Positions 1 to 64,000 of a stretch of 64,000 nt of DNA are shown here, in pieces. The stretch lies in assembly GCA_025201375.1 (NCBI GenBank), contig JAIWZP010000004.1, forward strand, positions 1 through 64,000. The letters are read 5' to 3'. The DNA comes from Gongronella butleri (Eukaryota > Mucoromycota > Mucoromycetes > Mucorales > Cunninghamellaceae). Under the pieces are notes generated by a model that saw only the letters and a list, made by a program, of their open reading frames with translations, was not told where the DNA came from and made no database searches. Every line of letters starts with the position of its first letter. Positions within the stretch are counted from its first letter, which is position 1. A program made the translations under genes and the position numbers.

Positions 1-1574
1 GGTGCGGAAAATCTCGGCTAAATGAGGAAAAATCGCCTTGGTGGCCGTATTTCTCGACGAGAGCACCTTCAATCAGAGCATGAGCTATCCCAAAGAATCA
101 GCGATAGATACACCTGAAACTTATTTTCTTTCCCAAAAGACTTTTTGTTTAATTGTCGGCGAGCTAGTTATCATTTTAGGTGTCTGCTTGAGATTTATAT
201 TGCATCTTAGCCATCTAGGCACACTGAAGCCTCGAAGCGCATTTCAACATGAAATGACATGCTGGAACCCCACGGTGGAACTCATTCAGTCCTGAGAAAA
301 TGCATTTTGCTTGAAATCAGGGCTAAAGCGACCCCTGATGGCTAACTCGTCGAGATCGCATAGCGAAGTTTCCAAAACACAAGCGCTTTTGACCGCGTTT
401 GGTCGCTGATTCATCTGAGATGACTCGCGCGTCAATCCGGTGGGACGTTGTCGCGTACGCGACCAAAATGGTTAAAACCTTACCCCACTTTGGCTGGACG
501 CATCCTTCAGACCCTGTTCATTGTGACCTGTATTTGAGTTTGAGGATGCTGAACGCAAAATATCAACGATGTCACGTTTTTTCAGAGATCGGGTCACTCA
601 GTCTTGAGAAAACGCATTTTGCATGAAGTCAGGGCCAAATCAACCCCGTGTAGGCTAGCTCGCCGAGATCTGGACGCGATGTCCCCAAACCACAAGCGCT
701 TTTACCGCGTTTGGCTGCTGATCCATTTGACGTGACTCAGGCGTCGGGGCGCTCAACCGTTCGCGCGGTACGAGACCAAATGGTGCTGATCTTACCCCAT
801 TTAAGCCTCTGAAACTATCGCTTCATCAGAAACTTGCACATCTGGTCCCAAATTTGAACCAGTTCAGGGCACACCCGTTTCTCCAACGATGTTAATTTTT
901 CTCGCGAATCGGGTAGCTCAGTCTCGAGAAATCTCGAGATTCGTGTTTGTTAGTGAAAACTCAGCGTCAAACAATATTTTACGCGTTTCTCCCGATGAGA
1001 TTGCCCATCTGGCTCCAAATTTTGACCAGTGGACACTCGACTCGAAACTTTGATGATTCCAAGTTTTTTCGCAGTTCGGATTGCTCAGTCCTGAGAAAAT
1101 GCATTTTGCGTAAAAACAGGGCCAAATCAAGATCAAAACAATCCCTGAAGGCTAACTCGCTGAGAACTCGACGCGATATCTCCAAACCACATGCGCTTTT
1201 AGCGCGTTTGACCGCTAAATCATTCGAGGTGTCTCACGCGTCGGGGCGATCAGCCGTTACCGCGGTACGAGACCAAATGGTGGTGATTTTACCCCCTTTA
1301 CACCCATGACTCTGACGCTTCTTTAGATACTGTATCATAGAGATCACACTTGTACCAAGTCGTGATTTTCAGATGTCCGATCCGTGTCAATTTTGAACCA
1401 GACCTTTCTCTTGGACGCTGACAGCATTGCACAAAGTGTGAGATGATACATTATGACATCATACATAAACAATGTCTTCAGATTATGCGTCTCTTTTATG
1501 AAGGCTCACTGATGGCGATGTGGTGATGTCAAATAACGTGTTTAATGCAAAAAGGGGACGCGAAATAAAAAGTT
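1..1574. repeat. Degenerate direct repeats, gene-free left edge
   Basis: No coding region is recognisable. The stretch is built from diverged direct copies of one unit. Copies start near 286, 598 and 1085 with the shared core TCAGTC(C/T)TGAGAAAA. Each is followed by a TGCATTTTGC-like segment, a CAGGGC(C/T)AAA segment, an ACAAGCGCTTTT-like segment and a GTACGAGACCAAATGG-like segment. A partial copy sits near 855-930, and the end of another seems to precede 286. Spacing is roughly 310 and 490 bases, so this is not a clean tandem array. It probably extends past the left edge. Its nature (subtelomeric, transposon-derived or satellite-like) cannot be decided here. Confidence 0.6.
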
Positions 1575-4500
1575 TTAAAAATGATCAATGCTGATGTTCA
1601 TGGTATCTACAATATCTTCCATGATTCTGGGAACAGATGAGCCAATTTGACGCGTCAATTCGACTTGGCGATCGACAGGTAGGCTGACAAACAGCGAAAT
1701 AATGCCGCCATCCAGCACGACGCGATTGCGATTCGATGCGAGGCGCTGCTTTGTATCCTTGATCAATCTGTAAAAAAAAAAAAAAAAAAAAAAAAAGTGA
1801 GAATCGTGACACGGCGCGTCGCGCATTTTTCTGCGCTACCTATAAGCTCGAGGGTTGAGGCCTGCTACGTGGGGGATGCTGTTGACGAGCTGGCCATAGA
1901 GGGTATGCAGTCGTTTAAATGTCTTTTCCGGCAGCGGCGAGATGGTGCTGATGCTGCCAGTGTAGGAGCCGCAAAGCGTGAATTGCGACGCGCCATATTG
2001 TAGCGACTGGGTGCCATTGGCCATGATGATCTGCGGCAAGCGCGTCATGGCGCGCACTTGGGAACCCATGTGGAAATCGCCGCGCCGGATCAGCTTTTGG
2101 CCAGAGATGGATTGCAAGTCTGTAGGAAACAAGAAAAAAAAAAGTGAGTAATGGAAAGGGAGTTGGCGCCATTAGCGTTGCGAGAAAACCCATGCGAAGC
2201 GTATAAAAACTTACGATAGGGCGCGTACTGATAGATGATCATATTGTCGCTTGCATCACTAAGCATGAGATAGAGCGCCTTGTCATTGATGACATAGCTG
2301 ACGGCGGCAACCTCGCACGACTGGTAATCCTTGCCAAGAAGGGCCAATTTCGCAGGCTCGAGCTGGAAGCCCAGGAACCAGATGGACCGGTGGATGTCGC
2401 CTAGCAAAATGTAATTTTTGATGGACTGCATGGTTGTGACATAGATCTGGACGTCGATGAATGCCACGCCCACGAGGCTCTCATTGTCTTCAAAGCTGTA
2501 CACAAAGACCTTGGAGCCCACGCTGGCGGCAATGTGGCCACTGACCTCGCACATGGCCGAAACGGAGCCTTTGGCATTTTCTTTGTGCAAAAACTTGAAC
2601 TTGTGGTTCGTCTGTGGATTGTCCGGTTCGGGCACGACCTCGATGATTTCGTACATGATGATCTACCAGGGAAAATCAGGGGAAAAGTTGGGGTGGGGGA
2701 TGAGACGCGCCTATTTTTTTTCCATTTTTTTTTTCTTACGGAACCACGCATGGCAATGTCCTCGCCACGCAGGACGCCTGTACCCAAGGTGATGAATGAC
2801 TTGCGGCCAGAAGTGGTCTGCTGGGATTCCAAGGAAAAGCACTCGAGGCAGATGCCCTGCTCAAACAATTCGAGATCGACGCGGTCGACGGTCTCCCAGG
2901 TGACAGGCGAGATGAGCAGGAGCGAAAAGTGCGGGATGGACGGCAGGAACGCGCCGGGGTCGCGCGCAGTCGTGCTCTTGGCGTCGTCGTCTTGATGCTG
3001 CGATGCAGAATCGGCATTGGCGGCGTCGATGCTATTTGCGGGGCTTTGTGCATCCGACGCTGGGGTTGACTCGGCCGGCTGGTCTGCGGTCGTCGAAGTG
3101 GAGGACGACGTGGATGGTGTTGTGCCCGGGACAACGGCGGGTGCTGGTTTTGCGGGTGGCGGTGCGGCGTGCACGACATCGACTTGCTCATCACGCGACG
3201 CGAGCACGACGTACACGTTCATTTCCGGGTGGAAGCAGATCTTGTGTGCCGTGTGGCCGAGCGGCACCTTGTGCACGAGCCAATCCATGTCGTAATTCAC
3301 GTCGGGCAGCGAGCAAAACCGCAGACGAGACTGAAAAAAAAAAAAGAAATTGCATGAATGATCTGTTCTTTTTTCTATCTCAATCGAGTCGTTTTTACGT
3401 TGGTATCGATGGTGATGAAGCCATGTTGGCAGCTGACGTTGTGGAATTGGGAAAAGGCGATGATGTTTTGATCTGTTTTCATGGGATGGACACGCACGAA
3501 GCTCTTTGAGGAGGACAGGAGCCACAATGGTTGTGGACCGGCGACAAAGACACCCGTGTAGCCTGCGACGTCGGCAAAAGCATTGAGCAGACGCACGCGG
3601 CGCGGTCGTGGGGTGGATTTCTTCTTTTTCTTCTTTTTTGTCGTGCGGTCGTCATCAAAGAGCTCGACGACCATGTTGTCGGTCTCTTCGCGGTCGCGCA
3701 GCATCTGGGCCTGCCACTCGGCCTCGCGCACGGCGTCCAAGTCCACGCGATGCCTCGAGACTTCATTGTGATGGATCCGCGTGAACCGCATTGCAAGCCG
3801 GTGCTGCGCTTCTTCATCTTGCATGGCCGTGTCGCCGTCATCGTCGTTTTCCTTGCTCGGAATGTACTCGAATGCCTGGTAAATCACAATATCGTTGGTT
3901 GACGTGCGCAGCTACGTGGAGGAGAAGAAAAAAAAAGGTAAGAAAACAAGGAAAAAAGAGAAAATCCGAAAAAAAACGGGGAAGGGAGGCTCTTACCACG
4001 AGATATGGGTCCTTTCGCTCCTTGCCAATGTTTGTCAGCAGCAGCTCACGGATTTGGATGGCACCGAGGGGTGGTTTGCCTGTGGGCCATGTGGGTTCGG
4101 CTTTGGCAGCTTGTTGGTGTTGATCGTCGACAAGCAGATCCGGCAGCAGCGACAGCTTGGGGACGAAAAAGTGTGGTTTGAGGTCAGGCAGGCTGTAGAT
4201 GCCGCAAGTATCGTCGTCCGTGTACAGCATGCACCAGAGCGTGGCAATTTGTGAGAATTCCTTGAAGCCGCCCAATACACTGACATTGTCGGCGTCCACC
4301 TTGACTCCGGTCACGCTCGCATCATTGCTGATCGCCTCGACTTTGCCAGCGTCGTCATCGTCGCCGTATAAATCGTCGTCGTCCACGTCATCCATAGGCA
4401 CCGTGCCTTGATCATGCCCATTGGTACCCGCCGCGCCATTATCTTCGTCTTGGTCGCCATACAGGTCCATATCCACATCGTCAAACGCGTCGGTGATGTG

Positions 4501-7266
4501 GCTGTCTTTGCTGTTCTTGGCATTGGACGACGTGAGCTCCTCGGACGCGCGGCGTTTCAGCGTCGGAGCCTGTTGTCGCGATTTGCTTTGCTTTTTTTGC
4601 TGCGCCGCCATCTCCATGCGATTCTGCACAGTCGTAAAGATTCCGGATGTGTCCGAAAACAAGCTGGCCGTGTTGATGTGTTTGGGTGCCTAAAGAAGAA
4701 AAAACGAACATAAAAATGAGAAAAGAAGAGTCAATGGGTCCTTTTGCGCTCCCCCAAAAGGCAAACAATAGAATTACATTGATAGACGACGGCACGGGTA
4801 GACCAGTGAGCTGATTGTTGTCGTCTAATTGATAAGCGTGGATCGTCTTGTTTTCGAGCAACACGAGCACGTAGGGATCATGGACACTGGCCTCCATGAC
4901 ACGCGCCTCGCGGATATTGACCTGTTGCAATTTCTTGCCATCTGAGCAACACACGAAAAAAAAAAAGACGCGTGAATTTTCTTTTGTTCTTTTTCTTTCT
5001 CTTTTTATTTTACCTGGCGTCAGCAAATAAATGCCCTTTTCGTGGACCTGGACAATGCGAGTGCGGCTGAGCAGCGTGGATACCAAGATGGAGGAACCGC
5101 GGGTATAAAAGCCAGTGTGTTCCATTTCCTCTAGCGATTCGCCGGCGCGCAGGACCTGGATTCAAAAACACAAATTGAGCGACTTTTCTTTTTTTTTTAT
5201 TTTTTTCACTAATTTTTACCTTTGTGCTGTTGGATTTGCTAATGACGAGGAGCTTGTCATGCGCGCGGTCGAGGGTGACGTCACTTTCCTCGGTGACATC
5301 GACGGTGTCATTGCTCTGTGTGGCGGATGGAGGCGCATTGGCGCGGCATTTGATGGACCAGATGGCCTGGCAATCGGACTGCTCCGAGTAGAAGCTTGCA
5401 ACGGGCTTGATGTGGCGTCTCATGACGGAGAGGGCGCCATTGTTGCCGTAGCCGGAGCAGCAGACGAGATCAAGGTCGGGCAATCCCGCGGGTGTGGCTG
5501 GTTCGCCGTCCATGGCGCCAACGGCCATGTCGACAATGGGACCCGTGTTCAGCAGCTGGTCGTGCACGCGGAAGGTATAGTCGTCGGCAGACAAGGCGGC
5601 GCGTGCGCGCGAAATATGGCTGTGCTTCCATTGAATCAGTAGCGAATTGCCCACGCGACTCGACAGGAAGAAATAGTGCTGATTGACTGCCGTCACGCAC
5701 GTCGGCACAAGCGCAACAGGCACATCCTTGTTCACCCACGTGTTCTTGTTGTCAAGAGACGATTGCGCCACAGACCCAAAAGTACGATGCACCAAATCCA
5801 ACGAAACCACCTTGTTACCATCTTGCACAAATTTGACGAGAACCCAATCGCCATTCTGCATGAATACAGCGCACACACGGTCGCCAAGGTACAATGCACG
5901 CGCACCGTCAAGCGCCAGGCCGAGCGAAATGGTCGCCGCGTCGTATTTCATGTTTTTGTAATTGGTGATGGTCTTTGTGTAGCCATTGACTGCCGTGCCC
6001 ACACCTGGCGATCCTTGTGACAGATGGAGCAAGCAATTGGGCGCCAACACCATCATGCCATGCACAGGCTTGGGCAGCGCAACCAATTCAAAGGCGTCGT
6101 ACGGTAGCTGGTCCACTTTGTAAATCACAGGGTATAGCTTTTCCGTCAAATCAAGTGATACCACAACCACGCCGGCTGTGTCCTTGCTTTCTTGCAATTG
6201 ACTAGATGCAGAAAAAAAAATAATCGTTAGCATCCGGTCCAATGATCGTTCTTTTTTTTGTCCTTTTTGTCGTGTTTTTTTTTTTTTACCCTGTCCATGT
6301 CTGCTTGGTCTGGTACAAGATGGCCAAGATGGGCTCGTAATAGTCGGTAAGGAACGTGACGTGAATGACGCGCTTAATGGCGCGATGCACCTTGGGCAGA
6401 TCAATGACAAAGCTGTCGAGGAACGGCCGTTTGCGCCTAAAAAAACCAAAAAGGAATCAATTGGGCATCGCCACGCGTGTCAATGGCTCTCCAATGACGT
6501 CCATATCACTTACGTGTTGCTGGCATCGTCATCATCGTCTTCCAGGTGGTCCGATTGACGAAAAGGCAGCACAGCAAGCTTGTCATTATAGAAATTGAGA
6601 ACCGCGCACCGCTGCTGAGGATCCACGTGGACCGACGGCTTCTCGGTCTTGTTCAGGAACTCTTTGCGCAGCTCGTCGCGCTCGTAGTAATGCAAAGACA
6701 CGGTCACAATGCTATTTGTCTCGGGCGACCACTCCAAAAGCGACATCTAAACGCAAAAAGAAAAAAACCGCGTCAATGGCTCCCTTTTTTTCCATGTTTT
6801 TGGGGCGTGTCCTACTTTTGCGTCATCAAAGGCGAGCAGCAGGCTGTCGCAGCCCTGTTTGCCTCGCGGGGATGTGGTGCGGATGACGCCCATGGACGCA
6901 ATGGAGCCATTCAGCTTATATTGTGAGACCAATTCAAGTCGCGCCGACGTCGTGGCATCATTACCAAGTGGAATGAGCGGCGGGTACGCCTAAAAAAAAA
7001 AAAAAAAGAAAGAAAGAAAGAAAAGGGGGTGCGCGTGAGTCTAATGCGGCATTGCACTTGTTTTTGTCCAATTTTACCTCTTGATCAGGCGCGGTGGTCG
7101 TATTGTCGGGCGGACGTGGCACATACTCCACAAAGCGATAGATCTGCAGCAGCGAGTCCTTGGCAACGATCAGATTCACAGCGTGTGGCGACGTAAAGTG
7201 GCCGCGCTGCACGTGTTCCACGGTCTGCGGAGGGAACAGCTCCTTGTGGATGGTGTACGCTGACAT
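1575..7266 (-). CDS. CFT1: Cleavage and polyadenylation specificity factor subunit 1 (CPSF160/Cft1)
   Basis: Large scaffold subunit of the nuclear mRNA 3'-end cleavage and polyadenylation factor, which helps recognise the poly(A) signal. Thirteen exons join in frame: 7266..7078, 6989..6816, 6746..6514, 6436..6290, 6201..5220, 5155..5014, 4941..4778, 4689..3997, 3911..3399, 3330..2740, 2662..2215, 2119..1840, 1767..1575. They give about 1582 aa, against 1443 in human CPSF1. The N-terminus (SAYTIHKELFPP, then NLIVAKDSLLQIYR), the block LSLHYYERDELR, and the C-terminal GDFHMGS and HVAGLNPRAYR blocks match the MMS1/CPSF_A beta-propeller family. Extra length comes from acidic low-complexity inserts near 4311-4400 and an Ala/Pro/Ser linker near 2990-3150. 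It is divergent from OCA1 across a 301-bp gap. Confidence 0.95.
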
Positions 7267-7567
7267 GACAGTACACGAAGCTGAACAACAAGAAAGAGAC
7301 GAAGAAAATTAACACGAAGAAGCGCGACAAACGACAAGGAACAAGGCAACGGGGGCTCGTGGGCACGCAAAAAGCACGGATTCAAGAAAAAAAGAAAAAA
7401 AAAAGGAGTGTGCCGGGTGACAAAGAAAATAGAAAGGAAACAAAAAAAGACAGACGAGGCAAAAGGAAAGAGCGCACTTTGATTTGAGTGGCGGACCCTC
7501 GCTGCGCGTAGGCAATTGTCGTCTTTTTCTTCCTTGTTTCGCCTTTTTTTTTTTTTTTTTTGCCCAT
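7267..7567. promoter_or_regulatory. Bidirectional promoter between CFT1 and OCA1-like
   Basis: This 301-bp gap separates two divergently oriented start codons, so both promoters must lie here or overlap the genes. It contains A-rich and T-rich runs (7385-7403 and 7546-7561), which are typical nucleosome-depleted tracts in fungal promoters. No TATA box or named factor site is clear. Confidence 0.55.
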
Positions 7568-8356
7568 ATGAGCTCACAGCACTTTATACCACCGGTTGTA
7601 AGCGACAAAACGCACACTGCACGTGCTGAAGACACTCACACGCTGGAATTCATAGAACTTTGGCATGATTGAGGAGGATCTTTACAGGTCCGGCCAGCCA
7701 AACGAGCTCAACTTTCCGTTTCTCGAGAAACTCGGTCTAAAGACCATCGCGTGGCTGGCCCCCGAGGAACCAAACCAGCGATTGCAAGTGGCCACCTTTA
7801 ATTGAGCACAAAAAGAACGCGTGAAACGCGCTGTGTGCGCCTAGGGAGCGCGTTTGGGGGGCTCATGCGGCTTTTTTTTTCGTTTTTTTCATGAATAGTC
7901 TCGACTTTATCGACGACCAAGAGATCCAATTGCATCAATTAGGCGCTGTGTCGTCGCTGAATGCTTGGGACCCGATTACAGAGGAGGCCGTGCTCGAAGC
8001 GCTCGAACTGGTGCTGAATCCTGAAAATTACCCCATGATGATCATGTGCAACCTAGGACGACATCGAACAGGTAGACATCCATGGGCGTGAGGCGTGCGC
8101 AAATCGGGATGGGACGTGGAGACAATGGGATTGCCATAGCTTCAGGGTCATGGATGATTGATGTTTTTTTTTTGTGTATGTTTTAGGGACAATTGTTGGA
8201 TGTTTACGCAAGCTACAACGGTGGAACTTGACGTCCATATTTGAAGAATACCGACGCTATGCAGGGCCAAAGGTGCGCCTGCTCAATGAGCAATTTATAG
8301 AATTATTTGACACGGATTTGGTAGCCATTCCTAGCAATCACCCAGCATGGCTATGA
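7568..8356 (+). CDS. OCA1: Oca1-like plant/fungal atypical dual-specificity phosphatase
   Basis: Putative cysteine phosphatase of the Siw14/Oca family (PFA-DSP). In yeast these act in oxidant-induced cell-cycle arrest and inositol pyrophosphate turnover. Four exons, 7568..7597, 7656..7783, 7899..8071 and 8187..8356, give 166 aa. The segments [35 protein letters not shown] and the signature CNLGRHRTG (CX5R, nucleophilic Cys) follow Oca1 closely, as does [10 protein letters not shown] after it. Only a GC-AG intron at 7784-7898 (donor GCAAGT) gives the family phase: it yields NQRFLDFIDD, whereas the nearby GT breaks the frame. The ATG at 7568 is chosen because the next exon joins in phase at the expected residue. 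A poly(A) signal (AATAAA) lies near 8397. Confidence 0.9.
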
Positions 8357-9043
8357 TTTTGCAAAAAAAAAAAAAAAAAAGGCACGGACTTTTACCAATA
8401 AAAGAATTTTTTCATGCACTCTGGGCGCCCATTGGTCGAATTTGTGACCGTCCACCAAAGATATAGCTTTTTTTTTTTTTCCCTTTTTCTTTTTGTTTCT
8501 TCTTTTTCTTTGTCTCCAAGGTCAAAACACTATTCGTTTGCCCTTTGTGTCTGGTTGTTTAACCCCCCACCCCCCTTTAGCTCATAGCTCGACGCTTGCC
8601 TTCTTATGCAATTATCCTTTTCCCTGCTGAACGTCCACACTCTGTTCCCTCAAGTCCTTTGCTTTGGAAGCAGTGTTTTCGCCTACTGCCACGCCCAACA
8701 CCCATCTGACTCTATCGAAGGAGGATAAGACGACTTTTGTCTAGCTCCTTGTACGCTTTTACTCGCTCTCAACAACACGATCTCTGTAATTGACGCTTTT
8801 TGCGCTCTTTTTTTTTGCCCTTTTGATCGTTTTTTTCTTCGCTTTTTTTTTTTCTTTTTGCTCGTTTTCCCCCTCTTTTCCCAGATTCCCTTATTACCCC
8901 CCACTGGCTTCCATTGCCCCCTTCTTCTTGTCTATCGCTTTTGCTCGCTCACTCGCTCAATTGCTCAAATCTTCTTTTTTGTCACCTTTTACCCCTCTTT
9001 TTCCCCTCTTTTTACAAACGTATATCTTTTTCTCCCTCCCATC
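8357..9043. other. Gap between the two phosphatase genes
   Basis: It holds the 3' end of the OCA1-like gene and the promoter/5' UTR of the PRL-type gene. From about 8780 the + strand is strongly pyrimidine-rich (C/T tracts), as seen before several starts in this window. An in-frame upstream ATG at 8858 would add a Phe/Leu-rich stretch encoded by these tracts, and is judged untranslated. No other gene is seen. Confidence 0.5.
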
Positions 9044-9643
9044 ATGGTCAACGCACGCAGTGGTTCTCCCCTCGGGCGCACATTGTCACTCATTGAAGTG
9101 CCCAATGCCGATGTGCGCTTTTTAATCCTCGATTGTCCGACGGAATCGACACTGCCCTTTTACCTCGACGAATTCAAGCGCCACAATGTCACGCACGTCG
9201 TGCGCTGCTGCCAACAGACGTACTCTGCGGCGCTGCTGCAGAGCCACGGCATCGAGGTCCACGACATGCCCTTCAAGGATGGCGGGCTTCCACCCGCCAA
9301 TCTCGTGCGCGATTGGCTGTCCATTGTCGTCAAAATGGATCAGTCAAAGGACGAGGACGACGCCGACATCAGGCCCACCATTGCTGTGCATTGCGTCGCT
9401 GGCCTCGGCCGCGCACCCGTCCTTGTGGCCATTGCGCTCATCGAGTTTGGCATGGGCCCGCTCGATGCTGTCGCTTACATCCGGTCCAAGCGCCGCGGCG
9501 CATTCAACAAGCCGCAAATCTCCTACTTGGATAACTATAAGCGCATCTGGAAGGCCAAATCCTCCTCCTCGTCCTCACGTTTCTCTTTTGGCAAAATGTT
9601 CAAGTTTGGCGCTAAAAAACAGCCACAGGTCGCCATCCATTGA
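9044..9643 (+). CDS. PRL-type (PTP4A-like) protein tyrosine phosphatase
   Basis: Single-exon, 199-aa phosphatase of the phosphatase-of-regenerating-liver family. The active-site loop HCVAGLGRAP (Cys about 117) is the exact PRL signature. The general-acid Asp lies in the MPFKDG loop (about 79), the paired regulatory Cys is kept in VVRCCQQTY (about 56), and the RRGAFN block follows. The start at 9044 lies just upstream of the phosphatase fold; upstream in-frame sequence is pyrimidine-tract translation. Animal PRLs end in a polybasic stretch plus a CAAX prenylation box. Here the C-terminus is Ser/Lys-rich but ends VAIH, with no CAAX Cys, so farnesylation-based membrane attachment is not expected. 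Confidence 0.92.
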   Translation: MVNARSGSPLGRTLSLIEVPNADVRFLILDCPTESTLPFYLDEFKRHNVTHVVRCCQQTYSAALLQSHGIEVHDMPFKDGGLPPANLVRDWLSIVVKMDQSKDEDDADIRPTIAVHCVAGLGRAPVLVAIALIEFGMGPLDAVAYIRSKRRGAFNKPQISYLDNYKRIWKAKSSSSSSRFSFGKMFKFGAKKQPQVAIH

Positions 9644-10016
9644 ATGCATGGTCCCCCCAACCACTTTTCCAACTCCTCCTCCTTGATTGTCTCGTCTTTG
9701 ATCTCTTCTTTTTGCTACATTTTACGTGAACGATATAAATGGTGTTTATTTTTTACCCCCTTCCTTGCCATCCTTGCCATCCTGTCTTTTTTTTAATGCA
9801 ATTGAGAGTGTGAAAATGGTAGTGACAGAGGGGAAGAAAAAAAAAAAAAGGGTCGGGAAATGATGAGTGAGGGGAAAGGGCCCAATGGCCTTTTTTTTCA
9901 GGCGCCACCACGAGCGCCGGAAATTCTCGTTGCTCCTGCCGTCTCTTTTCCTATTTTTGTTTTTCTTTTTTTTTACGCTTTTAACGTGGTGCTTGGGTTT
10001 TTTTTATTCGTACACT
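9644..10016. other. Gap between the PRL-type and SGF11 genes
   Basis: 3' region of the phosphatase and promoter of SGF11. It holds A-runs and T-runs (9837-9849, 9891-9898, 9967-9974), with no other coding signal or clear motif. Confidence 0.4.
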
Positions 10017-11075
10017 ATGAAGAATAAGGCCAGTGCACAAGAAGACAGTGATACGTAAGAATATGGACGCAAAACAGATAAATTGCCCACTTTACGGGAT
10101 CGGCCACCTAAACCACGGGAGATGGCCTTTTGCTTTTGCCGCTTGCTGTCACTGACATACCCACTGGTGCCGCTCGGCACGGCGCTTTTTGTGCGTTTAA
10201 TATAGCCAATTCAAAAAACTGGTCAAAGAACAGAATATCAAGCTGGACGAGCTGCAAAAGACACAGGCCACCCTGCGGTCACTGCCTGCTGAGAGCAAAA
10301 AGACAAAGGCCAGCGTCGCCAACATTGTAAGTTGCATGATCACCCGCTCGCACCACGAGACCCGGCCCATTTACACCTTTTTTTTTCATTTTTTGTGTAT
10401 TTTGCAGGCACTGTTACTGCTGGGTGATCTGATGGATGAATGTGTGTATGACGTTTTATTTGACGTGCATCGTGATGTCAAGCAAGCCTACAGCGTGTGT
10501 CAAATCTGCCAAACCAAATGCCGAATTCATTGTAAATACCACAATGCTCCGTTTGGACGCGCACTGACGCGTCCTTTTCTATTTTCCTTGCAATCAAAGC
10601 ACAAGTCCCTGGACGCGACATCTACAATAATGCATACAATTCCGGAAACCTGCCGTCGTACGAGTGTGTCAATTGCCAAAAGATGATTTCTGCGTCGCGA
10701 TACGCGCCGCACCTCGAAAAATGCCTTGGGCTCGCGGGTCGCCAGTCCAGTCGCGTGGCAAGTCGAAGGTACGAGTAGATCAGATAAAAGTGACGCGTTC
10801 CTTGACATAACAAACACGCTATTTTTTTATTTTTTTTAATTTTTTTTACGATTTTTTCATTAGAATGGGCTCGTCACCGAGCTCGTCGGATTACAATAGC
10901 GACACCAATGACTCGGACCGACGACGACGAAAGCTGCCTTCCTCGGTAAAAGACGCACTTTTGGCCTGTCAATGGCTCATTGTTCACACACACACATCTT
11001 TTTTTTTATTCTTTGTAGCCATTGACGAACGGATCACGCAATAAGCGATCACGGGTGTATGAGGACCTCGATTAG
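10017..11075 (+). CDS. SGF11: SAGA-associated factor 11 (Sgf11/ATXN7L3-type)
   Basis: Subunit of the SAGA histone H2B deubiquitinase module, in the nucleus. Six exons join in phase: 10017..10054, 10206..10326, 10408..10531, 10600..10768, 10864..10945, 11019..11075 (196 aa). The N-terminal helix ([19 protein letters not shown]) corresponds to the Sgf11 helix that packs on Ubp8/Sus1. After a GRDIYNNA linker comes the Sgf11 zinc finger [20 protein letters not shown] (C-x2-C...H-x3-C), followed by SSRVASRR. The tail is Ser/Asp-rich and basic ([11 protein letters not shown]). The first coding exon rests on an in-phase GTAAGA donor and is less certain than the rest. It is convergent with the OPI1-like gene, 117 bp between stops. 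Confidence 0.9.
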
Positions 11076-11192
11076 AACTTCTAGAGAACCGCATCCCATT
11101 GGCACGAATATAGGCGTTTTTAATCATGACTTCATTGAGGCAAGAGAGAGGGGAGATCAGGAAAAGGTGTGAAAAGAGGGGGGTATCAAGGA

Positions 11193-12195
11193 TCAGTGCA
11201 TGGAGACAGCAGGCGACGATGTCGACGGGGAATGGAACGACGACGCGTACGCTGTGGACGTTGCGGCTGTGGTGTAGGCCGAGGGTGACGACGTGTAGGG
11301 CGACGACGGAAGCGACGACGCCAATGGCGTGTCCAACGTGTGGATGGGAGGCAATTGGATGTGTTCATCGTGATGCTGCGCGGGTGGATGAAGGCGCAGA
11401 CGCTCAATCCACAAGTGCGCGCGATCCACCGTGTCCGAGAACACCGTCGACACTGATTGCAGCATGTCCACGGACTCTTGACCGAAATTCAGCAGCCGCA
11501 TCGCCGATTCCTCGTGCTTGGGTGCGCGATCATCCACCACCACTGGATCACGCATCGTCGACATCATTGGCGACGCCGCGGGCGACGTGGTCGTCGATTG
11601 GAGATCGTTCAAAACCGCCTTTTTTTTTTATAAAAACAGAGAAAAATGAGAAAAATGACGCGGTTTTTGTCATTTTTGCTTGCTTTACCCATCGACCAGG
11701 GAGGCTGAGAATGAAGCCTCGGACAGTCATCTTTGCGTGATAAGGGAGCGACGTGCTGGCGTAGCGGCTAATGACGTCCACGACCTTTTTGAGTGTTTGC
11801 ACGAGATCCTTGCGCACGGCGGACAAGACGGACGGATCGGCGCGCACAGAAAGGTGCTGCGACGACGACTGCGACGCCAGCGACACCAGGAACGACCGGA
11901 TCACGTGCATCTGCTGCTCAATGTGCCTGATCGCGTATTGGACCCAGCTCAGGCAATATTGCATCGCCTTGAGCGATTGCTCGCTGATTACCGCCGCAGT
12001 CGTGCCCGCCGCCGTGCTTGCACCGACCACAAGTTGCTGCCATGCACTGCTGCCGCTGCTGCTGCCGCGTCTGCCGCCCGTGTTAATCATCGGCGCTGCG
12101 GAGACCAACGGGTCGCCGTGTTTGTGCGGGTTTGTGTACGGCGACATCGATCGCCCATGGCTGTGGCGCGTGCGCTGGCGTGGCTGATAATCCAT
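11193..12195 (-). CDS. OPI1: Opi1-like transcriptional regulator
   Basis: Contains the Opi1 family domain. In yeast Opi1 represses phospholipid-synthesis genes in response to phosphatidic acid and inositol. Two exons, 12195..11689 and 11618..11193, give 310 aa. The blocks SLKAMQYCLSWVQYAIRHIE, LVQTLKKVVDVISRYA and VRGFILSLPGRW, and after the intron FGQESVDMLQSVSTVFSDTV and DRAHLWIERL, follow the fungal Opi1 C-terminal domain. It is shorter than yeast Opi1 (404 aa): it starts at MDYQPRQ and has little sequence where the yeast FFAT motif and leucine zipper would be. ER tethering through Scs2 is therefore doubtful. The ORF upstream of this Met is Phe-rich 5' UTR translation. Confidence 0.87.
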
Positions 12196-13179
12196 GAAAA
12201 AAAGACAAAATAAAAAAAGAGAGAGAGAGAAAAGAAAGAAACAACGATAAAGCGAAATAGCGAAAAAGAAAAAAGAAAAAAATGCACAGAAACACACCAC
12301 GCGCCATTGTTAAAAAAAAAACTTTTGTCTGAGTTGGACGTTCGCTTTTCACATGCAATGTTGAAAAAAAAAAAGTAGGAGGGGGCGCATTGCACCCAAA
12401 ACAAAAAGAATTTTGGCGGGTCATGGATGTCAGCCGAGCAACAAACTGTCCAACCCAATCCATCGTGTGATTTTCCCCACCCTGCCCCATCAAAAACAAT
12501 GAAGAGCACCTTGCTTTCTTTGCATGAACACCTTGGAGTTCACAAAAAAAAAGGAGTGACAAGAAGGATCACGTCAGCTTTTTGGTACATGTCAGCCGAA
12601 ACCCAGACATCAAAAGGGTCATCCCGCTCACCCGTCAAAAGAATGGGCTTTTTTGTCAGCCGAAATCAACCCTTTTTCCTTTTTCATGCGATCACGAGCA
12701 AAACCATGGCTCCCTGTCTCGCTTGCATTCCAAATTCCCTTATCATATCGTTGTGTGATTGATTTGCGAGAACAAAGGGCGCCTTCCCCCTTTTTTCCGC
12801 CCTTTTTTTTTTTTTTTGTTATCGAATGCGCTCTCGCAGAACCTATCAATTCGACCCATTGTGACGCGTAGCCACTCGCAAAAAAAGAAAGAAAGAAAGA
12901 AAAGAAAAAAAAACGAGCCAAACGTGCATGTTTGTGTTGCGCAGCATCAAAAGGAATGGCCCTTCTTTCTGAAATACGACCCTGTGCGTGTGCGCGTTCG
13001 ATGCGCCGGACAAAATAGTCCGGCACGCGACGTGTCCGCGCATTTGATTGGCCGCCCGCCCACCCGCCCGCTTTTCAGAAAATCCAGCTCTTTTTCCCTC
13101 TTCAATCTCCACTGCGAGTGTCTTTTCTCCATCTTTTTCCCATTTGTAACCTCTTGCTACTTATACCGTCCCATTCACG
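12196..13179. promoter_or_regulatory. Divergent intergenic region OPI1-like / ARPC3
   Basis: About 1 kb between divergent starts. It contains several A/T homopolymer runs (12311-12319, 12363-12373, 12803-12817, 12893-12912) and CT-rich tracts just upstream of ARPC3 (13080-13140). A short phrase like ATGTCAGCCGAAAYC recurs near 12588, 12653 and, as GATGTCAGCCGAG, near 12425; it may be a small local repeat. No further gene is supported. Confidence 0.45.
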
Positions 13180-14076
13180 ATGCCAGTAAGTCGCTGTCCA
13201 TCCTTACACCACGCTTTTACCAGACAGAAAGCAGAAAATCATCTCAGAACGCTGCCACGGCTGCCACGTCTGCTTTGACTTGGATGACACGGACCTTTTA
13301 CACCTTTCTTGGCACATCGCCGCCCTGATGAAAAAAGCCAGGTCGCTCACCTTGACGCGTTTTTCTTTGTGTTTTAGGCATATCACTCGCAATTCAACGA
13401 GGGGGACTTCCAGGCGCTCGGCAACATGTCCTTACTACCTGTCAAAACCAAGTATCGCGGCAACGCGCCCATGGGTAAGCCAAAAAAAAAAAGTCAATGC
13501 GCCTCACGCGCGACGCAATTTGTTCATCCATTTTTGCGTGTTTGTAGCGGATCCTGCATCCGAGGACATCATTGACGAGGCCATCAGCCTGTTTCGCGCC
13601 AATTGCCTGTTCCGCAACTTTGAAATTAAGGGTGGCGGCGACCGCGTGCTCATCTACCTGATCCTTTTCATCTCCGAGTGCCTGCAAAAGCTCAACAAGA
13701 ACACGCCCCAGGGCGAAGCGTTCAAGAGCCTCAGCACACTCGCCGTCTCCAACTTTGCCATCCCCGGTGATCCCGCTTTCCCATTGAATGCCATGTACCA
13801 GGCACCCACCGATAGAAACCAGGCTGGTAAGAAAAAAAAAAAAAAAAGCTCAGCAAAAACGCGCGCGCCAAGACGCGTCCAAAAAAAACATTTGGCCACG
13901 CGTCGCTCACTTTTATTCTTTTTGTGGTGGCGCAAACAGATCAGCTGCGACAATATATCCAACAACTTCGCCAAGAGCTGGTGCTCCGCTTGGTTGAGGC
14001 GGTCTACTTGGATGGTCAGCCCAGCAAATGGTGGATGTGCTTCCAAAAGCGCAAGTTCATGAACCTGTCTCTTTAA
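13180..14076 (+). CDS. ARC18: Actin-related protein 2/3 complex subunit 3 (ARPC3/p21)
   Basis: Subunit of the Arp2/3 complex that nucleates branched actin at cortical patches. Four exons, 13180..13185, 13378..13474, 13548..13826 and 13940..14076, give 172 aa. The first coding exon is only ATGCCA (Met-Pro). Splicing it to GCATATCAC restores the conserved start MPAYHS. Further blocks are MSLLPVKTKYRG, EDIIDEAISLFRANCLFRNF, GDRVLIYLILFISECLQKL, GDPAFPLNAMY and SKWWMCFQKRKFMN, all matching ARPC3 end to end. Intron 1 (192 nt) is the longest in the gene and is partly open, but its translation is unrelated to the family. A poly(A) signal lies near 14132. Confidence 0.95.
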
Positions 14077-17000
14077 ACGGGTCTTTTTTTTTTCTCTGTT
14101 TCCCCCCCCCCCCTTGTCGTTGGCCAGTGCTCAATAAACAATGAATTTGTACGATACAATATCGACTTGATTTGTCCAGGACCTCAAGTCCTCAACACTG
14201 CTTATTAAGATTTGGCGGCAGCAGGTTTCAAAAAAAACCATTCCACATCACTTTTGTTTCAAAGCCGGCGCGTTTTTGCATGGCCCGAGGCGTCACTAGT
14301 GCGCACGTAGTCTATGAAATGCACGTGAAGTTGCTGGATTTCAAGTTCTTTACTGTAATGATATACTGTAGCAATTTCTTCGTTACGTAAAAATTTGAGG
14401 TTTGCTCTATGATAATGCAATCACCTACTGTACAAACACTGCTTACGTACTCAACGCAACGCGGAGAGATGAATCTTACATAATTAACGACGCGGAATCG
14501 CGTGGTGATGTCTAAATTGCCGGATTTCGAGCATTCACAGTATCATGTCATATACGTATGATACTGTAATCATGATATGATACAGTATGATATTTTCACT
14601 AATTCAGCACTCTGATTCCCCATTAATATTTTTGCACGGAGCGCGATGAAACTGGCTTACTGGCACCATTCAAGAGAGACGCGCTCGACGGCTCGAGCGC
14701 CAATTTCCAGCCGTTTGCACGCCTGATGAACGTTCCCTGCAAGCTTGAAAAAAATCGATCATCAAATGTTTCATTCATGTTCAAACTACTGTACTCTTCA
14801 AAAGGGCGACCTGCTGCCGCATTTTGAACTTGTCGAAAGCATCTGTTGAATGCTTGAAGCCTTGAATATCATACTGTAATGTTGAATCTCTAAATAACGA
14901 ATGAGACCGGTTTCATTGGTGGATGGCTGAATCTCGCAGAGAAAATTCACTTTCCATCAAAATCTTCTTCTTTACCGTATGTCATGGTCCGGCCCGCTCT
15001 CACCCCTGTGTCCATGATGTTGTCTTCGGCGTCGACGCGTCCGACCTTGCTGGGCGGCGACGCTCGGCACGGGCTCGGTCTGGCGAGCTGCACGACGCTC
15101 TTGTCGAGCCGCGTAGCCGCGTATGCGGCGTGGTGCGGGTGGCAGCGAGCTTGTTGGCGTGTAAGACGGGTCAGTCATGTGGTGAGGGGGAATAGCCTCT
15201 TTTATTGGTCAACACTATCTAGGGGAGAGAGTTGGGGACGAGCGATGCTGGTGTTGAGAACGGTAAAGAAAAAGAAAAGAAAAAAAAGGGAAACAGACAG
15301 GAAAGGTAAGGAAAAAAAAGAAGGGAAAAAAAAGGGGGAAACAGGGGGGAGAGCCACGGCGTTGGCGACCAACGGACGGGGGTCTGCCACCGAGGTCGCA
15401 CAACAATGCCGAGCGGAATTAGGCGGGATTGGGCGCGTCGCGTCGCGCCCCGACGCGTAAAATAAAGAAGGAAAAAAAGGAAAACAGCGATTGCGCACGA
15501 TCCAGAGGTGCCAGCGAGATGGGGAAAAGAGTGTTGAGAATCTGGCGACCTTGGGCGTGTGTTGGAGGTGGTTTGGTAATCGGGCGAGGAGAAAAGTGAG
15601 AAGAAAAAAAAAGAATTTGTCCAGATGGGATCATGACACCGTATCTGCAGCCTACTCACAGTACTGTACAGTACTATCATACTGTATGTATCGTACTGTA
15701 CCTACAACAGTACAGTATACAGTACTGTACACAACAACAGAAGACAGAACGAAGAACAACAGACGACAACAACACAGTGCGTGCACAAAAATGTGCACAT
15801 TACTGTAAAAATACGTACAGTACAGTATGATAAAAAAATAAAAATTCTAAAATGCAATCCATCACCTTAATTTGGAAGTGCCAAATCTTAAATTTTTGCA
15901 AAAAAAATCTTGCCCAAAGAAGTAGGCCATTTTTCTCAGTCGATAGCCGTTCATGCATCTCTCTTTGGGCTTTTTTCTTACGTTGGGGCGACCTGTCGTT
16001 TTGTCAGCCAATAGCAAACTGTCGGAGTTACCTGTTTGGGATGCATTGATCACGCGGAGTTCTAAATTTCCCAAATTTGGCATTTTCTGAGATTGAAATG
16101 TGTGACCCCTGAGTGACCCCTGAATTTTTAAAGCGTGGTCGTATGATATCATAGCGCGTTGGTGTTTTAATTATTAAGCTTTTTCGTTGCAAATTTTGCG
16201 TTGATTGCGATGCCGTCATTTTTGAGCGGGGCCGACCATGCAGATGGCAAGATGAATGCAAAATAGCTAGGATCATACAGAATTACAGATGCGAGGTTTT
16301 TGGCATTTTCGACATTTCGAGTTCAAAAAAAATCGGGCGGGTGGTCCGTCTTGATTCTTGAATACAGTATCATACAGGGCTATGATATCGCTTACGCCGT
16401 GGTGAGCCCGTGATGACGCAGGTTCCAAAGGCAGGGGGCGAGTATGATATCATATGCTGTAAAAAAAATTCTGGAAGCACAGCAGGACGGCAACGTCTGA
16501 AAAACGCGGGCTTCGGTGATTACCGCCGTAAAAGCTACTGTAAATGTGTACGTTTTGTGCCGTACAGTATGATACTGTATGTACGTACTGTATGATACTG
16601 TACAAAAATCCACAACGGATGAAAATGGTGTTTTCGTGCATTTTTCGGGCACCTACTGTCTTGTTACTGTAGAACTCTACCTATGATACTGTACGCGGAG
16701 CCAGTCAAAGTGTTACGTAACGGCGAATGGTGCAGCAGGAACAAAAAAAAAAAAGGAAGGTGGTGGCAAAGGGACTTGCCAAAACATCACAGGTTTTTTA
16801 TTTTTCCAAATGATCCCACTTCTTAATGCCTCTTTTTCACAAAGTGTACGCTAAACATGCTCACTGTGGCAGTCTGCTATAATATCGTACAGAATGATTA
16901 AAAGCAGAGAAATTGTGCAGTATGTGATGACATTGTCGCTTAGTGACATTTTACAGTTCTAGTGGAATCTATTGTTTAGCGGAAACAACACGCAAAATGC

Positions 17001-17862
17001 TACTGTAAAGCGTGCTTTTTTTTTTCTACGCGTTGCAGTGCTTCTCTTTTGGCGACGAAATGGTGCATGATGGTGTCGTGCGCCACGGCTGATTCTGATT
17101 GGGAGGCACAATCTGCCTTTTTTCCCTTGTTGTCTATTTTTTAAGTTGTCTGCTAGCAAAGAAGGGCCCGCGGGACCCAGTGCGGTGCAGATCAATGCAT
17201 GAAGGACGACGTGATTGGAACCCGTTTGAGCATGGACTGGCGTGATGCTGGACAATGGCACAATAGGGGAGGAAAACATGGTCCAGCTTGTTTTTGTCAC
17301 GATGATGCGCACGTGAGGTCCCGGCGCGTACCTTAAAAAAAGTAAAAAGACTGCAGGATACGTATCATGTATTAAGCGGCAGGATGACAATAGGATTTGA
17401 CAACAATCTGGCTGCTGCAAGCTGCATCATTGCATATCATAAGGGAGGGGAGCAAATGGCAACAAATTATGCCTGTGCACATGCCATCACGAGCAAATCT
17501 AGCCAAGAAACGCCGCCATCCATCCGAAACGCCAAGTGAGATCAATATTTTTTACACGCCGAATGAGGCAAAAACCAAAAAGCATGGTGTGTTGGCGCGG
17601 TCAGGTGAGTCAGAAAAAAAAAAAAAAAAAAAAGGAGGTGCATCATCATGGTCCATAGCCCGCGCTGATGTCATGATTCTCGCCGCGGCGGGCCGCTGCA
17701 TTGCAACGGAGTTTCCCGATGCCCCGCTCGCTTTTTAGGGCACATGCTGAGACTTGATCAGGTTGACGTTTCTCTCTCTTTCGCTTTTTTTTGTCCTTTT
17801 TCACTTCTTTCACTTGTTCCTTTTTTTTTTTTTAATCTTCGTTCTCTATTACACAACGCACA
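14077..17862. repeat. Repeat-rich gene-poor gap with TACAGTA-type palindromes
   Basis: About 3.8 kb without a convincing gene. From about 14370 onward it is studded with short palindromic words built from TACAGTA/TACTGTA and GATACTGTATC. The densest runs are 14538-14592, 15655-15740, 15810-15830 and 16560-16605. It also contains one copy of an interspersed repeat (15841-16485, listed separately) and a poly-purine stretch (15265-15350). A frame around 17467-17738 stays open across a possible intron, but no family is recognisable. Confidence 0.6.
15841..16485 (+). repeat. Interspersed repeat, copy 1
   Basis: The sequence from about 15853 (TGCAATCCA...CACCTTAATTTGGAAG) to about 16485 recurs in the same orientation at 53184-53770. 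Shared landmarks in order: CAGTCGAT.GCCGTTCATGC, TTACCTGTTTGGGATGCATT, GAGATTGAAATGTGTGACCC (then a CCCTGA tandem), GAGCGGGG.CGACCATGCAGA, AAAAAAATCGGGCG and TGTAAAAAAAATTCTGGA. Both copies sit next to TACAGTA clusters. No long ORF is found, so a non-autonomous element or a decayed fragment is most likely. Confidence 0.8.
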
Positions 17863-18608
17863 ATGGTTCACAAGGATACGGATGACTTGGATGGCTGGCT
17901 GGCCAATATCCAGCGCAGCTCGCTTGGCGGGATGTTTCAATCCGTGTTTGAGAGCAAACCCAAACCGCAGGCTCCCCCTTTAAAGCTTCACGACACAAGC
18001 GGCAATGATTTCGTACGCCTGTTACAAAATTCTCGTACACGACGCTATCAAAAGCAGTGGCATCAGGACGAAACCGCTACCGCAGCGCCGATTTCGCAAT
18101 CAACACCCTCCGCCGCGGCAAAAACACCCATGGCACCGTCAACACAAGCGTCTCGCGAGGTAAAAAAAAAAAAAAGAAAAACGAGGCTTGCATCGGGGGC
18201 ATCGGGCAATGACGGCTGAGGTTTTTTTTTTCGTGCACGCGTGGGCGACAAGAGTGAAAAAAAAACGGGCAGCGGGTCCATGGAAAGACGGCCACGTGCA
18301 AGCACACAGAAACTGATTGTCTTATTATCCCCTCTTAGAAATGGCAATGCACTCAGGAATGCACTTTTAGAGCCGATGGGTCCGAGGAGACGATCTATGA
18401 ACGGTATGTCGACGGCATGCCAACAGAAACGCTGCATCACATCGCCTATCCAGATGGCACCGTCAAGCGCATCCAAAAGCAAAACAAAATGGTGGCCTCG
18501 TCGTCCGTCAGCTCATCCTTGTCGTCGCTTTCCACCGATACAGAGCACTCGCAGCCCAATGGCATTTTCAAACGAGCTTGGCGCATCGTTTTTGATGAAC
18601 GAGATTGA
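17863..18608 (+). CDS. Uncharacterised 188-aa protein
   Basis: I do not recognise this family. Two exons, 17863..18159 and 18339..18608, join in phase 0 (donor GAG|GTAAAA, acceptor CTTAG|AAATGG). The N-terminal half begins MVHKDTDDLDGWLANIQR and has a Met/Phe segment GGMFQSVFESKPKPQ. The second exon has a compact block with two Cys (WQCTQECTF), then ETIYERYVDGMPTETLHH and YPDGTVKRIQ. That strand-rich pattern resembles tail segments of small mitochondrial or chaperone-cofactor proteins, but this is only an impression. A Ser-rich stretch follows and the protein ends FKRAWRIVFDERD. In-phase splicing and a pyrimidine-rich leader support a real gene. Confidence 0.7.
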
Positions 18609-18901
18609 TTTTTTTTTTGTCACACCGCCGACCCCCTTATTTTTTTTTCTCCGCGCGCGCGTGCGTGAGTGTATATTTGTATTTTTGGCAAAGCGCAATT
18701 AAAAACAAGGAGGCAGCCCGCCTTTTCCGCCTTGTTGGTATCTCTTTTTCCCTCTCTCTCTATTTTCAGCGCTAAGGATGATCAAAGGGGTCATGCTGAC
18801 ACGTCCCTCGTTTTTTTTTTTTTTTTTACGCTCCACGAAACCCCGCTGATGAGATGTGTGTCACTTTTTATTTAAAAAGCGAACGTGGAGGGGATTTTTG
18901 T

Positions 18902-21566
18902 TTATCGAGGGGGATTAAACGAGCCAGCAACCAGACAGAGGTTGCGATTGGTGAATTGAATGTCGTAAATGGGGGTGTGTTTGGTGGGGAAGGTGCCGAG
19001 GAGATCGTGGCTACAAGGGAAAAAAAAAAGCAAAGGCGTGTCAGGAGCCGGTGAGAACATTTAACCAGATAAAACGTACCTTTCTACGGTCTTTTTCTCG
19101 CCGTCGGGCCTTGAATCGTGGTTCAAGCCATTGACCTTGGGCTGATCATTGTCGCTGTCAATGTCCCAGACGCGCACCGTGTCGTCTGCGCCGCCAGAAA
19201 CCAGAACGGTACTGTCCTGGCTGAATTGCAGCGAGTAAATGGTGCTTGTGTGCCCTGTCATGGTCTTGATGCGCTTGCCCGTGGCCAAGTCCCACAGTAG
19301 AATCAGATGGTCGTCGCCGCCAGTGGCAATCCATTGACCATTGGGCGCCACAGCCAACGCCTTGATCGCGCCACGGTGGCCCGTGAACACGCGCACCGTC
19401 TTGCCCGTGGTAATGTCCCACATCCTCGCCGTTCGATCGCTCGAGCCCGTCAACAGGTACTTGCTATTGGGGTGAAAGCGCACAACCTGTTCAAAAGAGA
19501 GAGAAAAAAATAGAAAAGGCGGGGTGAATCGCTTGCTTCTCAAAGAGCGGTCTTTTTTTACGTCAACGTCAGACAGATGGCCAGCAAAGATGCGCAGAGG
19601 ATAGATTTGGTCGACGCTCCACAGGCGCGCCGTGCGGTCGTGTGATGCGGTGGCGAAATAAAACCCAAAGGGACCGAATTCAACGTCCCAAATAGGCGCA
19701 TTGTGGCCCTTGAACGCGACGAGGTTGGTGAATGTCTGCATGCTCCATAGCCGCGCCGTCTTGTCGGCTGAGCATGAAATCAGGAGCTTGTTATCGGGGC
19801 TGAAGCTGACACCAAGTACAGGGCCCGTGTGGCCCACTAGCTTTTTGAAATCGCTGCCCGTGCGCTCGCGGTGTCTATTGAGGTCCATGGCTATTATGAA
19901 TGCAACAAAAAAAGGAGGGCGCGTGAGTGAGTTTCCTTCCCCATTTCATCCAAAAAATGGTTCAATTTTACCATCATTGATATGCACAGGATTGATTGTA
20001 TTGCGGAAGCCACGCAACTTCTCGCCCTTGAGACTCCAGACCTTGATGAATGAGTCTGAGAACCCACCGGCTACCAGGGACGCGTCGCGTGTCAGACGCA
20101 GGCAATTCAGTCTAAAAAAAAAGAAAAACACGGTTTGAGCGACCATGTGACGCGACGCGGTTTTGACTCACGTGTGATAGGTATTGTGGAAGGTGAAGCA
20201 GCAGATGCTTGGCAGCGAATCGGGCCCCAAGGGTAGCCGCTTGGCCAGATCCTTGATGGCATCCACTTTGGCCTGCATGTCCGTGCCGTGACGAGGAGGG
20301 AGTGGTATATCATGCGCAGCAGGGCCATTCACGGCTTCCTCTTGTGTCACCTTTTTGAACAAATCGACAAGCGACGTGTTTGGCGGCTCGGACTTTTCAC
20401 AAGTAAACGAAAAAAAAGCAAATGTCATGAGAAACAATGCCAAAATTCATCCCAGAACAATCAATGGTTCACTCACACTGTCGCCTGGGGTCTCTGGTTG
20501 TTGGTTGGCTTCGTCCTCGTCGCGCAGCATGAGCTCGACTTGGTCGCGGAATGCCTGGTCCATCGGCATTTGACCCAATTGCACGGGTTGTCGGTTGAAT
20601 GCTTCGAGATCCTGCGATCGGTGGCCCGTGATCCCGCCCACGTCGTCCAGCTCTAATCCGCCAGCCGACTTTAGCTGCTTGCCAGGCACCACTACAAGAA
20701 AAGAACGATGAAAAAAATAAGAAAACGTCAATTTTGCCATTTTGTTTTGGGCGGCGCCGGTCATTGGCTTTTTACCTTGGATGTTGATGTACTGGTTGAC
20801 GATCCGTAGCAACCGCATGAAGCGATTATCCTGGAGGTAATTGAGGAAAAGCTCAAAGGGAACGCCGGACATGTGCAAATTGTATTTGTTGTTGCGGTAG
20901 ATCTGGGCCAATTCGTTCTCGCGTACGTGTTGCGGCTCCTTGATGGCCTGTAGACGCATCAGATCAGGCGTGTGCAGCTCGATGTGGTCGCTCTTGTACG
21001 TGTTCAATAGGTGATGTGCTGAAAAAGAAAAGAAAAAATCGCGTAAGACTCCAATTGCGCACGCGCACGTGCGTCAAGTCCTCAATACCTTGTTCCTGTT
21101 GCCGCTTGGCGACCAGATCAAGGTACGCGTGCACAAATATGGGGAATAGAACGGAGCGTAGCTCGGGCTTTTTGCGAAAAAAAAGAAAAAAAAGTGAGTG
21201 ACACATGCCACTGAGGCGCAATGGCGCGCGTGTGTCCATCGTACCTTGTACCAGTCGAGCGAGTTCTCTATCCAGTCGCGCAGATTCTGGTAGCTGATAT
21301 CGTAGGTGACCGGATCGTCGTCTTGCTCGGCCGGCAAACGCGCTAAAACAAGCTGTGAGTGCACTGACACGAGGTGTTTTCGCGTTTTTTTCTTTCTTCT
21401 TACCTTGCGCATCGCTCACGCCTTGCATCTCTTGCTGCAGCATGGCCTCGGTATTCGTAAAGCCGCGACTCCTAAGAAATTGGAGGGCCTGTTCAAGGTC
21501 CAAGGACGAGGGACCATTGCCAACGGCTCCGGAGGCCGCAACAGACGGTGACGACGAGTTGTTCAT
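18902..21566 (-). CDS. TAF5: Transcription initiation factor TFIID/SAGA subunit TAF5
   Basis: WD40-repeat subunit shared by TFIID and SAGA. Ten exons join in phase: 21566..21404, 21342..21245, 21167..21089, 21018..20776, 20691..20477, 20392..20172, 20111..19972, 19890..19562, 19486..19080, 19010..18902 (667 aa). The N-terminus has a LisH-like helix pair (LEQALQFLRSRGFTNTEAML). The TAF5 NTD2 follows (NLRDWIENSLDWYK, ELRSVLFPIFVHAYLDLV, FMRLLRIVNQYINIQG). Six to seven WD40 repeats run from about residue 375 (VGHTGPVLGVSF, KGHNAPIWDVEF, TGHRGAIKALAV, TGHTSTIYSLQF). The last exon gives TFPTKHTPIYDIQFTNRNLC, the conserved TAF5 tail, and fixes the stop at 18902. It is divergent from RPL28. Confidence 0.95.
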
Positions 21567-21792
21567 AAAACCTGAGGGGTCGAGGGGGGTGGGGTGGTGA
21601 CAAAAGGACAAGAAAAGAAAGGAAGGGAACAAAAAAAAAAAAAAAAAGAGGGGATGCACGCACAACATCCTTGTTTTTACCATGAGAGATGGAAATTGAG
21701 GCTCCGATGCAGGGACGTCGCCTCCAAAAAAGGCATTGGCCGTTTGCCATCGGTTTCTTGTTCTCTTCTTTCTCTTTTTCATAGTTTCGATC
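21567..21792. promoter_or_regulatory. Bidirectional promoter TAF5 / RPL28
   Basis: Only 226 bp separate the two divergent start codons. The + strand carries a 16-A run near 21630-21647, then a pyrimidine-rich block (about 21765-21785) immediately before the RPL28 ATG, as often found at ribosomal-protein gene starts. Confidence 0.55.
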
Positions 21793-22533
21793 ATGGTAAG
21801 CAACGGGCAACATGACGAAAAAAAAAAAAAAAACGAAGCGATTGCACGAATTGTCCTCTCTAAGATGAGATGGACTGCATGCGCGATACAATTGGATCGC
21901 CCGATGCGACGGATGGATGGATGGATTGATCCCCTTTTTTTATTTGCCTTCAGCCTACGAGACTCCATCACAACCGCAAGAAGCGTGGCCACGTGTCTGC
22001 CGGTCACGGTCGTGTCGGCAAGCACCGTAAGCATCCGGGTGGTCGCGGTCTTGCTGGTGGTCAGCACCATCACCGTATCAACATGGACAAGTACCATCCT
22101 GGTTACTTTGGTAAGGTCGGTATGCGCCACTTCCACTTGAAGCGCAATGCCGTCTGGCGCCCCGTCATCAACTTGGACCAGATCTGGACCTTGGCTGGTG
22201 AGGGTGTCCGTGAGCAATACAAGAACGCTGACAAGGTCCCCGTCGTCGATGCCGTCCAAAACGTAAGCAATGACCTTTTTTTCGCGCCAATTCCTTGATC
22301 TCACGCTTCTTTTTTTTTTTTTTTTTTTTTGCTTTTTTAGGGCTACGGCAAGGTCTTGGCCAAGGGCAACGTGTCCCAACCCGTCATTGTCCGCACTCGC
22401 CACGTCTCGCGTCTCGCTGAGCAAAAGATCAAGGCTGCCGGTGGTGGTAAGAAAGAAAAAAACCGAAAAAAAACCAACGAATTCATGCTAAACCGCGCTT
22501 TTTCTTATTCTAGTTGTCGAATTGATTGCTTAA
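21793..22533 (+). CDS. RPL28: 60S ribosomal protein L28 (uL15/L27a)
   Basis: Large-subunit ribosomal protein uL15. Four coding exons, 21793..21795, 21954..22262, 22341..22446 and 22514..22533, give 145 aa. The first coding exon is the ATG alone, followed by a 158-nt intron. Splicing gives [16 protein letters not shown] and then the invariant core [31 protein letters not shown] and, in exon 3, [20 protein letters not shown]. The last exon supplies only VVELIA. Gln38, the position whose change gives cycloheximide resistance in yeast Rpl28, is Gln here. Poly(A)-like AATAAATAAA lies near 22593. Confidence 0.97.
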
Positions 22534-22861
22534 ATGCGAATTGTAAATTGCTTTCATCCATCCCATTGTCATCCTATCCTCTTTGTATAGAAAAAATAAA
22601 TAAAAAAGAGCCCACTCTTTGCTTTACCCCCCTTCCATTTTGTCAACGCGTTGATTTTGTACGAATGTTTTTGTGGCCGAAAGGCGACGGGCCACGTTTT
22701 TTATTTTCTTTTGCGTGCGGGCGGGCTGGGAAATTTTGTATTTCTTGGTGGGTGCTGTTTCGGGAACACGTCGACCCTTTTTTCTTCTTGTTTCTTTCTT
22801 TTCACCCCCCCCCTTTTTTTATCTTTTACGCGCGACCTTTGCACGCCTGAACCCAAGGGAG
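22534..22861. other. Gap between RPL28 and SEC24
   Basis: 3' UTR of RPL28 with its AATAAA region, then a T/C-rich leader (22780-22830) directly before the SEC24 start. Nothing else is seen. Confidence 0.4.
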
Positions 22862-23690
22862 ATGAGCAACGCAAACAGGCCACCGGCACCGATGACGCCG
22901 CCCTCTTACTATCATCAGCAACAACAGCCCGTGCGCCCTGCTCTTTCACCGCGTCCACCCCTTGCCCAGCAACGTATGCCCTTTTTTTTTCTCGTTTTTC
23001 CCCATTTTTTCTTTTTTTTTTTTTGAAGCTGATCGCGTTTTCTTTCTCTTTTTTAGAGCAAGCACACCCGGGGATGCCTTTAGCGCCGCCACCGGCACCT
23101 CAGGCGCGTCTTTCGCCCCAACCCTATGGAATGCCGCCTCAACAGCAAAGGTCGCCCTTGCAGCCGCCTCAACAGCGCCCGCCGCCATCCATGATGATGC
23201 AACAGCAGCGCCCACCGGCATTGCAGCCCACGCCGCCACCACCCAATGGCCTTGTGCCGCAGATGAACGCCATGTCATTGCATTCGCCGCAGACAAATCA
23301 TCAAAACGCGCCTCAGCAGTATCAACAGGCGCCTCAACAGCCAATGGCACCCATTCAGCAGCAACAGCAACCGCATCAACAACCGCATCAGCAGCCGCCA
23401 ATGCCCGCGCAACAGCCACCAGTGCCTCCTCAGCAGCAATCAATGGCGCCAATTCAGCAACAATCGATGGCTCCCATCCACCAACAGTCCATGGCCCCCA
23501 TCCACCAGCACCAACAGCAGCCCATGGCTCCAATTCAACAAACAGGGGCGCCGGGGCAGCAGCACCCAATGGCCCCTGCGCAGCAACAGTCTCATCCTCA
23601 ACACGCCATGCCGCCACCCCAGCCGCAACAACAGCATTTGCCCCCTGCACCGCCAGTCATCCAGCCAATGCGCCCACCAATGCCTCAGCA

Positions 23691-23733
<43 letters not shown>

Positions 23734-26700
23734 AAATCGTGAGAAAATCATGGAAAAATCATGCAAAACAGGCAAATTTGGCAAATTTGGCCATTTTTTC
23801 CAAAAATCACGCGTCAAACGCGCTCATTCCTTTTTTTTTTTATTCAATCATTAGGGTAATACGGGCCGTTCGCGACGCATGTATGCTGTGGATCCGCAGG
23901 TGGCGGGTGGCGATGGCCGTGGTGCGCCATGGCCGCATGGATTGTCGCCGCCGCAACAAGGCCATCCGCCGGCATCGCGATCGCCGACCATGAGCAGCAT
24001 CCAGGCCACCGCGTCTCCATCCATGGGCGCGAACACGCATCAGCAGCGGCAACCGCAGCAACCCATGCCGCAAAAACAGCAATTACCGCCGGAAATGCGC
24101 GCACCGCAGCAGCCGCGCCCACGCATTGACCCAGATCAGATGCCCGCGCCCGTCCAAGTGCGCGAGCAGGACCAGCTCGCGTTTGAGAACCAATTTTTCG
24201 GGACAATGGAGCGCGATCGCGTGCCATTGGCGACAACAGACTATATTGGCCTCGACCAGGGCAATGCCAACCCACGATTCATGCGCGCCACCACCGACAA
24301 GATCCCCATGACAAAGGATCTCGCGGACACATCCAAACTCCCGCTCGCGCTTGTCGTCCATCCGCTCGCCAAGCGTCGCTCCGACGAGGTCGCCATTCAA
24401 GTCGTCGACCACGGCGAAGAAGGCCCCGTCCGATGCTCACGATGCCGCGCTTACATTAGCCCGTGGTGCGTCTTCATTCAGGGCGGCGCGCGCTTCGTAT
24501 GTAGCATCTGCTCACACGCCAATGACGGTAAAAAAAATCCATTTTTTTCAATTCAATGGCCGCGTATTTACGCGTTTTTTTTTCTTATTTTGAACAGTGC
24601 CGTCGTGGTACTTTTCAAACACAGACATGTCGGGTCGCCGTGTGGACATTGAGCAGCGGCCTGAATTGCGGTACGGATCCGTTGAGTTTGAAGTGCCTAA
24701 AGATTATCACTCGACACGCGCGCCGGCGCCGCTCTCGTACGTTTTTGCCATTGATGTGTCTGCCCAGGCCCTACAGACCGGCATGGTGAACGCCGCGTGC
24801 GAAGCCATCAAATTCGCCCTGTACGCGTCGTCCCTCGATCAATTTAAGCTCGCGCCCGAGAACAAGATTGGCATCCTCACTTTTGACAAAAGCGTCCACT
24901 TTTACAACCTGCACGTACGTGTCTTTTTTCATACACGGGCCATTGGAGCCAAATTGGACGCGTGTAACATAATGAATCTCATTTTTTTCTTGTATTTTAG
25001 GCATCCTTACCCCAAGCACAGATGCTCGTCGTGCCAGATATTGAGGACATGTTTGTGCCTTTCCAGGACGGGTTTTTGGTCGACAGCCACGCCTCCAGGT
25101 ACGGGGGGGGAATGGAGGAAATGGGGAGAAAAAGAAAAAAACGGCAAAACGCGCGTCTGACACGCGTTTTTTTTCTCTAGGGACATCATTTTGGAGCTGC
25201 TGGATGCGCTGCCGACCATGTTCCAGGAAAATGCGCGTCGCGAGTCGGTGTTTACCGCGGCGATCCAGGGCGGACGACAGGCACTTGCGTCCACGGGCGG
25301 GTTTATGCACGTTTTCCAGTCATGTCTGCCGAATCACGGGCCACATGCCCTCAAGAGTCGCGACGACAAGAACTTGTACAACACGGAAAAGGAAAAGGGC
25401 CTGATGGTCCCACAGAGCGACGCATACAAGGAGCTTGCCAAGGAATGTGTCAAGGATGGTGTCTGTGTCAATGCGTGGCTCTTCCCCACGCAGTATACGG
25501 ACGTCGCCACGCTCGCGGTCATCCCAGAAACAACTGGTGGCGACGTGCGTTACTTTGCGGGCTTCAATTACGCGACGGACGCATCCACCATCCACTCCCA
25601 GCTGGATCGCGACATCCATCGCGAATTGGGCTACGATGGTATTCTGCGCATCCGCTGCTGCGATGGTAAACATCCTTTTGGAAACGTGAAAGGTGGAGCG
25701 AGAACCAAAATTATTCAATCCTTTTTCTTTTTTTTCGTGATTTAGGCTTGCAAGTGATTGATCACTATGGCAATTGCAACATGAGCACTTACACGGACAT
25801 GGAGCTGGCGGGCATCGACGAGGACAAGGCCATGGCTGCCGTCCTCAAGCATGACAGCAAGCTGGACGCCAGCCGTGGCGTGTCATTCCAATGCGCACTG
25901 TTGTACACGACCAAAAACGGCTTGCGCCGCGTTCGCGTTCACAATATCAATCTGACCGCCACGTCCGAGATTGCCGAGGTTTTCCGCCACGGCGACGTCG
26001 ATACCACCATCAGCGTCATGCTGCGCAAAGGTAGGGGGAAAAAAAGACAAAATTGCCGTTCTTTTGGCTCATTTTTCTTTTTTTTTTTTCCTTTTTTTCT
26101 TTTTGCCAGCCATCTTTGACTTGCAGCACAAGGACCGTAAGGCCGTGCACCAGGCGCTGACGGACCAGTGCGTGAACATTTTGACGGCATATCGCGTCAA
26201 TTGCGCGTCTTCCACGTCTCCCGGGCAATTGATCCTGCCAGAGGCATTCAAGCTGCTGCCTGTTTACGTGCACGGCGCCATCCGCAGCAAAACATTACGA
26301 GGAGGTAAAAGCAACCATTGGAACGCGCCCTATCTTTGTTATTTACACTTTTTTTTTTTCCATCACTAGTCGGCAGCGACATGAACGCAGATGCCCGTGC
26401 TGCTGGTATGCGCCTCTTCAATGGCCTGGGTGTCAAGGAGCTCGCTTGGACCCTTTACCCGCGCCTGTTCCCCATCCATTCCATGGAAAAGGACGTAAGA
26501 AAACAAAAAAAAAAAAGCGAAAAGTGGCCTTTTTTCACTTATCTTTTTTTGCTCCTAGTGCGGTGACGTGGGCGTCAATGGCTACATGAAGTTGCCCGCC
26601 ATGTTAAGATCCTCTTACGAGCGATTAGATACCAATGGCATTTATCTATTAGGTACACGCGTGTGGAAAAGAAAAAAAAAGGAAAAGAAATCGGCCATTC

Positions 26701-27146
26701 ACTCCCCATTTTCGTGTTTTATCGCTAGACACCGGCTCTCAATTGTTCGTTTGGCTTGGGAACAAGGTGGACTCGACGCTTTTGCAAGACATGTTTGGCG
26801 TGAAAACCTTGGACGAGGTGGACCCAAAGATGGTAAAGCACGCGGTGCATTGGGGAAAAAGGAGGGGGACACTCATTTTTTTTCTCTTTTCTGCGTGATT
26901 TAGACGACCTTGCCTGCCTTGAACACGGACTTGTCGCATCGCGTGCATGCCATTATCGACAAATTGCAAGCCCAGCGCTCGCGCCACCTGCAATTGCATG
27001 TGATCCGCATGGAAAAGGACCCCCTTGAGTTTGTATACTCGACTTGGATGACCGAGGATCGCAATGCCGAGGTGCAGACCTACGTCGACTACATGTGCGT
27101 ATTACACCGCAAAATCCAAGAAGAAATGAAGAAATTGCAGCATTGA
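22862..27146 (+). CDS. SEC24: COPII coat cargo-adaptor subunit Sec24
   Basis: Cargo-binding subunit of the COPII coat at ER exit sites, partner of Sec23. Twelve exons join in phase: 22862..22973, 23057..23691, 23855..24527, 24598..24914, 25001..25098, 25181..25665, 25746..26030, 26110..26304, 26370..26494, 26559..26652, 26729..26832, 26904..27146 (1121 aa). The first ~410 residues are a Pro/Gln/Met-rich disordered region with repeated PMAPIQQ/SMAPIHQ motifs (23440-23570). The Sec24 zinc finger follows (VRCSRCRAYISPW, then FVCSICS). Next come the trunk (PLSYVFAIDVSAQALQTGM, KIGILTFDKSVHFYNL), beta-sandwich and helical domains, and a gelsolin-like domain (GSQLFVWLGNKV). The C-terminus ends in a helical segment (VLHRKIQEEMKKLQH). 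A poly(A) signal is near 27236. Confidence 0.96.
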
Positions 27147-27837
27147 GCTTGTTTTCTTGCTCTGCCGCCATATATCCAAACCCACTCTCTTCACCCCCTC
27201 GCCTCGATTGTAGTTTAAAAATGTGCCACCATGAAAATAAAAAGGCAATCATCCCATCAAAAAATAAAGTCAAAAAGAAACCCTATTTGACACGTGAAAA
27301 GGGCCGGGCCCGACGGCGCGTTGTTTCACGCGATCAATTCTTGCACCGTGCCACGATTTGCAGTGACATTTTCGGAAAGTGTCAGGGGCCGGCGCGCGAT
27401 GCGTGGGCCAAAATCTGCGATCATCGCTCTCGTCCCGTCATCTGCAATGACATGAGCATGAATCGCCTCTGACATTGTTTTGTCATGACCGCATGCATCT
27501 AAACCGCGTGCACACGCACGCCAAGGGCCAAGATTAAGCGCCTAGATATATAAAAATGAGAAACAGGGAGCGCACGCGCCAAGACGACTATTTTGTCATC
27601 AAAAAAAAGTCATGTTTCGTGTTTCAGAATTCAATGCGATCACATGGCGGTTTGAAACGAGCACAGACACAGTCAAAGCAAATCTTTGGGCCCTTTGATT
27701 CACGTGATTCTGCAAAAAAAGGGCGGACAATGAAAACGCGCGAAACTATAAAGGGTTTTAAACCCGCTGCACGTCTTTTTGGCTCGTTTTTTCTTCACTC
27801 TTCTTCGTTTTTTGAAAAAAAGTACACTTGTCCAACT
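27147..27837. other. Gap between SEC24 and the Vip1-like gene
   Basis: The SEC24 3' UTR is followed by about 500 bp of promoter sequence. TATATAAA at 27545-27553 is TATA-like but about 290 bp upstream of the next ATG. ACTATAAAG near 27743 is closer. No other gene is seen. Confidence 0.4.
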
Positions 27838-29170
27838 ATGCCTGCCTTTACTATTGCTATCCCCCAAGAGCCCTCGCCCAACTACGTGCTCGTCAAGAAC
27901 ATTTCTCTCGAGTCCTCGGAGAAGACTGGTAAAAAAAACGTCTTTTTGACACCCATGTCTTATCTCTTTTTGCTCATACTCACCGCCTTGCCTCATCTTT
28001 ATAGTCAAGGAGTTCTTCCTCTTCTGTGGCAAGATCAAGGAATTTGAATTGGTCAAGTAAGTGCGAGTCGTTGGGCGTGAAAGGATGCGAGAGGTGCCAA
28101 ACGCCCAGCATTTTGGTTTGTTTTTTTTTAAACAACGTCTGACGCGTTCTTCCTCTTGCTAGGGATGACGATGGTGCTCACCAAGTCGCCTTGGTCCACT
28201 TTGAGCGAGAGTCGGCTGCCAAGACCGCATCGCTTCTTAGCACGGGTAAGCAAAAAGGTTCAATTCAAGAGAGAGCAAAGGGGGAGTTGGCCGCGCTTTT
28301 TTGGTTGGGGCCAGATGACGGGACCTAGCGAAAATTCTAGTCTCGGCCTGGATGACCAAGATAGGAAAAAATCGAAAAAAGCTTGCGTGGGAAGGAAAGA
28401 CGACAACTCAAAAGGTTTTTTTTTTCTTTTCCAACAGCCTTGATCGACAATGAGCACATCACGGTGACGCCCTACTTTGAGGCTGCGTTCCCTGCCGAAG
28501 CCGAAAAGGAAATCGACACTGCCGCGACCGAGAGCACTGCGCAAGAGGCCAAGCCCAAATCGCGCATTGCTGCCGAAATCCTCGCTAATGGCTACTTGCT
28601 CCAGGACCAAATCGTTGCCAAGGGTCTCGAGTACGACAACAAGTACAACGTGTCCGGTCGCCTTACCGGCTACCTCTCGTACTTGCAAAACAATGGTACA
28701 AAAAATCAAAAACAAAAAAAGGAGCGAAACGCGACAACATGTGTGTTTTCGCGCGTTTTCGTGCGCATTGGCTGACGACTCTTCTTTCTTTCTAGTCAAG
28801 CAATTGGACGACAAGTACCGCATCTGGGACAAGGCCATGGAGATTGACCAAAAGTACAAGATCCAAGAAAAGGTTCAGAACGCCGCCACCACCGCCCAGA
28901 CCAAGGCCCAGGAAGCCCTCCAGACGCCCACGGGCCAAAAGGTCTTTGATCTTGGCAACCAGACCTTCAACCAGATCGCCGCGGTGCACTACGAGGCCAA
29001 GAAAATCCAAGTAAGAACCCCAACGCATGGGATTGGCTGGGGGGAAAAGGCGTGATCACGTTGTCTGACCCCTTTTTTTTCTTTTTTTGCATGATTAGCT
29101 CGACAAGTCCGGCACTGAGGAAGGCAAGCCTGCCGCCGAGGAGACTGCTGCGCCCTCCACCACCGCCTAA
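27838..29170 (+). CDS. Vip1-like RRM-domain protein
   Basis: Fungal protein resembling Schizosaccharomyces Vip1: one N-terminal RNA-recognition motif and a helical C-terminal half. Six exons, 27838..27928, 28005..28056, 28163..28245, 28438..28695, 28796..29010 and 29099..29170, give 256 aa. The RRM shows NYVLVKNISLESSEKTVKEF as strand 1/helix 1, then FFLFCGKIKEFELVKDDDG, VALVHFERESAAKTASLL and VTPYFEA. The middle has RIAAEILANGYLLQDQIVAK and KQLDDKYRIWDKAMEID. A coiled stretch of Ala/Lys/Gln repeats follows, ending in an acidic-Ala tail. The function is unproven in this family. Intron 3 (28246-28437) is long for this locus. Confidence 0.88.
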
Positions 29171-29708
29171 GCACACCGTCTCCCCTTCAAGATCCTGGAT
29201 TTGCTGCAAATCTGGCTATTTTTTTATAATTTATTCTTCGTGCCCGTGTTTGAATATACCAAATTGTTAGTTTCCCCCCCCCCCTCCGTCCGTCCCCCTT
29301 CCTCATTGTCAAGGCAACCAAACCTGCTGTGATAATAAATTTTTAGACGATTTTTCGGCCAAAGCCAAAGTTTATCCTTTTTGCTTGTATTTTGAGGCGA
29401 TGGCACTTGACACGACACGCCAAAGGGAGGCTGAGTGCTTCGCCACGCGCTTCAATTCCATTTGAGCTCAGCTGCAGAGCCGGCGGGGTGGATTTTACCC
29501 GTTCTTGCCGGTTGAGTCAAAAAAAAGGAACGGGACAGTGGCCCGTCGATCATCTTTGCCTTCCGACTGCCGATCACGGATTTGATGTTTGTGACACCAA
29601 GCGTGTCAGTTGACATGCATAAAAAGGGGACCATTCTCTCGCCTCGCACTCTCACACTTTTTATCTTTCTTTTGTTTATCGCTGTATTTTTTTTTTCAAT
29701 TGTTCATC
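29171..29708. other. Gap between the Vip1-like and DUF1772 genes
   Basis: Contains AATAAA near 29334 for the upstream gene. The promoter has TGCATAAAAAG near 29616 and a T-rich leader before the next ATG. No other coding signal. Confidence 0.4.
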
Positions 29709-30152
29709 ATGATCAGCCCATCCCTTGCTCAAACCATTGCCCTTGGCGCGAATGGCTCGCTGGCCGGCTTCAGCTTGTGTGTCAGCCTCGTGACGATCCC
29801 ATCTTTTCTTCAGACGGGCAAGGCCGTCGAGGCGTTCCCATTGTTCTATGGTCGCGCCGCGCGCTTTGCCATCTCGCACGTCACGGTGAGCACGGCCGCT
29901 AACTTGATCGCTTACTATTATGGATCGCGCGACGTCAAGCATCTGTACGCGGCGGCGCTCACGGCGGCGTTCATCCCCTTGACTTTCACACTGCTCATGC
30001 CCATCAATCGCACGCTGCTTTCCATCGCAGCCACCGACGATAAGAACCGCAATCATGCTCAGGCCAACGCGCTGGTAGACCAGTGGTCCACGCGTCAATG
30101 GACGCGCACCATCTCCTCTTTGGTCGCTTTTGCCGTCCTGCTGATCTTTTAA
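29709..30152 (+). CDS. DUF1772-family (anthrone oxygenase-like) membrane protein
   Basis: Single-exon 147-aa protein with four predicted hydrophobic segments: residues about 5-30 (ALGANGSLAGFSLCVSL), 55-70, 78-97 (AAALTAAFIPLTFTLLMPIN) and 130-147. The layout and the FTLLMPINRTLL motif, then a TDDK segment and a late WSTRQW.R helix, fit the DUF1772 family. Some members act as anthrone oxygenases in polyketide clusters, but no polyketide synthase is nearby, so no substrate can be named. The ATG at 29709 is preferred over in-frame 29610, whose translation is the T-rich leader. AATAAATAAA overlaps the stop and may serve as the poly(A) signal. Confidence 0.8.
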   Translation: MISPSLAQTIALGANGSLAGFSLCVSLVTIPSFLQTGKAVEAFPLFYGRAARFAISHVTVSTAANLIAYYYGSRDVKHLYAAALTAAFIPLTFTLLMPINRTLLSIAATDDKNRNHAQANALVDQWSTRQWTRTISSLVAFAVLLIF

Positions 30153-30456
30153 ATAAATAAAAAAAAGTCGCACTGATTTGCATTTATCCATATGAAAATG
30201 AAAATGCGACCCATGCTGCAAACCCTGCCTTCAATGGACACCCTGATTAGCTTTGAATTCAATTGGGTAACGCGAAAAAGCGCGTCAATGCGCATTTTCC
30301 GAGGATCGCACGCTGTAAATCGATTTAAATCACTTGTTCAAATGCGTGCCCTGACTGTTTTTATTTTCTTTTTCCCTGTTTTTGCTAAATTCACGTCAGA
30401 TGGGGCGGGAGAGAGGTGGTAGGGAGCTTGGATGGCGCGGATGGCGCGGATGCAAA
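30153..30456. other. Convergent gap DUF1772 / F-box gene
   Basis: Two converging 3' ends share this 304-bp stretch. No coding or structural signal is seen. Confidence 0.35.
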
Positions 30457-31606
30457 TCAATTGTCGTCATCACTTGATTCGTTCGACGTCTCACTTTCGG
30501 ATGCGCTCTCGTCTTCGTCGTCACTTGATTCGGACGACATTTCATTTTCGGACTCGTTTTCGTCTTCGTCGGCCGTGTGGGTGTCATGAGTAGCAACATC
30601 CGCGTCATCCGTGTGGGCGTCGGGCAAAACATCATCAGCATCATGAATAGTATCGTTGCCTTCTTCGACTTCCTCTGCTGCCTGAGCGGCTGCAGCCAAG
30701 TTGTCAAATCGTGCTGCAAAAAAAAAAAAAAAAAAAAAAAAAAGAAGGTGGTCAGCACGTGACAATTTCTCTGCTTTTTTTTTTTTTTGTCTCCTTACTT
30801 TGCTTCAATTTTGCGCTGCGAGCCTGGGCGGCACGCAGACCACAATAGCCGCCGTGGTGGCGGATGGCGGTCTGGATGACTTGCGCCGTGTCATAAAGAT
30901 GCATTGGGTGGAATCGGCGGTGAATTGGATTGCGGACGAGGCGAGCCGGAAGACCGTAAGCATCAGGGTTGAAATGGAGTTCCGTGATGACGCGCGTTTT
31001 GGTGATTTGCGTGCCGAGGTGCAGGTCTTGCACAGGCTCAATGTTGACGTCAGCACGCACCAAGCGCTTACGGCACCGCAGACAAAGGTCACGTGCACGC
31101 TCACCGTTGGCAAAGCTCATTTTCACCACGCTGCCCGAGCCGGAAGGAGGACCGATAAAATGACAATCCTCGCAAACGCCACGCTTGCGTTGGAGGTGCA
31201 TGACAGACATCATGGGCGACTGACGCTTAGGCAGAGGCTTGCGCGCCTTGACAAGAACCTCCTTCCACACGTGCATGTGCGGCACAAAGCTGTGGAATCC
31301 GTGACACACGCGCGACACTTGGACAAGATCGCGTAGCGGCAAATGCTTGAAAACACACAGCCACACCTCCTTGTACGTGTCAGGCTCCATGGCCACGCGT
31401 GCGTCACTCGCCGGGATCAGCAACGAGTCGACGACAGGCTCGCTAGGCGGCGTGTTTTGGGCGGATGGGACGGTGGAGGACGGGGACACGATGTCCATTT
31501 GTTGGATGGACTCGGGAAGGCCAGTGACCGATTCTGCTGCGGACATCGAGCGCGTGCGGCGGGTAAAACGCGGGTCCGGACGGGCGCGTTGGCGAGTTTT
31601 GGGCAT
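30457..31606 (-). CDS. F-box protein with Cys-pair segment and acidic tail
   Basis: Probable substrate adaptor of an SCF ubiquitin ligase. Two exons, 31606..30799 and 30713..30457, give 354 aa. The F-box is at about residues 78-122 (YKEVWLCVFKHLPLRDLVQ, SRVCHGFHSFVPHMHVWKEV). A second segment has two CxxC pairs (CEDC at about 145 and CLRC at about 175) flanking VVKMSFANGERA, possibly a small zinc-binding unit. The last exon is a strongly acidic Ser/Asp/Glu tail of over 60 residues after an Ala-rich helix. Substrate unknown; no leucine-rich or WD repeats. The intron between the exons carries a 23-base homopolymer run. Confidence 0.82.
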
Positions 31607-33046
31607 GATGGAGGTGTTGGAGAATGGATTGATGTTGTGGAGCAGGTAGAGAAAGGGAAACAAAGAGTAAAAAGAGAAGGGAGAGAAAAAAAAAAGAAAA
31701 AAAGAAAGAGGTGCAAATGATGGGGACGAGAAAAAAAATCAATGACCCCCTTTTTTCGTTTTTCCAGCGCAGCAAAAATTGAGCGCTAAAAAACATCACA
31801 CCAACAAGATGGTCCGTCTGTTTTTTTTTATCTCATTCACACTTGGAGGGAAAATTGGTGGTGCTGCAAGTGCTGCTGCTATCATATCATCATATTCTCG
31901 CAATTGATCACGCACATTTTGAGAGAAAATACAACAGTAATACACTACTCAACAGTATCATACTACGTACGCCCCCGGGGTATTACTGTATGTATTTCAA
32001 ACAAATTCAAGCTTACTCTACAGTATGATGATAAGCTGTTTGAGCTTGTTTGAAAAAAAAGCTACAGTATTTGATGAGCTCGTTTGAAATCGGATTTTCG
32101 AGCTTGATTGAAAAGCTTGATGAAAAAGCTTGAAAATATTTTTGCACATGATCACCCATGCTGGACATCTGTTGTGAACTCCCTGCCTGTGAAATTCCTC
32201 ATTTAAAGGACAAATCAAGCTTCAAGCTCAAGCTTCAAGTCGAGCTTGCTTGATTGAAAAAGCTTGTCCGAAAGCTTCTTGAAATTGCTGCAAAAAAGTC
32301 TCAAGAAAAAATTGAAGAACACGTCATCCACCAAAATGATGAAAATTCAGAAGAGCATACTACGTGCGTATGTAGAACGTATGATAGGTACCTTCTTCAT
32401 TATATTTTTCAAGCTTTCAAGCTTTTTCAAACACCAAAAAAATATGATAAAGCTTGAGCTTGTTGATTGAAATAAAATTTTGCATGTTTGCTACTTTGCT
32501 TGAGCTTGAGTCAAACTACTACAGTATAAGCTTTTTCAAACAAGCTTTCAAACACATGTTTAAATACATCCCAGTCTCATCGATGGATGGCAACATAAAA
32601 CTCGCGGAGAAGAAAATTCACTTTTTTCATTCCATTATCATCATACTGTAAAATCTTTACAGTATGTACAATTTTGTACAGTGTACTGTGCCGCGCCTCA
32701 GTGAGCATTGAAGTGAAATGTGAAAGTGCACGACTGCATGTCAATTCGTTATCACATGATAAGAATCAAGAACTTCAGATAAAAAAATGCATGGACGCCT
32801 CATCATCAAATACCGCGCTACTGTAGCACGAGGTGAAGTCTGGAATCATGGAATGCATCATGTCGAATTGCTGGATTTTGAGCACTTTGAATGCCTGGCA
32901 GTATTGAGCTGGTGTCCTGGTGATGTCTATGATAACTGCCTACGCGACGCATCACGCATTTTCCGCGCGCAAAAAAAAGAGGAAGAATCGAAACGGATCG
33001 CCGCGGGAAAAGAATGTAATACAGTAAAATGCTACAGTTTTATTTT
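31607..33046. repeat. AAGCTT-rich and TACAGTA-rich repeat region
   Basis: No gene is supported. From about 32025 to 32560 the sequence repeats AAGCTT-centred words (CAAGCTT, AAGCTTGA, TTCAAGCTCAAGC), many forming short inverted repeats with each other. TACAGTATGAT/TACTGTA words occur at about 31940-32075, 32520 and 32645-32690. A phrase at about 32868-32885 (ATTGCTGGATTTTGAGCA) resembles ones at 14325-14345 and 14515-14535, so the three gaps share sequence ancestry. Confidence 0.6.
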
Positions 33047-33120
33047 AAATTTTGAGCCACGAAAAAAAAAATTGAGCCACGAAGAGCAAAATTGAGCCAA
33101 CAAGAGAAAAATTGAAAGGG
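33047..33120 (+). repeat. Left inverted-repeat array (20-bp period)
   Basis: TTGAGCCAC occurs at 33052 and 33072, TTGAGCCAA at 33092 and a decayed unit at 33112, exactly 20 bases apart. They are separated by A/G-rich spacers such as GAAGAGCAAAA. Confidence 0.75.
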
Positions 33121-33577
33121 CTGTTGTGCTGGGTTGTCATCTTTCTCCGCTTTAATCGAACAAACAAAAAGAAAGGGAAAGTGGAAAAGGCTCTCAAAAC
33201 ATCTCTAGAAGTAAGCAAAGGAAAGAAAGCCGGTGGGTGGGTGGGCCAAGGGACCCAGCAGCCTTCTCTTCTTGCATAGTCGGTAAGCTCTGCGCATCTT
33301 TTGAGCATTACTGGAGACTATTCTGCGACGAGGGCTACCGTGCTGGGTCATCCAGAGACACAAAAAGACAAAGAAACAAACAATGAGGGGGCAGCGAATC
33401 GTGTTATCGAAGCGGTGTCTTGGGCTTGGTGAGGCTAGATGGGTGAGGATGCGGCATTGGTGTTGTCAGGCCCAGATTCTACGCCATCAAGGTGTTGTGG
33501 TGCAGCAAAGGATGGCCATCGTCGTCTTCGATGGGCAATTCGACAGGTGGAACACCTGTCGAGACCGGCAACGAGGG

Positions 33578-34078
33578 TCACCAATGAGCAGAGAGCCAAT
33601 TGGGCGTGATGAGAGTGGCAGATTGTGGGTGCGCGTCTAAAAAGGGCGCAAAATTTCGGGGATCAAGTGCGAAGGGTGCTACCGGTAGATCAAGAGTTGC
33701 AGGTGTGCCAATGACGTCTAGGGGCGAGCCAACGCGTTGGTTCATAATGCCTTGGGGTCGTGGGTGCCCGACACATAGAGGGCAAAATGCGTTATGTCGG
33801 CGGAAGAAAAGCGAAAAATTCGACGTGATGAGGGCCAAAAGCGCGTCAATGTGTTTGAACGTCTGAGGAGGGAGTCGCCACTCGACCTCACTGATCAAAT
33901 CGCGTGACGCCGCGTCGGCGGGATTGAACATGCTAGGGAAAAACACCGTCGAAAGATGGATACGCTTCTGAATGCAAGATTTCCACATGCGCGCCGCCAA
34001 CTGGTTGAGCGCTCGAAATCGCTTGCATCCAAATTTGTCGAGGCAGGCTTTTGTAGATATCACGCATACACAATCCAC
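33578..34078 (-). pseudogene. DIRS-like retroelement RNase H remnant
   Basis: A 166-aa open frame carries the C-terminal RNase H landmarks of DIRS-type retrotransposons. FNPADAASRDL corresponds to the NPADxxSR motif. Then come VEWRLPPQTFKHID (the EWxLxPxxF block) and FFRRHNAFCPL at the position of the usual DLFAxxxN block. SATLITPNWLSAHW stands for the usual ATLIxPxWxSxPWW. Upstream reverse transcriptase is not readable, and sequence downstream of the last motif continues only in shifted frames. It is therefore a broken fragment, lying inside the putative mobile segment and probably nested. Confidence 0.65.
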
Positions 34079-34099
34079 GTTCCACGGCTATAATCGCCA

Positions 34100-34780
34100 T
34101 CTTCAGCATTTTTTTGAACATTTTTTTTTCATTACGGAGGTATGGACCTTGCAGCAGGGGTGCGAGTATTGACGATGCACTATAGACGCGCTATTGACCT
34201 GCTGACGCGTGTAAAGTGCAAGTGACACGCTTTTGAAACTCTTTTGAAACGCATTTGACGCGTGTGGTGCGATTATTTTTTTCACGTCTCCTTTCTCATA
34301 GACAAATGTTGGCAGAAAGTGTGGTTCTCCCGACCTACAACGTCCACCAATATCTTAAAAAGCGAGTACAGAATTTGGGTACTGAACACATGTCGCGAAC
34401 GGGCAACAAAGGGTCGCAGGCCCGCCCGTGAGCTAGTTCACAGAAATCGCTTTTTACAAAACGCGATTTGATGGCCTTGGAGCAAGACAAGTGCCCGTGA
34501 AAATTATCCTGCAAAAGCTTCCAATCCGAGGGCACAAAAACAGCCATCTAGCTCCACTTGTGCACCAGCTAAAGAGCATTATGCATAGCAAAGCGCGTCA
34601 ATAGCCTTTTTCGTCGTTTAAAGATTCATTTTACATTCGAGGCATGAGCAGAAGCATATAAGAGTTAATTTCAATGGCAAATCTATCAGCCTCATGGAGA
34701 AGTTGCATTAAAAGCTTCACGATGGACCGTTCTCTTGCTTTAGGTCTCTTTTTCTTCTCCAGACCTCTTTTTCTTCTGCA
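34100..34780. other. Gene-poor stretch between the retroelement remnant and the TPR-like gene
   Basis: Short open frames only, on both strands. Some may be decayed parts of the retroelement (for example minus-strand 34335-34547), but no motif supports this. TTTTGAAAC is repeated near 34235-34252. Confidence 0.35.
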
Positions 34781-35224
34781 ATGGAGCAAGCGCGGAACCG
34801 ATTGCCTCCACTGGGGCCAAACACACAGCACCTGGCGGTGAATTTGCAATACCTCGGTCGTTGTGAAGTGCATGTGCAGCGGCACGCTCTTTGTGGCTAC
34901 ATTGAACGTTTTCCTTTTGATGCCTGTTTATGGGCGATGCGCGCCCGTCTTGAGGAGGAGAACAGCCCTCGAGAGGTGGCAATCGCCATTGTCCGTCAAG
35001 GTCTTGAGCATTTGCCGGGAGATTGGTTTTTGCTGGCTACCTTGGGTGAGTAAAATGACAGAAAAAAAAATCCACCAGCTAAACTTGCGTTTGGAATCGT
35101 AGAGCGACTCCAACACGAACCTGAGCAAGCAGAGGAACCACAGCAGCACCAAGGAAGTCGACGTCAAGAGCGCCGTGTTCAAGGTCAACGTGCGCAAGGT
35201 CAGCGTGCACGAGGTCGGCGTTGA
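34781..35224 (+). CDS. Small TPR-like protein with Arg/Gln/Gly tail
   Basis: Two exons, 34781..35045 and 35103..35224, join through a GTGAGT donor to give 128 aa. The first exon shows helical repeats in a tetratricopeptide-like rhythm: LAVNLQYLGRCEVHVQRHAL, YIERFPFDACLWAMRAR, VAIAIVRQGLEHLPGDWFL. The second exon is a Gln/Glu-rich stretch that turns strongly basic, with a GQR-type repeat (VQGQRAQGQRARGRR) at the end, suggesting nucleic-acid contact. I do not recognise a named family. It lies between the retroelement remnant and the FEN1-like gene, converging on the latter. AATAAAA follows near 35255. Confidence 0.6.
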
Positions 35225-35413
35225 TGAACCAAGGCGTTCAAATTACGGATGATTCAATAAAAAAGGGGATGGGAACGGAACGATCCAGTCGCAGGCGCAT
35301 GATCGAGGCTCCCTTTTTTATTCTCAATGGTCGACTGCGTGGATGGAAGAGATTGTGTGTCAAACAGCAAGAAAAAAAAAAAGGACGTGGTAGCACAGTG
35401 GACGGTGGCGGGC

Positions 35414-36464
35414 CTAGTCGCCATTCATGGCATCAGCAATGGTGCGGCAATCCCTGCGCACACGGTCCTCCCTAAACCCCAAACACGTCATTAAAGTTGT
35501 AAAAAAAAAAATCTTTTTTTACTCACTTGAATTGCGCCTTTTGCTTCATGATGTTCAAAACGTCTTGCACGATGGGTGCCTGCCAGTGCAGGTCACGGCA
35601 GCTATTTGGAATTGGTGGAGGCGTCTCGAATTGATGACGCGTTTGCGCGTCGTGGAATTCCTGTTCCTTTATCATAGTCAATGCACGCATTGGTCCCACA
35701 CTGAAATGACTTGCATCCAAAACAAAACACAATTGCGCTAGCTGCAGAGACACGCGCACAAAAAAAAAAAATTAGCCGCGTTGCGATTTGACACATTGGA
35801 AATGTACCCAATTCGTCTTTTACCTGGCGCAGTGTGATCCCAAGGTCACTACAGGCAATTGATGGATCAATCTCCTGGATAGGTAGGCCGCGGCCGGGGG
35901 GATCCATTAAGTTACAGAGCAACTTGCCACCAAAGCACAAGACAGTCAAGTCGTCCACGGCTGCAGCATATGCCATGCCCTGATGCGCGAGGAGCGCACA
36001 AAGGGTGGCCGCATCGCCGTCGGCCCGGATGACAGGCATACCCAAAGATGTGAGGAGCTGCATAGATTCCTCTTCGTGTCGCGCCTTCATTTGCGCTTTT
36101 CGTCGCGCCTTTTCCGTTGCACCGGACACATCCAAGACATCAAAAACAAAAATTGGTTTTATCTGGTGCTTCACAAGGCGGATGACTGCCAAATACAACC
36201 CGACAAGATGGCTGCATTGAAAAAAAAAAATCAGATACTTTCTTTCTTTCTCTCTCTGTCTTACGGCGGATTTGCTTACGCAATTGGCTGACCAAGTGGA
36301 GAAGTGAGAATTGCACCGTTTGAAGCCTTGAGTGACATGTGGAATGTCGATGCGCAGCAGGATGCGTCGATTGCGATATGGCGAGAGGTTAGATCTTTCA
36401 ATTCGCAATTTTTAATTGCATCTTGAGTGTGGTTTGCCACTATTTGGCGAATGCTTTGTGACAT
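35414..36464 (-). CDS. FEN1/XPG-like protein with degenerate active site
   Basis: Four exons, 36464..36280, 36211..35824, 35741..35527 and 35471..35414, give 281 aa. The order of blocks follows FEN1: RHIAIDASCCASTF (N-region with the first Asp), SPLGQPIAHLVGLYLAVIRL, KPIFVFDVLDVSG, TSLGMPVIRADGDAATLCAL, AYAAAVDDLTVLCFGGKLL and LMDPPGRGLPIQEID. By hand alignment several metal ligands of FEN1 are lost. The second Glu of the EAEAE motif is Ala, the second Asp of SEDMD is Thr, and the Asp of GCDYC is His. The DGxxPxxK loop is also gone. Human FEN1 is 380 aa; the PCNA-binding C-terminus is absent. It is probably not a nuclease; a structural or DNA-binding role is inference. It lies inside the putative mobile segment, divergent from the Fanzor gene. 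Confidence 0.72.
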
Positions 36465-36921
36465 TTGAGCGACAAGGAGAAAGGGAGCGAGAGATACAGA
36501 GAAAGAAAAAAAGCAAAGGATGGCCGGCCCACGAGATGGACGGTGGTTGAAAATCAATTATGCATCCACTTCTTTTGTGCAACACACACTTCTTTTGGGC
36601 CTGCGCCCCTTTTCCTCCATGTTAAAAGACCTTGCCAAGCCACAGCAAAATGGCTGTCATTCAACAGGTGTCTCCTCGAGGTGCGAATATGTGTATAAAA
36701 AAAAGGATGGCCAAAGGAAAAAAAAAAAAAGCTAATTGATGGATGATCGTTTTTTACATTCCAAAAAAGGGCCTTGCGTTTGGCAAACCAGCGGACAATG
36801 AAATCGTACTTTTGAGCTGGCGTCCTCCCCCCTTTTTTTTTTGTTTTCTTCTTTTTCTTGCTTGTTTCCTTTCTCACCGCCCCGTTCATTGCTCTTGTTG
36901 CCCTTGAGCTCAATCGTCAGT
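36465..36921. promoter_or_regulatory. Divergent region between the FEN1-like and Fanzor genes
   Basis: 457 bp with A-runs (36696-36703, 36719-36731) and a T/C-rich block at 36830-36875 ahead of the Fanzor start. Either or both promoters lie here. No ORF of note. Confidence 0.45.
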
Positions 36922-39792
36922 ATGGATTTAGCGGGAACTCATCACAAGCACCATCTGTCTGTCACGTACAATGTCCTTATCAACATGTCTCCTCTGACTT
37001 TTGCTGCGCACGGCACGATCGAGGCGATTCAAGCGGAGCAGCAAGTGACGCGACAAGAAGCAACACTTTTGCGCTTGCAGGCGCTCAAGGAGCGCAATCG
37101 TAAGCACCAGTAAGAGCTCTTTTTGCCGATCTCATCTTTTTTTTTTTTGCCCCTATTAGGCTTGGGTGGTCCTCCATGCCGCGCATGCCACTCTGTGCTG
37201 CATCGAAGCCCCAATGACCCGCGCTGTCCATTCAACGCCCAAGTCCAGCAGCGTAAGCCGCGTTCCCACGGCCTTCTCCTTTCCCCTCTTTTTTCATTTT
37301 CATTATTGTTGATTCTTTTTTTTTTTTTGCAGAGCGCGAACGTCGCCAAGGTGATGATGAGCGTCGACGCCTGGCGCGTAATCCGCGCGCCATTCCTCGC
37401 GCACACTTCACGAACGCGCACCAATACCTACAAATGTATATGCCGCGCTCTCAGGCCTACACTCGCGTATTCTCATTCCACCGTTTCGTGAAACCTGAGT
37501 TCCACCGAGGCTTGCTGGGCCGAGTTCAAGCTGCTCAACATGTATTGGGGCAGGCGATCCCCATCCTCCATTTCTTCCTAAACGACTTTTTGCTTGTGCA
37601 CCCGATGCTTGCGACGCGATCACTGTTCACACAAAATGGGCTTTACCAGACGTCGATGATTTTCCGCGGAACGATGCAAGACGACGGCGAGGAAGGCGAC
37701 GTGGGAAATCGTCTCGAGGACATCCCGGAGGCACTCGTGGATCATTGGCCTATATTTGCTCAAGAACGGACGTCGGCGACGTCCGGCGTCTTGGTGCCGG
37801 CTTCACCAACGTCCTGAGCGAGGAGTTCAAGAAGCTTGCGCCGGTCTTCCGCCAGCATGTTGCCGATCTTTTTGAGATGCGCATCAAAGCGTTTGTCCGC
37901 TTTCGCATTCTCAGCACACAAGACGAGGTAAGTCCTCATTTTCCCCCTTTCCCTTTCCCCGTTCGCTAAGTTCATTTCTTTTTTTTATTTTTTATTTTTT
38001 TTTTTTAGGCGCCGCGTGCTCGCGTCATTGGCGCCATCAAGGATTTCATCTGGACACAATTCTCTTCCGAGGAGCCGCTTTTAATTGCCGCTCAACAGGC
38101 CGTCGGCGACCATGGCGCTGCGGAAGACGATGACGACCCGGCGTTCGAAAGCGAAGATGATGATTTTGACCTATCCGATCTCGACGACGACTCACAATCG
38201 GTGGCCGATGCGGATCAAGACGACCAAGAGGGCATGAACGCTGCGGGCGGCGCGCTTGGACCGCTACACCCAGTCACCGTCGCCGACATCCCCAGAGGGA
38301 TTCCTGAGGCGCTTCGCCCTTTGACACTGTCCATTTTACAAGAACTTGTGGCATGGAAGCATCCCGAGCTAGGTCAAGTGACCATCCGCACCCTGCGCAC
38401 GTCCCCACATCTGACCGTGACCACGCATGTGTCGATTTTGCGCGCGTACGACGAATTCAGAGCAGCACACCCCGACGATGATCAACATATCCCCTCTTAT
38501 ACCCTATTGCCCATGCCCAATAACCGCCCGCGCTTTGTCACAATCGATTCGAAGAATTTCAGAACGTTTTTGCCTAAGCGGATTATCCCAGATGGCCACC
38601 CCGCCCGTCAAACGGCCCCCTTGCCCAGAGACACCGACCTCCCGCCATTTGTCAACCACATGCCTTTGTTCTGGGCGGCTTTTGATTTTACGCAAGTCGG
38701 CATCGCGAGGTAAAACAAAGGAAAAAAAAAGAGCCATTGAGAGAAAAATGGCGCGTCTCATTCTTCCTGTCTTTTTTTTTCCATCTCAGTCTTGAAGCAT
38801 TGCAAAATGGCGTGTTTTTGGGCAGAACATTTAGCGGCGTCATCAAGACGGATGGCACTCAAGCACATGTCTCTTTTCGTCGGACCATTGGTCTTGCCAA
38901 GCCGCCGCCGCTCAAAGATGGTGAGATGGGCCAGATGGGCCTGGAAGGGTTTTCGGCTGTTGGTATCGACCCCGGTCGGAAGACGGTAGTGACAGCCGCC
39001 TACGTGCCGACTGAGGGCGACATTGACGCGACGACGACGCGACGTGCTGTCAGACGCGTCACGCTGCAAGAGCACAGATCATTGGCCGGCGAGCAGCCCC
39101 GACAATTGGCTTTAGAGCGCCGAAAGCAGCAAGTGGCACCGAACCTTGGGCCTCGCGACGTCACGACGATGAAGGAGCTTGAGACCAATGCGCCCTTGAA
39201 GCGAACCGCCGATGTCGACTCTTTCCGGGAGTACGCGACGTACATGTTTGAACACCGGCCGTCATTTGAGCAATTCTACGGTGAGCAGGCCCGAAAAGAC
39301 CGATTCGCTGCGTACCGCGGCCGACAACGTGCCATCGCCACCACCGCCAATGTCATCATCAACGGCAGCCCCAAATACGACAGGCAGCAGCGGTCAGCCA
39401 CCAAAAAACGCCGCAATCGCCGTCGCCGAAAGAAAAAGAGCCGTCGCCGACGCGCCGGACGCGCCGCCGCCGCGCAAGAACAACTGGCGCAACTACAAGA
39501 GCGTGAGGTCGCATTGCAAGACGCGCAGGTTGAATTGAATCAGCAACAGCACCAACAGCAGCAACGACGCGACCTTCTTGCACCGGACCTCGCTGCCGCC
39601 GTCGAGGAAGCGCAGCGGCAAACAGCAGCATTGGAGGCGGATGCCCTCGCCCAAACCTTCGCAACTAATCGCGCCGCGCAACAAGTGTCACGCACGACCA
39701 TCGCCACTGCCACCGCGCCACCAGAGCTTCAAGAGTAAAAAAAAAAAAACCATACATCCACGCTCGCCAATTCCATCATGGACAATCGCTTA

Positions 39793-39842
<50 letters not shown>

Positions 39843-40497
39843 GCCAATGCGTCCCATGAAGCAGCAATTTAAAGGCAACAACCCCACTTTACCCGGCGTG
39901 CCTCTAGTGGGCTTTGGTACAGGCATCATATGCAAAGAGCACAACAAGATCCGCGGCTTGCCAGTTGGCAAATCCACGATGGTTCTTAAGCATCTGGAAC
40001 AGCGTCAGGCGCGTGGCCAGATCATCACAATCCGCACCGACGAATTCAAGACATCCAAAGTAGGCATCCAAGGAGGAGGCAATGGCGAGTGAGAAATAGA
40101 ATTCTCACAATTACCTTTTTTTTTTCTTTCTCTCTTTTTTCTTTCACAAAAGACCTGCTGGGTGTGCGGCGCCCCCGCCCGTGAGCCGCTGCGCTATGAT
40201 GCAGATGGCCACCAAACGTATACCTTACATGCCACACTGGTGTGCGCTCATTGCCAGCGTGCAATGGGACGCGACGACGTGGCCGCTGCCAACATGCTCG
40301 CCATTATCACCAACCGCGCAACCAATGGCACGCGCCCAGCGCCATTGACCCGCCCGCGTCGCCCTGACGCCAACCCGCCCGCCGCACCCGCCATTGCCCA
40401 CCCGCCCGATCCACCACCAACCACCCGACGCCGCCGCTATTCGCCGGTGATCGACCAAGACCCCCGCCCAGCCCAGCGCCGCCGTGGCGGCCAGTGA
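36922..40497 (+). CDS. Fanzor (eukaryotic TnpB-like RNA-guided nuclease), frame uncertain in N-terminal half
   Basis: Exons 36922..37099, 37160..37252, 37333..37927 (with break), 38009..38709, 38790..39734, 39843..40059, 40153..40497 give about 1,000 aa. Catalytic half: RuvC-I GIDPGRKTVVTAAY (Asp codon 38968), and PLVGFGTGI where TnpB RuvC-II would lie, without its Glu. An alternative Glu follows about 42 residues on in RTDEFKTSKTC (codon 40042). The zinc finger is CWVC...CAHC, and RuvC-III is GRDDVAAANM (40267-40290). Fanzors show this Glu relocation. A long insert after RuvC-I holds a basic Arg/Lys cluster (39400-39460, possible nuclear signal) and a Gln-rich coiled coil. Exon 2 has a CxxC...C knuckle; exon 4 has an acidic stretch. 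Exon 3 changes frame: one frame stops at 37815, another is open to 37927. Removing 37737-37822 as a GT..AG intron restores the frame but lacks the usual T-run, so a real frameshift remains possible. The start codon is the first Met after a T-rich leader. Confidence 0.88.
39735..39842 (+). other. Fanzor intron with 46-base T run
   Basis: The intron between the RuvC-I exon and the RuvC-II exon ends in 46 consecutive T (39795-39840) before AG. The in-phase join (GA|G) and the continuation into PMRPMKQQFKGNNP support it as a real intron. Homopolymer length here is prone to sequencing and replication slippage, without coding effect. Confidence 0.7.
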
Positions 40498-40676
40498 TTC
40501 CATTTTTTTTTTTTGTGTGCCGACGCCTCGAAGGCGTTTTCATTGTGTCGCCTGCGCGACCTTTGATTAAGGACTTATACAAAGGTAAGAAATAAGAAAA
40601 GAAGAGAAAAAAAAAGTTTGTTGTGGCTCAATTTGTTGCTCATTGACTCAATTTTTCTCCCTTTGACCCAAAATTT
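40498..40676 (+). ncRNA. Candidate guide-RNA scaffold (omega/fRNA-like) downstream of Fanzor
   Basis: Between the Fanzor stop and the right inverted repeat are two perfect hairpins. 40523-40537 has stem ACGCCT/AGGCGT with loop CGA. 40547-40560 has stem GTCGC/GCGAC with loop CTGC. TnpB and Fanzor guide RNAs are known to come from the 3' end of the nuclease gene and the element's right end, with the guide just outside. By analogy the RNA would end near 40676 and its guide would be read from the flank starting GTAATATAAT. This is inference; a hairpin pair could also be a terminator-like 3' UTR structure. Confidence 0.35.
40612..40676 (-). repeat. Right inverted-repeat array (20-bp period)
   Basis: On the minus strand TTGGGTCAA (40671-40663), TTGAGTCAA (40651-40643) and TTGAGCCAC (40631-40623) are spaced exactly 20 bases. 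They mirror the left array at 33047-33120. Confidence 0.75.
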
Positions 40677-40909
40677 GTAATATAATAGTAAGGTCGAAAA
40701 TATGATGTGGAACGCGCAAAAAGTCTGCACATAGCACGTAGAAGAGAAGCCAGCACGGGCACGAATTAAACCTGTGCCCATGTCAACAATTTGGCGATCC
40801 CGCAGCGCGCGGGATTAAAAATGAGCGTGTTTTGCGATTAAAACCCAGATGGAGCGAGACTGCGTTGGGTCCATTTTTTTTCTTTTTTCTTTTTCCTACT
40901 TTTTATATC
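40677..40909. other. Flank between the mobile segment and the next gene
   Basis: Ordinary promoter-like sequence with a T/C-rich leader. It contains the short inverted repeat GGGCACGAATTAAACCTGTGCCC (stem GGGCAC/GTGCCC, near 40756-40779) and CCCGCAGCGCGCGGG near 40799-40814. Confidence 0.4.
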
Positions 40910-42205
40910 ATGTCGTCTGCCGTGCAACCTATGGCCGAGCTCGATGCCAAATGTATGTTTGATTCGACTTTTTTATGAGGGAAATCTCATGTGTTTTCTT
41001 TGTTTTGTTTTTTTGGCAGGCAACACATATATTCAGCAGCTACAAGAAATCGTCGAGTTTGATTGCAAGTCGCTGAAGACCCGCGGCAGGCTTCTCCTGA
41101 GCCAGTACAATGACAGCGTCAAAAAGCTGACGATGCGCAAGTTTGTCAACGAACATGCAGCCGACGTTGACTTTTGCCTCACTGAGATCGTGAAGCGCAT
41201 GCAGCAGGACACGATAGTGCCGTCCACGTTGTCGAGACGCAGGTAAGGGCAGCCTCTTGGTCATTTCCAATTAGACCTCACGCGATTTTTTTTTTTTTGT
41301 GGTAGGCCCTCAAAATCCGAATCACAAAGCAAAATGGATGCGCCTCAGCGAGACAAGCAGACGCAAAAGTTGCCAGCAACGACCATGGAGCAACGACACG
41401 ATGAATTGCGCGCTTCAGATTCGATTTCGACGACAAAAGAAGCGCCTCCAAGCTCAGTTGCGTCGTTACACACCAATCATGGCCCAGCTGTTGGCCCAAT
41501 GCCTCAAGCGTCACCCAAAAGCGAACAAGCTGCGCCATCGACCCCACTTGTATGCGATTTTTTTTTGTTTGAGGCAATCCATGGACTCCCGGAGCTGATT
41601 TTCACTTTCTTTCTCTCTTTTAGGATACCCCGTCCACGACTTCCGCCGCGCAGCCAGCCGCTCCCTTACCATCCGTGCGGCCTTTGCCTGTAGAATCAGG
41701 TGAATCAGGCGTGGAAGACGATTCTCATCATTCTACCGCGCCGCCTGCCTCTACAACGTCATCCTCGACGACAAAGCGCACAACAAAAGGCATGCTCGTG
41801 TCTCCGCCACTCTCTGCAGCCCATGAGGACGTCGACAAGCTGACATTGCCACCCATCACAACCACCACAACCACGAAAAGACGAGTCAGCCAAGTGCCGC
41901 GCACGGCGCCGCTCGAACCCAAGCCCAAAAAGCGACGCAACACCATTGTCCGCAACAGCGACTTGTCAATGCAGCTGGATGAAGACGAGAATACGCCAAG
42001 AGAACCGCTCTTGTTGCACATTCGAGCGCCAGATCACCCTGTTCTCACACTGCAGCTCACACAAGACGCGACGGCGCCGTTTGAATTTGAGCGCGCCGAT
42101 GACCAATGGAAGAATCTGACCGACACACAAAAGCAGCAGATGCTCTTCCAGTTGGAACCTCTGTATGAAAAACTGGCGCAGTACATCAGAGAGCTGAATT
42201 CTTGA
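40910..42205 (+). CDS. Coiled-coil protein, borealin-like N-terminus (tentative)
   Basis: Four exons, 40910..40952, 41020..41242, 41306..41549 and 41624..42205, give 363 aa. The first ~75 residues are helical: YIQQLQEIVEFDCKSLKTRG, LLLSQYNDSVKKLTMRKFV, then FCLTEIVKRMQQ. This pattern loosely recalls the N-terminal helix of borealin/Nbl1 in the chromosomal passenger complex, but the match is by eye only. The middle is disordered and Ser/Thr/Pro-rich with KPKKRRNTIVRN, a possible nuclear signal and phospho-site. The C-terminus has HPVLTLQLTQDATAPFEFER, which looks like beta strands, and a final amphipathic helix (QQMLFQLEPLYEKLAQYIRE). If not borealin, it is an uncharacterised nuclear coiled-coil protein. 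Confidence 0.7.
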
Positions 42206-42462
42206 GCAACAAAATGACGAAAACAAAAGTAAAATAAAAGAAAAAAGCAGCGTAAGAAAAAAGCAGCGTTTTACAGCTTAGCCATTGATTGGCAGACTCC
42301 AAAATTCATGCAAGGGGCAACGTTTTTTTTAAGGAGAGGGGGGGGAGCGGGAACAGGGAGAACACGCTTCTCTTTTTTCTTTCTTTTTGCCCCCCTCCTT
42401 AATTTTTTTTTTCGCTTTTTCTCTCTCTCTCTCTCTCACTCTCTTTTTTCGTCCCCTTCTCC

Positions 42463-43758
42463 ATGAACAGTGTGAATCAATTGAGCGACGACGTGCTTTT
42501 GCTGCGTTCGGAGCTTGGTTATTTGCGCGATCAGGTTTTGAAAAAGGACCGGCAGCTTGAGCAGCAGCAAAAAGACATGGAGCAGCTGAACACGAAATAC
42601 GTGGGTGCCTTGGACGAGGTTGCGAATATCCAGCATGAGAAGGATGTTGCGGAAAAGGAGCTCGAGGAGCTCTCCAGCCACTTGTTGGAGCATGCCGGGG
42701 CCATGGTTGCCCATGAAAAGCGCCAGGTGCACCAATTGCAAGTGCATGTCGACCAATTGCAACGTGAACTGCTTACGCAGCACCTGCCATCGGCTGACGC
42801 GCCATTGGTGTGGACACGGCCTTGGCTGCTGGCCGCGGATTTTGATCATTTTGTCCACACGGTCCAGCAAGATCCTTGTTCACAAGCGACATTTTCGAAT
42901 TCACAGCAACATCAGCAGCTTCAGCAGCCACAGCAGCAGCAAAACCCGTCGAGTGCGTCCATCTTGCTTCAGTACAAGCAACTTCCATTTTTACGCCAGG
43001 CCATTGCGGCGGATGTGGAGCCGTGCTTGACGCTTGGCCAAAATGGGCGATGGATGAAAAAAGCAATGGAGCTGCTGATCAAGGGCCCTTATACCCCAGA
43101 ATCCATCACCCTGGCCCAGCTCGAGCAGCAGCGCAACCATCACCATGCGCCTCCTTGCTCTTCCACCTCGACCTCGCTCTCGTCTCCTTCTTCTTCTTTG
43201 CAAGGAAAATGGCAACAGCGCGTTTTGGACTTTATTGACGACCATCGGCCGCGCTGGATTGGCGACACAAGCATGGTGTCGTCACTGTCGATGCCGCCAT
43301 CACCCGTGCCGTCGCCACCGCCATCCATTGCGTCGTTTTCCCTGTCGTGCGCTGGCTGCGGGCGCCCATTGATGGCCGATCAGACCCATTTCCAGTGGAA
43401 GATCGATGTGGGGAAATTAGCTTTGCTGTATGGGCTCGAGGACGACTACCTGATCTTGGATGCATCCTGTTGTGAACGACTCGAGGCTGTCAGCTCCTTT
43501 TTTGCCTTTTTACGCCAATTGTGCTCCCCACCTTCGTCCATTTCTCCCGCGTCGCTCGATTCAAAGCCCTCTGATCTGCCCCTGGCATCCCAGTCTCCCT
43601 TGTACGTCAAGATGCTGCAGCTGCGCTTGGCCATGGCTTATGCACGTCTCGGCCTTGGTTCGACCACCGCGCCAAATGTTCAAGTCATGCCAACAGCTGC
43701 ACCAGCCGCCGCAGACCATTCTCCCCCTGCACCACCATCGCGACGCGTCTCCCTTTAA
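42463..43758 (+). CDS. SEC2: Sec2/Rabin-like Rab guanine-nucleotide exchange factor
   Basis: Single-exon 431-aa protein. Residues about 8-110 form a continuous coiled coil with a Sec2-type heptad pattern: LLLRSELGYLRDQVLKKDRQ, EKDVAEKELEELSSHLLEHA and GAMVAHEKRQVHQLQ, matching the Sec2 SLFEEANxMVAxAR region. That region binds Sec4-type Rabs for exocytosis. A Gln-rich linker, a CxxC pair (SCAGCGRPL, about residue 297) and a helical C-terminal part (YVKMLQLRLAMAYARLGLG) follow, as in longer fungal Sec2 homologues. Assignment to Sec2 rather than another coiled-coil protein rests mainly on the first 110 residues. Confidence 0.75.
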   Translation: MNSVNQLSDDVLLLRSELGYLRDQVLKKDRQLEQQQKDMEQLNTKYVGALDEVANIQHEKDVAEKELEELSSHLLEHAGAMVAHEKRQVHQLQVHVDQLQRELLTQHLPSADAPLVWTRPWLLAADFDHFVHTVQQDPCSQATFSNSQQHQQLQQPQQQQNPSSASILLQYKQLPFLRQAIAADVEPCLTLGQNGRWMKKAMELLIKGPYTPESITLAQLEQQRNHHHAPPCSSTSTSLSSPSSSLQGKWQQRVLDFIDDHRPRWIGDTSMVSSLSMPPSPVPSPPPSIASFSLSCAGCGRPLMADQTHFQWKIDVGKLALLYGLEDDYLILDASCCERLEAVSSFFAFLRQLCSPPSSISPASLDSKPSDLPLASQSPLYVKMLQLRLAMAYARLGLGSTTAPNVQVMPTAAPAAADHSPPAPPSRRVSL

Positions 43759-43955
43759 AATAATAAAAAGCCAACTTGGGAAAAAAATCGCCTTGAAATT
43801 AGAGTTGCAACCGATGTTGACGTGAGAGCATGCGATTTGCATTGTCGCCAAATTGGTAAAAAGTAGCCCATCAGTTGACAACCTTTTTTTTAAAAAAGGG
43901 GGAGACAATGTTGGGTAAAATAGCAACTCGCCTTCTTCTCTTTCCATTTTTTTCC

Positions 43956-46900
43956 ATGTCGCAGCCACCATCGACGATGCAAGATCCTTATGAAACCACT
44001 AAACGTCTAAGAATGACTCTTGCTTGTGAACGTTGCCGGTAAGCGCCTCCCCCCTTGATAGCAGAAGCAAGGGCCTCATCCCCTCTCCTCAATGACACCA
44101 CTTTCCTAGGACCAAGAAAGGTACAAAAAAAAAAAAAAACGAAAAAAAAGAGCAGAAAATGCCATTTTCGTTTGCGCGCTCATCAATTTTGTAAAAAAAG
44201 TAAAGTGTGATTTTGCTCATCCTCGATGTGGTCGATGCGAGACCTTGAATGGTAAAGGAAAGAAAAAGCTGTAAACAAAAAAGAGATCGTGTCATTATGC
44301 AGAATTTCGCTCATGCAAAGCTCGTGTTTGCCTTTTTTGGCCAATTGTCGTCCCTCTCAAACAGCACCATGTTCGTACACTGGCTCGTCGACGCAAATCG
44401 ATATCTTTAAGCTTCAACAGCTGTCGGACAGCATTGACGCGCTTCGCGAAAAGGTGAATGTGACGGATCAGCGTGTGTGCGCGCTTCAATCGTCACTGCA
44501 ACCGGTGCTGGAGCAATTTGGCGCGTCCACGACGCCCCACGTACAGCACCACGCGGCAGACCGCCTGATGGTGTCCAAATCTGGCGCGCCAGCCGCATCG
44601 ACCAAGCCCAATTGGGCGCTCTCGCTCACTGGCCAAGGCATGACCATCAACACAACCATTAGCTCCATGCAGGACCTGTACGACCTCGTTGCGGGCGCGA
44701 TGCAAACGCCGCCAGATGCAGTTCATGTTGCCTCATCCTCGACGCCCTCCGGTACCGCCCAGCAGAATGCCAATGACGCTGCTGTCACCACCAATGGCAC
44801 GAATTCGAGCGACACAAGCGATCCGACAGGTGGAGACCAAAGTAGCGACGTCAAAGAAGAGTCCGCGTGGGCTGAGCAAGTGGTGATCACCAAGGCCCAC
44901 CCATTGTACGAGGCAAAAGGCGCCTTTTTCCCCTTGTACAGCTCATGGGAGCCAACAAGCACGCAATCGCCTCATTCGAGGCCATTGACAAGCAACAAAC
45001 GACCGCACGACATGGCCATTGACTTTCCGCAAAACAAGAAAAAGAAGAAAAACACATCGCCACCGCCTTTTTCCCTGTCGCCGGCGTTGCCGCTGCCTCT
45101 CATTGACCAACTTTTGCACCATTATGCCGAATGTTGCTTGTGTTTCCCCATCCCCGACATGGACGCGTTTCTACGCGACTGTCGTGACGCGTGGCAGCAC
45201 CCAAAAGACGCGTCATTGCCCCGAATCATGCTGACAGACGCGCTTCTCGCGTGGTCCGCGCGTCATGCCGCCATTTATCACGATTTATTCCAGGGCCAAG
45301 ATCCCAATCGCGTGGGCGAGCCGTTTTTCGTTGCCGCACGCCAGCGATTGACGCAATGCTACTTGCACCCGACGCTCGATACGGTGCACGCGCTCTTGCT
45401 CATGTATATCTACAGCATTGGAAAAACAGGCGCCGAGCGCACGCAGGCGAGTCGTGAGGCATATGTTTATCTCGGTTTAGCCATTCGCATGGCCATGGAG
45501 CTTGGATTGCATCTGCAGCCGCCACAACCACCGGTCTCGGCAGCAGCTGCGATGATCCACGAGAAACATTGTCGCTTGTATTCAGCCATTGAATTCATGG
45601 AGACGCTTTGCGGCACGCACTCTGAAAAGCCCATGATGTTGCCGGCCATGGACATTGTCACTGCGCGGTCGCTGGGCCCCATGGACCATGAACAAGGCGA
45701 ACGCAGGTATCGCGTCGAATTCACCCTGTATCGCCACCAAATCAGCCAAATCGAGCGCACCATCCGCGCCACGCTCTTGCCACCCAACAATGCGCAATCA
45801 GGCACGCGTCGCATTCGCCTGGCCGTCATCACCGCGTTTGAAAAAGAGATTAAAAATTGGTATCAATCGCTGCCGCCTTATTTTCAGTACGATCGCGACG
45901 ACACGACGCGGCATTGGCAATCGGCGTCCTTTCGCGAACAGGCATGCCTCAAACTTACCTTTGAATACCATTCGCTGCTCTGCCAGCTCTATTCCCTTTT
46001 TTTGCCGCGCGCTGACCACCAAGCACCCCATGCCCCCGATGGCAACGACGACGAGCAACCATCATCATCTCAACAACCTTCACAGCAACCATCGTCGTTT
46101 ATTACCCTTCTTTCGCTGCGTGTTTGTGTCGATGCAGCCGATGCCATCACCGAATTACTCGTTTGTTGGGCACAATTGCAACAGACGTGGTGCCATTTCA
46201 CTCTTGGCACGCTTGTGCTTGCGTGTGCGGTGTATAGTACATACCAATTGCATCATTCGTCGCCAAAAGTCGTCGCTGCAACGAAAAAAAAGATGATGAC
46301 GATCCACGGGATCCTCAAAATGTCGCCCATCCAGCATCACAAGCACGTGCGGGCACTCATGGATCGAATTGAGCAAGATATCCGTTCGTGCGGCCCAATT
46401 CCCTCTTGTTCGCCGCCAATGTCATCTACAGCCATGTTGCCTCCATTACCATTGGCCCCCGCCACTACTAGTCATGCGCCCATGCCCCTGACTGGGGTCC
46501 CCAGCCAGGGACAAGGCCTGATGCACACGCCAGCGACACCCCTCGTTGACCATGCATCCTCCTCGGGGTTGTGGCCCGCACCACCACTCCCTAGTGGCTA
46601 TGCACAAGGCCCAGGCGATACCTCCGGTCGTCCTTGGGTGAATGTCATTAATACGACGCAGTCAATGGCGTCCATGCCGCCCGGGGCCACACCCACCACG
46701 TCGCCAACGACCCCGCTGATCCCGGCATCACCCAATGACCTCATTGCCATGAACCTGCCGCCAGCCATGGAGTCCAATTTCCCACTTTGGACCTGGTTTA
46801 TGCCCACAACAACCGACACGCCCACGCATCCAGTCGATGGTGCCGCCCAGCACCAACAACAAGTCATCCTCACATCATCACCCATTGGCCTGCCAATGGA

Positions 46901-47066
46901 CATCTCAGAACAACCTCACGCATCATCCTTGATGCCACCACCACCACCTTTTACTCACTCTCAAGACGACTTGTTTCGCTTCGCCGACTTTGTTTACACG
47001 CCAAATATGGACGCGTCCATGCTGACCGTGCACCCTGATCACCAGCCACCTTGCTCTAATTTGTGA
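43956..47066 (+). CDS. Zn2Cys6 fungal-specific transcription factor
   Basis: Nuclear binuclear-zinc-cluster regulator of 948 aa. Exons 43956..44038, 44110..44120, 44201..44251 and 44365..47066. The zinc cluster is complete only after splicing and spans all four exons, with spacing C-x2-C-x6-C-x6-C-x2-C-x6-C (Cys 24, 27, 34, 41, 44, 51). Exon 2 is an 11-nt microexon encoding part of RTKK. A short coiled coil follows (LQQLSDSIDALREKVNV). The fungal-specific middle homology domain runs from about residue 285 to 520 (LIDQLLHHYAECCLCFPIPD, then YVYLGLAIRMAMELGLHLQ). The C-terminus is long, Pro/Ser/Thr-rich and disordered. The regulated pathway cannot be told. Confidence 0.9.
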
Positions 47067-48409
47067 ATTGGATTGTTTACGCACTCGTCCATCTAGAATG
47101 AATACCATTTTCTCTTTTTTCCACGATTTTTTTTCTTTTTTTTTTTTTTTGCATGTGCGCCCACATGATGCATTCTTTCCGAAGGGTCCAGGACGGCACA
47201 AAGGCCAATGGGACTAGAGTTCGGTGTCACCATGATGCCATTGTTCGTCGGAATGGTCGAAAATGTCGTAAAAAAAAAAAGGGAAAAAGCGACAAGATAG
47301 ACGCGAGTGCAAAGCGGACGCGAGTTTTTTTTTTGGGGGGGAGAGCCGCACGTCGCTCTAAATGTTGGCCACTGTGTCTCATTTCTCGTTAAAAACAGAA
47401 AAAAAGAAGAAAAAGACAGCGCCACTGATTTTTACGCGCTTTTGCCAAGAAAAAAAAAGGCAGCCATTGGCTTGTTTGGCGCAAACAAAAACAAATCCGT
47501 GCGAGGGTGCGATGGGAATTGGGCTGCCTCTTTCCCCTAACCCTTTTTTGGGATTTCAACACTCACGCTGGTCAAACACGCGTGCATCTTGTAGGGTTGT
47601 GTATTGTGTTTTTTTTTTGTTGTTGCAAAAAGCCCCGTCGGAAGGGCTCTCAGTCCCGTGCGTCACGCAAAAGCAATAAAAAGTGACAGGAACAATTCAC
47701 TACTTTGCCAACCCAATCATGGGATTGGGGAGGGCTCGTCTCGTCCCAATCCTAAATTTTGTCAAGGAACACGACTCCCGAGGGCCCCCATACAAACAGT
47801 TTCAGATGCTTTGCCAGTAGCACCCGGAGAGGAGATCGCCCTTGGCACTTTTGCCAAAAATTGGCCAATAGCCAAGCACAATTAGCTCGTCAGGTTCCAT
47901 TGCCACCGTGTATATGGTACAACTCAACATTTTCCATTTTGGTCATGGTCAAAAATTTCCATCGGCTACGCTGTCTTTTTGTTTTTTTTTGTTTTTCTCA
48001 CTCTACCCAATGGAAAATTTTAACAAAAAGAAAAATTTCGTTGGTGATCTTTTTTAAAAATCAAAAACCGCAAGAACTCCTCAAAAAGCGCGTTTATTGC
48101 AAGGCAAAAGGTTGTGAAAAAGAAGAATGAGAACAATTCCAGGAGCAAATGACGCCATTGGAAAGGGATGCTGCGCGCCCGACGCATAGAGAAGGTGGGG
48201 GGGGGGCAAAAAAAAAGTGGGACAACATGATGTGCAGATCGAGAGAAAAAAAAAGAAAACAAGGGGGGGAGGCGGTGAGGGGCCGCAAAGGGGGGATATA
48301 ACGATTGTGTTTATGTACAGACAGGTCCAGACCAGGGGAAGACGGGGAAAAAAAAAAGGATATATGCAAAAGCGAACAAAAAGGCCAAAAAGAACAAAAA
48401 AAACCCTCT
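47067..48409. other. Convergent gap between the Zn2Cys6 and GATA genes
   Basis: 1.3 kb holding both 3' ends. It has T-runs (47126-47150), an A-run (47271-47280) and a G-run (48199-48206). Short frames are not conserved-looking, and no gene is supported. Confidence 0.45.
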
Positions 48410-49525
48410 TCATTTCTTGGCCTTTTTGTTGCGAGACGGGCGCTTTCGCTTGGCGACGTTGGAAGAGGAGGGTCCACGGTTCCTTTTTTTGATCACGTCG
48501 GTCTTTAGGCTAAGCGGGCGCACCGTGCCATGCAGCTTGTAAAAGAGGCCACATGCATTGCAAAGGGGGGCGCCATTGGCATCGCGTCGCCAGAGAGGCG
48601 TGTTGGACGTGTCACAGTTGGTGCAGCGTGTCAAGGAATCGGTGGTGTTTTCATGGCTCGATCGACGCTTCTTGTTGGTCGTTTTGCGCGTGGAAGAGGG
48701 CGCCTTGCGATGGGTGGACGCAAGGGGGTATGGCGACCGCACGTGTTGCTGCGTCATGGACCAATCTGGATCCAGATCCTCATCATCCGTCTCTTCCTCG
48801 CTGCTCAACACGTCGTCGGAGTTGCTGCTCGTCTTTTTTTGCGTTGCCTTGTATAGATCCGATGAAATGGGCATGTCATGCTCATCCATCATCATCTTGA
48901 TTCCTCGGCCGGTGCCATGGTTGCTGCCGGGTGGTGGTGGCACCGTCGAAAACACCATGTCGTCGTCTTCATCGTCATCTTCCTCTTCATGCAGCATGAA
49001 GCGCGCGTTTTCGGGGCTGTTCTCGTCGTCGTCCTCCTCCTCGACGCCAAACAGCGTGTACGGCGCCTGTTCGAGCATGATTGGTTGCATGGGCTGCTGT
49101 TGGTGTTGATGTTGATGCTGTTGCTGGAGGTTATGTTGGTGCTGATGCGGCGACTGGGCCGATGGCACCTCTGGGTAATCAAAAAGCACGGGCATTGACG
49201 GCTCGCTCTTCCAAAGACTGGTGCTGTAATCCATGGGCGTCAGCATGTCCTCAAGATCTTCGTAAATAGATTGCACCGGTGCCGCAAACGATGCTTGATG
49301 CTGCTGCTGGTATTGGTCCAATTCATCCGACATGGTCGGTGTTAAAAGCACCGTGTCCGTGTCGCCCATCACGCTGTTGTTCGTGCTCGTCGTGAACCCA
49401 GAGCCCGGTGGCGACGGCTCATTGTACCCGGCCACAAATGGCGTGTCGAAACCCAGGGTCTCCCAGTCAAAATAGGCATCACCGCCATGTGGAATTGTCG
49501 ACGATGAATAATACGTGAGAGACAT
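48410..49525 (-). CDS. GATA-type zinc-finger transcription factor
   Basis: Single-exon 371-aa nuclear factor. The finger at residues 301-325 has C-x2-C-x17-C-x2-C spacing ([18 protein letters not shown], then [12 protein letters not shown]). [16 protein letters not shown] and a Lys/Arg-rich tail follow, the classic fungal AreA/Nit2/Gat type. N-terminal to it are acidic blocks ([22 protein letters not shown]), a Gln/His-rich tract and [13 protein letters not shown] short motifs, a layout expected of an activation region. The start at MSLTYYSS is used because the upstream in-frame stretch is Phe/Leu-rich leader translation. Target pathway (nitrogen, iron or light) is not decidable; a single finger argues against the two-finger iron-repressor type. 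Confidence 0.93.
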
Positions 49526-51301
49526 TAGCAAAAAAAAATATAAAAGTGTGAAAGAGAGAAAAAGTGCTCGCTTGTAAAAAGAAAGAAAAAGTAGAGGAAT
49601 GGGAAGAAAACGTAAAAAAAAAAAAAAAAGACGCATTCGTCTTTTTTTTAGCGCCCTCCCCCCCCCCTTTTTTTTTTATATGCGTGGATGCCACCATATT
49701 CAATTCATGGGCGCAATCGCATGTGCCACTTTTGGGTTCCGTCATCTGCCTAAAGACTTCAGCTTATCAGAGGCAAGAGCGCCATCCGCATCCGGGGGGC
49801 TCCTTTTCGCTTGGCTTTCATTTCCCTCGTTGGTTTCACCTTTTTTATCTCGCAAACTTTTTTGACAGTGCCCTTTTGTGTCACCCTTTTGTTTTGGGCG
49901 TGGCCACCCAATTGGGTCCGCCAACCAATAGAGGGGAAAACGTGCTTTTTAGAGCAGATGAGCCGCATTCGTTGATTTTCGTCGTCATCCTTTTAGTGCA
50001 AGTCCTTTTTTATATGACCAAAAATCGGGAAAGAATGCAGGGAGGGGAGAAGAGGGACGACATGACCATCAGCCGAGCGGCGTGATGCCCAATTGGCTTG
50101 AAAATGCCGGGGAGGGCGGGCCAAAGATAGGCAATCGGGTCTTACTTTTGTGCTTTTGCGCTTTTGCGCTGATGACCTCGCCGCTTACCATTTGCACAAA
50201 TGATGCGTTCTTGTCTGCGATAATTTTTTTTTGTTATCGGCTCAGGCATCACAGGGTCTCAATTTTGGCTGGATGAGGGTGGCACAAACAAAAAAAAAAA
50301 GGGCCATGCAGACATATCGCGTGCACCACGGGCGTTTCTGATACGTGTAGAGATAAGCTTTTTGTGCCACAGATCCGTGGGCATAAATTTCCTCGAAAAA
50401 TTTCGCGCATGGGCAACGGCCCAGTGAGCGATTTGCCCTGTTGCATGGGACAAACGCCTCTTTGTGGCCATGGTGAATCAACATCATCTCACCATTCTCC
50501 ATTGTCTTGTTGGGCGTGTGCGCTGCACGCGTGACACAAACGACTGAGCCTTGCCCGCGGCAATCCAATCTTTGATGGGACGTGTTTTGGTGCATTGTTC
50601 AACACACATGGAGCTTTTGACGCTCTCGTCACCCAATTGGCCCCTCCTCTTGCTTTATTTATGTGGGCAATTCACGGCTGCCAATGATGTAAATCAGGCG
50701 CATCGGTTGCGACGACGTGTAACCGATTTCATGCAGATTTTTCAGGAACCAGGGCTTTGTTTGCACATGATCACAGCTTTTTGCACGATTGCTGATCTCG
50801 TCCCCATGGCCACTTTGCACTTTTTCTATCACTTGAAAGTTGAAACCTTAAAAATGCAAGCAAGGATTGCAACCCCACGGCACAAATTATGGTAATAAAA
50901 GCCAAGAGCAGCCAAAGGAGTCACAAAGCGCGTGTCACGCAGCAATAAAACAAAGAATTGACCGCGAGATCGTCCTCGGCCGACCTTTTACGACCTTTTA
51001 TTGGCTCGCTTTCCTATCGCCATGCGTACAATGGCGCTCGATGTTGTGGTTTCATTTTTTTTATCCAAATGGAGCCATTTTATTCTTTTGACATGAAAAA
51101 GTGAACCTCGTAAAAAAATGACCCGTTGGTCAATGCAAGCACTGCTGGCGGGCCAACGGTCAATTGCCTTTTTGGGTACCCGTCGCCCAAAAAGCCACCT
51201 GGAAACGAAAAAAAAAAAAAAAAAAAAAAAAAAGTGCACGCAGCTGCTCCTCCCTGCCTTTTTTTTTTTTCTTGTCTTTTTTTTCAACTCTTTCATTCAT
51301 C
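49526..51301. promoter_or_regulatory. Divergent intergenic region GATA factor / PDCD2
   Basis: 1.8 kb, long for this genome and consistent with an extended regulatory region for the GATA gene. It contains several homopolymers (49615-49629, 51211-51233) and a pyrimidine block just before the PDCD2 ATG. A 114-aa frame at 50551-50895 has no recognisable family and is not called. Confidence 0.45.
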
Positions 51302-52777
51302 ATGAGCCACGACGAACAACTCGCGCAGCAAGCTGCGGCTGATCTGACCATTGACCAAGAAGAAAAGTGGGCGCCTCAGCTTGGCTATGCCGAGGACCCC
51401 GAGGAGCCTTTGACGGCAGACCCGTTCCCCAGCAAGTCGGGTGGCCGACCTGTAAGTGTGCCACACACACACGCGTACGCGCGCGCCACGGCCTTTCTTT
51501 TGCTTTCTCTTGTTACAATGCTCACCATTGGATTTGATGCATTGATTTCTAGGCTTGGTTGAATCCCGAACACGTGCTGCCTGTCGACAAGGTGATGTGC
51601 ACCATCTGTGATCAACCCATGGTGCTTCTTACCCAGGTAAGAGCCACAATTCATGCTTCTTTTTTTGACAAAATGACCTCATCTGTTTCTTTTCTTTTTT
51701 TTTTTTTTTGTTTCTCCTAGCTATACACACCTGAAGATCATCCGCCCCAAGCATTCCACCGCACCGTGTACGTGTTTTGCTGCAAGAATGGCGCATGTGT
51801 CAAACAAGATTGGAAGAAATGGTAAGGAAGAAACGAATTGCACGCGATGGGGCTCGTCCGTCTGACATGTTTTTTTTATCAGTTTCAAGGTGTTCCGCAG
51901 CCAAATGGGGCGCGACAACCCGTACTACCCGCCACCTCCTCCCGAGGACGAGGATGACGAGGATGAGACCATGGCCGAGAACGACGATTTCCAACCAAAG
52001 GCCTTTGACGCGCCCAAGCTGTGCGTGATTTGCGGCGTGGCCGGCCCCAAGGCATGTGGCCAATGCCAAGCCGTCAACTATTGCTCGCGCCAGCACCAAT
52101 TGGTCGATTGGAACATGTGCAAACACAAGCAATTCTGCAAGGTGGCGCACCCCAGTGCCGAGCAGCTGGCGACGATCCAGCAATTGCGCGACGCGCGCGT
52201 GTTTGACGAAAAAGAGATTGTCAGCGAGCCCGAGGGTCGCGGGATCGATGGCATGGAAGAGGACGCGCAGGCTCAATTCGCCGACGAGAACGACAAGGAC
52301 GAGCATTACAAAAAGGACGCGTCGACTTTGACGTCGGCCTCGGGCGCGCTGGTGCCGGCCGGCGAAGAGACCGCCGAGGACTCCAAGGTCGACGTGGACG
52401 ACGCCTTCTTGCGCTACCAGCTCAAGATCCAGCTGTACCCGGACCAGGTGCTCCGCTACGACCGCGTCGAGTACGACATGCCCGACCGTGAACCATTGTG
52501 GGTCCACGACACCGACAAGCCCGCGTCCATCCCCGCCTGCACGCACTGCGCCGGCCCGCGTACATTCGAATTCCAAATCCTGTCGACGCTCCTCAACTTT
52601 TTGGGCGTGTCCCACGTCGCCGCAGACTCGCTCGATTGGGGAAGCCTCTACATTTATACATGCAAGCAAAATTGCGACCTCAACGACAATGTCTTTATGG
52701 AGGAGTACATCTGGAAGCAAGACTTCTCGGCTCATGGCGTCAACCTCGGGCCCGGCGCACCCCCCGCGCGCTCGTAA
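51302..52777 (+). CDS. PDCD2/Tsr4-like protein with MYND zinc finger
   Basis: Four exons, 51302..51451, 51553..51636, 51721..51821 and 51883..52777, give 409 aa. The order is that of PDCD2: an N-terminal strand region (APQLGYAEDPEEP, KVMCTICDQPMVLLTQ, RTVYVFCCKNGAC), then KVFRSQMGRDNPYY. A MYND finger follows at about 159-197 (CVICGVAGPKACGQCQ, YCSRQHQLVDW), with an acidic linker and the C-terminal PDCD2 domain (IPACTHCAGPRTFEFQILST, DWGSLYIYTCKQNC). Members of this family (yeast Tsr4, animal PDCD2) are dedicated chaperones of ribosomal protein uS5/Rps2, so a role in 40S assembly is likely. Poly(A)-like AAATAAAAATAAAG lies at 52819-52832. Confidence 0.95.
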
Positions 52778-55246
52778 AAAGAGAAAAAGTCATCTTGTAC
52801 ACTATACCCTCCATAGACAAAATAAAAATAAAGCCGTATTTTTCATCATCCAACCATCGATTTGATCATACATCTCTACGCGCCATCCTCTTTGACAAGC
52901 ATATCATAGCGGCGGTGCTGCCTTGTTTCAACATACAAGAAAACGTTGGAAACCAGAGGTCAACTGGATCGTTGTGAAGCTGACATCGAAATAATCTCAA
53001 CATTTTTATGATACCGTATCATACAGAATTGGACACCACCACCACACACACACCAGCCATACAACATACGTAGGTATGATACGTACAGTAGTACAGTATC
53101 ATACAGTATCATACCTACTGTAAATCATCTTCTTCTTTGGATTCTCAGCGCACAAAAATTGCGAAATAAAAAAAATTAAAAAATAAAAATTCCATGCAAT
53201 CCACCACCTTAATTTGGAAGTGTCAAATCTTAAATTTTTGCAAAAAATCTTGCCTAAAGTAGACAATTTTCTCAGTCGATCGCCGTTCATGCGTCACTCT
53301 TTGGGCATTTTTCTCAAGCTCAAGCGATCTGCCATTTTGTCTGCCAATAGAAAATTGTCGGAATTACCTGTTTGGGATGCATTGATCACTCGGAGTTCGA
53401 ATTTTCCAAATTTGTCATTTTCTGAGATTGAAATGTGTGACCCCTGAATGACCCCTGAATTTTTCAAAAGTGGTCGTAGCGCTTTGGAGGTTTAAGCTTT
53501 TTTGTTGCAAATTTTGCGCTGAACACGATGCAGCTATTTTTGAGCGGGGTCGACCATGCAGATGGTGAAATGAATGCAAAATACTGTAAAGCAAATTTGA
53601 GGAATTTGGAATTTGCAGGGTGCAGGCTCAAAAAAAATCGGGCGCATCCACCCTGCTGCGCACAGGCCGTACCTTTGTACAGTAGATCATGCCGGGAGCC
53701 CGGGACGCAGTTTTACGGTATCGGCGGGCAAGAAGACTGTAAAAAAAATTCTGGAGGCACAGCGAGGAGCGAGCCGGGCAGCCGGCAAAGTCGCTCGACA
53801 ACTTGTACCGGTAGGTATTGCTGATGAGGCATTGTCGTTTTTCAAAGGCAAATAAATGTTGTGCACTTTTCAGTTTTAGTGCAGCTGCAGTACTACTGTA
53901 TTACTGCCTGGCATTGTTCGCCAAATATCCGCAGCACTTGCTGCGGCAAAATGTCAAAATCCAATCTAAAAATATCCATCGCGCTTAGAAGCGCGTCCCA
54001 AATCAAATGCATCCGATCTGCAAGAACGGATGTTCACCACCAATTCGTCAAGAGTCCTCAATCTTCCGCACCACCTCTTCTCATGAAGCAATCGCAAGCT
54101 TTCTCTCTTTTACATCTCATGTCTATGATAGCCAACGATCTTGTTTTCTCTCTCTATGGACACTCCTCGTTGCAAGCTCCTCGTGCCCCTCGTCAATGTC
54201 CAATGCTCAGTCAGCTACTGTACTTTTATGATACTACAGTCATACAGTAATGCAATCCTCCTCGATTAGTGAGCATCATTGAAAAAAGGAGGTCAAGCGT
54301 CAAGGTCCGATGGGCCTGGCCTCGACCTCAAGCCCCTTTTTGGTTTTCCAGGGCAGATGTCTTTCAAATATAAATAGTCTCATAATTCACATACTGTAAG
54401 AAAAAAAGGCACATCATCTGCCTCAAAAAACAATTTTATCCCAGTTCTACGTGAGATCCCTTTCCTAGAGCCATTTGGGTGTTTTAACGTACGTAGAGTG
54501 TGATTATGCGCTGGGACCTAACAATCATACTGTAGGATACTGTATTGAAACACGCTGTTGCAGACATTATTGATGATACTGTGCTATCATATACAGCAGT
54601 ACCAAGGTTGACAATACTCTGCATTGTGTAAAACCATTCATGCAGCAGTACTGTACCTACTGTACAGTACAGTACTGTAAATCGGATGAAAATCATACTT
54701 TTGCCATGCAAGATGCAACTCTGATTGTTTTATGTATCAGATATTCACACACAACTGAATTTAATTGAAGAACACACAGAAAAAATCTTAAAAACATCAA
54801 GCTGACCACGCAAATTGTCAGAAAATGGCCATTTGGCGCACAAGTGCTTATTTATCGGCATTGCTCTTGTCAGGCCACTGAAGACAGAAAAACGCTTGAT
54901 TCAACGATACAGTAGCTTCATTTGCATAGAAGAAGATGGTCTGATACTACTGTATGATAGCAAAAGCGGCACGCAAAATGCAAAAACTGAAAACTTGAAT
55001 GTTTTTCGTCTAATTTTTCTTTCAATGTACTGTTCAAGTTCGACGCAAGCGACAAACTTGGAGCTGCCAAAGCGCGCTTCATGCGCTCCAGAGCGCGGTC
55101 AATGCAACTGCCAAGCGGGAAAAATGATGGTACTCTAGAAACCCGTCGTCCAAAAGAAATGAAGCCCTGCCTTTTTTTCTCCCTCAAGATTATTGTGACC
55201 AGTGTTCCGTGGATTTCGTCTCCAGAGCTTTCAAAAAATGAATGGT
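52778..55246. repeat. Second repeat-rich gap with TACAGTA palindromes
   Basis: About 2.5 kb without a gene. TACAGTATCATAC/GATACTGTA words cluster at 53005-53120, 54220-54250, 54525-54680 and 54905-54955. It carries copy 2 of the interspersed repeat. Short frames (for example 53861-54250) show no family. Confidence 0.6.
53184..53770 (+). repeat. Interspersed repeat, copy 2
   Basis: Same-orientation, diverged copy of 15841-16485, about 37 kb away. Landmark strings occur in the same order, with small indels and scattered substitutions. It is flanked on the left by a TACAGTA cluster (53085-53120), as copy 1 is. Confidence 0.8.
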
Positions 55247-56563
55247 TTATTGAGTTCTGCAGACACCGGACGTGACTGAGGACCAGGCGTCGCGGATGCT
55301 GTTGGTGATGTAATTGGCCTTTTCCTCCTCGCTGCTGATGGTTCTAATGCGATGCAGCCAACTGCAGGTGAAACGGCGGCCATTGTTGCGACTCTCGCAG
55401 GTGCGCACGGCATTGTAAATGTCACGCACATGGCGCTGCGCGTATTGGCTCATGCGGACGTTTTGCGTGGATGTGAAAATCATGTTGGGCATAAAGGTGC
55501 GGGGTGACAGGCCGTACAGTCGTCGAATCTCGGCAATGAAACCGTCTAAACAGTAAAAAAAAAAAAAAAAAAAATTGAATGGGCACGTCAGATTTTTTTT
55601 TTTTTTTTTGGCTAATTCCTCGTTGAAGCGCGTCAAAATTTTTTTTTTTTTTTTTTTTACCTTGAGGATCATTCAGCTTGTCCATGTGCTCCTCCATGTC
55701 GTCGATAGAATCCTCATCCACATGCGTAAAGACAATGACGACAAAGTTCCAAAAGCTTTTGCCCAACAAGGCTTCAAACAGCTGCAGCATCCCTTGAATA
55801 TAGGCGTCTAGTCTGCAATCATAAAAAAAAAGTTGAGACTCCGAGTGATGAGAAGAATTGGAACGTCGAGCGGACACAAACAATCCATGGACGGAACGTC
55901 AAGGACCCCGTCTAGATCGATCCCACGCGAACAGGGCATCCACCACACGCCGGACTGCCCATCCGAAAGCAAGTTTTTTTTTTTTGTTTTTTTTTTTTTT
56001 TTTTTTACCGAGTGTCATAAGCATTGAACACCAATAAAAAGGCGCTGACGCCATTCTCAAGCTGTCTAAAATATTTGACCATTTCCTGCACAGTCTGTCG
56101 ATCATGTCGCATAGAATCGCTCAATCCAGGTGTGTCGATCAAGTGTGCATATCTCGTCCCCGTCACATAGGCCCATGGCCGAATGGCGCCGTCCACATGA
56201 AGTGTTGTCGCCTACAAGGAATCAAAAACAAAAGTAAGTTTTCCTCGCTCCCCCCTAATTTGTCGCCCAGCAATGGCCATGGAAAACACTGATCCATTTT
56301 CCCTGTCGGGTTGCTAGGACCACAATCGTCAGCACTGGCCTGCTTTTTTTTTTTCCCTCGCCCCTCGCTCTTCCCCCCTTCTTTTAAATGCTTCTTACCA
56401 TGGATGAGCCTGTTTCAAAGATCTTGGAGCCTGCAATTGCATTGAGAAGGCTGGATTTGCCTGTGCCGACGGCTCCGAGAGCTGAAACGACAAGAGTATC
56501 AGGGCTTGTCGCCTGTGCTGCTAGACTGGCTTCGGTAAGATGTGTATTGGAATGCGTAATCAT
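55247..56563 (-). CDS. AIG1/GIMAP-type GTPase
   Basis: Four exons, 56563..56399, 56211..56009, 55812..55661 and 55545..55247, give 272 aa. The P-loop is GAVGTGKSS (about residue 33), followed by LLNAIAGSKIFETGSSM as in AIG1/IAN GTPases. G3 is HLIDTPGLSDS, and the G4 position reads VFTHVDED in place of TKxD, a known style of variation in this family. FLLVFNAYDTRLDAYIQGML and LFEALLGKSFWNFVVIVFTH are also typical. No transmembrane tail is present; the C-terminus is soluble. AIG1-domain proteins are known in plants, vertebrates and early-diverging fungi; their fungal role is unclear. Two introns are dominated by A/T homopolymers (55557-55574, 55591-55609, 55638-55658). Confidence 0.87.
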
Positions 56564-56601
56564 TTTTCCTCAAGCAAGACGGAGGCGAGAAAAAGGGACA
56601 G

Positions 56602-56635
<34 letters not shown>

Positions 56636-57248
56636 AAATAGGGGGAGTGTACGCAAACCGTTCCAAAGTCAAACAAACAAAAAAGAAAGCGAGAGAGGAG
56701 GAGGAGGAGGAGGAAAAGGGAAATTTTGCTCCAACCCTGATTGAAAAGCGTGTTGACTTTTTGCTCGTGTAACCGGGCGGATGCTTATTTTGGCTTCCAC
56801 AGCGTCCGGTGCTTACTTTGGCAAGCGACGATCGTGACACACCTTCCTATAATCACAAACAAAAGGCAAGTGAGTGAATGGAGCGAAGGAGAGAAACAGA
56901 TGAGGGGGGGGGGCAACAACTAAAAACAAAAAAAAAATAAAAAGGACGACGTGTGACATCTGCAAGCGCGTTTTCTCCGGCAAAAGGAGCAACCAATGCA
57001 GATTCATCCAAAAAAAAAAAAGAATAGCCATTTTGCATTGAATCAGTTGATGAAGAACATCATGTGACAAAAAGAGAATGTTAATGATGCCGTGTGTGTG
57101 TGTGTCCAAGCAAAAAATAAAAAAAAAAAGGAGGATCAGGGCCTAAAAGGCCAGAAGGTGTTGTCTTTTCCCCCCCTTTTTTTTTTATATTTCTTTTGAA
57201 GCTCCTCTTTTTTTCTTTTTTGCTCGCTCCATTTTTTTCATTTCTTCT
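56564..57248. promoter_or_regulatory. Divergent region AIG1-type GTPase / PH-domain gene
   Basis: 685 bp including an (AG)n microsatellite (about 56608-56637) and a GAGGAGGAG run (56697-56714). G-, A- and T-runs and a pyrimidine leader lie just before 57249. No gene. Confidence 0.45.
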
Positions 57249-59166
57249 ATGTTTCGCTTGCACCGGCCTGACGTGTTGCACGATAGTTGGGAGGAGCCAG
57301 TGCATATGCCTGTGTACGAGGGCCACCTGCACGTTTACACGGACAAGGGCAAGTGGAAACGACACCTTTTCCGATTCGACGGCGTGTCGTTGATATGCTT
57401 ATCGACAAAAAAAGTCAAGCTGCCGTACACGGTGCGTGTTGACCTGTCTGAACAGGGCCAGTCGTGCCTGTCGCTGACGTCGCCGCTGCTCGCCACGCCC
57501 AACAAATCGTATTCGGAGACGCGCACACCAGCCATTGCGTCACACCACCAGCTGCATGTATGGTCGGTGCAGCTGACGCACGTGCAATCGATCTCGCTGC
57601 TTGCGACCAAGGAAAAGGCGCCGCCATGCTGCTGCATTCGCACCAACGACGATACCACCTATGTATTGAAAGCGTCCAAGCGCAAAGATCTCGATCGCTG
57701 GCTGTTTGTCCTCACCAAAGCATGGCAATGGCTGCGCAATGCCCCTGTCATGCCAACTTGTTCCTCCACCACACTGCAAACAGCAAATAACCCTGCACAA
57801 CAGCCCTTTTGCCGCCAACCCCCGCCGCCGCACCCACTGGCTCATCGGTTTCGTGAATCCCAGCACCAAATGCACCCGCCATCTACCACCAATTTGTATC
57901 AGCACACACCGCCGCCATCGTTTGAACGCATGATCCCACCACATGCCATGTCGCGTACACCCCCGACGCCTCCTCCACATCGCTACCCATCATCTACACT
58001 GGTCAAATCAAGCAACACACCGCCGCCTCCAGCACCTCCAGCACCGGCAATCTCTACCGATCAGCATCGTGCATCCATCTTATCGTCAGAAAAAGAGCAA
58101 TGGATCAACGAATGGCGCGCATGCTTGGAACCCATGGCCCCGGCCGACGAATTGGACAAAAAAACGCATGAAACGCTTCTCAATGACATGCTGCCGCCCC
58201 AGGCATCGTCTCACGAACCAGATCATGCCGCGCCATCGCCGTTGCCATCGCCTGCCATGCCGACCGCCGATCTAGACGACAATGACCATCGCCGCCGCTC
58301 CTCCATCTCGTTAAAAAAGAAACGCTCCGACGAGGTGAAGAATTGGATGTCGACCACGCACGTGGTCTCCTCCATGTCACCCACCCGCCAAACTCCTCAA
58401 CAGCAAGGTACAATGAAAAAAAAAAAAAGAGGCAAAATCGACCCACGTGGCTGCCTTTTTTTTTTCTTTTTTTCTGACGCCTGATTTTTTATTTTTATTT
58501 TTTTGGGTTTCTTTCCTTCTCTTTTCAGATGACCTCAACATCCAATTCTTCCAAGATGCAACGACAACGGACCCAACAAACGGCACAGCCGAGCGATTAA
58601 GCCCAAGCAACGATTCGCTGCGTTTTCATGGATCGACCAAGGCCAAGAACGTGCGCATTGTCACATCGTGCGTGGCTCCGGATGGCGACCATGAAGAGCC
58701 ATCGTTCCAATCGCCTCAATTCACCTTGTCACCGGAAGATCAGCTCGTCACGCCACTCGATAGCCACTCGCCATTGCGCACGCTCAGCAAGCTCGAATCG
58801 GCCGACGACGTGTACAAGCAGTATCGGCGCATGGACGACACGCACCGCGGGAGCCGCATTGTCCTTGGCGGACCGCATCACGCGTCACCCATTGCTTCCG
58901 CCGCTGCCAACCATTATACATCGCCCACCGCGCCTCTGTCACCCGTCATTGAGCACCACGGTGCCGTCATTGCACCTGCCATGCCTCGCTACCAGCCACA
59001 CACCTTGATGGCCGCCGCGACAACGAACCCTTTGCCCATGCCTGCCAGCCCAACAGCCAAGAATGCATCTTCTTCCCCATCTTCATTCCCAGAAAACCAT
59101 ATCCTGCTTGAAAAATCCATCTTACCCCACCCCTCGCCCTCATTGTCGGATCACCCATTGCCTTGA
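57249..59166 (+). CDS. PH-domain protein with long disordered tail
   Basis: Two exons, 57249..58407 and 58529..59166, give 598 aa. Residues about 20-155 read as a pleckstrin-homology domain: MPVYEGHLHVYTDKGKWKRH, LFRFDGVSLICLSTKK, VQSISLLATKEKAPPCCCIR and, as the closing helix, DLDRWLFVLTKAWQWLRNA. The rest is Pro/Ser/His/Thr-rich and disordered, with a basic patch (RRRSSISLKKKRSDEVKNW) likely to be phosphorylated or lipid-binding. PH domains usually bind phosphoinositides or small G proteins; the specific partner cannot be inferred. No second folded domain is visible. Confidence 0.82.
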
Positions 59167-59214
59167 TACCTTTTTTAATACTCTTTTTTTTTCCATAAAT
59201 TGACCCGTTTCTCT

Positions 59215-59257
<43 letters not shown>

Positions 59258-59863
59258 GTGAATTCGTACACTTACGCGTTGTACCTCTGTGGTGGTGGGT
59301 GCTGGACTGACTGTGTTTTTATTTGAGCGCGTGCGCGCGCGTGTGTTTTAGGTTTGTGGCCTAAAAATAAAGCCGACAATAGTCGCACGTATCTTTTTTG
59401 AATTTGATTTTTAGTTTTTTTTGTGCAATGCTACGACCCAACTCTTTGGTACAGGCACCCTCGCCCATTTACCCGGGTGCAAAAAGGGCATAAAAATAAA
59501 CGTGCGGCATTTACAACCGCCATTCAACGTGCTTCGGAAACAAAGAGTCAGGGCCAAAAATGCGCATCGAGGAATGAACTTGCACAACAGACAATGAGCC
59601 CCGTTCAAAACCACAGTGCCGCCGCGTTCCCCCCGAACGTCGCCCTCAAATGATGCCGATAAAACCTTATCGACTGAAATTGAGGATCGCGCAGATAAGC
59701 TTGCGTCTTTTGTGTGAGGTCCACATTTTTTTTTTTTTTTTTTGGGCGCAATTGATGAGATGATGGAGGCTATGCCCAAGGTTTGAAAACAGGGCACAGG
59801 GAAACCACGCGCGAATCACAAGATGGCGTCTTAATTTTTTTTTTTTTTAATTTTGATCATCTT

Positions 59864-59914
<51 letters not shown>

Positions 59915-61137
59915 TGTAAACAATGATGCGCCATATTTTTTTTTCTGTGCTGGTTGGCTGGTTTGCTTGGCATGAGGAAAGTATCCTGCCATAGCAACAT
60001 GGGCGCGCTGATCCCAGGATAAAAAAGGCTAGAGCCATTGCGTGCACATATCAGCGGGGCCGTAAAATGCCATTGATGCCCGCCCGCGGGTCGTCCATGG
60101 AAAGCGCAGAGACCATGCAAATTCATAGCGTGGGTAACGGGCGCCATTTTGCTATTTGCCTGTGAGGAATGGGCAAGGGCTAAAACAAAAAAAATGCAAA
60201 AAACAAAGGGGCACTGTCAAGGACGAAAAACGCGAGAATGGCGTGCGCACCCCCACAAAAATCGATGATGTCAGGAATGGTTGCACGCGCCGGCCTGCCG
60301 TTTCTCGTATAAGCTTTTTCCTTGGGGGCTGGCATGCGCCGCACGCTACCCAGCACGCCATCCAGCCCGACGGATGAGCTTTTACCAAGCGCAATTATCA
60401 TACCTCGCTTGTTGACTTTTGCTGTTGTTCATGCAAGTGAGCAAAGATTGAGATCATGCCAATTGAGCGTGGAAACACACATTTGAATTGTCACGTAGCT
60501 CACGTGGTGTGATTGTGAGCATTTTCCGGTTTTTTTTTTGTTTTTGTGTTGCGCGTGTATCTTTTTGATCCAACTGGTGCAAGGAAGATTAAAAAACCTC
60601 CTGAATCTCTCTCACGTAAGGGGACGAGGGTGGGATTCCGCTCGTTCAAAGGACCAATTGGCAACCATGGAGCCTCGGTCGGATCAGGTTGGGCATCCAA
60701 TTCGGCCTTTTTTTTCCTTCACGGACCTAGTCATCGCTCGCCCCACCTCCGACAGAAAGGGGAATCAGTGGGAGACGGGCGATCATGGCGCTTCCCCATG
60801 ACCCATAACAAAATTTGTTTTTTTTTCTTTTGGTCTTTCAAAGAAAAGAACAATGGGGGTAGAAACGTGTGACCTGTCGCATTGCTGATTTGACTCAGAT
60901 TGAAAATAGGATCTGGATCAGGCACTCCTGGGTGCTCAAAGTGATCGATTGACCGCATGTTGTGCTACACGGACTTTCAACCTTGTTGTTGCCAAAGGAT
61001 GGCTCTATTTTGTTCGTCTGACAAGGGGCCAAAAAAAAAAAAGAGTGAATTTGGGCCCGCTTCTTGACATCTTTTTTTTTCTTCCTTCTCCTCCTTTTTT
61101 TGATTGTATTTTTCTTTTTTACTTTTTGACACATTGC
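59167..61137. other. Gap between the PH-domain and methyltransferase genes
   Basis: Nearly 2 kb with unusually long T runs (59218-59255, 59870-59910, 59727-59743) and a TATA-poor promoter. A poly(A) signal AATAAAG near 59367 may serve the PH gene. Two 70-110-aa frames (59411-59797 minus, 60546-60872 plus) have no family features. Confidence 0.45.
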
Positions 61138-62634
61138 ATGGGCAACCAATTATCGAAAAAAGCAAGAAAGCGACTGCTTAAAAAATCACGCACAGGCCAG
61201 GACACGTCGTCCAGCGGTAGCAGCTCAGACATGATGCCCATGAATTATGACGACGTGCTCCTGGAAGCGGCACAATATCAGGAACAGCATTACCTGATCA
61301 AGCATCTCTTCCAGAGCAACACTAAAGCGCCCATCGACGGATTGCTAAGCGTGCCAGGGTCACAATGCCTGGATATTGGCTGCGGCATCACGGCCACATG
61401 GATTCAAGGTACCCAAAAACAAAAAGAAGAAAAAAAAAAGGAGGCTTGTTTTGACGTGGCGGGCTCAATGGATTGTGTGTGGGTGTAAAAGAAAAAGGAT
61501 GGCGTGCTTGGAAAAAAAAGGTTTGCTTTATTGCGTGTGTGTGTGTGTGTGTGAAAGAGTCGAAATTGTGGCTCCCCCATTGTGTATTATTACCATTGAG
61601 AAGCAAGCGCGCGCGCGCGAGCACGCGGCATGCGGCGCACAAGCGGCAAAGAGACGAGAATGGCGACATCAATGCAATTTGCAAATGTGGGCCCATGTGT
61701 GTGTTCCAAAAAAAGAGAGGCATTGTTTTGTTTCTATCCTGACGATGGGCGGCTCATCGCGTTTCCCTTTTTTTTTTTTTGAACCAATAGACATGGCGGC
61801 CGAGTATCCCAATGCGCTGTTCACCGGCGTGGACTTGCTCACCGTGGCGAATCAACAGCATATACCCCGAAATTGCGAATTCAAGACGCTTGACATCTTG
61901 TGTCCGCTGCTACCGACGCTCGTCCCCGAGTCGTTTGACTTTATCTACCAGCGCTTCATGTTCAACACGTATGAAATGAACGATGCGCGCAAGAAAAAGT
62001 TTAGAGAATTCGTCCAATTGCTCAAACCAGGCGGCTACATCGAATTGGTCGAGCCTGACTTTATTCCGCGACAGGCAGGTCCCAAATACACGTCGCTTTG
62101 CTATGCTTGTAAGCTTCCAAAAAAAAAAAAAAAATAGAGACAGAGAGCGCGCGCCCACCCACCCACTCATCCAAATTTTTTTCCAATAGTAATCAACCTG
62201 GTCGGCACAGAAAAAAAGGAGATTTATCATGGACCTGTGGTGCATCAGTGTCTTGTTGAAATGGCGGATCAATTGCAAGACATTCGAACGGACTACACAT
62301 CAATGCCGGTATGCTGGGGTGGCTACATTGGCAAAATGCTCTACCAGGTAAAAAGAAAAAAACAACGTGGCTCGCTTGTCACCGATAAAAACAAATGACG
62401 TGATGCAATTGAGCTCATTCTAACCTTATTTTTTAAAAAAAGTTTTTCAATGCATTGTTGAAGCAGCTCTCACAAGGGCTTTGGTTGTGGCTCCCTCTGG
62501 AAGGCGACTACGATGAAAAAGTCTTTAATAATTACCTGGACAGTGCTTTTAATGAGTGCGTCGAGTACAAGACATACATCAATCTGCATTGGGTCTATGC
62601 AAAAAAGTGCGGTGCCCCAACATATTCAACATGA
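61138..62634 (+). CDS. SAM-dependent methyltransferase with N-myristoylation-like N-terminus
   Basis: Class I methyltransferase of unknown substrate, 312 aa. Exons 61138..61408, 61791..62108, 62190..62347, 62443..62634. Motif I is CLDIGCGITATWIQ, split by a 382-nt intron. The acidic end of strand 2 is FTGVDLLTV; then come FKTLDILCPLL, the FDFIYQRFMFNTYE strand and LLKPGGYIELVEPDF (post-III motif). The layout matches fungal methyltransferase-domain proteins with an LKPGGYIEL block. The first residues, MGNQLSKKARKRLLKKS, fit the N-myristoylation consensus (Gly2, Ser6) followed by a basic patch, suggesting membrane attachment; this is inference. Intron 1 contains GT and GCGC microsatellites (61536-61553, 61610-61622). 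Confidence 0.85.
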
Positions 62635-63391
62635 GCGGGCCGTCAGGGGCCGCCAGGGCCGCCTTGACATGTGATTCATTAAGATTGGGCCATGGGCCTC
62701 TCTTTTTTTTTTTGCCTCCGCTCGTCTCAATGACCTTATTTTGCCCCCCTCTCCCTCTTTTCCCCGCTAATGCTGTTGATAGATGACGGTGTGTGCTCAC
62801 CCTTGCTTTTAAAGCGAAAAATAAAGCCAATTGCGCGCAAAAAGGCGTGCTGCAACCCTCAAAACAAAACAAAAAAAAAGCCCATTACCACGCGACGAGT
62901 CTCGGGAATTGGCCCTGAACGCGCCACGATCTCGTGCGCGGGTGGAGAGGCGCGCGTGTGTACGACACACCACTCTACAGCGCCAGCGAAAGAATGGGGA
63001 ACATGGCAACCCCCTTTTTTTTGCATGGGTCACGATTTTTATTTTTTGCATGCATCCTTGTTCATTTATGCTGTGGCCGTCTCCTTTTGCTTGTTCCATC
63101 CCGACTTTTTTTTTTATATGTGCTATTCAATTATTCCATGGGCTTTGGATGGCGATTGGTTGAACCTTATTAAGCAAAAGGTGCAAGCAAGAGGTCTTGC
63201 GAGGTCAATTGGACCTTTGCCCCCACCGGCACCAGGGCCAGAGGAGTTGGCGTCGCACAAATCGAGCGGGTCGCACAAAAAAAGTGGACACCGCCAAAGA
63301 CGAAAAAAAAGTGCCATCTTGCTCCCTTTTTCTTCTCTCTTCTTTCACCTTCCTTTTTATCTTCGTGTTTTCGTTCTTTTTTTTGCAAACC
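62635..63391. other. Gap between the methyltransferase and CHO2 genes
   Basis: 757 bp holding the upstream 3' end and the CHO2 promoter. AATAAAG near 62820 is a possible poly(A) signal. A pyrimidine-rich leader (63325-63385) precedes the ATG. I looked for the yeast-type inositol-responsive CATGTGAAAT element and did not find a clear one. Confidence 0.4.
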
Positions 63392-64000
63392 ATGGCAGCA
63401 GACGCAGAGCTACGCCAACGAACCAAGCAAGAGAAGCGTCTTTCCGAGTCACTGACTGACTCGGACAGCTCGGCTTATGCTGACCTTGATATGCAACGAG
63501 ACAAGTCGGTGCGCTACTCGTATGGCCGCACGCCAGACAACAAGGGTAAGGCACGCGCCGCACGCGCAAGCCGTCAATAGGGGACAGTGACAAGGGCAAA
63601 CGAGCCACGTGAATTCGAGGAGATCAGCCAGTTGGCGATCATCCTCTCAAGGCACCCGGAAAAGACCCTGTTTTTTAATTTTTTGCCCCCTCCCTTTTTG
63701 ATCTTTTTTTTTTTGTTCCCGTTTTAGTCTTCCGTGTGCCTGTGACGCACGAGATGGTGCAGACGCTCATGGATCCCAAAAAGAAAAAGAGCTTTTTTGA
63801 TTACCTCACTCTCGGCATCATGGGCGTGCAAATCTTTCTTTTCTTTGTGTTGGACACGCGCGTCAAGCAATTCCTGTTCCTGTTCCTTTTTGCCTTTTGG
63901 CGCCTGGCGTACAATGCGGGTCTCGGTGTGCTGCTCAAGTATCAAAGCGATTCGCGCGGTCTTGTCGAGCTTGCCAAGCATTTGCAGATCTTTGAACCGG
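63392..64000 (+). CDS. CHO2: Phosphatidylethanolamine N-methyltransferase Cho2, 5' part (cut by window end)
   Basis: First enzyme of the methylation route from phosphatidylethanolamine to phosphatidylcholine, in the ER membrane. Visible exons are 63392..63545 and 63728..64000, joining in phase (G|TC); the gene continues beyond the window. The N-terminus is polar (residues 1-51). Then VFRVPVTHEMVQTLMDPKKK and two hydrophobic segments (LTLGIMGVQIFLFFVL; QFLFLFLFAFWRLAYNAGLG) match the start of fungal Cho2. FAFWRLAYNAGLG is diagnostic. The catalytic methyltransferase domains lie outside the window. In yeast CHO2 is controlled by Ino2/Ino4 and Opi1; an Opi1-like gene lies about 51 kb upstream here. 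Confidence 0.9.

Follow-up and report, generated by a model that had tools for sequence, protein, structure and literature searches.

Candidate terminal introns in Fanzor1 transposons of Gongronella butleri suggest guide RNAs made by the spliceosome

A gene with RuvC motifs in the Mucorales soil fungus Gongronella butleri raises the questions of whether it is a Fanzor, whether this copy still works, and how its guide RNA might be made. The DNA analysed was a stretch of 64,000 nucleotides, here called the window. As judged from its sequence, the gene at 36922-40497 on the forward (+) strand is a Fanzor1 gene with seven exons. Exon 1 (36922-37099) is 83% identical to exon 1 of the copy L017, and exon 2 (37160-37252) carries a zinc-knuckle-like motif (C-x2-C-x4-H-x7-C), which is conserved in all five copies read. 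Exon 3 (37333-37927) changes frame between about 37760 and 37805; the change was placed by comparison with L017, which stays open across this stretch. Exon 4 (38009-38709) agrees with the deposited protein model. Exon 5 (38790-39734) encodes RuvC-I (GIDPGRK, 38962-38982), a basic cluster and a Gln-rich helix; exon 6 (39843-40059) encodes RuvC-II (DEFKTSK, Glu codon 40042-40044); and exon 7 (40153-40497) encodes the zinc finger (CWVC, 40156-40167; CAHC, 40243-40254), RuvC-III (RDDVAAAN, 40270-40293) and the stop codon. This is the motif order given in the initial annotation, which had proposed seven or eight exons. The coding introns are 60-108 nt long, and four of them are exactly those found when the deposited protein BC940DRAFT_102048 (P0001, 752 aa) is mapped onto the window.

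The proposed Fanzor membership was borne out by profile search: the spliced protein (P0001) scores 32.3 bits (E 1.1e-7) with PF07282 (OrfB_Zn_ribbon / TNB domain), above the cut-off of 26.3; exon 7 by itself gives 16 bits only. The published Fanzor fingerprints are also present, namely DPG in RuvC-I (GIDPGRK, Asp 311 of P0001) and the displaced Glu (E alt) six residues before the zinc finger (EFKTSKTCWVC). The profile match, the DPG and the displaced Glu support the assignment of the gene to Fanzor1. The NCBIfam profile guided_TnpB scores 17.2 bits with P0001, far under its 100-bit cut-off; a PDB sequence search gave no significant match (best E 0.24 and 0.047). The structure predicted to look for a RuvC fold in which Asp, Glu and Asp would meet has a pLDDT of 51.8 and a pTM of 0.31, from a shallow alignment of 16 rows. 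For the alternative of a Fanzor2/IS607 element, the serine recombinase TnpA (PF00239) had no match in the G. butleri genome, in a search that gave matches in 10 of 14 control genomes.

In excerpts of Bao and Jurka 2013 (PMC3627910), the Fanzor1 motif is given as D-X(125,275)-[TS][TS]-X-X-C4-X(5,50)-RD. Its order and residues fit P0001; the spacing from the RuvC-I Asp to [TS][TS] is 324 against 125-275, because of the long insert. This insert had been called unusually long. It is real, but it is not special to this copy: the same spacing is about 325 in L017, and the alignment shows a basic cluster at the matching place in other Fanzor copies too.

The claim of an intact catalytic half holds for the motifs, which are retained; the frame change in exon 3, which leaves the N-terminal half out of frame, had been overlooked. 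The deposited model starts at 37877, downstream of this change. Because of the frame change, the window copy probably makes no full-length protein, and the earlier suggestion that it may be expressed would apply at best to a truncated protein or to an RNA. Even so, an RNA made from this copy could serve as guide for the protein of a different Fanzor copy. It is also possible, though doubtful, that the window copy is a decayed relic with an inactive RNA and a splice-site likeness inherited from active ancestors, which would be compatible with the mechanism proposed below for the family. The frame change fits such decay, as does the copy C1, which has lost exons 1-2 together with the greater part of exon 3 by deletion and has GINPG in place of GIDPG; however, the window copy keeps its catalytic motifs, candidate scaffold, 5' splice site and terminal AG.

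The whole element carrying the gene is about 7.65 kb long, from a left end near 33035 to a right end at 40688. The left end (33035-33100, +) reads CAGTTTTATTTTAAATTTTGAGCC, contains TTGAGCC as a repeat three times, is inverse to the right end and follows a TA; its position is fixed only within about 12 bases, and the similarity to the C1 copy begins at 33027. A shorter element of about 36847-40690, delimited from the first copies, was rejected, since the left repeats and the extent of the C1 copy show a larger one. The same element contains a FEN1/XPG-like stop-to-stop frame at 35602-36411 (-), which matches PF00867 with 26.8 bits (cut-off 24.9) and was the only one of three non-Fanzor frames with a match in the Pfam scan. 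This region recurs at C1 (92%) and C25 (71%). The right end is followed by TA at 40689-40690 (+), the target-site dinucleotide. In a check for Tc1/mariner-type ends, 9 of the 10 loci of clade A, the group of the window copy, have TA beside the right end, and the window and C12 elements have it on both sides (the left end in the window being approximate). The window Fanzor1 is placed in a DNA transposon with terminal repeats beside TA dinucleotides.

Downstream of the stop codon, the window shows in order a region with a predicted fold, a consensus 5' splice site (40585), the terminal repeats and a final AG (40688). This arrangement of splice sites lies outside 36922-40497 and is absent from the initial annotation. 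At least 26 Fanzor loci were found in G. butleri, and 18 of them carry the arrangement, ten in clade A and eight in clade B; the two clades were told apart by how similar the sequences are and by the type of their 3' end. A motif search did not find it in the other eight (L018, L020, L024, L025, L026, L027, L028 and L042), of which L020 is cut by a contig end, L025 retains only an end repeat, and L018 reaches exon 7 yet lacks the arrangement. Clade B copies are 25-32% identical to exon 5 of the window. Clade A elements have CTGT ends beside TA, and those of clade B have AGTG ends. In a CACTA-type test (CAC...GTG ends, 3-bp target-site duplications), covering the clade B copies with a fixed left end, the duplications AGA/AGA (L030) and ATA/ATA (L032) were found. 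Two pairs of clade B copies are nearly identical (L030/L032, 98%; L040/L041, 97%), and both pairs lose similarity at AGTG or one base after it. The right flanks diverge between near-identical copies, as expected of guides.

Relatives outside this genome were also searched. Among the best 7999 word-sharing candidates scored, the clade A query returned three relatives, all from G. butleri; the clade B query returned one, from the same fungus. Among the 600 matched stretches listed from viral contigs, at least 176 encode a relative of a clade B profile, of which 80 loci were retained; these are provisionally regarded as TnpB-like genes. With the window protein, no relative was found in the viral contigs.

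The candidate omegaRNA scaffold lies at 40519-40584 (+) and consists of two predicted stem-loops with a tail ending in UACAAAG. Its folding has a z-score of -2.04, and 9 of 200 shuffles fold equally well. Single folds of seven of the ten clade A scaffolds gave, besides the window, z-scores of -0.45 (L017), -1.31 (L023), -2.15 (L045), -3.02 (L046), -2.15 (L022) and -0.97 (L021); six of the eight in clade B gave -2.20 (L029), -1.97 (L035), -1.26 (L031), +0.34 (L040), +0.48 (L030) and +0.52 (L033). The scaffolds of L017 and L021 barely beat their shuffles, and those of L030, L033 and L040 do not. The window scaffold was aligned with those of the nine other clade A copies; RNAalifold on the MAFFT alignment A1 gave no common structure (0 pairs), and Rfam at gathering thresholds had no match in the window.

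Directly after this region lies a candidate spliceosomal intron of 104 nt (40585-40688, +; G|GTAAG...ATAG|), which encloses the right terminal repeats and shows U2-type features: GT-AG, the 5' consensus, a branch-site motif and an AG-free interval. At the 5' site, both G at -1 and GT are found in 18 of 18 loci, and GTAAG in 17 (L041 has GTAAA). The terminal AG is present in 17 of 18 loci, and in 14 of the 15 where the end was fixed independently of AG (for L019, L031 and L033 the right end was set from its pattern); the C1 copy has lost it. The candidate intron is 61-182 nt long in 17 of 18 loci, the exception being L034 with a nested transposon. A branch-like CTNA[ACT] stands 18-39 nt before the end in every one of the 18 loci, and the first AG after it is the terminal AG in 16; in L022 the terminal AG is preceded by another, which ends 11 nt before it. 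The last 20 bases are 80-95% pyrimidine in clade B; whereas clade A has no pyrimidine tract beside the AG, with a fraction of 0.45-0.55 in 9 of 10 loci, compared with 0.80-1.00 in the six coding introns of the window gene. A combined test of splice features was passed by 14 of 17 loci (L034 was left out because of its nested transposon) and by 7 of 68,000 shuffles, with the limits that the features were chosen after viewing the loci and that the loci are related to each other.

The best explanation, and in our judgment a reasonably probable one, is that the spliceosome cuts out the intron containing the terminal repeats, by which the guide-RNA scaffold becomes joined to a guide from flanking host DNA. 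Transcription would continue past the right end into host DNA, the intron with its repeats would be spliced out, and the scaffold would be joined to TA or TG plus the flanking sequence acting as the guide. In the window, the predicted guide would be at 40691-40705 (+), its length being set by analogy with the 14-15 nt of SpuFz1 in the part covered of PMC10432273. The mature guide RNA might direct the Fanzor to the empty site, where the break would be repaired from the transposon-bearing copy. In the homing model of TnpB, a break at the empty site is repaired from the copy that carries the transposon. Since the terminal repeats would lie in the spliced-out intron, they could obey the transposase without being guide-RNA scaffold.

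The guide RNA might instead be unspliced as in an ordinary Fanzor1, with the terminal repeat inside the scaffold and GGTAAG as a conserved scaffold motif. This reading, which we consider unlikely, matches the published descriptions of SpuFz1 and SfAV Fanzor1 (excerpts of PMC10432273 and PMC10711439). Conservation bears on it in two ways. Across both groups, full conservation is limited to -1 to +4; position +5 is kept in 17 of 18 loci and +6 varies. This is how a 5' splice site is conserved. In clade A, however, positions -7 to -5 and +8 vary no more than the bases of the splice site do, so GTAAG could belong to a longer conserved RNA motif; the bases before the motif are also somewhat alike in both groups (ACAAAG, ATAAAG). 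The transposon ends would account for the terminal AG: a CTGT start also occurs at the C12 left end and at ends where no Fanzor was found, such as those near C18:51817 and C78:710743. As the AG is part of the transposon ends, it does not by itself point to selection. The asymmetry of the ends (right CAG, left CTG) had been considered as proof of selection and was rejected, as the C12 left end starts with CTGT too. On the other side, an unspliced RNA would have a length-variable sequence of 61-182 nt parting the hairpins from the guide, and in clade B the branch motif, pyrimidine tract and AG stand at ordinary intron spacing.

A terminal intron could also be spliced for other ends, such as nonsense-mediated decay or the capture of a host polyadenylation signal (exon trap). 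An intron downstream of the stop codon triggers mRNA decay in some organisms, and the candidate intron in the window begins 88 nt after the stop codon. We regard such purposes as quite improbable, for they leave unexplained why the 5' site comes right after the predicted-fold region and why the 3' site is at the last bases of the element, where a guide must start. Returning to the spliced guide RNA, we lean towards the view that Fanzor guide RNAs of G. butleri are made by the spliceosome in two distant groups, with the right end of the element as 3' splice site and the repeats freed from the scaffold. That two distant groups in differently ended transposons share the arrangement suggests that it arose twice, or that it is old and perhaps widespread in Mucorales.

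No spliced Fanzor guide RNA was described in the titles and abstract openings listed by the literature searches, a set without subscription papers and bioRxiv. A further Fanzor survey by Jiang et al. reportedly appeared in 2023. The guide-RNA literature was also covered by parts of PMC10711439, PMC10432273, PMC3627910, PMC11423790 and PMC4227781. The main text of PMC10711439 contains neither 'intron' nor 'splic', and PMC3627910 contains none of 'intron', 'splic', 'EnSpm' and 'Gongronella'. In the parts covered of PMC10432273 and PMC10711439, the Fanzor1 guide RNAs have the terminal repeat inside the scaffold, so that the same bases must serve the transposase and the nuclease. A spliced guide RNA, if confirmed by experiments, would be a new route to guide-RNA production. 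It would lift this conflict and link the nuclease to the splicing machinery of eukaryotes. As any element ending in AG would do, it would also help to explain how Fanzor moves between transposon superfamilies; moreover, guide-RNA searches that expect the scaffold beside the element end would miss a class.

Some of these features are shared with known systems. Excerpts of Bao and Jurka 2013 (PMC3627910), where Fanzor and TnpB are termed functionally uncharacterized, report that Fanzor1 occurs in Mucor, Rhizopus and Phycomyces, that Mariner elements with TA target sites can carry a Fanzor1, and that Chlamydomonas has multi-exon Fanzors. SpuFz1 of Spizellomyces punctatus, in the sections covered of Saito et al. 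2023 (PMC10432273), is likewise a Fanzor1 carried by a fungal transposon that has terminal repeats, and its guide RNA is encoded after the stop codon and extends into flanking DNA. However, its locus is a single ORF of about 2.1 kb; whereas the G. butleri gene has seven exons. Its 75-nt scaffold spans the inverted repeat and continues into the 14-15-nt guide; in G. butleri, a candidate intron that holds the repeat separates the scaffold from the guide. The SfAV Fanzor1, in excerpts of Yoon et al. 2023 (PMC10711439), also has the DPG, the displaced Glu and a guide RNA at the right end, but its scaffold is predicted to include both the terminal repeat and the target-site duplication. The IStrons of Firmicutes and Fusobacteria, in the parts covered of Tourasse et al. 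2014 (PMC4227781), are also mobile DNA elements whose spread is tied to RNA splicing. In them, a self-splicing group I intron removes the element from the host RNA and the insertion is harmless; whereas the candidate spliceosomal intron of G. butleri would remove the terminal repeat only, and would yield a guide RNA.

The window was taken from the start of contig C45 in the 33.0-Mb, 110-contig genome of the Mucorales fungus Gongronella butleri, and a protein search identified its gene as BC940DRAFT_102048. The gene model contains seven exons on the + strand (36922-37099, 37160-37252, 37333-37927, 38009-38709, 38790-39734, 39843-40059 and 40153-40497), in agreement with the seven or eight proposed in the initial annotation. 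In the final part of the gene, the deposited protein aligns exactly and implies four GT-AG introns; this alignment set the end of exon 5. A frame shift was bracketed to about 37760 to 37805 in exon 3, and the deposited protein therefore starts only at 37877; the same stretch is open in the L017 copy. The window copy is probably damaged. Exon 2 (37160-37252) encodes an N-terminal zinc-knuckle-like motif (C-x2-C-x4-H-x7-C), which is conserved in all five copies read from the clade of the window gene (clade A). No domain of this kind is known in Fanzor1.

The gene is a Fanzor and a member of an already known kind. The protein contains the fingerprints described by Yoon et al. (PMC10711439), namely the DPG motif of RuvC-I and, six residues ahead of the zinc finger, a Glu, and it scored 32.3 bits against the PF07282 profile (cut-off 26.3); the proposed Fanzor identity was thus confirmed. 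The unusually long insert also reported by the initial annotation is real in its length: the spacing from D to [TS][TS] is 324, compared with 125-275 in the motif of Bao and Jurka (PMC3627910). The insert responsible is basic and Gln-rich. It is not unique to this copy, since the spacing in L017 is about 325. The quality of the predicted structure was too low to display the active site. Fanzors have already been reported from Mucor, Rhizopus and Phycomyces (PMC3627910).

The exon 5 search of the genome gave 26 matches representing 23 loci; three further loci, on C34 (513.5 kb), C12 and C30, were revealed by exon 6 and DNA searches. The genome therefore contains at least 26 Fanzor loci, which were grouped by sequence similarity and the kind of 3' end rather than by a tree. 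Clade A includes the window copy and nine others sharing its 3' end arrangement; those found by exon 5 are 27-90% identical to the window exon. Clade B (L029-L033, L035, L040 and L041) shares 25-32% identity with it, and the two members read closely, L029 and L032, have DPG, ExxxxxxCxxC and RDVNAARN (PF07282 scores 51.1 and 46.3 bits, respectively). On contig C1 lies another copy of the entire element (L016, C1:9009-15436), from which exons 1 and 2 and the bulk of exon 3 are missing. Reading GINPG for GIDPG and ending in AT rather than the AG of other copies, it has lost both the catalytic site and the candidate splice site. In L023 (C34:513.3-514.3 kb), an internal deletion has brought the initial codons next to the final exons; the scaffold, the 5' site, the branch motif and the AG are retained, and the locus somewhat resembles the 'ghost' elements of Spizellomyces.

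Comparison between the window and the C1 copy showed two common stretches, 33027-36745 (92%) and 37871-40685 (89%). At about 33035 the right end recurs in inverted form, accompanied by three TTGAGCC repeats, and therefore the element is about 7.65 kb long, apparently with TA adjoining both ends. The same transposon contains a FEN1/XPG-like nuclease frame (PF00867; 35602-36411, - strand), which recurs beside the C25 copy (71% identity). Ends very like the right ends of clade A were also found at C18:51817, C78:710743, C16:608531 and C33:264247, where no Fanzor was found; they may belong to further elements mobilized by the same transposase. In clade B, GCTTCA precedes the element by two bases in the left flanks of both L030 and L032, which lie at different sites, and might be a target-adjacent motif (n=2). 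At the contig start, 282-1331 has repeats in common with the first 4 kb of C1 (70-80% identity, several copies); they are possibly subtelomeric.

The main finding is a 3' arrangement common to both clades, which makes a host-spliced guide RNA a candidate. Two predicted stem-loops (40519-40584, +; fold z -2.04) follow the stop codon, and a candidate 5' splice site (G|GTAAG) comes directly after them at 40585 (+). Similarity between copies stops at 40685-40690; the sequence there is ATAG|TA, in which 40688 is the G. The order of hairpin region, GTAAG, terminal repeats and AG as the last bases was found in 18 of 26 loci (10 clade A, 8 clade B); the other eight, mostly fragments, do not have it, among them L018, although this locus extends to exon 7. 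Among the 18, G at -1 is invariant, GTAAG occurs in 17 (GTAAA in L041), and AG ends 17 (AT in C1). The right ends of L019, L031 and L033 were assigned by the pattern itself; the other 15 were placed from the terminal repeat or from the point where copies cease to be similar, and 14 of these end in AG. Every end is preceded, at a distance of 18-39 nt, by a CTNA[ACT] motif, and in 16 of 18 loci no AG occurs between this motif and the terminal AG. Positions -1 to +4 are fully conserved in both clades, +5 in 17 of 18 and +6 loosely; in clade A, -7 to -5 and +8 are invariant as well. Clade B copy pairs part at AGTG or within two bases of it. From GTAAG to the end is 61-182 nt, except in L034 (1334 nt), where another transposon (4824-6003, starting TACTGGATTTGTCCAATC) is nested within the putative terminal intron. 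The sequence of this nested transposon (TACTGGATTTGTCCAATC) also begins right at the right end of L045 (from 464).

The combined pattern (GGTAAG at a distance of 50-200 nt from the end, AG as the last bases, and a branch motif without intervening AG) was present in 14 of 17 loci, L034 being excluded, and in 7 of 68,000 shuffles of the 3' regions, a yardstick rather than a P value because the loci are related and were inspected before the criteria were chosen. It is absent from C1, L022 and L041. Since the AG belongs to the transposon end anyway, what supports splicing is limited to the branch motif, the 5' site and the spacing. Against it, nine of ten clade A loci have no pyrimidine tract beside the AG, the scaffolds vary in how well their structures are supported, and eight loci lack the arrangement. 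The last 20 bases in clade B are 80-95% pyrimidine. If splicing occurs, the transcript would read through the right end into flanking host DNA, and, on excision of the 61-182 nt, the last bases of the scaffold (in the window, UACAAAG) would be joined directly to TA or TG with the flanking DNA behind, the configuration needed for a guide RNA; the Fanzor might then use this spliced guide RNA.

Full-text searches of a collection of open-licence papers gave none whose title or opening of the abstract describes a spliced Fanzor guide RNA; the word 'intron' is absent from the main texts of Saito (PMC10432273), Yoon (PMC10711439), Xu, and Bao and Jurka (PMC3627910). The SpuFz1 scaffold was reported to span the inverted repeat and continue straight into a 14-15-nt guide (Saito, PMC10432273), and the terminal repeat and target duplication of SfAV Fanzor1 were predicted to be parts of its scaffold (Yoon, PMC10711439); whereas in the G. 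butleri loci, the hairpins lie 61-182 nt away from the flanking DNA.
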